Below, one piece after another: positions 1 to 46,030 of a stretch of DNA of 46,030 nt. Source of the stretch: Silvanigrellaceae bacterium (GTDB taxonomy: Bacteria; Bdellovibrionota_B; Oligoflexia; Silvanigrellales; CANGWC01). The notes under the pieces are model-generated. The model was not told the DNA's origin, did no database searches, and saw only the letters and a program-made list of their open reading frames with translations. The position numbers were made by a program, and so were the translations under genes. Each line of letters begins with the position of its first letter. Position 1 is the first letter of the stretch. Location of the stretch: assembly GCA_947457515.1 (NCBI GenBank), contig CANGWC010000003.1, forward strand, positions 1 to 46,030, in the 5' to 3' direction.

Positions 1-213
1 AAAGTAACAAAAAAACATGCGAATTTTTAGTTATCCTTATTTTAAAAGGCTATGGAGATTTTTATAAAATATTTTTAAATATATCGAATAAAATTTTATA
101 TTTTAATATCAGCAATTTACAAAGGATTTAGGGGGGTCGAGCAGTTACGATATTTTCCTAATAATTTAAGGTAAGACATTATTATCTTTCATCTTTTTTA
201 GACAATGCTAATA

Positions 214-1182
214 TCACAGACGTTGATCCTTTTTTATACGATTCAAAATCTCGTCGAGTGATGGTCTACCCTTAAAATAAAGACTGGCACTGCGATGATA
301 CTCTTTTTCAAGTAGAGCACGGTCTGTAGCATCCGTGAGTTTGAACGCATCGCTATTTGAGACCTTTGTGTCATCACCGCCGAAACGTTCTTTCTTGAAG
401 TTTTCGTATTCTGAGGTACCTATAAATGATTGAATATCCTCTCTATCAATAAGTTGGTAAAGATCGTAGTAGTGGCGAATAAAGTTAGCTGGTAAGTTAC
501 CACCTTGTTTTCCTTCTTTATAAAGGCGAAACTTGCGGACAACGGCTTGGAGCTTTTCCACAAAGGTGAACTTGGGTTCATAACAGAGTACACCATGGGC
601 TCGGTTATCGTTGATCATGATGATCTTGTTTTCTGCTGCCTGGTCATAGGACCAAGAGCTAATGAGGCAAGGCTGGTTTGGAACAGTTTTGTCAAAACCT
701 ACTTCCAGCAAAATACCGTCTTTTAGTCCTTGGACTGAAAAGTGAGAATTATAGATGAGTCTGATTCCTCCGTTACGAAACTTTTGAACATCATCAAAAG
801 TCTTGTCACGCTTGATATCTGTGATTCCAGGAATTTTGAACTGCAAGTACGAAACAATCCAATCGAAATATTTGGCCCTTGAGTTGCGATGTTTTTGATC
901 GTCATGATTTCTGCCTGAATAAACTTTAAAACCACAAAGGTTTAAATCAGGTTCGATCTTAATATCGATATCCTCAGAGAAACGATGAATGCATCCGTAA
1001 CCTTTTGATAGAGAGGTTCCTCCCTTAAGGTGAAAGTTCATCTTCTGCTGCTGTAGTCCCCACAAGACATGCATTATCCAGTAATCTTTTTCTACCAAAG
1101 CAGGATCTCTGATTCCGAGAGACTGAGCTGTGATTTCGATGAGATCTTTGAAGTCTTTACGATTATGTAGAAATTCACTCAT
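214..1182 (-). CDS. AbiEii-type nucleotidyltransferase toxin
   Basis: 322-residue protein of the AbiEii/type IV toxin family, a nucleotidyltransferase-fold toxin. Visible family motifs are EKDYWI near residue 31, then KGGTSLSKGY and RFSEDIDIKI (about residues 53-76), which match the G-S / D-x-D nucleotide-binding core. The start codon overlaps the end of the upstream antitoxin gene by 8 bases (1175-1182), which implies translational coupling. In AbiE systems the toxin is thought to modify nucleic acid, probably tRNA, and to block growth after phage infection; that role is family knowledge. Codons look richer in G+C than in the neighbouring genes, which fits horizontal acquisition. No integrase or repeat is visible beside it, and the 213 bases downstream hold no recognisable gene. 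Confidence 0.88.
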   Translation of the reverse strand: MSEFLHNRKDFKDLIEITAQSLGIRDPALVEKDYWIMHVLWGLQQQKMNFHLKGGTSLSKGYGCIHRFSEDIDIKIEPDLNLCGFKVYSGRNHDDQKHRNSRAKYFDWIVSYLQFKIPGITDIKRDKTFDDVQKFRNGGIRLIYNSHFSVQGLKDGILLEVGFDKTVPNQPCLISSWSYDQAAENKIIMINDNRAHGVLCYEPKFTFVEKLQAVVRKFRLYKEGKQGGNLPANFIRHYYDLYQLIDREDIQSFIGTSEYENFKKERFGGDDTKVSNSDAFKLTDATDRALLEKEYHRSASLYFKGRPSLDEILNRIKKDQRL

Positions 1183-1780
1183 TTTCAGTGGTTCCTTTAG
1201 CTTTCATAATACTTTCTAACTTCTTTTGTGTGGAAAGTGTGCCGTAGTGAGTGGCTGCATAAAGAAGCTTTCTTCGGTTGAATTCTTTGAGTTTAAAACT
1301 AAGCCTATCTATGATCTGCTCACGATCTTCCGCTAATTCATTTAAACGGTTAAGCAGTTCGACGATCAAAAATTCAGGTGTCAGTTGTTTAGGTGCTTCT
1401 CTCCAACGATGAAAGGTGTAAGTCAATCCACCAAGATTAAATTCTCCCACACGTTTGCGGTTAAAAACGATCAGACGGTTATAGAGCTGTGTTGTTCCTA
1501 GTCCAAGCATGTTGAATTGGCTTGGTCCATAAACTACGAAATGATCATCTTTGAGAAAACTTTGAAGTAACGATTTTCTATCTGGAGGGGCCTCACCAAA
1601 TGCTGTATTTCTAGGGGCCAGGTACATGCCTTGTGACAGTTTTTTTAAATGGCCTTCCTCTACAAGGTGTATCAAGTGGCGATCGATATTAGATGAGAAA
1701 GAGGTTAAATCAGAACGACGATAGACATGCCCCGGGATCAGATTTGATTTGAGGCGTTGAAGTGTTTCAGTCTGACGCAT
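1175..1780 (-). CDS. AbiEi-type antitoxin / transcriptional regulator
   Basis: 201-residue partner of the downstream AbiEii toxin. The N-terminal 60 residues read as a winged-helix domain of the AbiEi antitoxin type (GHVYRRSDL, then a leucine-rich helix, then LKKLSQGMYLAP). The remaining part has the family's VYGPSQFNMLGLGT-like core. The start is well supported: a near-perfect Shine-Dalgarno (GGGAGG) lies 6 bases before the ATG. By analogy with AbiEi it would neutralise the toxin without stable contact and repress its own promoter. I see no clear operator repeat in the 217-base gap upstream (1781-1997), which otherwise looks empty. Confidence 0.82.
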   Translation of the reverse strand: MRQTETLQRLKSNLIPGHVYRRSDLTSFSSNIDRHLIHLVEEGHLKKLSQGMYLAPRNTAFGEAPPDRKSLLQSFLKDDHFVVYGPSQFNMLGLGTTQLYNRLIVFNRKRVGEFNLGGLTYTFHRWREAPKQLTPEFLIVELLNRLNELAEDREQIIDRLSFKLKEFNRRKLLYAATHYGTLSTQKKLESIMKAKGTTENE

Positions 1781-1997
1781 CGTCGACCTCCCTATTCTAT
1801 GAGTATCGGATAAAGCAAGGAAAAAGTAAAGATTTTTAGTAAAAATTCATGTATTATGAATAGTAATTCTTTTTAAAAACAATATCTTATGAATATTATA
1901 AAATTCAGGCATTAAATTTTATGAACCAAAATTCGAAGTTTTCAACTAGGATGAAATGAAGCGTGAGAACAGGAGTTTTTAGAAGTTACTCAAAAAT

Positions 1998-3089
1998 CTA
2001 AAAGCCAATTTTTTTGAATAGGACTTCACCTAAAGATGTTGTTTTCAAGATAAAAGCTTCCTTAATAGGATCCGGAGTTTTGTCCCAATATATTTTACCG
2101 GTGACCCCTTCTAAAGAAACTCCTTGAAAGAATTTTTTAGAATCAGGTTTTTGATTTTGAGCAAAAGCTTTTTGTATGGCTAATGCAGAGTCATACCCTA
2201 ACGCTGCAAAAAGACCCGGTGATGTGGAATACTTCTTCCTAAAATCAGATTGAAATTTTTGGATCAAAGGAGAATTTGTATCTCTTGAGTAGTGAGATAC
2301 AAAATAATGATCGGGATAACCTGTTCCTGCTAAAGGCCTCAGATCAATGCTGTCCCAACCATCGGCACCAATAATGGGAGCTTTAATTTGAACCACTTGA
2401 AGTTCTTTGAGAAGAGGACCAACTTGTTGAGGGTATCCAGGAATAAAAATAATAAAAGGTTGAGATTGAAGTTTCTTCACACGGGAAGCAACGGATTGGA
2501 AGTTTTGATTTCCATAAGAGATCTCACTCAGCACTGTTCCTTTACGGGAGATCCATTCTTTTTTAAAGGACTTAGAAACTTGGCGACTGTATTCGTTATG
2601 TCCATCCATAAGAATCACAACGTTAGTGATTTTAAAGAAATCAAAAGCAAATTCTGCGACTTTTTTGCCTTGAAAAGCATCTTTATAGCATATTCTGTAA
2701 AGCCCATCCTGGCTTTCAGTGACATGATCCCCGGTGGATGCTGGGGTAAGCATAGGGACCTTATACCTTGCAGCAATGGGAGCAGATGCTAAAGTACCCC
2801 GGGTCAGAATGTCACCTAAGATGATCTGAGCTTTATAATTTAGGATAAGATTATTAATTCCTTGAACAGAACCTTGAGTGGTTCCTAAGCTATTTTCAAC
2901 TTGCCACTCAAAGTCACTTTTATTATCAATAGAATTCATTCCGAGTTCAAAGCCTTTAAGAGTTTCTTGGCCGTAAGCCGCCACTTCTCCTGTTAAAGGG
3001 AAAAGAACTCCAATTTTAATAGGTTTTTTAAGGGGAGGATTTTTACTATAAGCAGTGATAAAAGAAAGAATGAGTAAAAAATAGAACAT
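1998..3089 (-). CDS. Branched-chain amino acid-type ABC substrate-binding protein (orphan)
   Basis: 363 residues from the chosen start. An in-frame ATG exists at 3104, but the AGAGGA ribosome site and a clean signal peptide (MFYFLLILSFITAYS) favour 3089. The mature part opens with IKIGVLFPLTGEVAAYGQ, typical of the periplasmic type I binding-fold (Peripla_BP_6, LivJ/LivK-like) proteins, and keeps the LTPASTGDHVT segment that lines the ligand site in that family. It follows the ferredoxin-NADP reductase gene with one base between them and is the last gene of a prc-reductase-binding protein unit. No permease or ATPase of the Liv type is in the window, so the ligand is unknown and it may serve a remote transporter or act as a sensor. 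Confidence 0.82.
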   Translation of the reverse strand: MFYFLLILSFITAYSKNPPLKKPIKIGVLFPLTGEVAAYGQETLKGFELGMNSIDNKSDFEWQVENSLGTTQGSVQGINNLILNYKAQIILGDILTRGTLASAPIAARYKVPMLTPASTGDHVTESQDGLYRICYKDAFQGKKVAEFAFDFFKITNVVILMDGHNEYSRQVSKSFKKEWISRKGTVLSEISYGNQNFQSVASRVKKLQSQPFIIFIPGYPQQVGPLLKELQVVQIKAPIIGADGWDSIDLRPLAGTGYPDHYFVSHYSRDTNSPLIQKFQSDFRKKYSTSPGLFAALGYDSALAIQKAFAQNQKPDSKKFFQGVSLEGVTGKIYWDKTPDPIKEAFILKTTSLGEVLFKKIGF

Positions 3090-3090
3090 A

Positions 3091-4101
3091 TTATTTCCTC
3101 TCATGGGATGAATTTTCCATGATTGTCGTAGAGTGTATGGGTTGGAATTTAGATTTTGGATTGAGAAATGTTTTAGCTCGATTCACTGCGATTGCTCCTT
3201 CGGAGAAACCTACGGAAATAAGCTTTAATTTGCCTTCATAAGTGACACCATCTCCCGCAGCATAGACCCCTGGGAGCTGAGTTTCCATACAAGAATTCAC
3301 ACAGATGTCTGAATGTTCAATTTTAAGTCCCCAATTCTTGAGTCCACCTAAGGAACTATGTAATCCAAAAAAAATAATACAACCATCCACTGAAATCGTT
3401 TTTTCTCCAAGAGGAGTTAGAACTTTAAGGCATTCTAATTTATCAGACCCTATAAAGTCTATGATTTCAGATTCCATTAAAATCGTTGCAGAGGAATTTC
3501 GAAGTTCATTCACTTGAGAGTCTAAGCCTCTAAACTGAGCATTTCTATGGATAAGTGTGACTGATTTAGCAATAGGAAGCATATCTAATGCCCAGTCTAA
3601 AGCAGAATCTCCTCCTCCTAAAATCACGATTTTCTTACCCTTATATTGGTTTTTGTTTAAGATCTGATACTCAAGTCCTTTGCCTTCCCAATTTTTAGCT
3701 TCAGGATGAGGGTGTTTTCTAAAGGAATAAGAACCAATCCCAGAGGTGATAATAAGGGTACGAGAAGCAAATTTTTTACCAGATTTTGTTTCTAAAGTAT
3801 AAATATCATCTTCTTTATGAAGATGATTCACAGTTTCATTCATAATCATTTCTGGAGAGTGATAGAAGGCCTGTTGCTCTAAAGCAGAAACAAGATCTTT
3901 TGCGAGAATTTTAGGAAATCCTGCTACATCATAGATGTACTTTTCAGGGTAAAGAGCAGAAAGTCGTCCGCCTAAGTAGGGAAGACTTTCAATAAGTCTA
4001 CACGACATGCCTCTGAGACCGGCGTAATAGGTAGAATAGAGCCCTGTAGGTCCACCACCTATTATGGTAACATCAACGGGTGTGAGATCTGAGTGGTTCA
4101 T
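3091..4101 (-). CDS. Ferredoxin-NADP+ reductase, thioredoxin-reductase-like type
   Basis: 336-residue flavoprotein of the type 2 (YumC-like) ferredoxin/flavodoxin-NADP reductase family. An N-terminal FAD dinucleotide motif (IIGGGPTGLYSTYYAG), a central NADPH motif (VILGGGDSALDWA, about residues 157-170) and a C-terminal FAD-contact region (GVYAAGDG, then KLISVGFSEGAIA) are all present. The redox CxxC pair of true thioredoxin reductases is absent, which separates it from TrxB. It should exchange electrons between NADPH and a ferredoxin or flavodoxin in the cytoplasm. It lies 9 bases after the prc protease gene and directly before a binding-protein gene. Confidence 0.88.
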   Translation of the reverse strand: MNHSDLTPVDVTIIGGGPTGLYSTYYAGLRGMSCRLIESLPYLGGRLSALYPEKYIYDVAGFPKILAKDLVSALEQQAFYHSPEMIMNETVNHLHKEDDIYTLETKSGKKFASRTLIITSGIGSYSFRKHPHPEAKNWEGKGLEYQILNKNQYKGKKIVILGGGDSALDWALDMLPIAKSVTLIHRNAQFRGLDSQVNELRNSSATILMESEIIDFIGSDKLECLKVLTPLGEKTISVDGCIIFFGLHSSLGGLKNWGLKIEHSDICVNSCMETQLPGVYAAGDGVTYEGKLKLISVGFSEGAIAVNRAKTFLNPKSKFQPIHSTTIMENSSHERK

Positions 4102-4110
4102 GTTAAGAAG

Positions 4111-6138
4111 CTATTTCCAAGCATTAAGTTCAATGGAGTCTACAAGAATATGAGCAGCTTCATAGAGCTGGATATCTTTTTTGTCGATAACCTTAGATAA
4201 GGATGATCGTTTTTCTATTTTTTCTTGTTCTTCTGTTTCTTTTTTCTCAACACGTTTTAAAGGTACAAGGGATTTGGTTTTCTCTTGTCTAAATTTAACC
4301 AGTTTTGTTTCAAGCTCTTTAAATTCTTTTGAGAGCTGAATTCTTTCTTGACTCTTTTGTTTAAGAGTTTCTAAAAAAGGCTTAAAATCTCTGATTTTCT
4401 TAAATCCTTTAAAAGGAGCAATGGATGTAGAAGGGAGAACATAATCATTTTCAGATTCACTGATATCTAATTCATTGACCCAATCAGGGATCACGATATC
4501 TGCAGGAACCCCAATGGCTTGATTGGTTCTTCCACTGGGAAGGAAAAATTTAGATACAGTCACTTTCAAAGCACCAGTACTTTCATTAGGTTTCCAAAAT
4601 GAAGGGCTGTTTTCTACGACATTTTGAACAGTGCCTTTTCCATAGGTTTTCTCATTACCCACAATCAGAGCTCTGCCATAATCTTGCACAGCTCCTGAAA
4701 AAATTTCTGATGCTGATGCACTCATCTTACTGATAAGTACAACTAATGGACCATCATAAATAGCTTTTCCTGTAGGGTTATAAAGATTCTCTATCTTTCG
4801 ATTTTGATCTTCCACTTGAACAATGGAGGGAGCATTCATAAATAGGCTAGTGATTTTTAAACATTCTCCTAAATCTCCCCCACCATTAGAAGTGAGATTC
4901 AAAATGATGCCATCAACATTTCTTTTCTTAAGAGATTCAATCTCTGTTAACATATCTAAATAACTACTTCTAAAGTCTTTTTTAGTGCGGCTGCCTTGAT
5001 AATCAATATAAAAACTTGGCATCAGTATGACACCAATTCGTTTTTGATTGAGAATCATCACATCACTTCTGACTTTACCTTGCTCAATATTCACAATATC
5101 TCTGACAAGTTGAATATCGAATGTTTGGAATTGTCTTGATATTTTAAGAGTTACCTTAGTATCTTTCTTTCCACGGATCATCTTAACCACTTTAGTCAGA
5201 TCAAGATCCACCACATCCACAGGACCTTGGTTATCATGGTTATCGACACCAATAATCTTATCTCCTTTTTGGATATGGCCATCTCTAAAAGCTGCACCTC
5301 CAGGAACAAGAGAGTCAACAATTGTATAACCATCTGATTGAGTTAAAGTGGCTCCTATACCTACAAGCTGTAAACTAAATGCTTCTTTAAACTCATTTTG
5401 ATCTTCTGGCATTAAATACTGAGAGTGAGGATCTGCACATAAGAAAAGAGAATTAATGAAAATACCATTAATATCATCGGTGCTTCTTTCCTTCATGCTT
5501 TTAATCAAGTTATCATAACGTTTCGTTAATCTATGAGATGTTTTATCCCAGTTTTTATCAATAGAATCTAAAGATAAAGAAGAAAGTTTGATCATCTTTC
5601 TCCAACGTTCTTTACGATCTTCTTTTGTTTGAGACCAATTGATCTTTTTACGATCAGTCTCGATAGATTCATCTAAATCAAAGTTTGGTTTATTCTTAAG
5701 AATAGATTTAATCTCTTGAAATGTTTCTTCTGCTCTCGTGATAAATCTTGTATGAATTTCTATAATATCAGTACAGTCTTTATCCATGATCTTAGATTGT
5801 AGCGAAGATTCTTTTTTCTGGAATTCATCAATATCCGATTGTAGAAAAAAGTTTTTTCCAGGATCAAGAGTCGAGAAAAATTTGTTTAATGTATTATGAG
5901 AAAGCTCTTGATTCCAGGTTTTAACAGAATAATGTAACTTTAAGAATTCTAAAGATTTATCCTTAAGATGCTTACATTGAAAAATACCACTTTGACGAGG
6001 CTCTTTAAAAATTTGAATATCTGAGAGAAGAGAAGATATGATCTCTGATGTACGTCCCTGGGCGACATTTTCTACAAAAAAATGCAAACTTAATATGAGT
6101 ACGGTAAAAGGGAAAATGATTTTAACAATTTCTTTCAT
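4111..6138 (-). CDS. prc: Carboxy-terminal processing (tail-specific) protease
   Basis: 675-residue S41-family periplasmic protease. An N-terminal hydrophobic segment (residues 8-22) is followed by the Prc N-terminal helical domain (LDPGKNFFLQSDIDEF near 91-106), a PDZ domain (about 255-345) and the S41 core. The catalytic Ser is in SASASEIF (about Ser475) and the Lys in YGKGTVQ (about Lys501). A charged C-terminal extension follows, as in E. coli-type Prc. In that family the enzyme trims or degrades envelope proteins and indirectly controls peptidoglycan hydrolases. It heads a three-gene unit and is divergent from a glycosyltransferase gene only 38 bases away, so both promoters are very compact or lie inside coding sequence. 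No good ribosome site is seen. Confidence 0.9.
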   Translation of the reverse strand: MKEIVKIIFPFTVLILSLHFFVENVAQGRTSEIISSLLSDIQIFKEPRQSGIFQCKHLKDKSLEFLKLHYSVKTWNQELSHNTLNKFFSTLDPGKNFFLQSDIDEFQKKESSLQSKIMDKDCTDIIEIHTRFITRAEETFQEIKSILKNKPNFDLDESIETDRKKINWSQTKEDRKERWRKMIKLSSLSLDSIDKNWDKTSHRLTKRYDNLIKSMKERSTDDINGIFINSLFLCADPHSQYLMPEDQNEFKEAFSLQLVGIGATLTQSDGYTIVDSLVPGGAAFRDGHIQKGDKIIGVDNHDNQGPVDVVDLDLTKVVKMIRGKKDTKVTLKISRQFQTFDIQLVRDIVNIEQGKVRSDVMILNQKRIGVILMPSFYIDYQGSRTKKDFRSSYLDMLTEIESLKKRNVDGIILNLTSNGGGDLGECLKITSLFMNAPSIVQVEDQNRKIENLYNPTGKAIYDGPLVVLISKMSASASEIFSGAVQDYGRALIVGNEKTYGKGTVQNVVENSPSFWKPNESTGALKVTVSKFFLPSGRTNQAIGVPADIVIPDWVNELDISESENDYVLPSTSIAPFKGFKKIRDFKPFLETLKQKSQERIQLSKEFKELETKLVKFRQEKTKSLVPLKRVEKKETEEQEKIEKRSSLSKVIDKKDIQLYEAAHILVDSIELNAWK

Positions 6139-6176
6139 GAATATACATCATGGATCATGGACTACAGAGTTGCAAG

Positions 6177-8531
6177 ATGAAGATAGCCATTGATCTGCAT
6201 AATTTATCCACAGTTTCTACGGAAGTGATCCGTACGGGGATTCAACAGGTCGTTTTTAATCTCTTAAAAAGCACATATCACCTCAGAGATACCCTCGAAA
6301 ACATTGAGATTATTCCGATTCCTTATCTTCCCTATTATCGTCAAGGATCACTTCGTACGACTCAAGTGAATAATTCTAACTCTGTATTAGAACAAACCGC
6401 AGAGGAAATAGGAGTCGATATTCATCAGCTTTGGGGAAGAGATCCTAGAAATTGGGACGATGATAAATTTTATGAGGTCCTCAAAGAGGTCGATTATTAT
6501 ATCATCACTGGACTCTGTGAATTTAGACACGTTGCTTTACAATTACCACAATTAAAAATAGCTGCATTACTTCATGATCTTGGGCCTATTCGTAGACCAG
6601 AACTGGTGGAGTCTGGAATGATTGAATGGTTTCAGAATTCATACCTTCCCGGAATCACAAGATACACAGAGGTGATCTTTGGAAATTCTCTTTTCACTGC
6701 ATTAGATATTTCTCACTATTTACAATTCCGAAAAAAGACTCCTGCTTTGATCAGTACTCCTTTACCCGATGAGGAAATCGATCAATCATTCAAAAAAGAT
6801 CCCCAAACTCTATATCCCTTTCCTTACTTTCTCACAATTGGAACCATTGAACCTCGAAAAAACTTAGAACTCGTTCTCCAAGGTTTTAAAATATTTAAAC
6901 ATAAATTTAAAAAAAATAGCTTCAAACTGATTATGGCAGGGAAGCAAGGCTGGTCAAAAGAGCCTGAAAGAATCCAAAAAATAGGATCAGAATTAGGAGA
7001 TGATCTGATCCATTTAGGTTATCTCAGCAGAGATGATCTCGAAAATCATCTCAAAAAAAGTGCAGGTCTTATGATGCCTTCAAGATTTGAAGGCTATGGA
7101 ATGCCACTTTCTTTAGCCAGAAGATTTAAAGTTCCTACCATGACCTGTGCTCACACATCTTTGATTGAAGCAAGTCATACAAATTCCTATTATGTTGATC
7201 CAAATGACCCTTATGAAGTGGCCCTTGTGATGCAAAAAATAGCTTCACAGAAGGGTATTGATCAAAAAGAAATTCCCTCATTCCAATCAAAATCTTGGGA
7301 TGAATTTCTGTCCCATTGGATCCAATATCTTTCTTCCCACTCTCCAGAAGAGAGTCAATCTCTGAGTATTTCTCCTCCTAAGAATCAGATCCAGCTGATC
7401 TCAAAACCTCGTATTATCTTTGATGTTCATAATCTTTCCATCCATCCCCATAAACTTGTTAAAACCGGGATCCAAGAAGTTGCTTATTCCATCTTAAAGT
7501 CCGTAGGTAATTTAAGGGAACAATATCGAGATGTCTGTGAACTTTATGCAACTCCTTATCTCCCTCAAGATGTAGGCACTCCTCGAGGCTATTGTCCCAC
7601 AGGTCCATGTTCTGAAATGTTACTCGATCAGATTTCAGAAACCCTAGGTAAAGATATTTGGGGATTTCCTCGAAATCAAAAAGACTATTTTACAGATGCA
7701 GCCTGGTATTGGATTTCAGGTCAATACGATATTCAAAGAGGGATAGCCTCATTAGAAGACTCTTCTCCCTATATTAAAATAGGGCATATCTTTCATGATG
7801 GCATACCTTATCTTCTCCCCTTGAGAGTTGTTTCTGGACTTGAGCATTGGTTCACTGAGGAATATCTTGAAGGCATCAAAAACTATTCTTCCTGTGTTAT
7901 GGGAGTGTCTCGAAGCGCAGCCTTAGATATTCTTCATTACGTTCCTCAGCCATCATTTGATCTCTATGGTCATCCTGAACCAACCTATCAACCTCATTTA
8001 CCTGTCTTAGAAGTTACTTCTAAAGAAACTTATTTTGTTGTGATTGGAAGTACAGATCCTAGAAAGAATACAGTTCGTATCCTGAAAGCTTTTCAGTTGT
8101 TTCTTAAAAGATATGATTCAAATTATAAAATTATGCTGGTTGGTCCTAAACTCTGGAGAACAGGACCTCTATCCTCGATGATGAAGGAACTTAAGGGTCA
8201 TCTCATAGAATGTGGGTATGTATCCGATGAAGAACTGCATCATCTCATCCAGAAAAGTTCAGGAGTTCTCATGCCTAGTCTTTATGAAGGCTTTGGTATC
8301 CCCATTGCTCTTGCAAGAACCTATGGTGTTCCTGTACTCACATCCCATAACACAAGCTTAACGGAAGTTTGTGACTTTAAATCCACTGTGATCATTGATC
8401 CCTTAAGTGTAGAAGATATATCTTTGGGTCTTTACAAACTCATTCAGATTCAGAAAACAGATCCTATAAAAACCTCAAATTGGGATTCTTATGTGCAAGA
8501 TTTCATTGAGTATTCGTTAAATAATTTGTAA
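6177..8531 (+). CDS. Tandem double-domain GT4 glycosyltransferase
   Basis: 784 residues from ATG 6177 (MKIAIDLHNLS); a further in-frame ATG lies at 6150. The protein is an internal duplication. Module 1 (about residues 1-395) and module 2 (about 425-784) each start with a similar strand (IAIDLHNLS / IIFDVHNLS) and contain the group 1 donor-binding features: FLTIGTIEPRKN and FVVIGSTDPRKN, then FEGYGMPLSLA and YEGFGIPIALA with the conserved Glu of the EGxGxP motif. Both modules thus look catalytically intact. It would add sugars from nucleotide-sugar donors at the cytoplasmic membrane face, probably for surface polysaccharide given the O-antigen ligase-like gene nearby. The acceptor is unknown. 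No signal peptide. Confidence 0.85.
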   Translation: MKIAIDLHNLSTVSTEVIRTGIQQVVFNLLKSTYHLRDTLENIEIIPIPYLPYYRQGSLRTTQVNNSNSVLEQTAEEIGVDIHQLWGRDPRNWDDDKFYEVLKEVDYYIITGLCEFRHVALQLPQLKIAALLHDLGPIRRPELVESGMIEWFQNSYLPGITRYTEVIFGNSLFTALDISHYLQFRKKTPALISTPLPDEEIDQSFKKDPQTLYPFPYFLTIGTIEPRKNLELVLQGFKIFKHKFKKNSFKLIMAGKQGWSKEPERIQKIGSELGDDLIHLGYLSRDDLENHLKKSAGLMMPSRFEGYGMPLSLARRFKVPTMTCAHTSLIEASHTNSYYVDPNDPYEVALVMQKIASQKGIDQKEIPSFQSKSWDEFLSHWIQYLSSHSPEESQSLSISPPKNQIQLISKPRIIFDVHNLSIHPHKLVKTGIQEVAYSILKSVGNLREQYRDVCELYATPYLPQDVGTPRGYCPTGPCSEMLLDQISETLGKDIWGFPRNQKDYFTDAAWYWISGQYDIQRGIASLEDSSPYIKIGHIFHDGIPYLLPLRVVSGLEHWFTEEYLEGIKNYSSCVMGVSRSAALDILHYVPQPSFDLYGHPEPTYQPHLPVLEVTSKETYFVVIGSTDPRKNTVRILKAFQLFLKRYDSNYKIMLVGPKLWRTGPLSSMMKELKGHLIECGYVSDEELHHLIQKSSGVLMPSLYEGFGIPIALARTYGVPVLTSHNTSLTEVCDFKSTVIIDPLSVEDISLGLYKLIQIQKTDPIKTSNWDSYVQDFIEYSLNNL

Positions 8532-8557
8532 ATTTTATTGATTTTTTAAAAAAAGTA

Positions 8558-8586
8558 TTGATTTTATTGAACGCATGAAGTATTGT
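8558..8586 (+). promoter_or_regulatory. Candidate sigma-70-type promoter for the TraB/GumN gene
   Basis: TTGATT (8558-8563) and TATTGT (8581-8586) are separated by 17 bases in the 81-base gap before the TraB-like gene. Each box matches the consensus at four of six positions. The region is AT-rich, so chance matches are likely. Confidence 0.35.
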
Positions 8587-8612
8587 AGTAACGTCAGTTC
8601 GGGATAAGAGTT

Positions 8613-9530
8613 TTGAAACTATTAATTTACTTTGCGTTGATATTAGCCTTCCAGCTCAATGGTTCTTTTGCTTATGCAAACAGTCCTTTAGAGTATGCTT
8701 ACGTGATTAAAAGCCCAAATGGAAGAAAGTCTCGAATCTTGGGAACTATCCATGCAGGGATAAAATTGCAAGATATGCCACCTGAAATTATGGAAATCAT
8801 AGCTTCTGCAAAAAGACTTGTTGTTGAAAGTAATGAAGAAACAAGCTTACACGCTATTCAATTACTTTTAGAGAAAGAATCAGAAATAGGGTTTAGCTCT
8901 GAAAATTTAGATTCTCATTTAAGTAAGCTTATTGATAGGGAAGACATTGACTGGCGTGGTATTACTCCGCCTGGAGTGGATAAGTCCACATTTATTTCTA
9001 GTAGTCTTAAAAGCCCCGTTTCTGTTTCTATTTTGTTAACAAGTTTAACTTGCTTGACTCTTATGAAAGAAGCTCAGCAAACTACAACATTGGACCAGGA
9101 AATCGTAAACGCATTTCAAGCCATAAATGATGGCGTTATCCATTATTTAGATTCTTTAGAAATCTTAACTCAGGTGTATGAAAAAGTTTTTAACCCTCAG
9201 CTGAACTCAGTTATTTTAGATAATTATCAAAATATAATTAAAATATCTCAAAGAGAAGCTCAATATTATCGTAGGGGTAAAGAATTGCCTGAATCTATTG
9301 AGGCTTATTTTACCCAAATTCAAAGGACAAGTTTTGCAGGTATGATGGATCCAGAAGTTATAAGTTATTTAGGGTCTTTTAGAAATCACCAATGGTTATC
9401 TATATTACGAGAACAAATTAATAAAGGAGATGCTTTTATTGCTTTTGGTTTGACGCATTTAATAGGTAAAGATGGAATACTTAACTTATTACGGCAAGAT
9501 GGCTACGAAGTGACTCCTTTAAAACAATAA
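8613..9530 (+). CDS. TraB/GumN-family exported protein
   Basis: 305 residues beginning at a TTG codon preceded by an AAGAG ribosome site. A Sec signal peptide (about residues 1-22, ending SFAYA) is followed by the family's first motif, RILGTIHAG, with His47, then RLVVESNEE. The C-terminus has the second signature, AFGLTHLIGKDGILNLL then GYEVTPL. These are the hallmarks of TraB/GumN (TIKI-related) proteins, predicted metal-dependent proteases or isomerases of the envelope; the true substrate is not known. It lies 81 bases after the glycosyltransferase and ends 12 bases before a convergent gene. Confidence 0.8.
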   Translation: MKLLIYFALILAFQLNGSFAYANSPLEYAYVIKSPNGRKSRILGTIHAGIKLQDMPPEIMEIIASAKRLVVESNEETSLHAIQLLLEKESEIGFSSENLDSHLSKLIDREDIDWRGITPPGVDKSTFISSSLKSPVSVSILLTSLTCLTLMKEAQQTTTLDQEIVNAFQAINDGVIHYLDSLEILTQVYEKVFNPQLNSVILDNYQNIIKISQREAQYYRRGKELPESIEAYFTQIQRTSFAGMMDPEVISYLGSFRNHQWLSILREQINKGDAFIAFGLTHLIGKDGILNLLRQDGYEVTPLKQ

Positions 9531-9542
9531 GAATTCATACAA

Positions 9543-10265
9543 TCAAAAAAAGAATGCCTGTATTCCTAAAGTACGATTATCATCATTAATCCCTAATTCT
9601 TTCGGAACAAAAAGACGTTCACTCTTCAAAGAAAACTTACAAGGCTTACTACAATCCTCTTTAATATCTAAATAAGGATTGAAAGCATTAATGGCATAGA
9701 TTTTCTCATTTAAAGAAAAAGAAGAGTATTTTAACTTTTTAAGAATATAAGAGGGAACTTGGAATCTCAGGTGTACTGCAGAACCTTTAACTTCTAATGC
9801 ACAATTACCCTTACACCAGAGAGTAAGATGGCTATCTTGAGCTTCTAAAGGGTACCAGCCTGTTTTATTGAGGATAAGACTAGAGGTTCCAAAGGGAGGA
9901 TACTTCAATCTTAATCCTAGAAGTCTTTGTTTATCTGGAGTCACAGAGGTGGATTGATAAAAATACAGTTTAGGAAAAAAATAAGAACTGGAATCTATGA
10001 AAAATCCATTGTCTTCTTTGATAAAAGAATAAAAAGATTTTGCGTTTAAACCACCTTGTGAAATAAAAAAGAAAGCATAGGGAGATTTATTCACAGTGGC
10101 AGAGAAAAATCCCCAAGGTCTTAACCATCTTTCAAAAAGAAATTCAGGATCATTTAAAACTTCAAAATGATAACCACCCCAACTCATCCAAAAAATAGGA
10201 AGTAACAGCAATAAAGAGAGGTACCTTAAACTTCTTAACATTCTTGATACCCGGATGATATCCAA
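9543..10265 (-). CDS. Single-pass membrane-anchored protein of unknown function
   Basis: 240 residues, not recognised. One N-terminal hydrophobic segment (about residues 12-30) anchors a mostly polar, aromatic-rich domain with two Cys pairs (LWCKGNCALEV and EDCSKPCKF), consistent with a periplasmic beta-rich fold held by disulfides. The C-terminus ends in IQAFFF. Start uncertain: ATG 10265 overlaps the upstream ligase gene by 31 bases, while ATG 10241 (MLRSLRYL) would overlap by only 7. It is the last gene of the long minus-strand unit and follows an O-antigen ligase-like gene, which suggests a part in surface glycan assembly. Confidence 0.6.
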   Translation of the reverse strand: MDIIRVSRMLRSLRYLSLLLLLPIFWMSWGGYHFEVLNDPEFLFERWLRPWGFFSATVNKSPYAFFFISQGGLNAKSFYSFIKEDNGFFIDSSSYFFPKLYFYQSTSVTPDKQRLLGLRLKYPPFGTSSLILNKTGWYPLEAQDSHLTLWCKGNCALEVKGSAVHLRFQVPSYILKKLKYSSFSLNEKIYAINAFNPYLDIKEDCSKPCKFSLKSERLFVPKELGINDDNRTLGIQAFFF

Positions 10266-11527
10266 CCTAATCCAGCTGCAAAAAAGAGATAAATGGAAGG
10301 AATATAATCAATTTCTTGTATACATGTGCAGAAAAAGACACTGATGAGAAAGAAAATAGAAACTTTATTAAAATGAAAAAAAAATTTTAAGTAAAGAAAC
10401 ATACCTGAAAGGATCAAAAGTCCATGAAACAATCCTAACTCAAAAAGGATTTGAAGCCATAAGTTATGAGCTGTATCAAATACAAGTTCTGGAGATGAAG
10501 TCGCATACAAAGAAAAAAACTGTTTCCAAGAAAACACTCCGTGACCCCATAAAAGTTTCTCCCAAAGAGGGGGAAACGCTATAGACCAAATTTGGAAACG
10601 TTCCTGAGATAAAAGATCTTTTTGTGGGTAAAAGATAAGTATAAATGAAACACTGAGTGTAACGGTCAATATCCCTAATAAACTATAAAAAAGTTTATGA
10701 GATCTTAAAGGGAAGAGTCTATGTAAAGAGTCTGTATTTAAAATAAAGATAAAAAATAGAGTCAGAGCACTGAGAAGAATAGCACCTCTTTGTTCACTTC
10801 GGATAAGATTGACTAGAATCACAATAATACTGAGATAATTTAATAATAAAGCTCTTCTTTTTTGGATAAAATACAAATTCATCGTCAGAGGAGTTAAACA
10901 AAAAGGCCATAACCAAGAAGGATTAGCAAATAGCCCCATGCCTCTGTGTTTCATAAAGCTCCAATTTTCAGAGTAGATAAAGTTAGAAGACCATAAGGAT
11001 TCTTTAAAGAAAGTCGGGCAGGCTAAACAATAAAGTTGAAGACCAAGGAAGAAAACCATCAGGATCATTGAAAATACTGAATTTAAGAAAACTTCTTTTG
11101 TTGAATATGCCAGCATAAAGACACAAAGAGCAGTTATATGAAGAGTTAACTGCATAAAACCTGATGAAACCTCGAAATTGAGCTGACTTAAGCATTCAAG
11201 CTTCGTCCAAAATCCCGGGAGTTTTAAACAACTTCTACTGATAGAAGAACTGTCTAAAAAGACGGGAGACATTCTGAATCCATAAAGAGTGATGAGACCT
11301 AAAAAGTAGATAAAAATCAGTTTTTGAGGTTGAGCGAGAACTCTCCAAAAGTCCTGAATGTAAAATAAAGAAACAGAAGTGATTAGAAAAAATAGAATGA
11401 GAGGAAAATTAAAGTTCGGATTTGTACTACAAATTGTTGAGAAGAGTAAAATAAAGATGAAAAAGAAAATCCTCACATTCTTGATGCAAAAGAATGAGTC
11501 ATTAAAAAGATAAAGTTTTTGAAGCAC
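10235..11527 (-). CDS. O-antigen ligase/polymerase-like membrane protein (Wzy_C family)
   Basis: 430-residue polytopic protein with roughly ten hydrophobic segments. The signature features are SEQRGAILLSALT (arginine near the membrane face) and a large periplasmic loop containing RFQIWSIAFPPLW, WGHGVFSWKQF and DTAHNLWLQILFELGL, with the conserved His of the WaaL/Wzy_C loop. Such proteins transfer or polymerise undecaprenyl-linked glycan on the periplasmic side. It starts with GTG that shares its G with the upstream TAG stop (TAGTG), so translation is coupled to the preceding gene. Ligase and polymerase cannot be told apart from sequence alone. Confidence 0.8.
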   Translation of the reverse strand: MLQKLYLFNDSFFCIKNVRIFFFIFILLFSTICSTNPNFNFPLILFFLITSVSLFYIQDFWRVLAQPQKLIFIYFLGLITLYGFRMSPVFLDSSSISRSCLKLPGFWTKLECLSQLNFEVSSGFMQLTLHITALCVFMLAYSTKEVFLNSVFSMILMVFFLGLQLYCLACPTFFKESLWSSNFIYSENWSFMKHRGMGLFANPSWLWPFCLTPLTMNLYFIQKRRALLLNYLSIIVILVNLIRSEQRGAILLSALTLFFIFILNTDSLHRLFPLRSHKLFYSLLGILTVTLSVSFILIFYPQKDLLSQERFQIWSIAFPPLWEKLLWGHGVFSWKQFFSLYATSSPELVFDTAHNLWLQILFELGLFHGLLILSGMFLYLKFFFHFNKVSIFFLISVFFCTCIQEIDYIPSIYLFFAAGLGWISSGYQEC

Positions 11528-12309
11528 TATTTTTGAAGAGTAAAATGAATCAATCCATGATCTAAAGGTTTAAACTTAGGAGTCGGTATACTTAAAGCTT
11601 CACATAAAGCCGTGAAAGATGCAGTTGTCATAGGACGAATCCTCCTAGGATCATTCCAGAAGTCTACCATATTTTGTGCATCATAGAATATCCCTTCACA
11701 TCTTCCTTGAGGATTAAGATGAGCATAGCTATTTTGAATGAGAAGACTTGTTTGTAAAGGAGTGATTCTTTCCATGAGAGAAGAGAGCCAGATATGATCC
11801 CAGGATTGTGTTTGTAGGAAAGCAGGAAGACTGGCTGCTTTTAGAGGGGTGAATTCTTTAATGTTTGAAGGTTTTTCTAGGAAAAGATCAGAGGTCTCTA
11901 AAATCAAAGAGGCTTCTTTAGATGAATAATGTTTTTGTATAAAATCTAATGAGGTATCATTGATAATACTTAAAGTTTTGATATCTGATGAATTGAGGTA
12001 ACTGGGTTCAAACTTTTGGCAGAAATGGTTTGATAAAAGTTTTAAGTTTTCTTCAATTTCTCCAGATCCAGCAAGGATTTGAGCTTGTTCTAACTTAATA
12101 TTTGTCATGGGAGCAGGAAGTCCATAAAGACGCCAATTGATCTGTGATTCAATGAGAGTGAGACGATCTGCAACTCTGAGAATATTTTTTTTCAAAGCAT
12201 CATTAGGATCGTATTCAATGGTACTGATTCCCAGTAGAGTTTTAATCACTTTTCTGATTTTGTGGACAATAGGACGCAAAAACTCAAGAAATACAGGTAA
12301 ACGAGACAT
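11527..12309 (-). CDS. Methyltransferase-like protein with degraded cofactor motif
   Basis: 260 residues. The N-terminal 90 residues form a charged helical region. The C-terminal half resembles class I SAM-dependent methyltransferases found in polysaccharide clusters: a WDHIWLSSLMERI segment, NPQGRCEGIFYDAQ, and WNDPRRIRPMT, which corresponds to the DPRHxRP signature of those enzymes. At the place expected for the SAM-binding glycine loop I see only a segment ending ETSDLFLEKPS, with no GxGxG, so it may bind poorly or be non-catalytic. It is coupled to the O-antigen ligase-like gene by a TAGTG overlap. Assignment rests on short motifs. Confidence 0.5.
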   Translation of the reverse strand: MSRLPVFLEFLRPIVHKIRKVIKTLLGISTIEYDPNDALKKNILRVADRLTLIESQINWRLYGLPAPMTNIKLEQAQILAGSGEIEENLKLLSNHFCQKFEPSYLNSSDIKTLSIINDTSLDFIQKHYSSKEASLILETSDLFLEKPSNIKEFTPLKAASLPAFLQTQSWDHIWLSSLMERITPLQTSLLIQNSYAHLNPQGRCEGIFYDAQNMVDFWNDPRRIRPMTTASFTALCEALSIPTPKFKPLDHGLIHFTLQK

Positions 12310-12354
12310 AATTAGGATCTGACCTTAAAAAATAATAACATAAGAGATAATAGC

Positions 12355-14409
12355 CTACTCTGTATAAAGCTGCATACCTAAACCATAACTTATCCCAGCA
12401 ATAGGTATCGTGGGATTAAGGTTTTGTCGATAATCTATAAATAAACTGAGCATAAAATCTTTTAATCCTTGAGATGAGATCTCATCTGGAGATAAGTTGC
12501 CTAACCAATAAAGAGAAGAAGCTATAGATAAAGTCAGACCTAATCCTTGAGTGAAAAATCCAGCTCCTGGAAGAGGAGTATCTGAAACTTCATTCACACC
12601 TTCTCTAAACTTTTCTAATCCGTATCTTACGGAAAGAAGAGGAGTGATCATAGGATACAGTGAAAAGAAATGAAAATTAGCTAAAGCATAAAGTCCAATA
12701 TTATAAAAACCAATATGGATCGGATCGGAATTATCATTCATAGGAGCTGTTCCACTATTAAAAAGATAATCTACAGCAACACCTAAACTGAAGAGTCTTC
12801 CTAATCCATAAGTATAAGAAACGAGAAATCTCCAAGGAAGATCAGGATAAAATTCTGTGAAAACATTTTGATCCTGTGTGATCATTAATGGTCCCGTTTG
12901 TATTTCTATGAGTCCTTCATAACTTGCAGCTTCAGCTATGGGGAATATAAATTGATGAATATAAGTTGTGATGACTTTAATTCTATGAAATAAGCTTTCC
13001 CAAAGATCATGTAACTTTACCCCGGTGTAACCTGAGACCCATAGAATAGGTTTTAATAAAGAAGAAATAAAAGTATGTTCCCTGAGAAAAGAAGCCAAAT
13101 CAGGAGAATACTTCTCATAGATAGAACTTAATCCCCATTGAGTTAAATAACGATCCCTTAAAACTCTCCAATAATGAGCCGTAGAACTATCACCTCCGGA
13201 GACGGTTGAAACCATACAAGCCTGGTTATCTCTCACAAGACTAGGATCTAAGGTTGTACTGAGAAGAGGAGTTTCCTTTGGAATAAAAACAAGACAAGAG
13301 CTTCTTGAGAGCCCAATAGAACCCGAAGAATCAATAGGGTAAGCAAATACACCGTAAGTTTCATTATCATCAAGATTACTTAGGGCAACGGTTGATTGTG
13401 ATGCAGGCACTTGAAGAAGGTTGAAACATCCTTGTTCTACAACTTGTCCTATAGGAGGTAAAGATGGAAAATCAGGTATTGCACTCGTCTCTAAAGAATA
13501 TCCATTATAATCAGGTTTAACAGTAGGATCACATCCTAATGAACATTGAGAAGCATTAGGATTAGGTTTTAAGTAGACACATTTACTGGTAGGAGGAGTG
13601 ACACCTGTTTTTACAATCCAGGGATTAGGTTTAAAAGACCAGCTAGATGAATTTAAACAATCTTTATTTTTCCAATAAACCACTAGATAACCAGAGAGTC
13701 GAGAAGGTTGTGGAAGTATTTGTATGCTTCCTGATGTGCCATCCACAGCAGAGAGATCGTCGGGAGGAGTGAGAAGGAAAGAAGCTGTTCCATCAAAACT
13801 TTTAAGTCCAGATAAAGACACTTGATTTTTAATAGCCCCTTTGTCTTGACGCATAGAATAAGTAGGATACTTAATAGCGTTTTGGAAGTTGCCTGTACCC
13901 GTAGGATCATAGAAAACAGTAATATCAAGTGTTCTACTTGTACCATTTAAAGTGGTTGCTTGAAAAATATTATCCGGTAATTGTTGATTCGTAAATGACA
14001 AAGTGAATTTCACATCACCCGCCACCTTAATCGCTCGAGAAAGAGCATTAGGATCTGATGGTGTTGTTGATTGGGTGATTGTAACATTAGGGCTTTGGGG
14101 AGTGATAATTGTTGTTTGAGTTCCATTTCCAAAATAAAGACCCCAATTATTTTGATTATAAACAACAGTTCTTTGAGAGCTAGACTCTAAGGAAAAGGTA
14201 AACTCTACAATAAAATTACTGATAGGATCCGTTGCATTCTGTCCAAATGCAGGTGGAGTTGTCTGTATTGAAGGACTTGAAGTATTTGCAGAGAAGATAA
14301 GATCTGTTGGTCCAGTATCCATTAATGAGGATTCTATTTCCTCTCTCCCACAGAAATTTAAAGTAACTATTGATAAGATCAACCAGAATAAAAAAGGAAA
14401 GTATTTCAT
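12355..14409 (-). CDS. Large lipoprotein with CFI-box-like segment and beta-barrel-like C-terminus
   Basis: 684 residues. The N-terminal hydrophobic stretch ends in TLNFCG, a loose lipobox (Cys20). Residues about 25-240 are Ser/Thr/Asn-rich and beta-like, followed by a fibronectin-like portion (YLVVYWKNK, then ALSNLDDNETYGVFAYPID). Around residues 395-465, CMVSTVSGGDSS, YWRVLRDRYL and YEKYSPDLASFL recall the CFI-box C-terminal domain of deltaproteobacterial and Bdellovibrio-type proteins. The last 170 residues show alternating aromatic strands (FLVSYTYGLGRLFSLGVAVDYLF, shortened in part) and end GLGMQLYTE, like an outer-membrane barrel. The gene sits between asd and a methyltransferase-like gene. 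Function unknown. Confidence 0.6.
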   Translation of the reverse strand: MKYFPFLFWLILSIVTLNFCGREEIESSLMDTGPTDLIFSANTSSPSIQTTPPAFGQNATDPISNFIVEFTFSLESSSQRTVVYNQNNWGLYFGNGTQTTIITPQSPNVTITQSTTPSDPNALSRAIKVAGDVKFTLSFTNQQLPDNIFQATTLNGTSRTLDITVFYDPTGTGNFQNAIKYPTYSMRQDKGAIKNQVSLSGLKSFDGTASFLLTPPDDLSAVDGTSGSIQILPQPSRLSGYLVVYWKNKDCLNSSSWSFKPNPWIVKTGVTPPTSKCVYLKPNPNASQCSLGCDPTVKPDYNGYSLETSAIPDFPSLPPIGQVVEQGCFNLLQVPASQSTVALSNLDDNETYGVFAYPIDSSGSIGLSRSSCLVFIPKETPLLSTTLDPSLVRDNQACMVSTVSGGDSSTAHYWRVLRDRYLTQWGLSSIYEKYSPDLASFLREHTFISSLLKPILWVSGYTGVKLHDLWESLFHRIKVITTYIHQFIFPIAEAASYEGLIEIQTGPLMITQDQNVFTEFYPDLPWRFLVSYTYGLGRLFSLGVAVDYLFNSGTAPMNDNSDPIHIGFYNIGLYALANFHFFSLYPMITPLLSVRYGLEKFREGVNEVSDTPLPGAGFFTQGLGLTLSIASSLYWLGNLSPDEISSQGLKDFMLSLFIDYRQNLNPTIPIAGISYGLGMQLYTE

Positions 14410-14418
14410 AATAAAAGT

Positions 14419-15429
14419 TTAAGATGAAAAAAATCCAACCTCAATGCTTTTGAGAAAAATTTGAACAGCATTTAATGACGCACCCTTACGAAGGTTGTCA
14501 CAAACAAGCCAATAAGAGTAACCAGAGTCAAAGTTTTCAGCGGGTCTTAATCGACTGACAAAGACTTCATCTTTGCCTTCACATTCTAAAGGTGTTGAAA
14601 ACATAGGGAAGTCTTCATATTGTATGCCTTCATATTGAGAAAGACACTGAACGATATCAGATTTTTGAGCTGGTTTATGTAAACCTAACGTTACAGATTC
14701 TCCGTGCCCAACAAAAGTAGGAACTCTTACTGATGTTGCGTCTATAGAAAACTGAAACTCCGGAACTGCTGTATAAAGAATTTTTTTCAGTTCTTCTTTA
14801 ATTTTAAATTCTTCATCCGTATGGCCGTCTTCTACAAAGTGAGAAACAAAAGGGAATACGTTATAAGCGATTTTCTTAGGAAAGGGCGTTTCGCTATCTA
14901 TTTCTAAAAGTTCAGATCTGAGAGCTTCAATTCCAGATTTACCTGCACCAGAAACACTTTGATAGGTACTCACAATAATATTCTTGATTCCATATTTTTG
15001 ATGGATAGGAAATAAACTGAGTGCGAGAGGAATGGTGCAACAATTAGGACTAGAAATCACAGGAAAGTCTTTAAGATCATTCACATTAGGAAAATGAATT
15101 TCAGGTATCACAAGAGAAACTCTAGGGTCCATTCTAAAGGCAGATGATTTATCGATACAAAGGACTCCTCTATCAGCCATAATAGGGATCCATTTTTTGG
15201 AGATTGCTTCAGAAGAAGCAAAAAAAAGAACATGACATTTTTCAAGATCATCTTCAGTCATTTTTTTTACGATAAATTTTTTATTTCGACAGACTAACTC
15301 AGTTCCTGCTGATTCATCGGATGCAAAAGCATGGATAGTTGAAGACTTGATAAATCTCTTCACTAAAATATCCAACAAAAGAGAGCCTACTAACCCTGTA
15401 GCCCCCACAATCCCTATTTCTTTATTCAT
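14419..15429 (-). CDS. asd: Aspartate-semialdehyde dehydrogenase
   Basis: 336 residues from ATG 15429, chosen because a strong GGAGAAG ribosome site lies just ahead and because it gives an 8-base overlap with pssA; an in-frame ATG at 15456 is less likely. The enzyme reduces aspartyl phosphate to aspartate semialdehyde for lysine, diaminopimelate, threonine and methionine synthesis. Seen: NADP-binding GIVGATGLVGSLLLD at the N-terminus, the catalytic Cys130 in SSPNCCTIPL, and the active-site His in RVPTFVGHGESV. Diaminopimelate from this route feeds peptidoglycan, in keeping with the envelope genes beside it. Confidence 0.95.
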   Translation of the reverse strand: MNKEIGIVGATGLVGSLLLDILVKRFIKSSTIHAFASDESAGTELVCRNKKFIVKKMTEDDLEKCHVLFFASSEAISKKWIPIMADRGVLCIDKSSAFRMDPRVSLVIPEIHFPNVNDLKDFPVISSPNCCTIPLALSLFPIHQKYGIKNIIVSTYQSVSGAGKSGIEALRSELLEIDSETPFPKKIAYNVFPFVSHFVEDGHTDEEFKIKEELKKILYTAVPEFQFSIDATSVRVPTFVGHGESVTLGLHKPAQKSDIVQCLSQYEGIQYEDFPMFSTPLECEGKDEVFVSRLRPAENFDSGYSYWLVCDNLRKGASLNAVQIFLKSIEVGFFSS

Positions 15430-16270
15430 GATCTTCTCCATGGAATATATCCTCATCTACAGCAAAAAGATCTTCTTCGTCTACAGCAATGGGTCTATGA
15501 GAAAAAATCCAAAGAATCGGACCATGAATACAATAAATAAAAATAAATATAAGCAAAGCAATATGATACTCTATAGCGAATACTAAAATCGAAAGGCATG
15601 CTAAAAGAGCAAAAAATCTAAAAGGACGCTTTCTAGGAAGTCGTAAAGACTTAGAACTGAAGTATTCAAAAGTGGAGATCATGGCTAAAGCCAAAAATAA
15701 TGTAATGGCTCCTAGAATCCATTTTTGATTATCTATTTGAATGAGCTTCAAAACAGGCCAAAATGCAGATGAGTTCTGAAGATCTCCTAAAAGCGTATCA
15801 ATCTTATAAAAGCTCAGGCAAAGGATACAAATGGCACAAGCTGCCATGGGAAGAGGTAATCCCATAAAGTTTTTAGAGCTTTTACCTAAAGATGTTTGAA
15901 CGTTAAATCGAGCAAGTCTTAAAATTCCTGAAGTCAGATAAATCAGACTCAAAGCAAATCCTGTATTTCCTAATGGGTGTAATCTGAAAAAGAACATAAG
16001 CCATGCAGGAGCACAACCAAAGGATACAGCGTCACATAAAGAATCTAAGTGCATTCCAAAGTTACTCTGAGTCTTAGTGAGTCTTGCTACTCCTCCATCT
16101 AATCCATCACATAAGGCAGCAAATAAAATAAGATAAGCCGCAATGACAAATCTGTATTCTCCATATGCTGTATCTACAGTGACTCTCATAGAGAGAAATC
16201 CACAGAGAAGTGAAAGTAAAGTGATAGCATTAGGCAGTAAAAAAATAGCCATTTTTCTTTGAGGATTCAT
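15422..16270 (-). CDS. pssA: CDP-diacylglycerol-serine O-phosphatidyltransferase
   Basis: 282-residue polytopic enzyme that joins CDP-diacylglycerol and serine to make phosphatidylserine, precursor of phosphatidylethanolamine. The CDP-alcohol phosphatidyltransferase signature is intact: CDGLDGGVARLTKTQSNFG then HLDSLCDAVSFG, giving the four metal/substrate aspartates near residues 55-85. Five to six other hydrophobic helices follow. The C-terminal tail is unusually acidic (AVDEEDLFAVDEDIF). It follows tsaB by 5 bases and overlaps asd by 8, so it belongs to the same transcript. No decarboxylase (psd) is present in the window. Confidence 0.92.
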   Translation of the reverse strand: MNPQRKMAIFLLPNAITLLSLLCGFLSMRVTVDTAYGEYRFVIAAYLILFAALCDGLDGGVARLTKTQSNFGMHLDSLCDAVSFGCAPAWLMFFFRLHPLGNTGFALSLIYLTSGILRLARFNVQTSLGKSSKNFMGLPLPMAACAICILCLSFYKIDTLLGDLQNSSAFWPVLKLIQIDNQKWILGAITLFLALAMISTFEYFSSKSLRLPRKRPFRFFALLACLSILVFAIEYHIALLIFIFIYCIHGPILWIFSHRPIAVDEEDLFAVDEDIFHGEDHE

Positions 16271-16275
16271 AATTT

Positions 16276-16713
16276 CTATACTTTAGGGGTAAAAGTTTTT
16301 TTATAAAGAGTATCTATACCATGACTATAGATAGGCGTAAAAATATCTACAGGTTTATAATCAAATACAGGCTCATGATAAAAAGAATCTTGAATCAAAA
16401 TAGGGTCATTTAAAATTTCATATCCTTTCATCTGAGGACACGATAAAAGACCATTCCCAAAGGCAGCAGCTAATCGAAGACTTGTAAAAGAACCTTTAGG
16501 TCCACAATAAATCACCAAACATTCTAAATCCTTTAAGTTTAAGTTTTCTTTTAAAAGACTTTCTTTAAAGGATCTTCCCAAAGATTCAGCATTCTCTACT
16601 TTGGATATTGAGGCTTTAGAAATATCTGTATTCCAAGTATAAATAAAAAATTTTTTATCGTGAGGAAGGATGAAAGCCCCTCTTTTATTACTGAAAAAGT
16701 CTTTGAATATCAT
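16276..16713 (-). CDS. tsaB: TsaB-like protein, short and divergent
   Basis: 145 residues from ATG 16713; a TTG at 16725 would add four. The motif CGPKGSFTSLRLAAAFGNGL matches the GPGSFTGLR core of TsaB, the TsaD partner in N6-threonylcarbamoyladenosine tRNA modification. The usual N-terminal LALDTS strand is not recognisable, and the protein is much shorter than typical TsaB (about 220 residues), so the second actin-like lobe is mostly missing. It may be a reduced TsaB that still scaffolds TsaD/TsaE, or a relative with a changed role. Its start lies inside the 3' end of rseP (26-base overlap). Confidence 0.6.
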   Translation of the reverse strand: MIFKDFFSNKRGAFILPHDKKFFIYTWNTDISKASISKVENAESLGRSFKESLLKENLNLKDLECLVIYCGPKGSFTSLRLAAAFGNGLLSCPQMKGYEILNDPILIQDSFYHEPVFDYKPVDIFTPIYSHGIDTLYKKTFTPKV

Positions 16714-18187
16714 TGAAGAATACAAGAGCCATCATACTGAGAAGAAAAACGATACCAAATTTTACAAACCATTCTTGAAAGAATTTAGGAAGAGGTTTTC
16801 GATAAATGAGTTCAAAAAACTGAAACAGAATATGTCCACCATCTAATGGAGGAAGAGGAAGAAGATTAAATAAGCCTATATTTAAACTCATTCCTCCTAA
16901 TGTCATGAAAAATATACTCATTCCTTCTTCCGCAGCATTTTTAGCAACTTTAGCAATGAGAATAGGTCCACCTAATACTTTAGGAGAGAGTTGCAGAGTA
17001 AAAAGTTTTTGAATGGCAATCAAAGTATTTTGAGTTTGATCGACAATCATTTTAAGAGACCGATGGAAAGCTTCACTCCCATTTAAAATGGTCAGTTTTC
17101 TTGAAACAATGGAAGGCTCTTCTGTAAATTGAAGATTCAGTGGAACAGAACATTGCACTATTTTAGGAGATTCGCCTAATACTAAATAGTTAATAAAAAT
17201 AAGCTTTTGAGTGTATTTTGAAATCCATAACTCAATATCTCTTCTAAAAATAGGATTGACCAATGAAGAAGCTCCATTTTCAGAACTGAAATCAGATTTT
17301 GAGGATAAACCTAAAATCAAACTTTTTTCAGGAAGGCAAGAAGAAGTCTTAATTAAAGCTTCTAAGGGATAAGTCTCTTTTTCATAATTATGAGTACTCG
17401 GGATACTTAAATGCTCTATTTTATCATTTCGTAAGATTTCAAAGTCCCAGGGCTGAGAAGTGATTTCAAGGTTAAGAAAATCTTGAAATGATCTGATCTG
17501 ATTTCCATTCACGGAGATCAAAGTGTCATGACAAACAATGCCTTTTTGGCCAAGATAGCTGGAAGGTAAAGGACAAAGAATAGGTTTTGTGAATTCCGGT
17601 AAAATACCCACTTTACCTGTAGCTTGTTGTAACTCATTTTGAGTCTTTTCCGGGGTGACCATTAAGGAAAGAAGCTTCTGATTTCTTTGAATCTCTACAT
17701 CAAGAGGCTCTCCAGGAGATTTCTGTACGGTGTCAGTCAGTTCACTCCATGAATTGATAGGCTTATGATTAATGCTTTTAACAATATCTCCACTTTGAAG
17801 ACCAAAAGAACTGGCTACAGAATCTTTTAATACAAAGATCTGAGAACTCAGTTCTTGAATTCCAGAAGTCCATACTGTGAAGAAAACAAAAAATGCAAGA
17901 ATATAATTAAAAAGAGGTCCTGCAACAGATACAAAAAATCTAACATGCAAAGGAGCCTGAGTGAGTCCCATTACAGAATCATCATTAAAACGAACATATC
18001 CACCAATAGGGATGAGACAAAGTTTGTAAACAGTGATGCCTCTTTGGAACCCCAAAAGTTTAGGGCCCACCCCAATACTGAATTCTAAAATTTCTAATTT
18101 AAAGAATTTCCCTATTAGGAAATGACCAAGTTCATGGATAAAAACAACAATGCCAATCATGGCAATAAAAGGAAGGAAAGAATTCAT
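16688..18187 (-). CDS. rseP: RseP-type site-2 intramembrane metalloprotease
   Basis: 499 residues from ATG 18187; an in-frame TTG at 18196 is possible. The first transmembrane helix carries the zinc motif FIHELGHFLIGKFF, and the C-terminal membrane region carries LLPLPPLDGGHILFQFFE with the third zinc ligand. Two PDZ-like regions lie between (about residues 115-190 and 205-280), as in E. coli RseP. The enzyme cuts membrane-anchored anti-sigma factors or spent signal peptides. It follows uppS, the usual neighbourhood, but the cdsA and dxr genes often found between the two are absent here. Confidence 0.92.
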   Translation of the reverse strand: MNSFLPFIAMIGIVVFIHELGHFLIGKFFKLEILEFSIGVGPKLLGFQRGITVYKLCLIPIGGYVRFNDDSVMGLTQAPLHVRFFVSVAGPLFNYILAFFVFFTVWTSGIQELSSQIFVLKDSVASSFGLQSGDIVKSINHKPINSWSELTDTVQKSPGEPLDVEIQRNQKLLSLMVTPEKTQNELQQATGKVGILPEFTKPILCPLPSSYLGQKGIVCHDTLISVNGNQIRSFQDFLNLEITSQPWDFEILRNDKIEHLSIPSTHNYEKETYPLEALIKTSSCLPEKSLILGLSSKSDFSSENGASSLVNPIFRRDIELWISKYTQKLIFINYLVLGESPKIVQCSVPLNLQFTEEPSIVSRKLTILNGSEAFHRSLKMIVDQTQNTLIAIQKLFTLQLSPKVLGGPILIAKVAKNAAEEGMSIFFMTLGGMSLNIGLFNLLPLPPLDGGHILFQFFELIYRKPLPKFFQEWFVKFGIVFLLSMMALVFFNDIQRLFQ

Positions 18188-18207
18188 AAGCACCAAAGGA
18201 ATATCAT

Positions 18208-18972
18208 TTACACGGAAGAATTTAAAGCACTCATTCTATTTTGAGATTTTGGAACGAGTCCTCCAAAAGTACGTTTTCTTTGACTATAATTTTGTAATAA
18301 CTCATTAAAGTGATGAATATCAAAGTCAGGCCATAAACAAGGTGTAAAGAAAAGCTCAGCGTAAGCCATATGCCATAAAATAAAATTACTGATTCTAAAT
18401 TCTCCACTTGTTCTGATCACCATATCTAACTGAGAGAGAAGAGGGATATCAAAATTTTTCTCTAAGGTAGAATTCTCTATTTCTTCTGGAGATAATTCGC
18501 CACTTTGAACTTTCTGAGCGATTCTTTGAGTCATTCGAAGAATATCACTTTGTCCACTGTAACCTAACGCAATCACAAGATTCATTCCTTTAGAGTCTTT
18601 GGTAATTTTTTGAAGTTCTAATATCTGTTCCACTAAAGGTTCAGGGAATCTTGTAATATCTCCCATAACACTGAGTTTGATGTTATTTTCAATCAGTCTT
18701 GCTGATTCTTTTTCTAAATATCTTTTAAGAATATTCATAAGTCCTGAAATTTCCATGGTGGGACGCTTCCAGTTTTCATTGGAAAAAGCAAAAAGAGTTA
18801 AGGTTGAAATTCCGATTTGAGAAGCATGTTCTATAATCTCTTTAGCTCGATCAGCTCCCTTATTGTGACCTACGATTCTGGGGAGAAATCTTTGTTGAGC
18901 CCATCTCCCATTACCGTCCATAATAATCCCTACATGGTTTGGTAATTCATCTTTTGCTTTTGTAGTATCCAT
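18208..18972 (-). CDS. uppS: Undecaprenyl diphosphate synthase
   Basis: 254 residues, the usual family length. This cis-prenyltransferase builds the C55 lipid carrier used for peptidoglycan and O-antigen. Motifs seen: VGIIMDGNGRWAQ with the catalytic Asp, GHNKGADRAKEI, TLFAFSNENWKRP, and the C-terminal VIRTSGEFRISNF with LWHMAYAELFF. It is the first gene of the long minus-strand unit and is divergent from hisS across a 29-base gap. Its product links this cluster with the O-antigen ligase-like gene downstream. Confidence 0.95.
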   Translation of the reverse strand: MDTTKAKDELPNHVGIIMDGNGRWAQQRFLPRIVGHNKGADRAKEIIEHASQIGISTLTLFAFSNENWKRPTMEISGLMNILKRYLEKESARLIENNIKLSVMGDITRFPEPLVEQILELQKITKDSKGMNLVIALGYSGQSDILRMTQRIAQKVQSGELSPEEIENSTLEKNFDIPLLSQLDMVIRTSGEFRISNFILWHMAYAELFFTPCLWPDFDIHHFNELLQNYSQRKRTFGGLVPKSQNRMSALNSSV

Positions 18973-19001
18973 ATGCCATCAATATACATAAGTGGTGTCA
19001 T

Positions 19002-20303
19002 ATGGTAAAACTTTTAGGTGAACCTCTCAGAGGTTTTGATGATATATATCCCGAGCGTTGCTCTTCTAGGAATGAATTTAAACGTATTATTGGAAACGTT
19101 TTAAGACTACATGGTTTTCTAGAGTATGATGGTCCAACACTAGAACTCTTAGATCTCTATACTGATAAAACCAGTGCAGATATTGTTTCTCAACAAATTT
19201 ATTCTTTTCATGATCGTAAACAAAGACAAGTGGCGTTACGTCCAGAAATGACTCCAACTCTTGCTCGTATGGTATCTTCTCAATTTGAAAGTTTACCTAA
19301 GCCCATTCGTTGGTTTAGTTTTCCTTTATGTTACAGATATGAAAGACCCCAAAGAGGCAGAAAAAGAGAGTTCTTACAACTCAATGTGGATAGTATTGCC
19401 GGGGATGCTTTATTAGAAGATCTGCATGTCATCATTGCTTTGATTGAAATTATAAAAGCTTTGATTCTAAATAATGAACCTTTAGAGGTTAAACTTTCTT
19501 TAAATCATCGAGGTTTTATTGAGGAAATGCTTCAAAACGAATTCGCTGTTAAAGAAACAGCTTCTGTTCTTCAACTTATGGATCGAAAAGATAAGTTACC
19601 ACCAGAAACTTTTTGGAAAGAAATTTCTCCTTTAATCCCTAAAATAGATGACTTCAAAAATAAGATAGGAAATTCTTTTCAAGATCTTGATTTAGAAAAA
19701 TATTCGAGTTGGAAGCATCTTTGCCAAGTCCAAAAAATACTGAAAGATCTCTACCCTCAAATCGCGATAGAATTTAATCCATTTATTGTTAGGGGTTTTG
19801 ATTACTATACAGGAATTGTTTTTGAACTCTTTGATCAGCATCCAGAAAACAGAAGAGCTTTAGCCGGAGGGGGTAGATACGATAATCTTCTCAGTCATTT
19901 CTCTGAAGATAACAAAGCTTCAGGAATAGGTTTAGGATTAGGAGAGGAAGGCATTGATAACTTTCTAGAAGTGAGAAAGAAATCCTTAGTTCCTCAATTA
20001 AAACCTTTTTTTGTCATGCTTGTTTTTCCCCAAGATGAAGTGACTTCTTATTTTGAGTTAGCGAATTCACTTAGGCAAAAAGGTCTATCTATTATGTTCT
20101 CTCCAGGAGCTACAAAAATAGGTAAACAAATTCAATGGAGTGAAAAGCTGGGTGCTACAGGAGTTATCTTTTTTGGTCAAGACGAAAGAAATAATCGTCA
20201 ATTTTCCGTTAGATTACTGAAAGCGGGAACGCAAACCGACTACTCTATAAATAATAATTTCGAGCAGTTTTTTTTAGATATAAAGGATCTGCTTATAAAT
20301 TGA
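19002..20303 (+). CDS. hisS: Histidyl-tRNA synthetase
   Basis: 433-residue class II synthetase. Motif 2 is visible in CYRYERPQRGRKREFLQ, the histidine-specific HisA motif in RGFDYYTGIVFEL, and motif 3 in AGGGRYDNLLSHF with GIGLGLGEEGI. The C-terminal 90 residues form the anticodon-binding domain. The RGFDYYTG motif together with that domain favours HisS over the regulatory paralogue HisZ. The gene is divergent from uppS and lies 27 bases ahead of a lipoprotein gene, possibly on the same transcript. Confidence 0.93.
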   Translation: MVKLLGEPLRGFDDIYPERCSSRNEFKRIIGNVLRLHGFLEYDGPTLELLDLYTDKTSADIVSQQIYSFHDRKQRQVALRPEMTPTLARMVSSQFESLPKPIRWFSFPLCYRYERPQRGRKREFLQLNVDSIAGDALLEDLHVIIALIEIIKALILNNEPLEVKLSLNHRGFIEEMLQNEFAVKETASVLQLMDRKDKLPPETFWKEISPLIPKIDDFKNKIGNSFQDLDLEKYSSWKHLCQVQKILKDLYPQIAIEFNPFIVRGFDYYTGIVFELFDQHPENRRALAGGGRYDNLLSHFSEDNKASGIGLGLGEEGIDNFLEVRKKSLVPQLKPFFVMLVFPQDEVTSYFELANSLRQKGLSIMFSPGATKIGKQIQWSEKLGATGVIFFGQDERNNRQFSVRLLKAGTQTDYSINNNFEQFFLDIKDLLIN

Positions 20304-20330
20304 TATCAACTTTATAGGAGGACATTTTAT

Positions 20331-22700
20331 ATGTTCAAAAAGTCTATTTCACTAATTCCATTAGTGTTTTTCTGTTTTTGTGGTAAGAAAACATCAGATA
20401 CTACTGATACTACTACGACATCAGGAAGCACGAGCGTTGTTCTTTCAGGAGCTTTAAACATAGCTTCTTCAGCAACAACATTAAATCAATTGACTGATTA
20501 CACAACATACAGTGTTTCTTGTATTACTTTTAAAGATACAGATCCTGATACTTGTGTTGCTACCATAGATTCCACAGGTGCATTCTCTAAGCCTTGTGAC
20601 AAATTCGCTGGTCAATCTTTTGGATGTTTCTTAAGAAAAGGAACAAAAGTTGTTGGAGATCTTGTTTTTGATAGCAGTACTGCTCTAACTGCTGGTGCAG
20701 GTGAACTTCACATGCAGGTGAATCTTGATGCAGATACAGGTCTTGTTTCAGCTAAAATAGATAAAACAAAGACAACATCTCTTACCGGTGATGAAGCTGC
20801 TAAAGCTGCTGCAGGAACAACAGGTTCTACTGCTCCTACAAAAACAGCTTTTGGTAAATCTATCTCTGGCGTTTGGGGTATCCAACAAAATGACAAAGGT
20901 GAACTAACAAAAGAAGCAAAAGCTGCTAACGCTGAATCAGAGGAAGATAATAATAGAGCTCCAGAATCAATCTATTTTAATCAATTTGATTATAATGGAA
21001 AAACCACAGCATCTATTTGGTCTAGTGAAGCTGCTTTTAAAAAGTGTGTTAATAATAATGACGAAGTTGCTGGAGTTAATCTAGGCTTTACAATAAATGG
21101 CGTTAATATTCCATTTAAAGCATCTACATTAGATGAATTCAATGCTATGATGGATGCCGTTTTTGGTCAGCTACCAGCGACTGTACAAGCAAATATCATA
21201 ACATTTGCTAAGTCCCAAAATGCTGCAATTAATTGTGAAGCTGCAGCTAAGAATCTAAAATCTATAGATTCTGTGATCACTGATGCTAACGTTTATTTCT
21301 TTGAACAAAAATGTACAGAGACTAAGTTTGTAGATCCTGCTTCTGGTGAAACAAAATCTCGTTTCATTTGTTCACTGTCAAAAGATGATATGAAAAAAGG
21401 TGACTTGCCAACCTTTACTGCAACCGTAACATCTTCCGATGATTGCGTTGATCCTAAAACTTTTGTTCCTGGTGCAGTAAATAATAAACCAGTTTGTACA
21501 AACCCAGGTGATACGAAACTGATTTCCTATAAAGGACCTAACGGTCAAAATCTTATGATAGGACATCCAAACGTAAACGCTCAAAATAATGACCCAAATT
21601 CGCTTAATTATGTCATTCAGCCTGCTCCTGCAGCGACAAAAGCAGCATCTATTACTGCAATAAAAGCAAGATTTAATGGTGGAAATCAAGGCCCACAAGG
21701 TGGATCTTGTAAATCTATTACAACCGGTGCTTTTGCGGGTCTTTACGAAAACTCTCGTGATGATATCCGTCGCGGTATTTCAGAAATGTTAAACGGTCTT
21801 TCTGACTCTGATAACGGTGGATCTGACGGGTATTGCCGAAATTACGCTCCTTTAACAAGTTTCTCACAATGCGCAGGCACTAAAGATAAACCAAGTGCAT
21901 GTTATGCTATTGAACAACTTTCTCGTTTAGGTCTCATGTTATCATCAGATAATTCTAAAATTGTTTCCTCAGCATCTGTTGACGCAAACACTAATTGGAA
22001 TATGATGTATGACCAAAAAACAGTTAAAAATCTCTGTCCTGTAGTTTATGCTTCTATGCAACCAGCAACTACAACTGCAGCAACAACTACAGCTAATACT
22101 GCTCCTGTTCCTTTCACAAATGCACAGTACATTGGCTTTTATAACTCTTGTCGTACAGAGTTTTTAGCTAAGCCTGCTGCTGATCAAATTAAGATGTTAG
22201 AGTTCTTCTCTTACAGACCTGTTGGTGCTTACTTACTCTGTTCTGCAGAGACAGGTGCAGCAGCTTTAGCTCTTTTAAAACCTATTTTTGACAAGAGCTG
22301 CTTTCCTAGAGTGAATAACAATAGTTTTTGTGATGCTAATGGCACATGCCAAAATACAATATCCTGTGAAGGCTCACCTCTAGAATCTGGTGCTTGTACC
22401 GATTCTAAAGGTCTTTTTGTAGGTCAATTACCTGGTAGATATGAGTCCGGTAATATGGAACTTCTATTTAATAATGGATTTGGAATTTCATCGGTAAGTC
22501 AAAATTCTCGTTATCGATATATTAATAATAAAAATACACTTTGTAAGGAATTAAGAAGTTTTGTTCTTAAAGGCACACGTATCAGCGATGATAAATTTAA
22601 TGCAACTCTTACAATGGGTGAAAAAGATACATGTAATACGAATACAACAGAAGGTGATAGCGGATCTCAGACAATGGATCTCATCTTCACTAGAAAATAA
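20331..22700 (+). CDS. Large cysteine-rich lipoprotein of unknown function
   Basis: 789 residues preceded by a strong AGGAGG ribosome site. The N-terminus is a lipoprotein signal (LVFFCFCGKK) followed by a Thr/Ser linker (DTTDTTTTSGSTS). The rest is Asn-, Thr- and Ala-rich and has more than 25 Cys, many in pairs (FCDANGTCQNTISC; SCITFKDTDPDTC), which fits an exported, disulfide-rich protein. The final 90 residues (from GRYESGNMELLF) look like a separate small beta domain. No family recognised. It sits between hisS and glycogen phosphorylase, with codon use more regular than in its neighbours, which may indicate high expression. Confidence 0.75.
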   Translation: MFKKSISLIPLVFFCFCGKKTSDTTDTTTTSGSTSVVLSGALNIASSATTLNQLTDYTTYSVSCITFKDTDPDTCVATIDSTGAFSKPCDKFAGQSFGCFLRKGTKVVGDLVFDSSTALTAGAGELHMQVNLDADTGLVSAKIDKTKTTSLTGDEAAKAAAGTTGSTAPTKTAFGKSISGVWGIQQNDKGELTKEAKAANAESEEDNNRAPESIYFNQFDYNGKTTASIWSSEAAFKKCVNNNDEVAGVNLGFTINGVNIPFKASTLDEFNAMMDAVFGQLPATVQANIITFAKSQNAAINCEAAAKNLKSIDSVITDANVYFFEQKCTETKFVDPASGETKSRFICSLSKDDMKKGDLPTFTATVTSSDDCVDPKTFVPGAVNNKPVCTNPGDTKLISYKGPNGQNLMIGHPNVNAQNNDPNSLNYVIQPAPAATKAASITAIKARFNGGNQGPQGGSCKSITTGAFAGLYENSRDDIRRGISEMLNGLSDSDNGGSDGYCRNYAPLTSFSQCAGTKDKPSACYAIEQLSRLGLMLSSDNSKIVSSASVDANTNWNMMYDQKTVKNLCPVVYASMQPATTTAATTTANTAPVPFTNAQYIGFYNSCRTEFLAKPAADQIKMLEFFSYRPVGAYLLCSAETGAAALALLKPIFDKSCFPRVNNNSFCDANGTCQNTISCEGSPLESGACTDSKGLFVGQLPGRYESGNMELLFNNGFGISSVSQNSRYRYINNKNTLCKELRSFVLKGTRISDDKFNATLTMGEKDTCNTNTTEGDSGSQTMDLIFTRK

Positions 22701-22762
22701 TTTAGCCTAGAGCTTTATTTCTTTACTTTATCAATATAACATCCAATTTTTAGGGGTGTTAA

Positions 22763-24724
22763 ATGGTAAAACTAGAGAATATTTTTTGGGAGAATCAGCC
22801 CATCCTTCAAGAGATGGGCTATAATCTTCGATGGGCCTGGGACTCCAGACTTAAGGAGTTCTTTCGCAGTATCAATCCTGCTATTTGGGATGAATACTCT
22901 CATCCTCTTTCAGTGCTTCATTTCACTCCACTGGATAAAATCCTTCCAAGATGTGCTGAATATCAAAAAATATCAGGATATGATCCACTCAAAAAGAAAG
23001 CTCCTGCTCATGTTGCTTATTTTTGTGCTGAGTATGGGTTTCACGAGACCTTACCTATCTATTCCGGTGGTTTAGGTATTCTTGCTGCTGATCACTGTAA
23101 AGAAGCTTCTGATCTAGATATTCCTCTTGTCGCAGTGGGTCTTTTTTATAAGCAAGGATTTTTCTCTCAGACAATTAATAAGAAGGGTAAACAGGAACAC
23201 GGTTACCAAACTTTGATGTCTCCCATGACTCCTCTTCGTCGTGTTATCGATCCCAAAACTTCCCAACCTCTAGTGATTTCTATTCAATTAGGACAAGAAA
23301 CAATTCACGCACAAGTTTGGAATCTTCTTGTAGGAAATAGAGATCTTTTCTTATTAGATACAGATATTGATCTGAATATTCTAAAATACCGATACATCTC
23401 TAGACATCTTTATGTCTCTGGAAGAGAAAATAGACTCCTTCAAGAGATTGTTTTGGGGATAGGTGGGATCAGAGCCTTGGAAGCATTAGGTATCGCTCCT
23501 AAGGTGTATCATCTGAATGAAGGTCACTCCGCCTTTCTACTGATCCAAAGAATGATGGATCTCGTCAAAAAGAATAAAACATTTGCTGAGGCTGTAGAAA
23601 TCATCCATGAGTCCAGTGTATTTACGATTCATACTCCTGTTCCTGCTGGAAATGAAAAGTTTCATAAAGATCTTGTCATTCCTTATCTTAAGCTTTTGAT
23701 AGAAGGTTCTTCTCTACCTTTAAATGAAGTGCTTCAAATGGGAACAGTAGATGGGGATAATGATTTCTTTGATATGACAGCTTTCTGTTTAAGACTCTGT
23801 CATAAATCTAATGGAGTGAGCCAACTTCATGGAGTGACAGCCCATGACACATGGTCACAAGTAGCAAGAAACCCACTTATGGGAATTACCAATGGAGTGC
23901 ATCAACCATCATGGAAAGCATTGTCGGAAGATGGAGATGACGCTTTTTTATGGGCACACCATCAATCTCTTAAACAAGATCTTTTTCAGTTTGCACAAAA
24001 AAGAATTATCATTGAACAACTCAGAAATGGTTTAGATCTTCCTTTACATAAAAAAGGTGATGTTACCTTAAAACTTCATAATCCAGAGACATTTGTCATT
24101 GGATTTGCGAGAAGATTTGCCGCTTATAAAAGAGCAAATCTTATTTTTAATGATCCTATTCGTCTTAAAAAAATTCTCACAGAGCATAATGTGATTTTAC
24201 TTTTTGCAGGTAAAGCGCATCCAGCAGATGAATCTGGTCAAAGCATTATAGCTGAAATTCATTCTCTCATTCATAAATTAGACTTGGGTGATCATGTTTA
24301 CTTTATTGAAAACTATGACATTGCTTTAGGCCGTGCACTCGTTCAAGGATCTGATGTTTGGTTAAATAATCCTCTTCGTCCATTAGAAGCTTCAGGAACC
24401 AGTGGTATAAAAGCTGCTATAAATGGAGTTCTCAATATTTCTACTTTAGATGGTTGGTGGGATGAAGCCTACGAGAAAGAATGTGGATGGGCTATCGGTG
24501 GTACTGATGTAGACAGTAACCAAGATCATCAGCTCAAGAAAGATGCTGATTCCCTCTATCATCTTTTAGAAACAGATATTATTCCAACCTATCGAAAGAA
24601 AGATAAGAATGGATTACCTACAGAATGGATTTCTAAAATGAGAAAATCTATTAAGATGGGTACAGAACAGTTCTCTACAGAAAGAATGCTTAAAGAGTAT
24701 AAATCTAAGCTTTACGGCCTATAA
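22763..24724 (+). CDS. glgP: Glycogen/maltodextrin phosphorylase, short type
   Basis: 653 residues, the shorter alpha-glucan phosphorylase type rather than the roughly 830-residue E. coli type. It releases glucose 1-phosphate from alpha-1,4-glucans with pyridoxal phosphate. Seen: an N-terminal PILQEMGYNLRWAWDSRL, AYFCAEYGFHETLPIYSGGL, VYHLNEGHSAF, and the pyridoxal site EASGTSGIKAA with Lys about 550, then GWWDEAY. An AGGGGTG ribosome site supports the ATG. Its 3' end overlaps the convergent accC by 20 bases. No glycogen synthase or branching gene is present in the window. Confidence 0.92.
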   Translation: MVKLENIFWENQPILQEMGYNLRWAWDSRLKEFFRSINPAIWDEYSHPLSVLHFTPLDKILPRCAEYQKISGYDPLKKKAPAHVAYFCAEYGFHETLPIYSGGLGILAADHCKEASDLDIPLVAVGLFYKQGFFSQTINKKGKQEHGYQTLMSPMTPLRRVIDPKTSQPLVISIQLGQETIHAQVWNLLVGNRDLFLLDTDIDLNILKYRYISRHLYVSGRENRLLQEIVLGIGGIRALEALGIAPKVYHLNEGHSAFLLIQRMMDLVKKNKTFAEAVEIIHESSVFTIHTPVPAGNEKFHKDLVIPYLKLLIEGSSLPLNEVLQMGTVDGDNDFFDMTAFCLRLCHKSNGVSQLHGVTAHDTWSQVARNPLMGITNGVHQPSWKALSEDGDDAFLWAHHQSLKQDLFQFAQKRIIIEQLRNGLDLPLHKKGDVTLKLHNPETFVIGFARRFAAYKRANLIFNDPIRLKKILTEHNVILLFAGKAHPADESGQSIIAEIHSLIHKLDLGDHVYFIENYDIALGRALVQGSDVWLNNPLRPLEASGTSGIKAAINGVLNISTLDGWWDEAYEKECGWAIGGTDVDSNQDHQLKKDADSLYHLLETDIIPTYRKKDKNGLPTEWISKMRKSIKMGTEQFSTERMLKEYKSKLYGL

Positions 24725-26081
24725 AACCATACTGATCTAAAAATCCTGTCGTATGAGTGTCATTTACAAAAACTTCATGATTTAAGACTTCTTGGTGAAA
24801 AGAGATATTAGTTCTGATTCCATCAATAATCAGTTCTCCTAATGCCCATTTCATACGGGCTATAGCCATTGATCGAGACTCAGCCCATACAATGAGCTTA
24901 CCAATCATAGAATCATAGTGGGGAACAACGGTATATCCCTGATAAATAAAACTATCGAAACGAACTCCAAATCCACCAGGACTGGAAAACCCGGTGATCA
25001 TTCCTGGCCAGGGCGCAAATGTTTTAGGACATTCTGCATTGATACGACATTCAATGGAATGTCCTTGTATGGTAATATCCTTTTGTAAGAAGGGAAGTTT
25101 CTCACCTAAAGCCATCAGAATTTGCCAACGTACCAGATCTACTTTTGTGATTTCTTCTGTGACAGGATGTTCCACTTGAATTCTTGTATTCATTTCCATG
25201 AAATAAGCATTATTCTTATCATCTAGGAGAAATTCAACGGTCCCTGCTCCTTGGTATCCCACTTCTTTTGTGAGCTTTAAAGCAAGAACTCCTATTTTCT
25301 CTCGGAGTTTAGGATCAAGTTTCCCACTAGGCGCTTCTTCAATGACTTTTTGATGACGTCTTTGAACACTGCAATCTCTTTCTCCTAAGTGAATTAGATT
25401 TCCGTGTTGATCACCTAAAATTTGAAATTCAATATGTCTTGGATTCTCAATATATTTTTCAATATACACATCAGGATTTCCAAAGGCTGCCCCTGCTTCA
25501 TTTTGGCAAGAAATAAAAGATCTCTCTAAAGAATCAAAATCCCAAACGATCTTCATTCCTCTACCACCACCACCACCACTGGCTTTTAAAATGATAGGGT
25601 AACCAATGGATTCAGCCACAGCTGTTGCTTCTTTAATGTCTTTCACAACGCCTTCTGAGCCTGGAAGTAGAGGAAGACCTGCTTTCTTAGCATAAATCTT
25701 AGAGGAGACTTTATCTCCTAAGCTTTTCATTTGGTGACTGGTGGGTCCAATAAAAATAATCCCACATTTTTCACAGATAGAGGCAAAATCGCTTCTTTCT
25801 GCAAGAAACCCATACCCAGGATGGATCATATCTGCACCTGATATTTCAGCAGCTGCTAAAATACTCGGTATATTTAAATAAGAAGAACTGCTTGGGCTAT
25901 TACCCACACAGATACTTTCATCAGCTAATTTAGCGTGCATACTGTCTTTATCTGCAACAGAGTAAATAGCTACGGTTTTAAGGCCAATTTCTTTACAAGC
26001 ACGAATAATACGAACAGCAATTTCTCCACGATTAGCAATAAGAACTTTGTTTTGAGTTATGGTTTTTTTGAGTGGTGCCAT
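24705..26081 (-). CDS. accC: Biotin carboxylase subunit of acetyl-CoA carboxylase
   Basis: 458 residues from MAPLKKTI at 26081; the frame stays open upstream to 26147, but that start would overlap accB. The enzyme carboxylates biotin on AccB using ATP and bicarbonate, the first step of fatty acid synthesis. Seen: VLIANRGEIAVRIIRACKEIG, IHPGYGFLAE, the ATP-grasp glycine loop KASGGGGGRGMK, RDCSVQRRHQKVIEEAPS, and EMNTRIQVEHPVTE with the catalytic acidic and Arg residues. It lies 10 bases after accB. Confidence 0.96.
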   Translation of the reverse strand: MAPLKKTITQNKVLIANRGEIAVRIIRACKEIGLKTVAIYSVADKDSMHAKLADESICVGNSPSSSSYLNIPSILAAAEISGADMIHPGYGFLAERSDFASICEKCGIIFIGPTSHQMKSLGDKVSSKIYAKKAGLPLLPGSEGVVKDIKEATAVAESIGYPIILKASGGGGGRGMKIVWDFDSLERSFISCQNEAGAAFGNPDVYIEKYIENPRHIEFQILGDQHGNLIHLGERDCSVQRRHQKVIEEAPSGKLDPKLREKIGVLALKLTKEVGYQGAGTVEFLLDDKNNAYFMEMNTRIQVEHPVTEEITKVDLVRWQILMALGEKLPFLQKDITIQGHSIECRINAECPKTFAPWPGMITGFSSPGGFGVRFDSFIYQGYTVVPHYDSMIGKLIVWAESRSMAIARMKWALGELIIDGIRTNISFHQEVLNHEVFVNDTHTTGFLDQYGFIGRKA

Positions 26082-26091
26082 AATGTTTAGA

Positions 26092-26565
26092 TTATCCTTT
26101 TGTTTCGATAATAAATAAAGGAGTATCAAATTGAATAGGTTTTCCATTTTCTACAAGAATTGCTTTCACAGTTCCAGAGACTTCGGATTCTATTTCATTC
26201 ATGATTTTCATCGCTTCAATGATACAAAGGACTTTGCCTTTAGATATGGTTTGGCCCACTTCAATAAAATCAGGAGAGTCAGGAGAAGGTGCTTTATAAT
26301 AAGTTCCTACAAAGGGACTCTTAACTAAAATTTCACCGGGTCTTAAGAAGTCATCGGAATCAGAATCTATAGGTTTTTGAGGGGAAGAAGAATCTGTTAC
26401 AGAACTTATCGGCATCATTGTAGGTGAAGGAGCCGCAATGAATTGGGGCGTTCCAGGAAGTTGTCTGGATAAAACAATTTTTTCATTATCTGATTCGATT
26501 TCAATATGAGTGAGGCTATGTTCTGACATGAGCGCAAGAATTTTTTCAATTTTTTCAAAATTCAC
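26092..26565 (-). CDS. accB: Biotin carboxyl carrier protein
   Basis: 157 residues. A helical N-terminus and a Pro/Ser-rich linker precede the biotinyl domain (about residues 75-155), which carries the biotin-accepting Lys120 in [12 protein letters not shown]. The carrier shuttles carboxyl groups between AccC and the carboxyltransferase. Gene order efp-accB-accC is common in bacteria and supports the assignment. It lies 53 bases after efp. Confidence 0.95.
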
Positions 26566-26618
26566 AGTGTGTGTTCCTTTCTTACAAGAATACCTTTGAT
26601 GATCGTGAAACCCAAATT

Positions 26619-27191
26619 TTAGGCTCTCTGTACACGTTCCATATAATCACCGGTTCGAGTGTCTACTCTTAAAGTATCTCCTTCTTTAATATGTAAAGGA
26701 ACAGAAACACTGAGTCCTGTTTCCATAATAGCGTGTTTCGAAGCTCCCGTAGCTGTATCTCCTTTAACTGCAGGTTCTGTTTGAGTGACTTTTAACTCAA
26801 CAAATGTTCCTACTTCGACTCCAATAGGCTTATCCTCAAAGAAAAGAATTTTTAAATAAGCTTGCTCTAAAAGATAGAATTTAACATCTTCCACATCTTC
26901 TTCTTGGAGCATAACACTTTCATAGTTTTCAGTGTCCATGAAATGATAGCCTTGAGTATCTTTATAGAGAAATTGAACATTTCGATCTTGAAGATTAGGT
27001 TTGCCAACTTTATCTCCTCTTTTAATGTTTTGTTCGATCACTTGACCTGTTCTTAAATTCTTTGTTTTAAGACGGGTGAAAGCTGCGCCTTTACCTGGAT
27101 TAACGTGTTGAAAATCAACAATGGTTAAAGGCTGACCATTCATTTCTATTTTTAGACCTTTTCTAAATTCTCTTGTATCGTAAACACTCAT
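26619..27191 (-). CDS. efp: Translation elongation factor P
   Basis: 190 residues, normal three-domain length. EF-P relieves ribosome stalling at polyproline stretches. The modification loop [11 protein letters not shown] has Lys34 at its tip, the form that EpmA modifies in enterobacteria; no epmA or epmB is in the window, so the modification is unknown. The C-terminal [13 protein letters not shown] motif is present. A GAGGAG ribosome site precedes the ATG. It opens the efp-accB-accC unit and is divergent from a beta-barrel-like gene across a compact shared promoter region. Confidence 0.96.
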
Positions 27192-27222
27192 TTTTTTCTC
27201 CTCATTGAAATTTACTTATATA

Positions 27223-27241
27223 TGTCAAATCAATTTTGACA
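27223..27241. promoter_or_regulatory. Inverted repeat in the efp / barrel-operon divergent region
   Basis: TGTCAAA and TTTGACA form a perfect 7-base inverted repeat around a 5-base centre (TCAAT). The right arm contains the TTGACA -35 box of the plus-strand promoter, and the left arm reads TTGACA on the minus strand toward efp. A protein bound here could control both directions. The simpler reading is two facing -35-like elements. Confidence 0.45.
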
Positions 27242-27266
27242 GTGTGCTTAAAATTCATGCTATAAT
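27236..27266 (+). promoter_or_regulatory. Strong extended -10 sigma-70-type promoter
   Basis: Perfect TTGACA (27236-27241) and perfect TATAAT (27261-27266) with a long 19-base spacer. The -10 box is preceded by TGC, giving an extended -10 (TGCTATAAT) that could offset the spacing. The expected start, about 27273, would leave a short leader before the ATG at 27294. It is the best promoter seen in the window and heads the run of overlapping genes to 33740. Confidence 0.72.
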
Positions 27267-27293
27267 CAACACATTCATAGGATGATACAGTTT

Positions 27294-28028
27294 ATGGCAA
27301 CAGTTGTTTGGGAACAACAAGCACAAAGACTACAAGATATTAATGCAAGTTTTCTTGATGCTGCACCAATAGTCCAACCTCAATCTATGGGTAAAGGATT
27401 AAAATTTCATTTACCCATATCGTTGTTGCCTAAAGTGAATACCACAATAGGTTCTAAAAGCGAAAAAGTTCCAACATCTCCTATTCATACTATCCCTATT
27501 CTATCTCTTTTTTATGGCCAAGGCGGCTGGTCAGTAGATATTTGGGGAGGGTTTCTTCCCACTGGTGCAGAAAAAATTATGGGTCTTTCCTCTTCTGTGA
27601 CAGAATTTTTGGGCGGGTTAAAAGGAAGTTATTCTTTTGTTTTATCTAATGATATTCAAACAGAATTGTCTTTAGGAGCACAATATTCTCAGGCAGATGT
27701 TGAAGGAGGGATTACAGAAATTGATGCTAAAGATTCTTTTAAAACTCAGTCCACTTTATTTTATTCAGGATTTTCTTTTATTTATTCTCATGTGTGCTGG
27801 GCTTCCCTAAGTTTAGGGATTAAAAAGACTAAAAGTACATTGGATATTCCTTCAGATCAGGCTCATCTCGTAACAACCGATACTTTAAGCGATTCTACTA
27901 TTCCTTTATATACGACTATTATGGCAGGCTTGACCTATAATTCTTGGAAAGTAGGCATAGGAGAACATTATGTTCCTCTCAGATTATGGATGCCTAAAGC
28001 ATTTATCACTTATGAGTATGCATTATGA
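27294..28028 (+). CDS. Outer-membrane beta-barrel-like protein without visible signal peptide
   Basis: 244 residues from ATG 27294, which has AGGA 11 bases ahead; ATG 27282 is in frame but has no room for a ribosome site. Much of the sequence is alternating amphipathic strands (FYGQGGWSVDIWGGFL, TELSLGAQYSQ, FYSGFSFIYSHVCWASLSLG) and it ends ITYEYAL, an aromatic terminus like barrel proteins. No Sec signal is present in this frame, and the upstream frame closes at once (stop at 27249), so the barrel call is uncertain. It overlaps the cytochrome lipoprotein gene by 4 bases. Confidence 0.6.
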   Translation: MATVVWEQQAQRLQDINASFLDAAPIVQPQSMGKGLKFHLPISLLPKVNTTIGSKSEKVPTSPIHTIPILSLFYGQGGWSVDIWGGFLPTGAEKIMGLSSSVTEFLGGLKGSYSFVLSNDIQTELSLGAQYSQADVEGGITEIDAKDSFKTQSTLFYSGFSFIYSHVCWASLSLGIKKTKSTLDIPSDQAHLVTTDTLSDSTIPLYTTIMAGLTYNSWKVGIGEHYVPLRLWMPKAFITYEYAL

Positions 28029-28384
28029 TTTTATTTATAATTCTTTCGATTCTACAGTCTTGTGGATCTTATGATCTTGGTTCTAGAACTTTCCCCACAA
28101 CTTCAGTAGATGTGCAAAATCCACAATGGGGAGACATTCAAACAATTGTTAAAAATAAATGTGATAACTGCCATGGTGATAACAAATCAGAGTTTGCTCC
28201 TAAAGCAGCTCGTTATTATGGATTTTCTAATGATATTAATACAGTAAAAAATAATGCTTATATTATGTGGTATCGGATTAGCCAGGTACCAAGTAATCCT
28301 ATGCCCACTCGTTATTCCACCCCATTATCTGATCAAGAAAAACAAGGATTAGAAAAATTTCTAACCCAATACTTCACTCCTTAA
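28025..28384 (+). CDS. Small c-type cytochrome lipoprotein
   Basis: 119 residues. A lipoprotein signal ends in ILQSC (Cys13), so the protein should be anchored to an envelope membrane. One heme-binding motif, CDNCH (46-50), gives the proximal His, and Met93 in NPMPTRY is a likely distal ligand, followed by the usual terminal helix (LSDQEKQGLEKFL). This is a class I monoheme cytochrome c-like domain that could move single electrons in the periplasm. No oxidase, dehydrogenase or maturation gene is near, so its partner is unknown. Start overlaps the upstream stop (ATGA). Confidence 0.78.
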   Translation: MILFIILSILQSCGSYDLGSRTFPTTSVDVQNPQWGDIQTIVKNKCDNCHGDNKSEFAPKAARYYGFSNDINTVKNNAYIMWYRISQVPSNPMPTRYSTPLSDQEKQGLEKFLTQYFTP

Positions 28385-28388
28385 ATTT

Positions 28389-29216
28389 ATGACCCTGAAA
28401 AGAACTCAGATCTTTCAAGTTTATTTTGGGATTCTTTTTTTAAGTTTGATTCAATGTCGACAGACAATTCTTGTGACTGATTCAAATATAGCATCCATCA
28501 GTTCAAATCCTTTTTCAAATGCTGCAAATGCTGCAAAAAATAAAACTTCTGTAAATCCATCTAACCAAAAAGGCATTGAAATTAAAGGAATTAAGGCTTG
28601 TGAATATTTTTGGGAAGAAAAACAAGGTTATTGTGATTACACTTTATATGACGCATCTACGAGACAAAATTATCCCAATCCTGATCGAACACAAGATAAA
28701 ACTCTTCAAGGAAGCGGTGTTTTAAAGGCCAATGATATCTGTGATAATGTTCCTAAACTTTTGCCCTGTTTTAAAAAAGCTTGGGCAAATGACACCGATC
28801 ATCATAAAAATCTTGAGAAATTATTTAAAGATAAAAATATCTCACCTATTCAACTTATGTTTGCCTTGGCTTGGCAAGAAACAAGACAGGGGGAAATTCC
28901 TGATCATTGTAGTGGCTCAAGTTGTAATGGAATAGGCTTAAAACAAGTTATCACAGTTGTTTCTGATGATTTCTCTGAAAGTATTAGTGGGAATCAAAAG
29001 CAGTGGCCAGGAATCACTCATAATCTTTTGACTAATTTAAAATATGGACTCAGAATTTTAGATTCTAAGGTAAAAATAGCTTATGCAAAAGGAACACCAT
29101 CTTTAGAATACGTTGCTCAGATTTACAATGGATCTGCTACTCAGTTAGAATATTTAGAACTCGTAAAACAACATTATGAAAAACTCAAAAAGTGTGGAGT
29201 CAACTATGACAACTAA
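28389..29216 (+). CDS. Lytic transglycosylase-like lipoprotein (paralogue 1 of 3)
   Basis: 275 residues with a lipobox (LSLIQC, Cys23) and a Ser/Asn linker to about residue 65. The C-terminal 205 residues are shared with the next two genes and match the layout of the GH23/SLT lysozyme fold: helix with catalytic-type Glu164 in AWQETRQGE, then NGIGLKQVITV (GxxQ motif), NLLTNLKYGLRIL, and IYNGS. Six Cys are shared by all three paralogues, with one extra here (YCDY), implying disulfides outside the cytoplasm. It would cut peptidoglycan glycan strands; this is inferred from motifs, and the conserved N-terminal block (CEYFWEEK to PCFKKAWAND) is not one I recognise. Confidence 0.7.
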   Translation: MTLKRTQIFQVYFGILFLSLIQCRQTILVTDSNIASISSNPFSNAANAAKNKTSVNPSNQKGIEIKGIKACEYFWEEKQGYCDYTLYDASTRQNYPNPDRTQDKTLQGSGVLKANDICDNVPKLLPCFKKAWANDTDHHKNLEKLFKDKNISPIQLMFALAWQETRQGEIPDHCSGSSCNGIGLKQVITVVSDDFSESISGNQKQWPGITHNLLTNLKYGLRILDSKVKIAYAKGTPSLEYVAQIYNGSATQLEYLELVKQHYEKLKKCGVNYDN

Positions 29217-30027
29217 ATTGTTATTTTTAATAGGTATTTCTTCAATGGCATATGCAAACTATATTGAAGAAGCTAAGCAAGGTGCTACAGATGCAATCCG
29301 GAGTTTTGCTAAATCTTTAGAAGATGGAGTTGTAAGTTCTACTAAATCTTTAGATCCTAAGCCAGAAGTTAAACAAGATATTAAGCCAGAAGACAAAGGA
29401 ATTTGTGAGTATTATTGGGAAGAGAAACCTAATTATACTGATTATACAACTTATGATCAGTATTTGAGAAAAAGTCATCCTTCTCCTGATAGAGCAGAGA
29501 AGGAGACTCTTCAAGGAAGTGGTGTACTCGATACTGATGATATCTGCGCAAATGTTCCTAGACTCCTTCCATGTTTTAAAAAAGCATGGGCTAATGATGA
29601 AAAACATCATCAAAATCTTAAGCAATGGGCTAAAGAACAATCTTATTCTATTAATAGGGTTATGTTAGCTCTTGCGTGGAGAGAAACGAGAATGGGGCAA
29701 CTGAGAGATAGTTGCGACAACAAAGGAAATTGTAATGGTGTAGGTATGGTACAAGTTATTACAGTTATTGCCGATGATTTTTCAGAGAGTAATGGGGCTA
29801 ATCAAAAGCAGTGGCAAGGAATCACTCATAATCTTCTCACAAACTTGAAGTATGGCTTAAGAGTTTTAAATTCTAAGGTTAACATAGCTAGGAATTTAGG
29901 AAGAGGAACATCTTTAAAACAAATATCTTACTATTATAATGGTTCTGAACACTACGCAGAAGATTACTCAAAAGCAATTGTTCAGTATTACGAAAAATTA
30001 GGTAAATGTGGAGTCTCTTTTGATTAG
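29206..30027 (+). CDS. Secreted lytic transglycosylase-like protein (paralogue 2 of 3)
   Basis: 273 residues from ATG 29206, chosen for the GGAG ribosome site and the signal peptide MTTKLLFLIGISSMAYA; an ATG at 29176 is in frame but lies in the previous gene. Instead of a lipobox it has a signal-peptidase I type signal, so it is probably free in the periplasm or exported. Catalytic-type Glu160 in AWRETRMGQ, NGVGMVQVITV, NLLTNLKYGLRVL and YYYNGSE are kept. It overlaps paralogue 1 by 11 bases. It is closer to paralogue 3 than to paralogue 1 over the whole domain. Confidence 0.72.
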   Translation: MTTKLLFLIGISSMAYANYIEEAKQGATDAIRSFAKSLEDGVVSSTKSLDPKPEVKQDIKPEDKGICEYYWEEKPNYTDYTTYDQYLRKSHPSPDRAEKETLQGSGVLDTDDICANVPRLLPCFKKAWANDEKHHQNLKQWAKEQSYSINRVMLALAWRETRMGQLRDSCDNKGNCNGVGMVQVITVIADDFSESNGANQKQWQGITHNLLTNLKYGLRVLNSKVNIARNLGRGTSLKQISYYYNGSEHYAEDYSKAIVQYYEKLGKCGVSFD

Positions 30028-30041
30028 TTTGATAACCTGTC

Positions 30042-30125
30042 GATTTACAATAGTTCTAATATTCAGTTAATATATCTTTAAGAATTAAAACAACATTATA
30101 AAACTCAGAAATTGAGGGGCGAATT
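30042..30125 (+). pseudogene. Relic of the 3' end of a paralogue-1-type gene
   Basis: The spacer before paralogue 3 aligns with 29120-29205, the end of paralogue 1. Read from 30043 it gives IYNSSNIQLIYL, a stop, then ELKQHYK, against IYNGSATQLEYL and ELVKQHYEK in paralogue 1. It includes the YNG motif of the lysozyme fold. The match runs up to the start codon, so the ribosome site of paralogue 3 derives from former coding sequence. Confidence 0.72.
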
Positions 30126-30899
30126 ATGATAACTAGATTATTATTTTTATTAGGATTTTCTTCATTAGCAAATGCTCAGTACAGTAAATATGCCCAACAA
30201 GGATTTGTGTCTTCGATGTTGCATTCATTACAAACAGTAGCTCTCCCTTCGGGTCCTAAGATAGGAAACAAGGGGACTTGTGAATATTTTTGGGAAGAGA
30301 AACCTAATTACGCTGATTATACCACTTATGATCAATATTTAAAAAGGAATCATCCTTTTCCTGATAGAACAGAGAAGGAGACTCTTCAAGGAAGTGGTGT
30401 ACTTGATACTGATGATATTTGTGGGAATGTTCCTAAACTTCTGCCTTGTTTTAAAAGGGCATGGGCTAATGATATGAATCATCATCAAAATCTTAAACAA
30501 TGGGCTAATGAAAATTCCTATTCTATTAATCAGGTTATGCTAGCTCTTGCGTGGAGAGAAACGAGAATGGGACAACTGCAAGACAGTTGTGATGATTATG
30601 GTAATTGTAATGGTGTAGGTATGGTTCAAGTCATCACAATTGTAGGAGATGATTTTCAAGAAGATCACAGTTCTCAACTTCCAGAGTGGCAAGGGATCAC
30701 TCATAATCTTCTGACTAATTTAAAATACGGATTGCGAGTCCTGGATTCTAAGGTTAACATAGCCAAGAATTTAGGGGGCACTTCTTTAAAAGAAGTGTCT
30801 TATTATTATAATGGCTCAGAAGATTACGCTGAAGATTATTCACAAGCGATCGTTCAGAATTACGAAAAATTAAGTAAATGCGGGATTTCCTTCGACTAG
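30126..30899 (+). CDS. Secreted lytic transglycosylase-like protein (paralogue 3 of 3)
   Basis: 257 residues with a GAGGGG ribosome site and a signal peptide ending SSLANA. The mature part begins QYSKYAQQG and reaches the shared domain at about residue 52 (CEYFWEEK). Glu145 in AWRETRMGQ, NGVGMVQVITI, NLLTNLKYGLRVL and YYYNGSE are present, so all three copies look catalytically competent. The linker between signal and domain differs in each copy, while the domain is conserved, which suggests different anchoring or targeting. Its end overlaps the ABC ATPase start by 22 bases. Confidence 0.72.
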   Translation: MITRLLFLLGFSSLANAQYSKYAQQGFVSSMLHSLQTVALPSGPKIGNKGTCEYFWEEKPNYADYTTYDQYLKRNHPFPDRTEKETLQGSGVLDTDDICGNVPKLLPCFKRAWANDMNHHQNLKQWANENSYSINQVMLALAWRETRMGQLQDSCDDYGNCNGVGMVQVITIVGDDFQEDHSSQLPEWQGITHNLLTNLKYGLRVLDSKVNIAKNLGGTSLKEVSYYYNGSEDYAEDYSQAIVQNYEKLSKCGISFD

Positions 30900-31528
30900 A
30901 CAATTTATGTAGCGGCTATGATCATAGCCTACACCAACCTTTATCCTTAACCATTCATAAGCCTGGTATCTATTTGATTTCTGGACCTAATGGGTCTGGC
31001 AAGACAACTCTGATTAGAACTCTACTGAATCTTCTTAATCCTATATCCGGTTCTTTTGAGTATTCTGAGCAAAATAGTTTGTCTTATGTTTCTCAAGTAT
31101 CCCACTTACATAGCTATTTCCCTATGAATATCAGTAGATATGTTTCTCTGGGGTTAGGACCATCTCGAGGTCTGAATCAAGATAAGATTCCAAAAATTTT
31201 AGAGCATTGGGAAATCACTCATTTAGCTCAACGATCTTTACAGGAAATCAGCCCTGGAGAGAAACTCAGAGCCATGATGGCAAGGGCTATGGTATCTCAA
31301 CCTAAAGGGTTATTTCTAGATGAGCCTTTAGCTCACTTAGATGTTTGCTGCCAAGAATTTCTGGTTAAAACCATTCAGGATTATGCACTTCAGAATAATG
31401 CTTTTATTTTTGTGATTGAACACCATTTTGAGAAATTCTCAGAATATGTCACAGGGAATATTACATTTGGACGTTGGCTACATGGAGAGGCTTTAAGTCA
31501 AATTCAATTTCAACAGGTCAAATCATGA
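30878..31528 (+). CDS. ABC transporter ATPase, zinc/manganese (ABC-3) type
   Basis: 216-residue nucleotide-binding subunit that pairs with the next gene. Walker A is SGPNGSGKTTLIRTLL, the Q-loop SYVSQVSHL, and Walker B GLFLDEPLAHLD with an H-loop His in FVIEHHFE. The signature motif is altered: ISPGEKLRAMMARAM instead of the usual LSGGQ/LSGGE. The order ATPase-permease fits ZnuC-ZnuB or MntA-MntB transporters. No metal-binding periplasmic protein (ZnuA) is next to it. The start lies within the end of the preceding gene. Confidence 0.8.
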   Translation: MRDFLRLDNLCSGYDHSLHQPLSLTIHKPGIYLISGPNGSGKTTLIRTLLNLLNPISGSFEYSEQNSLSYVSQVSHLHSYFPMNISRYVSLGLGPSRGLNQDKIPKILEHWEITHLAQRSLQEISPGEKLRAMMARAMVSQPKGLFLDEPLAHLDVCCQEFLVKTIQDYALQNNAFIFVIEHHFEKFSEYVTGNITFGRWLHGEALSQIQFQQVKS

Positions 31529-32337
31529 TATTCCTTGGGTTATTTATGATAGCTGTTAATTTTGGACTTATCAGCCCTTTAATGGTTTTAAGAAATCGTT
31601 CTTATGCTGGGGATACACTGACCCATCTTATGCTTCCTGGAGCTCTACTAGGTTTGATTCTTCATTCTTATATTCCTTGGGGAGAAGCTTGGTGGTTCTC
31701 CGTATTTGGAGGAGTTATTTGTGGGATCTTGGGAAATTATATGATCGAAGCGTTTATTCGTCTTTTTCATATTCCTGCGGATACCAGTACTGTTCTTTGC
31801 TTAGGGATATTATTAGCTCTTAGTCTTATGGGTATTTTCTATTTTCATGAATATGAAAGTTTCTATGGGAACTTTGAATCACTTCTTATGGGTGATTGGC
31901 AGAATATGACAGTTTCTCATGTGATATTTATTGTTCTGATTACAGTCTTTAATTTATTTGTCATTCTTTTCTATAGAGATCATTTTGATGCTTGGATCCT
32001 AGATGCAGATTTTGCTAAGATTATGGGTTTTAAAACAGGCCTTTTGGAAAAGATATTTCCTTTAATGATCACGTTTTCTATTGTTTCAAGTCTGATGACA
32101 GTGGGAGGCCTTGTTGTCTCTTGTCTGATTATTATGCCTGCAATTATTGCGAAACCTTGGTCTATTCTTCATATCAATTGTATCTTATGGAGTCTTTTTA
32201 TTATGGTTTCAGGTGTCGCTCTGTATTCAATCACTTCAATTCCTTTAGGAAGTGTTCTCGTTCTTTTTGGTTTTTTTGTGCTATTAACTAAGACATTATG
32301 GAAAATATATTTGAAGCAAAAAAGAAGAAATTCTTAG
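31525..32337 (+). CDS. ABC-3 family metal transporter permease
   Basis: 270 residues from ATG 31525, which overlaps the ATPase stop (ATGA); an in-frame ATG at 31474 is inside the ATPase gene. About eight hydrophobic helices, with the family segments YAGDTLTHLMLPGALLG near the N-terminus and VGGLVVSCLIIMPAIIA in the C-terminal half, both typical of ZnuB/MntB permeases. It would import zinc, manganese or iron across the inner membrane. The 3' end overlaps lysS by 40 bases. Confidence 0.84.
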   Translation: MIFLGLFMIAVNFGLISPLMVLRNRSYAGDTLTHLMLPGALLGLILHSYIPWGEAWWFSVFGGVICGILGNYMIEAFIRLFHIPADTSTVLCLGILLALSLMGIFYFHEYESFYGNFESLLMGDWQNMTVSHVIFIVLITVFNLFVILFYRDHFDAWILDADFAKIMGFKTGLLEKIFPLMITFSIVSSLMTVGGLVVSCLIIMPAIIAKPWSILHINCILWSLFIMVSGVALYSITSIPLGSVLVLFGFFVLLTKTLWKIYLKQKRRNS

Positions 32338-33740
32338 AACTGAGTTTCTCAGATTCATATTCAACCACACACACTCTTGAAGAGGCTCAACTTCTCCCTG
32401 TAGGGACCGAAAACGTCAGTGTTGCAGGAAGAGTTGTCTCTTTAAGAATTTTAGGGAAGCTGCTATTTGCCGTTATCCAAGATATCTTTGGCAGACTACA
32501 AATAGCTGTTAAAGTTAAAGACGAAAATTCAGAGACTTTTCAACTCTTTAAAGAAAACGTTTCTGTAGGAGATTTTGTTGGGGTTAAAGGTAAACTCTTC
32601 TTAACAAGAACTGAAGAACTGACTTTAGATGTCGACTCTTTTAAGTTTTTGAATAAAGCTCTTCGACCACTTCCTGAAAAATATCATGGAATGGAAAATC
32701 AAGAACTCATTTATAGACAAAGATATTTAGATGTTATTACCAATCTTGAATCCCGAAATCTCTTTCAGAAAAGACTTCTGATTCAAAGAGAAATGAGACG
32801 CTTCTTTGAAGATAATGGGTTTGCTGAAGTTGAGACACCTATTCTTCAAAATGTTGCTTCAGGAGCTTTAGCAAAGCCTTTTTACACAGCACATAATGCT
32901 TTAGATATTTCCTGTGTTTTAAGAATAGCACCTGAAACCTATTTGAAAAGATATATTGGAGCAGGATTCCCTAGAGTTTATGAATTTGCTAAATGCTTTA
33001 GAAATGAAGGGATCTCCACAGTACATCTTCAAGAATTTACCATGTTAGAATTTTATGCGTCTTATTGGAATTCTGAGAACATGAGAGATTATGTTGAAAG
33101 ACTTGCAAGACACATCATTTTCACTGTTTTAGATCTCAAACAGCTTGTCATAGATGGAGTTGAAGTCTCTTTAGAAGATGGTCATTGGGAAATCATTAAA
33201 TATCTCGATCTTATTAAGAAACATACAGATATCGATCTTGATCAGTTTAAAGACAGTCAAAGTCTTTTTGATGAAATTAAAAGAAAAGATATTCACGTAG
33301 AAGGCATCACCCCTAAAACTCATTGGTTTCAAATGGTAGACAGTCTTTATAAAAAGAAATGTCGTCCTTTCTTAATTAAGCCTTGCTTCATTGTAGATTA
33401 CCCTATGGAACTTGGGCCACTTTCTCGAAGGAAACCTAACGATCCTACTAAAGTTGATTTCTTCCAATTTATTATTGGAGGAGTCGAACTGGCTAAAGGT
33501 TATTCAGAACTTGTAGATCCTCTCGATCAAGAGCAAAGATTTATCGTTCAGCAAAAAGCCCGAGATGAAGGGGACACTGAAGCCATGCCGTTAGATAAAG
33601 AATACTTGCTGGCTATGGAACATGGATTTCCTCCTATCGCAGGATGTGGAATAGGAATTGATCGTTTCATTATGACTTTATTGAATTGCGATAATATTAA
33701 AGACACTCTACTTTTCCCACTGCTTCGTCCTGTGGAATAA
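32298..33740 (+). CDS. lysS: Lysyl-tRNA synthetase, class II
   Basis: 480 residues. The N-terminal OB-fold anticodon domain runs from about residue 40 (VSVAGRVVSLRILGKLLFAV). Motif 2 is in VYEFAKCFRNEGI, motif 3 in GCGIGIDRFIMTLL, and the C-terminus is LLFPLLRPVE, as expected. It charges tRNA-Lys. The start is 40 bases inside the upstream permease gene, so it is probably expressed from the same transcript. A decayed copy of its last 59 bases lies about 1 kb downstream, between two secreted paralogues. Confidence 0.95.
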   Translation: MENIFEAKKKKFLELSFSDSYSTTHTLEEAQLLPVGTENVSVAGRVVSLRILGKLLFAVIQDIFGRLQIAVKVKDENSETFQLFKENVSVGDFVGVKGKLFLTRTEELTLDVDSFKFLNKALRPLPEKYHGMENQELIYRQRYLDVITNLESRNLFQKRLLIQREMRRFFEDNGFAEVETPILQNVASGALAKPFYTAHNALDISCVLRIAPETYLKRYIGAGFPRVYEFAKCFRNEGISTVHLQEFTMLEFYASYWNSENMRDYVERLARHIIFTVLDLKQLVIDGVEVSLEDGHWEIIKYLDLIKKHTDIDLDQFKDSQSLFDEIKRKDIHVEGITPKTHWFQMVDSLYKKKCRPFLIKPCFIVDYPMELGPLSRRKPNDPTKVDFFQFIIGGVELAKGYSELVDPLDQEQRFIVQQKARDEGDTEAMPLDKEYLLAMEHGFPPIAGCGIGIDRFIMTLLNCDNIKDTLLFPLLRPVE

Positions 33741-33772
33741 TTGATTAATTTTTTTAGATTGAGTACGAATTT

Positions 33773-33793
33773 TAAAAGATAAGATATTTTTTA
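33773..33793 (+). promoter_or_regulatory. Leader hairpin, copy 1
   Basis: TAAAAGAT, loop AAGAT, ATTTTTTA: an 8-base stem with one G-U wobble, extendable by a U-G pair, ending 14 bases before the ATG at 33808 and just ahead of the AAGGA ribosome site. The same hairpin occurs before the paralogue at 34832. It may control translation initiation, or be an operator palindrome. There is no T-run after it, so it is not a classical terminator. Confidence 0.45.
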
Positions 33794-33807
33794 GAAAAGG
33801 ATTACAA

Positions 33808-34668
33808 ATGAATCAGTTAAAGCTCATAACTTTATTATCTATTTTAATAATTTCACCTCTACAAAATGCCCTAGGAGCAGAAGGCTCTGATATTGGTGGT
33901 GATTTTATGATCTCTTCTGCGGAAGAATTAGATATTCAAGCTTATTATCAAGAACTTTTACTATTGGCTCAAAAAATCAAAGTTTATGCCCGTCAGTATC
34001 ATTACCTTTACCAAGCGCAAATCAGCCTCAAACAAATTTTTCAAACAACATATCAACCTTTTCAACTTACCCCTGAGGCGAGATCTTATTCCGCTACAAT
34101 AAAAAGTATCTGCGAATTGGAAAATTTGGGTATGCAAGAAGTTAATCAAGATCTGAGTGCTTGTATTTCTAACAATATTAAGAAGTATGCTTCAGTTATT
34201 GATGCTAATTTACAACTCATCTCACAAATGGAAATAAATATAGAAGACAGTGTAGTAACCTCGCTGAGTCAAACACTTCTTTTCATACAAAATCAGATAT
34301 TAGACTTACAGTATCCATTGGTTAGTGATCATTTAAAAGAAGCCATTATTAAAAAAAATGATAGTTCTATGCTAAATATGGATGCTTTGGTACTTAAAAA
34401 TTTTTTAAAAGTGTTCATTCCTATATTAAAAAAAGGTGTTACATTAGCTGAAATGATATATCCAGATCTGAGATGTGAAGATTCTGACTTTAGTGAACAG
34501 TTTCAAGCAATAAATAAAAAACATAGATTTATTGATCATAAAGATTGGGAAGAATCGCTTTTTTCATTTCTAACCCCGCAAGAGAAAGCTGATAATATCT
34601 TAATAATTAAGAAAAAAGTAAAGGAAGGAGCATTAATCTCTGATATTTTCTATATGATGCCTCATTAA
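33808..34668 (+). CDS. Secreted protein of unknown function, family A copy 1
   Basis: 286 residues with a Sec signal ending NALGA and then a Gly-rich EGSDIGGDF stretch. The remainder looks alpha-helical (QAYYQELLLLAQKIKVYARQ, shared with copy 2) and ends in a conserved block: a W-E-LF-FLTPQEK motif and EGALISDIFYMM. Not recognised. AAGGA precedes the ATG by 6 bases. It lies 67 bases after lysS and heads a tandem pair whose leaders are also duplicated. No catalytic motif is evident. Confidence 0.75.
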   Translation: MNQLKLITLLSILIISPLQNALGAEGSDIGGDFMISSAEELDIQAYYQELLLLAQKIKVYARQYHYLYQAQISLKQIFQTTYQPFQLTPEARSYSATIKSICELENLGMQEVNQDLSACISNNIKKYASVIDANLQLISQMEINIEDSVVTSLSQTLLFIQNQILDLQYPLVSDHLKEAIIKKNDSSMLNMDALVLKNFLKVFIPILKKGVTLAEMIYPDLRCEDSDFSEQFQAINKKHRFIDHKDWEESLFSFLTPQEKADNILIIKKKVKEGALISDIFYMMPH

Positions 34669-34705
34669 TTTGAACTCAGTTTGAAGTCTAAAATCAATAA
34701 CCATA

Positions 34706-34764
34706 ATGAATTACGATGACATCGAACATATTCTACTTTTCCACTGCTTCTGCCTTTAGAATAA
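34706..34764 (+). pseudogene. Relic of the lysS 3' end between tandem paralogues
   Basis: 34706-34764 aligns with the last bases of lysS (33681-33740). Read in frame it gives MNYDDIEHILLF, against LNCDNIKDTLLF in lysS, then a one-base deletion (TTTTCCAC for TTTTCCCAC) breaks the frame. The matching continues past the stop into the shared leader of the two family A genes. The duplicated unit therefore included the tail of lysS. Confidence 0.78.
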
Positions 34765-34795
34765 TTGATTAATTTTTTTATCTTGATTAAAAGTT

Positions 34796-34818
34796 CTAAA
34801 AGATAAGACATCTTTTAG
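34796..34818 (+). promoter_or_regulatory. Leader hairpin, copy 2
   Basis: CTAAAAGAT, loop AAGAC, ATCTTTTAG: a perfect 9-base stem ending 13 bases before the ATG at 34832. Compared with copy 1, a G-U pair has become G-C and the closing U-G has become C-G, so pairing is kept despite base changes. Confidence 0.5.
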
Positions 34819-34831
34819 CGAAGGATTACAA

Positions 34832-35710
34832 ATGAATCATTTAAAGCTCATAATTTTATTACCTATTTTAATGATCTTACCTCTACAAAAAGCTTTAGGA
34901 GCAGGAGGCTCTGATATTGGTGGTAGTCCTAATATACCTGTAGATCCAGCAGATATAACATTCTATTATCAAGATCTTCTACTATTGGCTCAAAAAATCA
35001 AAATTTATGCTCGTCAGTATCATTTACTTTCTCAAGCTAGAATAAGTATCAAAGAAATTTTTCGTCAGACATATCAACTCTTTCAACTCACCCCTCAGGC
35101 GATATCTTATGCGGCTACAATTAAAAGTACCCTTGAATTAGAAGTATTAGATAGGCAAGAAGTTAATCAAGATATGAGTGCTTATATCTCTGAAAATATT
35201 AAAGAACACGGTTATACCATTCAAGCTAATTCACAACGGCTCACACCAATGGAAAAAGCTATAGAAGACAATATCCTAGATGCAATGAGTCGAGGACTTA
35301 ATCTTATAAAGGATAGTATAGAGGAATCAAATTATCCAATAATTACAAGAAGATTTAAACAAAATATTCTTGATGTAAATCATAATTCTCCTCAAACTTC
35401 TGATACTCAATTAGTGAAATTATTTTTGGAAATATTTCCGTCTGTACTCAGGTCTAACTTGGAAGAAGGGCTTCAAGAAATTTTAAATGAGGATGATGAT
35501 GAGGTTCATAGAGAATACGATAATCTATTCAATGATCGTACATTTAATACTTATGATGGTTGGGAAAAAGCACTTTTTGCATTTCTGAGCCCACAAGAGA
35601 AAACTCAAAATATTATCATGATTAATACAAAAGCAAATGAAGGAACATTAATTTCTGATGTTTTCTATATGATGTCTCCTGAATTTGAACTCGGGTTACA
35701 TCATAAATAA
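34832..35710 (+). CDS. Secreted protein of unknown function, family A copy 2
   Basis: 292 residues, clear paralogue of the gene at 33808: signal ending KALGA, then GGSDIGGSP, the helical YYQDLLLLAQKIKIYARQYH block, FQLTPQAISYAATIKS, QEVNQDMSAYIS, and the C-terminal FLSPQEK and EGTLISDVFYMM motifs. It is slightly longer at the C-terminus (EFELGLHHK). The middle third (about 130-220) has diverged most. A good AAGGA ribosome site is present. Function unknown; duplication plus export suggests a surface or extracellular role under diversifying pressure. Confidence 0.75.
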   Translation: MNHLKLIILLPILMILPLQKALGAGGSDIGGSPNIPVDPADITFYYQDLLLLAQKIKIYARQYHLLSQARISIKEIFRQTYQLFQLTPQAISYAATIKSTLELEVLDRQEVNQDMSAYISENIKEHGYTIQANSQRLTPMEKAIEDNILDAMSRGLNLIKDSIEESNYPIITRRFKQNILDVNHNSPQTSDTQLVKLFLEIFPSVLRSNLEEGLQEILNEDDDEVHREYDNLFNDRTFNTYDGWEKALFAFLSPQEKTQNIIMINTKANEGTLISDVFYMMSPEFELGLHHK

Positions 35711-35872
35711 GAGATCAGAGTTTCTAAAGAGTATTGACGGTTCATTTTATTGGAATGATTCTGTTTTTATTCAGATATTTAAACAAAAAATTTTCAGTTC
35801 ATAGATTCATTCTAAAATATGTGTTGTATTTTGTAATATTTTTTGAGATATATTGAATTTAAGGTGTATATT

Positions 35873-36169
35873 ATGAAAATATCAAAGGTAATTTTAGTGG
35901 CAAGTTTTTTAATGATTCAAATGGCTTACTCTCAACCTACTGAAGACCTACCTCCCCCGGGGTATACATATATCTATGATGTAGACAACCACTGCCATCA
36001 AGTAAAAATTGGGGCAGTGCCTTCTTTGGGAGATGCTATTAATATTGCTAATTCAGAAGTAGAAAATATAAGTGCTAGTATAGCAGAGGAAAGTGCTGCG
36101 TGGACGCAAGCAAATGAAGAAACAGAAGGTTTTGTTGATTGGTTAGCAAGAAAATTAGCAGGGGGTTGA
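35873..36169 (+). CDS. Small secreted protein of unknown function
   Basis: 98 residues from ATG 35873, which has AAGGTG ahead of it; an upstream in-frame ATG at 35843 would spoil the signal peptide. Signal ends MAYS, and the mature chain of about 78 residues starts QPTEDLPPPGY, has one Cys-His pair (NHCHQVKIG) and an acidic helical C-terminus rich in Glu and Ser, ending WLARKLAGG. No family recognised. It stands alone after the family A pair, with 162 AT-rich bases before it and 119 after it. Confidence 0.62.
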   Translation: MKISKVILVASFLMIQMAYSQPTEDLPPPGYTYIYDVDNHCHQVKIGAVPSLGDAINIANSEVENISASIAEESAAWTQANEETEGFVDWLARKLAGG

Positions 36170-36267
36170 ATAACCAAACCTGTATGTTAGTCTCTTCAAA
36201 TCTATACTCATAAAAAAATAATCTTAAAAACTATTTTAATTCGTAAACAATAATTTGGGTTTAGCTT

Positions 36268-36286
36268 GTTAAAAAATATTTTTAAC
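36268..36286. terminator. AT-rich palindrome at the rpsR 3' side
   Basis: GTTAAAAA, ATA, TTTTTAAC: a perfect 8-base inverted repeat two bases beyond the rpsR stop and 99 bases after the small secreted gene on the other strand. It lies between converging genes. The stem is weak and no clean T-run follows in either direction, so termination is only possible. Confidence 0.3.
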
Positions 36287-36288
36287 GC

Positions 36289-36543
36289 TTAGGTCATGAA
36301 CTTAGGTTCAATATTAGAATCATATCCAATAAGACTCATCACACGAGCTCTTTTGATAGCTATCTTTAACTCTCTTTGTTGCTGAGCACTGGCACCACTG
36401 ACACGGCTAGGAATGATCTTACCATGCTCTGTCATAAAGCGACGGATGACATGAGTGTCTTTGTAATCAAAGGTAGCACTAGGGTCTACAGTCTTTTTTA
36501 ATTTAACGAACTTTTTCTTTTTACGGTTTGTTGTTTGTATCAT
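36289..36543 (-). CDS. rpsR: Ribosomal protein bS18
   Basis: 84 residues from ATG 36543; the open frame continues to 36651 but the extension is not ribosomal. The core [26 protein letters not shown] (shortened here to its start) and the basic [11 protein letters not shown] helix are diagnostic of bS18, a component of the small subunit platform. The N-terminal zinc-type Cys of some homologues is absent. It stands apart from rpsF and rplI, its usual partners. It is divergent from a very small membrane protein gene, with 22 bases between them. Confidence 0.93.
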
Positions 36544-36565
36544 ACGATATATGTAGTAATGAATT

Positions 36566-36679
36566 ATGAAAAAATCAACATCTTTAGTAGGTATTTTTAC
36601 ACAAAGCCTTGTATATACAGCTATTTTTTTCTGGATAGCTCTCATATTCATAGGGGTCTATGTTGTGGTAGTCTTATAA
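36566..36679 (+). CDS. 37-residue single-pass membrane protein
   Basis: A short frame beginning [13 protein letters not shown] and continuing into one long hydrophobic helix ([19 protein letters not shown]) that ends at the C-terminus. It starts 22 bases upstream of rpsR on the opposite strand and ends one base before the GTG of the HNH nuclease gene, as expected for the first gene of a small operon. The basic N-terminus suggests an N-in, C-out topology. The ribosome site is weak, so translation is not certain. I know no family for it. Confidence 0.5.
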
Positions 36680-36680
36680 T

Positions 36681-37247
36681 GTGGAAACATTTGGGAATAG
36701 AGTCCTTCTTTTAGATTCAAGATATGAACCCACTCACCTATTAAGCCTGAGTCAGGGTTTTGTATTGATGTATATGAGTAAAGCTGAGGCTTTGGTGCCG
36801 TCTTCCCGTAAGATCCAAACGGTGAATAGAGCTTATGAAGTGCCTTGGGTTCTGGTGTCTCAAAAATGCCGTCCTAAGAAATACAGATATGTCTCTCCCC
36901 ATTTCTCCCGTTGGATGGTTTATTTAAGAGATCATTTTACCTGTCAGTATTGCCATCATAAGGTTCCACTTCCTACTTTGACATTAGATCATGTGATCCC
37001 TGTGTCTAGAGGAGGTCAGACTTCTTGGGAAAATATTATTACAGCCTGTAAAATGTGTAATCTTAAGAAAGGATCTAAGGATATTAAGGAACTTAAATAT
37101 AAAGTCAGGCCTTATAGACCCACTTATGCCCCACAGGCATTGTTTCCATTGAAACATCGTATCTTTAGCATGAATGCTCCGGCTCCTTGGAAAGCTTTTT
37201 TAGACTTTAGTCAGGCAGATATTTTTTACAGTGAGTGCCGTTCATGA
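36681..37247 (+). CDS. HNH endonuclease family protein
   Basis: 188 residues starting with GTG (METFGNRVLLLDSRYEP). The N-terminal 80 residues are a domain common to a widespread chromosomal HNH family. The nuclease core has the metal-binding Cys pairs and HNH residues: RDHFTCQYCHHK, TLDHVIPVSRGGQTSWENI and ACKMCNLKKGSK. It should bind zinc and cut DNA, although the biological role of this solitary housekeeping-like HNH family is not established. It overlaps the next gene by 4 bases (ATGA). Confidence 0.85.
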   Translation: METFGNRVLLLDSRYEPTHLLSLSQGFVLMYMSKAEALVPSSRKIQTVNRAYEVPWVLVSQKCRPKKYRYVSPHFSRWMVYLRDHFTCQYCHHKVPLPTLTLDHVIPVSRGGQTSWENIITACKMCNLKKGSKDIKELKYKVRPYRPTYAPQALFPLKHRIFSMNAPAPWKAFLDFSQADIFYSECRS

Positions 37248-37708
37248 TGTGGTCCGTTTTCTTAGAAGATGAGATCTTACAAGTCAACACAGAACAGCTA
37301 TGTTTACTTGTAACACAAGGTAAAATACTGTTTCATCACCTCATCAAAAGCGAAGATTCTGATTTGAAATATCCTTTCTTTAAACTCTTTAAAGACTTTT
37401 CTGAAGACGATAAGAATCTATTTTATTCTTCACTTGTTTCTGATGCTTATACCCAGGTACTTAAACCATCTTTAGAAAATGTGAAGAAAATCAAAAAAGA
37501 GCAGAAGAAGGAAGAAAAACCTTTTCTCATTCATCATACTAGAATAGAAGATAAACCCATGTTGGTATCAGCACTTCCGGATATCATACATTCTAAAAAG
37601 AAAAGTCCTTTTTTCTATATTGAAGAGATCTACAGACTTTTGTTATTTGCAGGATTCATCTTAGGAATTATAGGGTTGGTTTTGATTTTTCGTAAGTTGC
37701 GGAGATAA
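37244..37708 (+). CDS. Tail-anchored membrane protein of unknown function
   Basis: 154 residues from ATG 37244, which overlaps the HNH stop (ATGA); a GTG at 37235 is also in frame. A soluble acidic N-terminal region (about 1-80), a Lys/Glu-rich stretch (KKIKKEQKKEEKPF), then a single C-terminal membrane helix (LLLFAGFILGIIGLVLIF) and a basic tail RKLRR. The layout implies a cytoplasmic domain tethered to the inner membrane. The N-terminal part vaguely resembles a short domain that might bind a partner, but I recognise no family. Its last 41 bases overlap the convergent sod gene. Confidence 0.6.
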   Translation: MMWSVFLEDEILQVNTEQLCLLVTQGKILFHHLIKSEDSDLKYPFFKLFKDFSEDDKNLFYSSLVSDAYTQVLKPSLENVKKIKKEQKKEEKPFLIHHTRIEDKPMLVSALPDIIHSKKKSPFFYIEEIYRLLLFAGFILGIIGLVLIFRKLRR

Positions 37709-38336
37709 AATCCCAATTTATAAGCTTATCTAAAGTTCCTACAACATAATCTTTACGTTTATTTTGATAATCAAGATAATAAGCATGTTCCCAGAGATCT
37801 AATGTGAATAAAGGAGTTTCTCCATTCATCCAAGGATTATCTCCATTAGAAGAAGCATAAATTTTAGGCTTACCTTCAGAAATCGTTAACCATGTCCAAC
37901 CACTCCCAAAATGATTTAAAGAAGCATCTCTTAGAGCATTTTTAAGATTATCGATACTTCCTAAGTTGCTTTGAATCCATTTTTCAAAGTTAGGTGAGGG
38001 TTTGGTTTTAAGAGAAACAGGTTTTAAAGACTTCCAATAAAAGTCATGGTTAATCGCTTGAGCTGTGGCATTCCATAAAGGACTTCCTACAGTGCTTAAT
38101 TTTTGAATTTGATCGAGAGGGATATTCTCAGGATGAAGTTTCTTAATCGTATCTAAGTAACCTAAATGATGCTTTCCGTAGTGATACTCAAGAGTTTTTT
38201 TGGAGATGATAGGTTCTAAAGCGGATAAACTATAGGGAAGATCTGATTTGAAAAAAGATTTGCTTGCATAAGCTTTCCATAAAGGAGCCATAACTGTTGT
38301 ATACATTGCTGTAGATATAAATTGTCTTCTTTGCAT
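37668..38336 (-). CDS. Exported iron/manganese superoxide dismutase
   Basis: 222 residues. The first 25 (MQRRQFISTAMYTTVMAPLW, then KAYA) look like a twin-arginine or Sec signal: two Arg followed by a hydrophobic run. The rest is a normal Fe/Mn dismutase with all four metal ligands: His52 in YHYGKHHLGY, His97 in NHDFYW, and Asp170 and His174 in DLWEHAYYLDY. It turns superoxide into peroxide and oxygen, here probably in the periplasm, where it would guard against external superoxide. Most members of the family are cytoplasmic. It is divergent from hemL (66-base gap). Confidence 0.88.
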   Translation of the reverse strand: MQRRQFISTAMYTTVMAPLWKAYASKSFFKSDLPYSLSALEPIISKKTLEYHYGKHHLGYLDTIKKLHPENIPLDQIQKLSTVGSPLWNATAQAINHDFYWKSLKPVSLKTKPSPNFEKWIQSNLGSIDNLKNALRDASLNHFGSGWTWLTISEGKPKIYASSNGDNPWMNGETPLFTLDLWEHAYYLDYQNKRKDYVVGTLDKLINWDFISATYEKSKPTL

Positions 38337-38402
38337 AGATAAAGACTAACCAATATTGACAAAATTTTCCAATATAGGTTTGATGAGACAAAAGGATGAA
38401 AT

Positions 38403-39689
38403 GTGAATTCTTCAAAAGATTGGTATGAAAGAAGCCTGAAACTTTTCCCTGGGGGAGTGAATTCTCCTGTACGTTCTTTTAAATCTGTAGGGTGTGAACC
38501 TAAGCTCTTTGCCCAGGGTTTAGGTCCGTACATGTATGATACAGATGGTCAAAGATATATAGATTTCTGTTGTTCTTGGGGTCCTTTGATCTTAGGTCAT
38601 TTGCACCCTTATGTTGTTCAAAAATTGAATCAACAGATCTCTACAGCCATGACATTTGGAGCAACCTGTCCACAGGAAATTCTTTTAGGGGAAGAGATTT
38701 TGAATCACTGGTTTACATCCATGGAGAAACTCCGGTTTGTAAACAGTGGAACAGAAGCTTCTATGAGTGTTTTGCGTTTAGCTAGGGGTTATACAAGCAG
38801 AAAAAAAATCGTTAAATTTGAGGGCTGTTATCATGGTCATGTGGACAGTCTTTTGATCTCAGCAGGAAGTGGCCTTGCCCAGTTTGGAGAACCCACTTCT
38901 CCAGGAGTCATTAATTTCGAAGAAACATTAGTAGTTCCATATAATGATCTTGAAGCGCTTCAAGCTGTATTTAAAGAATATGGCGAAGAGATTGCTGCAG
39001 TTATGATTGAACCTATGGCAGCAAACATGGGGTTAGTTCTTCCTCAAAAAGGTTTCTTAGAAGGGATCAGATCTCTGACCACTCAATATAAAAGTCTTTT
39101 TATCTTTGATGAAGTGATGACGGGATTTCGTATTCATAAAGGAGGCAGTCATTTAGCTTTCGGTGTTCAACCAGATCTTTGGACCATGGGTAAAATCGTA
39201 GGAGGAGGTCTCCCTGCAGCAGCCTATGGTGGCAAAAAAGAAATTATGGATTGGATTTCTCCCAGTGGTCCTATTTATCAAGCGGGAACGTTATCTGGAA
39301 ATCCTTTAGCTATGGCAGCAGGATTAGCTACATTACAATATGTTCGTGAAAATAATGTTTTAGAACATCTTGAAGAATTAGGAAAAGAGCTAGATCTTCT
39401 TGTATCTGAAAGATTAGAAAAATATAAACAAAAAGGACTATTAGTATATGTGCGTAAAGCATCTTTCTTCTGTTTCTTTTTTGGGACTAAATCATTACCT
39501 CAAAATTTTAAAGAAGTGGATGCTTGTAATATGGATCTCTTCTCAGAAGTGTATGCTAAATGGTTAGAAACAGGCGTTTATATGGGACCAAGTGGATATG
39601 AAGTGGGATTTTTAAGTTACAGCCATAACCGTAGTCATTTAGAGAAACTGTTAGAGGCTATTGTGATAACTTGTGAAGGTATCCGTTGA
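38403..39689 (+). CDS. hemL: Glutamate-1-semialdehyde 2,1-aminomutase
   Basis: 428 residues, GTG start with an AAAGGATG ribosome site. It makes 5-aminolevulinate from glutamate semialdehyde in the C5 heme pathway using pyridoxal phosphate. Seen: FPGGVNSPVRSFKSVG at the start, VNSGTEASMSVLRLARG, CYHGHVDSLL, FDEVMTGFRI, and the pyridoxal Lys (about 264) in TMGKIVGGGLPAAAYGG. The C5 route excludes lineages that use ALA synthase, such as Alphaproteobacteria. Its 3' end overlaps the convergent gene at 39635 by 55 bases. Confidence 0.95.
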   Translation: MNSSKDWYERSLKLFPGGVNSPVRSFKSVGCEPKLFAQGLGPYMYDTDGQRYIDFCCSWGPLILGHLHPYVVQKLNQQISTAMTFGATCPQEILLGEEILNHWFTSMEKLRFVNSGTEASMSVLRLARGYTSRKKIVKFEGCYHGHVDSLLISAGSGLAQFGEPTSPGVINFEETLVVPYNDLEALQAVFKEYGEEIAAVMIEPMAANMGLVLPQKGFLEGIRSLTTQYKSLFIFDEVMTGFRIHKGGSHLAFGVQPDLWTMGKIVGGGLPAAAYGGKKEIMDWISPSGPIYQAGTLSGNPLAMAAGLATLQYVRENNVLEHLEELGKELDLLVSERLEKYKQKGLLVYVRKASFFCFFFGTKSLPQNFKEVDACNMDLFSEVYAKWLETGVYMGPSGYEVGFLSYSHNRSHLEKLLEAIVITCEGIR

Positions 39690-40423
39690 ATTTGTAAAAA
39701 TATATTCCGAAAATATCGTATATAAAACATACGATTAAATGTCCGGGCTTCGGATACTGAGATCTCTTTGGTGGAAGAGATCAAAAAGTTTAGCCTTTGT
39801 GTAAGTTTAGAATGAGCTTCTTTAAAAGATGTAGCATTTGAAGCGTTTACAAAGATAATTTTAATAGTATCTCCAGATAGGATGGGTTGATACATATATA
39901 TGTTACTTTTGGGATCATCCTTCGTTCTTTTATAAGAGAATAATCTGAATTCTTGTGCAAATCTGATGAGTCTTGCTACTTTTTGAATGGGATTTAAGGG
40001 AGGTTTGTCTGGGGAAAAAAGAAGAGACTCGTGATTTAAAAAGTTAAATAAACTTAGAACATCCATGATGTAATACGACATTATTTCGTATTCAAAAATT
40101 TCTTTTTCATCACCTTTTTCTTTGAGTTGTTCATAATATTCAGCTTCCACAGGACTTAAATCCACAGGCCCTGAATCATTTTCTGTATCAAGAATATTTT
40201 TCATTTTTTCAAAAAATAGGCCATATTTTTTGTTAAAGTCTTGGGAAGAATAACTTAAATAGTGTGCTACAGCAGACTGTGCTAGCAATAAAAGAGGTTT
40301 TAAATCTTTATGAGAAGGAGTAAAGGTGATGTATTTATAAGTCACATTAACGATAGAAGCTTTGGGTTCTACAGCAAAAGTAATAGTAGTCAAAAGTAAA
40401 GAAAGAAGAAATAAAATATTCAT
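39635..40423 (-). CDS. Exported protein of unknown function, downstream of ABC importer
   Basis: 262 residues with a Sec signal (MNILFLLSLLLTTITFA). The mature protein is mixed helical with few conserved features: an acidic stretch around residues 75-105 and a C-terminal block rich in Arg, Phe and Tyr (FNRMFYIRYFRNIFLQIQR). It has no Cys. It follows the permease gene by 31 bases, so it is likely co-transcribed with the importer, but it is not a classical binding protein. Its last 18 codons run antisense to the end of hemL. Not recognised. Confidence 0.62.
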   Translation of the reverse strand: MNILFLLSLLLTTITFAVEPKASIVNVTYKYITFTPSHKDLKPLLLLAQSAVAHYLSYSSQDFNKKYGLFFEKMKNILDTENDSGPVDLSPVEAEYYEQLKEKGDEKEIFEYEIMSYYIMDVLSLFNFLNHESLLFSPDKPPLNPIQKVARLIRFAQEFRLFSYKRTKDDPKSNIYMYQPILSGDTIKIIFVNASNATSFKEAHSKLTQRLNFLISSTKEISVSEARTFNRMFYIRYFRNIFLQIQRIPSQVITIASNSFSK

Positions 40424-40454
40424 ACCAAACGACTCCCAGGATCAATGGAAAAGT

Positions 40455-41219
40455 TTAGCGATACACCATATGCAAAGATTTTAAGATCATCTTAGAAATA
40501 TAGGTCACGACTTTAATCAGAAAAAATCCTAATATAATAAGATATAATAATGTGGAGAAAAGTCGAGCACCTTCTAATTCATAACTGGCCATCATAATGT
40601 GGTAGGCAAGACCTTTTTGGGAGTAGTCAGATCCAATCACAAATTCTCCCCCTAAAGCTCCTAATAGGCAGAGTTGTACACAGATCTTAAGAGACTCAAA
40701 AAAATAAGAAAGAGAAAAAGGTATTTTCAATAATCTGATTTGATCCCATAAAGAAGCTGAATAAAAAGTAAATACCCAATTGAGAGATCTTTGGGTTTGT
40801 TTGAGTCCATTGAGAGTGCCTGAAAGTAAAGTGAAGAAACCTGAAAGACCTGAGGCAAGAATAAGGGTCAGCATTCGATCTTCTTTAAACCAAAGGAGGA
40901 ATAAAGGAGCGAAAACAATCATAGGAAGTGTTTGTAAGACTCCTATGAAAGGAGCTATGACCCATTCAGAAAGAGGAATATAGAGGAATAAAGTCGTTAG
41001 CATAATGGTTAAAAATACAGCGGTACAAACTCCTCCTAATGTGATTTTTAAGGTGACGAGTAAGCTTGAGATTAAAGGCAACCTGTTTTCCCAGGAATAG
41101 TTTAAAACATTGAGAGGAGAAGGGAAGAAATAATCTGGAACATTAAAATAAGGCAATAAAATCTGGATAAGACAGCCACAAAATACAAATAGTAAGAATT
41201 TATAAAATAGTTGTTTCAG
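40455..41219 (-). CDS. ABC importer permease, nitrate/sulfonate/thiamine type
   Basis: BPD_transp_1 permease. An initiation at TTG 41156 would give 233 residues, but the expected first helix (FLLFVFCGCLIQIL) and the following FPSPLNVLNYSW are only both included if translation begins near 41219. There the only candidate is CTG overlapping the ATPase stop (CTGA), giving 254 residues, the normal family size. Other features: a PMIVFAPLFLLWF segment, and a cytoplasmic loop with LLKIPFSLSYFFESLKI (EAA-like) and GALGGEFVIGS. It should form a homodimeric channel with the ATPase. The start remains uncertain. Confidence 0.8.
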   Translation of the reverse strand: MKQLFYKFLLFVFCGCLIQILLPYFNVPDYFFPSPLNVLNYSWENRLPLISSLLVTLKITLGGVCTAVFLTIMLTTLFLYIPLSEWVIAPFIGVLQTLPMIVFAPLFLLWFKEDRMLTLILASGLSGFFTLLSGTLNGLKQTQRSLNWVFTFYSASLWDQIRLLKIPFSLSYFFESLKICVQLCLLGALGGEFVIGSDYSQKGLAYHIMMASYELEGARLFSTLLYLIILGFFLIKVVTYISKMILKSLHMVYR

Positions 41220-41962
41220 TTGAGATCTCTTAGAAGTTGATGTTGTATTTCTGATTTGAGTTTTTGGTATTTGTCTGTGAAGGAAAATTCTAAAGTTCTA
41301 GGGAAAGGTTCATCAATGGTAATGATTCTTTTAATCTGTCCTGGAAGAGAAGAAAGAATGATCACTTTATGTGAAAGAAGAAGAGCTTCTTGAATGCTAT
41401 GTGTGATCATGACTGCAGACCATTTCATTTTATCCCAAAGATTTAAAAGCTCTTCAATGAGTTTGAGTTTAGTTAATTCATCTAAAGAGGCAAAGGGTTC
41501 ATCTAAAAGAAGAACTTTAGGTTCCAAAATCAGTGCTCTTGCTAAAGCAACACGCATTTTCATTCCTCCAGAGATTTGATGGGGATAAGATTGTAAAAAT
41601 GCAGAAAGACCGACTTTTTCTAGGATGTCTTTACCTTTTTGTAAACGTTCTTGAGGAGTGAAGAGTTTTTGGAGTCTTAAAGGTAAGATCACATTCTTTA
41701 AAACGGTAGACCAAGGTAACAGAGCAGAGTCTTGGAAGACGACTCCTTTAAGGATATCTGTATTCCAGGTTAAAGTTCCAGAATCTATCGGGAAGAATCC
41801 ACATAGAAGTTGAATCAGAGTGCTTTTACCACAACCAGATGGACCTAAGATACTGATGACTTCCCCGGGATTTAAATCAAAAGAAATATCTTTAATAATA
41901 GATTTACCTTGAAATTTTTTATCTACATTTTGTAATGAGAGAATAGGCTTAAAATCACTCAT
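41216..41962 (-). CDS. ABC importer ATPase, SsuB/TauB/ThiZ type
   Basis: 248 residues. Walker A is LGPSGCGKSTLIQLL, the Q-loop GVVFQDSALLPW (the LLPW form is typical of the nitrate/sulfonate/taurine/pyrimidine group), the signature HQISGGMKMRVALARAL, Walker B VLLLDEPFASLD, and the H-loop MITHSIQEALLLS. It drives import of a small organic ligand. It overlaps the upstream binding-protein gene by 4 bases (ATGA) and ends where the permease appears to begin. Confidence 0.9.
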   Translation of the reverse strand: MSDFKPILSLQNVDKKFQGKSIIKDISFDLNPGEVISILGPSGCGKSTLIQLLCGFFPIDSGTLTWNTDILKGVVFQDSALLPWSTVLKNVILPLRLQKLFTPQERLQKGKDILEKVGLSAFLQSYPHQISGGMKMRVALARALILEPKVLLLDEPFASLDELTKLKLIEELLNLWDKMKWSAVMITHSIQEALLLSHKVIILSSLPGQIKRIITIDEPFPRTLEFSFTDKYQKLKSEIQHQLLRDLN

Positions 41963-42867
41963 GGGGTGATGCCTAAATAACGTTTCTTAGGATCGAGATA
42001 AGTGTAAGCTCCAGATTTATCACACAGATCATAAAAATGATTCCAACGGGAAGGCATCATCTTATAGGTAGGATTGATAATAGAATGACTCTTTAAAGCT
42101 TTTAAACCATAAAGGATTCTGTCTTTTGTCATCTCAGTGTTTTCTTTTAAAATAACTTTCATAGCTGGTTCAGGGTTTTTCTCAAATTCTTTCCATCCCC
42201 TTAAGGAAGCTTCCAAAAAATCTTTGACTTGTTTTTTATGTTTATCATAAAAATTCTTATTTACTAATATAATATTATCATAGAGATCATATCCCAGATC
42301 ATCCAATAAGATGATCTTGGGCTCATACCCCCAAGCTCTCTTTAAGACGTAAGGTTCGCTTGTGATATAGCCCTCAGCCATGACTTCATGATGATTTAAA
42401 AGAGAATAAAGGTATTTTGTATAAGTTATTTTGTTGATAGGAAGTTTATCTTTTAAAAGAGCCACCCAAGTTTTTTCTCCAAAAGGTTTAGAGGTAAAAT
42501 CTAAAAGTTTTCCTGATTTAAAATCAACGGATGTTGAGGGATGAGTCATCAAAACTTGGGGAGATTTTTGGAAGAAAGCGCCTACAGGAACAAGGGGGAG
42601 ATCCTCTTTGATAATGCGTAAAACATCAAAACTATTTCCTAATGTAATATCGCCATAACCGTTTAAAGTTAAATAAATATTATTGATACCAGGACCACCT
42701 TTAATAATAGTCAAATCTAAATTAATAGACTTATAATAATGGTTCACCAGGGCAGTATAAAAACCCCCATGCTCTACTTCTGGGTACCAATGAGTTATAA
42801 AACGTATAGGTAGAGCAAAACTTATGGAAAAGAATAAAAAAACAGGGAATAGAACTTTTAGTTTCAT
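41959..42867 (-). CDS. NMT1/THI5-like ABC substrate-binding protein
   Basis: 302 residues from ATG 42867, where a signal peptide starts (MKLKVLFPVFLFFSISFA); the open frame continues to 43002 but those residues precede the signal and lie antisense to the ABC1 kinase. The mature protein has the NMT1/SsuA-like features HWYPEVEHGGFYTALVNHYY, GYGDITLGNSFDVL and YITSEPYVLKRAWG, matching proteins that bind HMP or formylaminopyrimidine thiamine precursors. A thiamine-precursor importer is the best guess; no TPP riboswitch is seen. The gene start overlaps the kinase gene's 5' end by 44 bases if that one starts at 42824. Confidence 0.82.
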   Translation of the reverse strand: MKLKVLFPVFLFFSISFALPIRFITHWYPEVEHGGFYTALVNHYYKSINLDLTIIKGGPGINNIYLTLNGYGDITLGNSFDVLRIIKEDLPLVPVGAFFQKSPQVLMTHPSTSVDFKSGKLLDFTSKPFGEKTWVALLKDKLPINKITYTKYLYSLLNHHEVMAEGYITSEPYVLKRAWGYEPKIILLDDLGYDLYDNIILVNKNFYDKHKKQVKDFLEASLRGWKEFEKNPEPAMKVILKENTEMTKDRILYGLKALKSHSIINPTYKMMPSRWNHFYDLCDKSGAYTYLDPKKRYLGITP

Positions 42868-44101
42868 TAAAACTATAACTAGTACCGCATTTAGAGCGGG
42901 AACGGAAATGATCAAAAACAAATCATCGGAAGATGACGCTTTTATCAGTCCTGCAGCACTTCGATTTGTAGAAGGGTTAGATGATCTTAAAGGTGCTGCC
43001 ATGAAAGTGGGACAGCTCTTAAGCTTATTAGATGAAAATGCACTCCCTAAAGGATGGAAAACAGCCTTAACACGGCTTCAATCAGAGGCGAATTCACGGT
43101 CTTGGGAGGAAATGCATCCCCTTCTTAAAAAATCTTTAGGAAGTTCTCTAAATCAATTGGATCAAATTGAAACAGAAGCTTTGCATGCAGCAAGTATTGG
43201 GCAAGTTCATAGAGCTCACTACATACCCTCTGATACAACTGTAGCTTTAAAAATCAGATATCCCCAGGTGAGAGAATCTATTAAAAGCGATCTGAATAAT
43301 TTACGCAGATTATTTAAATTAGGTGCTTTTATTAATATTAGAGGAGACTTTGAAGATGTTTTTAAGACTGTAGAAAAAATGCTCCTACAAGAAACAGATT
43401 TTCTTCAAGAGAAAAGTTTCTATGAAATTTATTTTGAATTTTTAAAAGGTAAAAATGAATTTCAGGTACCTATGATCATTGATGAAATGTGCACCCAAGA
43501 TGTTTTAGTGACTCAATGGGTAGAAGCAGAGTCACTGGAGAAATGGTTAGCCACATTTCCTTCTTTACAGAAAAGAGATGTGATTTCTCATCATCTTTTA
43601 AAGATTCTTTTTCTAGAGATTTTCCAACTTAAAGTCATTCAAACGGACCCTAATCCTGGAAATTTTTTAGTGACGGAAGATATGAAACTGGTCTTATTAG
43701 ATTTTGGTGCAGCACAGAAAATATCAGCTAAATTAGTTGCTCAGTATAAAAAACTCTTTTTAGCAACAATGGATAATAATATATCTCAAATTTTTCAAAC
43801 AGCTTATGAAATGGGATTTCTTGTAGAAAATGATACTGCACAAAGTCATGATCTTTTTTATGAAACAGTTAAACTTTCTTTAGAACCTTTTTTCCCAGAG
43901 GAGTATTCTTGGTATAAATGTGGATTAGTGGAGAGAGTTCGTAAGATAGCTTGGAAATTCACTCAATCTATCCATTTTAGAGCTCCACCTAAAGAAGTTG
44001 TTTGGATCAATAGAAGATTATTAGGGAATCAACTGATGCTAGAGAATATTGGAGCAACAGCGTCTGCAAGACAGATCATTTATAGTGCCATTGAAGGTTA
44101 G
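42824..44101 (+). CDS. ABC1/UbiB-family atypical kinase
   Basis: 425 residues. ABC1 kinase-like motifs are complete: the KxGQ motif in LKGAAMKVGQLLSLLDE (about 55-71), the Ala-rich loop HAASIGQVHRA, VALKIRYP with the ATP-anchoring Lys, QTDPNPGNFLV (catalytic-loop Asn) and VLLDFGAA. Members support ubiquinone or isoprenoid lipid metabolism through ATPase activity. Two starts are possible: ATG 42824, which keeps family-like N-terminal residues (FIKTITSTAFRAG), or ATG 42908, which has GGGAACGGAA just ahead. It is divergent from, and may overlap, the binding-protein gene. It ends one base before a convergent gene. Confidence 0.88.
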   Translation: MEKNKKTGNRTFSFIKTITSTAFRAGTEMIKNKSSEDDAFISPAALRFVEGLDDLKGAAMKVGQLLSLLDENALPKGWKTALTRLQSEANSRSWEEMHPLLKKSLGSSLNQLDQIETEALHAASIGQVHRAHYIPSDTTVALKIRYPQVRESIKSDLNNLRRLFKLGAFINIRGDFEDVFKTVEKMLLQETDFLQEKSFYEIYFEFLKGKNEFQVPMIIDEMCTQDVLVTQWVEAESLEKWLATFPSLQKRDVISHHLLKILFLEIFQLKVIQTDPNPGNFLVTEDMKLVLLDFGAAQKISAKLVAQYKKLFLATMDNNISQIFQTAYEMGFLVENDTAQSHDLFYETVKLSLEPFFPEEYSWYKCGLVERVRKIAWKFTQSIHFRAPPKEVVWINRRLLGNQLMLENIGATASARQIIYSAIEG

Positions 44102-44102
44102 G

Positions 44103-44915
44103 TTATATTCTTTTAGCTGGAGCGAAGGCTTCTAAGAGTTGTTCATTATAATCAACGTCATTTAATTTATGAGTTTGAGCATAGTCTTCAAATGTATCTC
44201 CAGAATAATATTCTTTTTCTTCTAAGAAAGATTGAAAAAGCTTTAAGGATTGCGTGGAGGTCTCACTGAGAAGAGATTGTCGAAGTGAATTAAAAATATC
44301 AATAATATCAGTAATTGGAGTCGTTACACCAGAATTAATAGATTCATCATTTTCTCTATAGAAAAGGATAAGAGCGTATAGATGAGTAGGAGGTAAATCA
44401 TTAGGTTGAAAGGTATGCTTTAAAGCATGAACAGGTTTTAAAAATAAAATATCAAGAAGTGTGTCGATAAAAGTATCATTAATAGAGTCAATATTTCGAG
44501 TTGTAAGAGAAATAAACTGATAGTTATCACGGGGAGATCTATAGCGTGATTTATTCAAGCTATCGAGCTCTAGTATAAAGTTTTTTACACGGAGTAAAAT
44601 AATTTCATTAAAGGTATCAAAAGGTCGCTTAATATCTTGAGTATAATCTATAGGGAAAGATTTTTGATGAAAATCATAAAACTTAATCAGTTCTGAGATG
44701 AGATTATCAAGACTTTCTTGTATGGCGGTATCACTAGGGGATTGCTGAATATCATTAAAGACTTCTTGAAGTTTTTTATATTTACGAACTGTTTCTATGA
44801 GTTCACTGAAAACACCAAATGGGCGAGCAACTTCTCCACCTCCTCCGATAATAATATCAGCATGGCCTAAGATAAAGTGAGATAAATAAACAAAAATGAG
44901 TAATAATTTTTTCAT
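44103..44915 (-). CDS. Secreted protein of unknown function, family B copy 2
   Basis: 270 residues with a GAGGT ribosome site and signal MKKLLLIFVYLSHFILGHA, followed by a Gly run (IIIGGGGEVARPFG). Shared with the next gene upstream: FSELIETVRKYK, ESLDNLIS, PIDYTQDI-x-RPFDTF, PPTHLYALILFYRE, TFEDYAQTHKL and the terminal DYNEQLLEAFAPAKRI. Mostly helical; no Cys in the mature chain and no catalytic motif that I can see. The Gly-rich start recalls the GGSDIGG stretch after the signal of family A, but I find no further similarity. Confidence 0.74.
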   Translation of the reverse strand: MKKLLLIFVYLSHFILGHADIIIGGGGEVARPFGVFSELIETVRKYKKLQEVFNDIQQSPSDTAIQESLDNLISELIKFYDFHQKSFPIDYTQDIKRPFDTFNEIILLRVKNFILELDSLNKSRYRSPRDNYQFISLTTRNIDSINDTFIDTLLDILFLKPVHALKHTFQPNDLPPTHLYALILFYRENDESINSGVTTPITDIIDIFNSLRQSLLSETSTQSLKLFQSFLEEKEYYSGDTFEDYAQTHKLNDVDYNEQLLEAFAPAKRI

Positions 44916-44970
44916 AGGAAATACCTCTTATAATTTTTATTAATTATTAAGGTTTGTAAGGGAAAAATCA
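44916..44970 (-). repeat. Duplicated leader of family B, copy 2
   Basis: The 55 bases before family B copy 2 match those before copy 1 (45768-45823): ATTGATTTTT, a variable middle, AATAAT-AATAAAAA, then a GAGGT ribosome site and ATGAAAAAA. The shared leader shows the duplicated unit included upstream sequence. Confidence 0.6.
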
Positions 44971-45047
44971 ATCAATTGAGCCCAAAAACATGTGCTTTGA
45001 ATCAGTACTATTTTGAAACAAATATAAAATTTTTTAACTAAACTAGA

Positions 45048-45767
45048 TTAGGTTTTTTGTGCTTTAAAGAAAGCTTCTAAGATTTCTCTATTGTATTCGG
45101 AATCAGGTAAACTCTGTGTTTTAAAATAATCTTCGAATGTTCCTTTAAATTTATTAGAATCTAATTCTAGATAATATTTAAAAATATCTAAAGATTGTGA
45201 AATATTATCTTTAGGTAAATTTTCATCAGAGAATCTAGGGAATTCTTCGAGATACAGATGCAATAAAGCATACAAGTGAGTAGGGGAGTATTCTTTTGCA
45301 TTAGAGAAACTACTTAATGGGCTATTATCTTTGAAATTTAGAATACGATTTACTGTACTCTCAAAAAGTCCATTAATAATTTCTATGGATTTTGAAATCA
45401 GATTAGGTGATCGGGGATCATCTTTTCCTTCAGTTAAGTGATACTTAATTAATAGGATCTGTTTATCTAACTCCCCAGTGATATAACTATCAAAAGCTAC
45501 AAATGGTTGAGCACTGTCTAAGGTATAATCCACAGGAAGAATGAGTTTATGGGAATTAAAGAAATCCATAATGTTTGATATAAGGCCATCCAGACTTCGT
45601 TGTATAAGTTCATTATCGAGGGATTCAAGATCTGTTTTGTACAAATTGATTGTATTAATAACTTCTGAAAATGGACCGTATAGAGGAGGCTCTTGAGCTA
45701 TAGCAATATGGTTATTGCCCAAAATAAAATAAGACAAATACATAAAAATGAGAAACAGTTTTTTCAT
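45048..45767 (-). CDS. Secreted protein of unknown function, family B copy 1
   Basis: 239 residues from ATG 45767, chosen because the GAGG site and leader match copy 2; an ATG at 45779 is in frame. Signal is MKKLFLIFMYLSYFILG followed by NNHIAIAQEPP. Conserved with copy 2: FSEVINTINLYK, RSLDGLIS, PVDYTLD-x-AQPFVAF, SPTHLYALLHLYLEE, TFEDYFKTQSL and SEYNREILEAFFKAQKT. The middle third has diverged strongly, and the Gly run after the signal is missing. It lies upstream of copy 2 on the same strand, 132 bases apart. Function unknown. Confidence 0.74.
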   Translation of the reverse strand: MKKLFLIFMYLSYFILGNNHIAIAQEPPLYGPFSEVINTINLYKTDLESLDNELIQRSLDGLISNIMDFFNSHKLILPVDYTLDSAQPFVAFDSYITGELDKQILLIKYHLTEGKDDPRSPNLISKSIEIINGLFESTVNRILNFKDNSPLSSFSNAKEYSPTHLYALLHLYLEEFPRFSDENLPKDNISQSLDIFKYYLELDSNKFKGTFEDYFKTQSLPDSEYNREILEAFFKAQKT

Positions 45768-45823
45768 GAAGAACCTCATATAGCTTTTTATTTATTATTT
45801 AGGTAGTTATAATAAAAATCAAT
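45768..45823 (-). repeat. Duplicated leader of family B, copy 1
   Basis: Counterpart of 44916-44970, with the same AT-rich blocks and a GAGG ribosome site 6 bases before the start codon of copy 1. Confidence 0.6.
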
Positions 45824-45849
45824 TTTTTTATAGTAATTTTTTTTAAAAG

Positions 45850-45903
45850 TTATATTTTACGAGCATAAGAAAAAGCATCTAGTAATTTTTTATCATATTG
45901 ATT
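45850..45903 (-). pseudogene. C-terminal relic of a third family B copy
   Basis: Read on the minus strand, 45903-45850 gives NQYDKKLLDAFSYARKI and a stop, closely matching the ends of the two family B proteins (DYNEQLLEAFAPAKRI and EYNREILEAFFKAQKT). Upstream the frame is open to an ATG at 45984 but the sequence no longer resembles the family, so only the tail survives. Confidence 0.7.
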
Positions 45904-46013
45904 CCCTGTGTGCCAATAATACGTGGTACAGATCTTAAAAATAATTAAGATAAATTGAAGGGCGAAGAAGGAATCAAAGATCATGATAAAAGATCAAATA
46001 TCCGAGAACAAAG

Positions 46014-46030
46014 GGGAAGGTTTCCTTCCC
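46014..46030 (-). terminator. Hairpin at the window edge
   Basis: GGGAAGG, TTT, CCTTCCC: a perfect 7-base G+C-rich stem in very AT-rich sequence. Read on the minus strand it is followed by CTTTGTTCTC, a moderately T-rich tail, so it may end a gene lying beyond the window. The element may be cut by the window edge. Confidence 0.4.

Follow-up and report, generated by a model that had tools for sequence, protein, structure and literature searches.

Three tandem genes encoded on the + strand of the analysed DNA, a window of 46,030 nt which is one whole contig (C3), quite probably form a new, undescribed and divergent branch of the lysozyme superfamily with GH23 as its nearest known neighbour. The proteins are predicted to be exported and to use a glutamate (Glu164 in the first copy) as catalytic acid, and the likeliest role for them is cutting the cell wall of the organism itself. 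The genome, of an uncultured organism which most likely represents a separate family within the Silvanigrellales, comprises 1.17 Mb in 68 contigs, is 74% complete and has a G+C content of about 35% across the 1.01 Mb which were read. The lysozyme-like gene is triplicated here despite the small genome.

The three ORFs are complete and intact and lie head to tail at 28389-29216 (copy 1, 275 aa), 29206-30027 (copy 2, 273 aa) and 30126-30899 (copy 3, 257 aa), where the initial annotation had placed three tandem paralogues (28389-30899). For copy 2 the ATG at 29206 is the most likely start, resulting in an 11-base overlap with the 3′ part of copy 1, whereas the start that was assigned mechanically, at 29176, is located upstream of the signal peptide. 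Over the full length, copies 2 and 3 show 55 and 52% protein identity to copy 1. Each copy consists of a variable N-terminus, with the longest linker in copy 2, and a constant domain of approximately 205 residues, which begins at C71, C67, and C51 in copies 1, 2, and 3, respectively. Within the domain, identity is high (167/206 between copies 2 and 3, 122/203 between copies 1 and 2, 119/204 between copies 1 and 3), whereas it is low in the N-termini (23/51, 15/64, and 14/51 for the same pairs), as the earlier description of a constant domain behind differing linkers had stated. The roughly 200 shared residues and six shared cysteines noted at that time were also recovered: C71, C118, C127, C174, C179, and C269 (copy 1 numbering) are invariant in the three copies, and so are E164, D172, and the motifs GxGxxQ and YNG.

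Within the 98 bases that separate copies 2 and 3 lies a decayed remnant of the 3′ end of copy 1. This remnant (30042-30118, +) matches positions 29120-29198 with a local score of 77.5, compared to at most 42 in 300 shuffles, and the similarity extends as far as position 30203, in the signal-peptide region of copy 3. Copy 3 therefore originated from a duplicated unit consisting of the tail of copy 1 and copy 2. The three copies form one group in the tree (100/99), within which copies 2 and 3 are nearest to each other (98/97). The dN/dS values are 0.106/0.934 for copies 2 and 3, 0.314/1.001 for copies 1 and 2 and 0.346/1.600 for copies 1 and 3. The resulting ratios of 0.11-0.31 indicate purifying selection and, combined with the invariant motifs, argue for a working protein. 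This selection and the recovery of the same motifs in seven further genomes exclude a chance origin.

Regarding export, the initial annotation had described copy 1 as a lipoprotein and the other two as having cleavable signals. Copies 2 and 3 carry ordinary type-I signal peptides, which by eye end in AYA|N and ANA|Q, respectively. Copy 1 starts with a lipobox-like LIQ-C23 followed by a linker; the Gln at position -1 is non-canonical. When about 1.01 Mb of the genome were surveyed by pattern, a similar start, FIQ-CKRIHSQ, and many -FC and -SC starts were found, for which reason a lipoprotein is likely for copy 1. By this pattern survey, Phe, Gln or Asn at -1 of lipobox-like starts (for example LSIQFC, NLSFC, FIQC) is common in loci L061-L120 and the window, as if the lipobox of the lineage were relaxed. 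A split into one lipoprotein and two soluble forms is likely, with type-I signals in copies 2 and 3 and a probable lipobox in copy 1; it may send one enzyme to different places, as had been suggested. Copy 1 would then be an outer-membrane lipoprotein, and copies 2 and 3 would probably be soluble forms which are released to the periplasm or to the outside.

The genes are embedded in a row of genes on the + strand. Upstream, a gene at 27282-28028, in the same apparent transcription unit and beta-barrel-like by eye with no Pfam match, overlaps by 4 bases with a gene for a small lipoprotein-like c-type cytochrome (CDNCHG, 28025-28384), which ends 4 bases before copy 1. Downstream, the last 22 bases of copy 3 are shared with the gene of an ABC transporter ATPase (30878-31528), which is followed by genes for an ABC-3 permease and a class-II (lysyl-type) tRNA-synthetase-like protein. 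Apart from the 98-base gap before copy 3, overlaps or gaps are a few bases each, and the row including the three copies is likely one transcription unit. A promoter scan yielded sites about as numerous as in shuffles. The cytochrome-like lipoprotein shares its gene row with the predicted wall enzymes. Two further observations were made on the same contig. Downstream of the lysyl-tRNA-synthetase-like gene, two more exported paralogues lie in tandem (33808-34668 and 34832-35710; 286 and 292 aa, no Pfam match), both with a signal ending ALGA followed by GSDIGG. At 214-1780, an AbiEii-like nucleotidyltransferase is overlapped by a 201-aa partner, a probable type IV toxin-antitoxin pair.

The family is invisible to common annotation models. 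No match was obtained with Pfam, NCBIfam or PHROG models or with PDB sequences, and SLT (PF01464) did not match any of ten members up to an E-value of 1. The HMM search against SLT and GH23 families, which had been suggested as a check of the lysozyme reading, thus gave no hit; the similarity lies below HMMER detection. In a profile-profile comparison (hhalign) of ten family members, a joint goose-type and SLT alignment scored 32.8, whereas none of 150 column shuffles exceeded 21.7 (P 0.00026), and the goose-type alignment alone scored 26.4 against a shuffle maximum of 22.5 (0/150 above). The SLT-only profile reached an unexceptional 20.0, with a maximum of 21.3 in 200 shuffles and at least five of these scoring higher. 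In the alignment, ETRxG/ETNLG of the family falls on ESHAG of goose lysozyme, NGxGxxQV on NGFGLMQV and YNGS on AYNAG. Glu, GxxQ and AYNxG of SLT (PF01464) occur in the same order, although the score against SLT by itself does not reach significance. Gln follows Glu at a spacing of 22 in copy 1 and in most relatives and of 23 in copies 2 and 3, compared to 22 in goose lysozyme and 18 in the SLT proteins of the same genome.

The AlphaFold model of the core has a pTM of 0.76, with pLDDT values of about 80-95 in the helical core and about 50 in the predicted active-site loops, and a helix ends at the motif of the predicted catalytic Glu. In a Foldseek search of this model against 350,542 chains, seven of the first eight places were taken by lysozyme-superfamily folds: goose-type lysozyme 4g9s, EtgA 8urn, MltE (two), the Clostridioides cell-wall hydrolase 4hpe (two chains) and MltC. 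Goose-type lysozyme was the top match with an E-value of 0.089, no match falling below 0.08; for the full-length model EtgA and MltC ranked first. Given these E-values, none of them significant, and the missing family HMM match, the likeness could be coincidental and the proteins could be other cysteine-stabilised helical exported proteins with no activity on peptidoglycan. This is quite improbable in view of three motifs whose order and spacing are as expected, a score above every shuffle and the predominance of lysozyme-superfamily folds among the first Foldseek places. A lysozyme fold is therefore likely, as had been proposed earlier; profile comparison, structure search, and motif order and spacing all point to it, each being weak to moderate in itself. 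Judged from sequence and model, the proteins probably cut the sugar chains of bacterial cell walls.

The predicted catalytic acid of copy 1, Glu164 (28878-28880, +), aligns to E73 of goose lysozyme, Gln186 of GxGxxQ (28944-28946, +) to Q95 and the YNG motif (29124-29132, +) to AYNAG. The corresponding glutamates are Glu160 in copy 2 (29683-29685, +), assigned by profile alignment, and the codon at 30558-30560 (+) in copy 3. The family positions corresponding to the second acids D86 and D97 of goose lysozyme, at +13 and +24 from the Glu, are non-acidic. Instead, an Asp at Glu+8 (Asp172 of copy 1, 28902-28904, +) is invariant in 12 of 12 sequences, including members which lack the Glu, and is a candidate second acid. 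In T4 lysozyme (E11, D20) the second acid is found at +9.

Based on this, the following mechanism can be proposed. Glu164, at the end of the central helix, would be the acid that attacks the MurNAc-GlcNAc bond, in a sugar groove lined by the GxGxxQ hairpin and the YNG helix. The six cysteines probably form three disulfides which brace the fold and the family-specific N-terminal block. If Asp172 works as second acid, the enzymes would be inverting lysozymes; if not, they would be lytic transglycosylases. The earlier assignment to lytic transglycosylases is one of two readings that fit; the other is a lysozyme, as the nearest spacing is goose-type and the invariant Asp could be a second acid. 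It may be, though we do not prefer it, that the proteins are ordinary single-acid lytic transglycosylases for growth, division or recycling of the own wall, with a structural Asp at +8. In favour of this, most Mlt proteins of Gram-negatives are lipoproteins of the outer membrane, MltE and MltC rank among the best folds, and by eye the family has no counterpart of D86 and D97; the conservation of the Asp in all 12 sequences, even where the Glu is lost, and the similar position of the second acid in T4 lysozyme speak against a purely structural residue.

Profile searches found relatives in 5 of 57 further genomes from the phylum (6 of 58 with the own genome) and in 2 of 341 Elusimicrobiota. A single-sequence scan of genome contigs found none. 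The profile scan that yielded five of the loci, L014 and L015 (Elusimicrobia), L016 and L017 (an uncultured proteobacterium, ErkenSummer bin) and L018 (Silvanigrellales), relied on one peptide pattern, so that members can be missed. An origin from a phage endolysin is unsupported, as the search of viral contigs, phages and plasmids found no relatives. In the tree, one Elusimicrobia sequence pairs with a sequence from the Oligoflexia side (94/95), which suggests transfer between phyla. Three relatives carry an additional Cys-containing N-terminal stretch. One Elusimicrobia relative has an M23 peptidase gene two genes away, in line with the preferred reading. At locus L014 (4593-10621), a short FxxLxRL-like stretch recurs (by eye) just after the signal peptide of neighbouring exported proteins, M23 and Lnb_N members among them.

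One branch has lost residues of the active-site motifs, a point against the reading as enzymes. In the genus of genomes G006, G008, and G010, two members have Gln in place of the Glu, and all three have Arg or Lys in place of the hairpin Gln, while the Asp at Glu+8 is retained; this branch is probably inactive. It resembles inactive lysozyme-like proteins which are reported in the work on DslA to retain the second acid (PMC7511926). The degenerate motifs, at L008, L010, and L012, lie behind a longer N-terminal domain with paired cysteines; these relatives are probable pseudoenzymes kept in three genomes.

The organism has a cell wall, since peptidoglycan transpeptidases are encoded in its genome. 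Work on this wall is possible for the new proteins, because two ordinary SLT proteins are encoded besides the transpeptidases; the glycan strands of the own envelope would be the likeliest substrate, the main alternative being the walls of prey or neighbours; predation, competition or use on a host may be served. For the alternative, secreted or surface-held lysozymes would be aimed outward, as DslA of Bdellovibrio acts on the prey wall. Bdellovibrio belongs to the same phylum (NCBI taxonomy), DslA also combines a lipobox with a low-complexity linker and disulfides and has divergent paralogues (PMC7511926), the copies are multiplied with and without an anchor, and most relatives also begin with a lipobox (by eye). 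We consider this outward use rather unlikely, because the family lacks the YW motif of DslA and its second Glu at +11, and self-remodelling demands no extra assumption; moreover, the VipB protein of type VI secretion systems (T6SS; PF05943) was not found in the 74% complete genome. A reading as T6SS effector was dropped on the lack of VipB in this 74% complete genome; the neighbours are a cytochrome and an ABC transporter rather than an immunity gene.

Beyond the preferred reading of a GH23-related branch acting on the own wall, a wider one can be put forward tentatively. The proteins could found a glycoside-hydrolase family of their own within the lysozyme superfamily, in which disulfides pin the catalytic hairpin, the Asp at Glu+8 is the second acid and the N-terminal Cys block is obligate. 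It would have been passed between Oligoflexia and Elusimicrobia, and the one genus (three genomes) with degenerate motifs would likely hold a wall-binding pseudoenzyme. The family is small and present in two phyla, with intact as well as degenerate active sites, so that even a small number of purified members could reveal how the second acid and the choice of substrate change.

Among known systems, goose-type lysozymes (GH23; 153l, 4g9s) are closest, sharing the ESxxG-like motif, the NGxGxxQV hairpin, YN-G and the spacing of 22 and giving the best Foldseek match. They differ in D86 and D97, and the family adds the N-terminal Cys block and six family-specific cysteines. SLT-type lytic transglycosylases (PF01464; Slt70, MltC, MltE) have the same order of Glu, GxGxxQ and YNG, and their lipoprotein form is comparable to copy 1. 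However, the family lies below PF01464 detection and has a spacing of 22-23 instead of 18 and six conserved cysteines. EtgA (8urn), a lytic enzyme of type III secretion, was the first or second Foldseek match for both models but differs in size and N-terminus. Tse3, a T6SS muramidase with an SLT fold, shares the order Glu, Gly, Gln, Tyr (PMC3792639), but is an injected effector with an immunity protein and calcium sites, whereas the family carries signal peptides.

The closest functional analogue is DslA, which together with DslB and DslC forms a divergent branch of the lysozyme superfamily in Bdellovibrio bacteriovorus (6TA9, 6TAB; PMC7511926), with a related lineage, lipobox, disordered linker, disulfides and several paralogues in common with the family. 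DslA chains were found neither among PDB sequence matches up to an E-value of 10 nor among the Foldseek matches, and its second acid, which is located on the first hairpin strand, and the YW motif are not conserved in the family alignment (PMC7511926). As a precedent, DslA showed that branches of the lysozyme superfamily which are hard to recognise can carry new substrate specificity.
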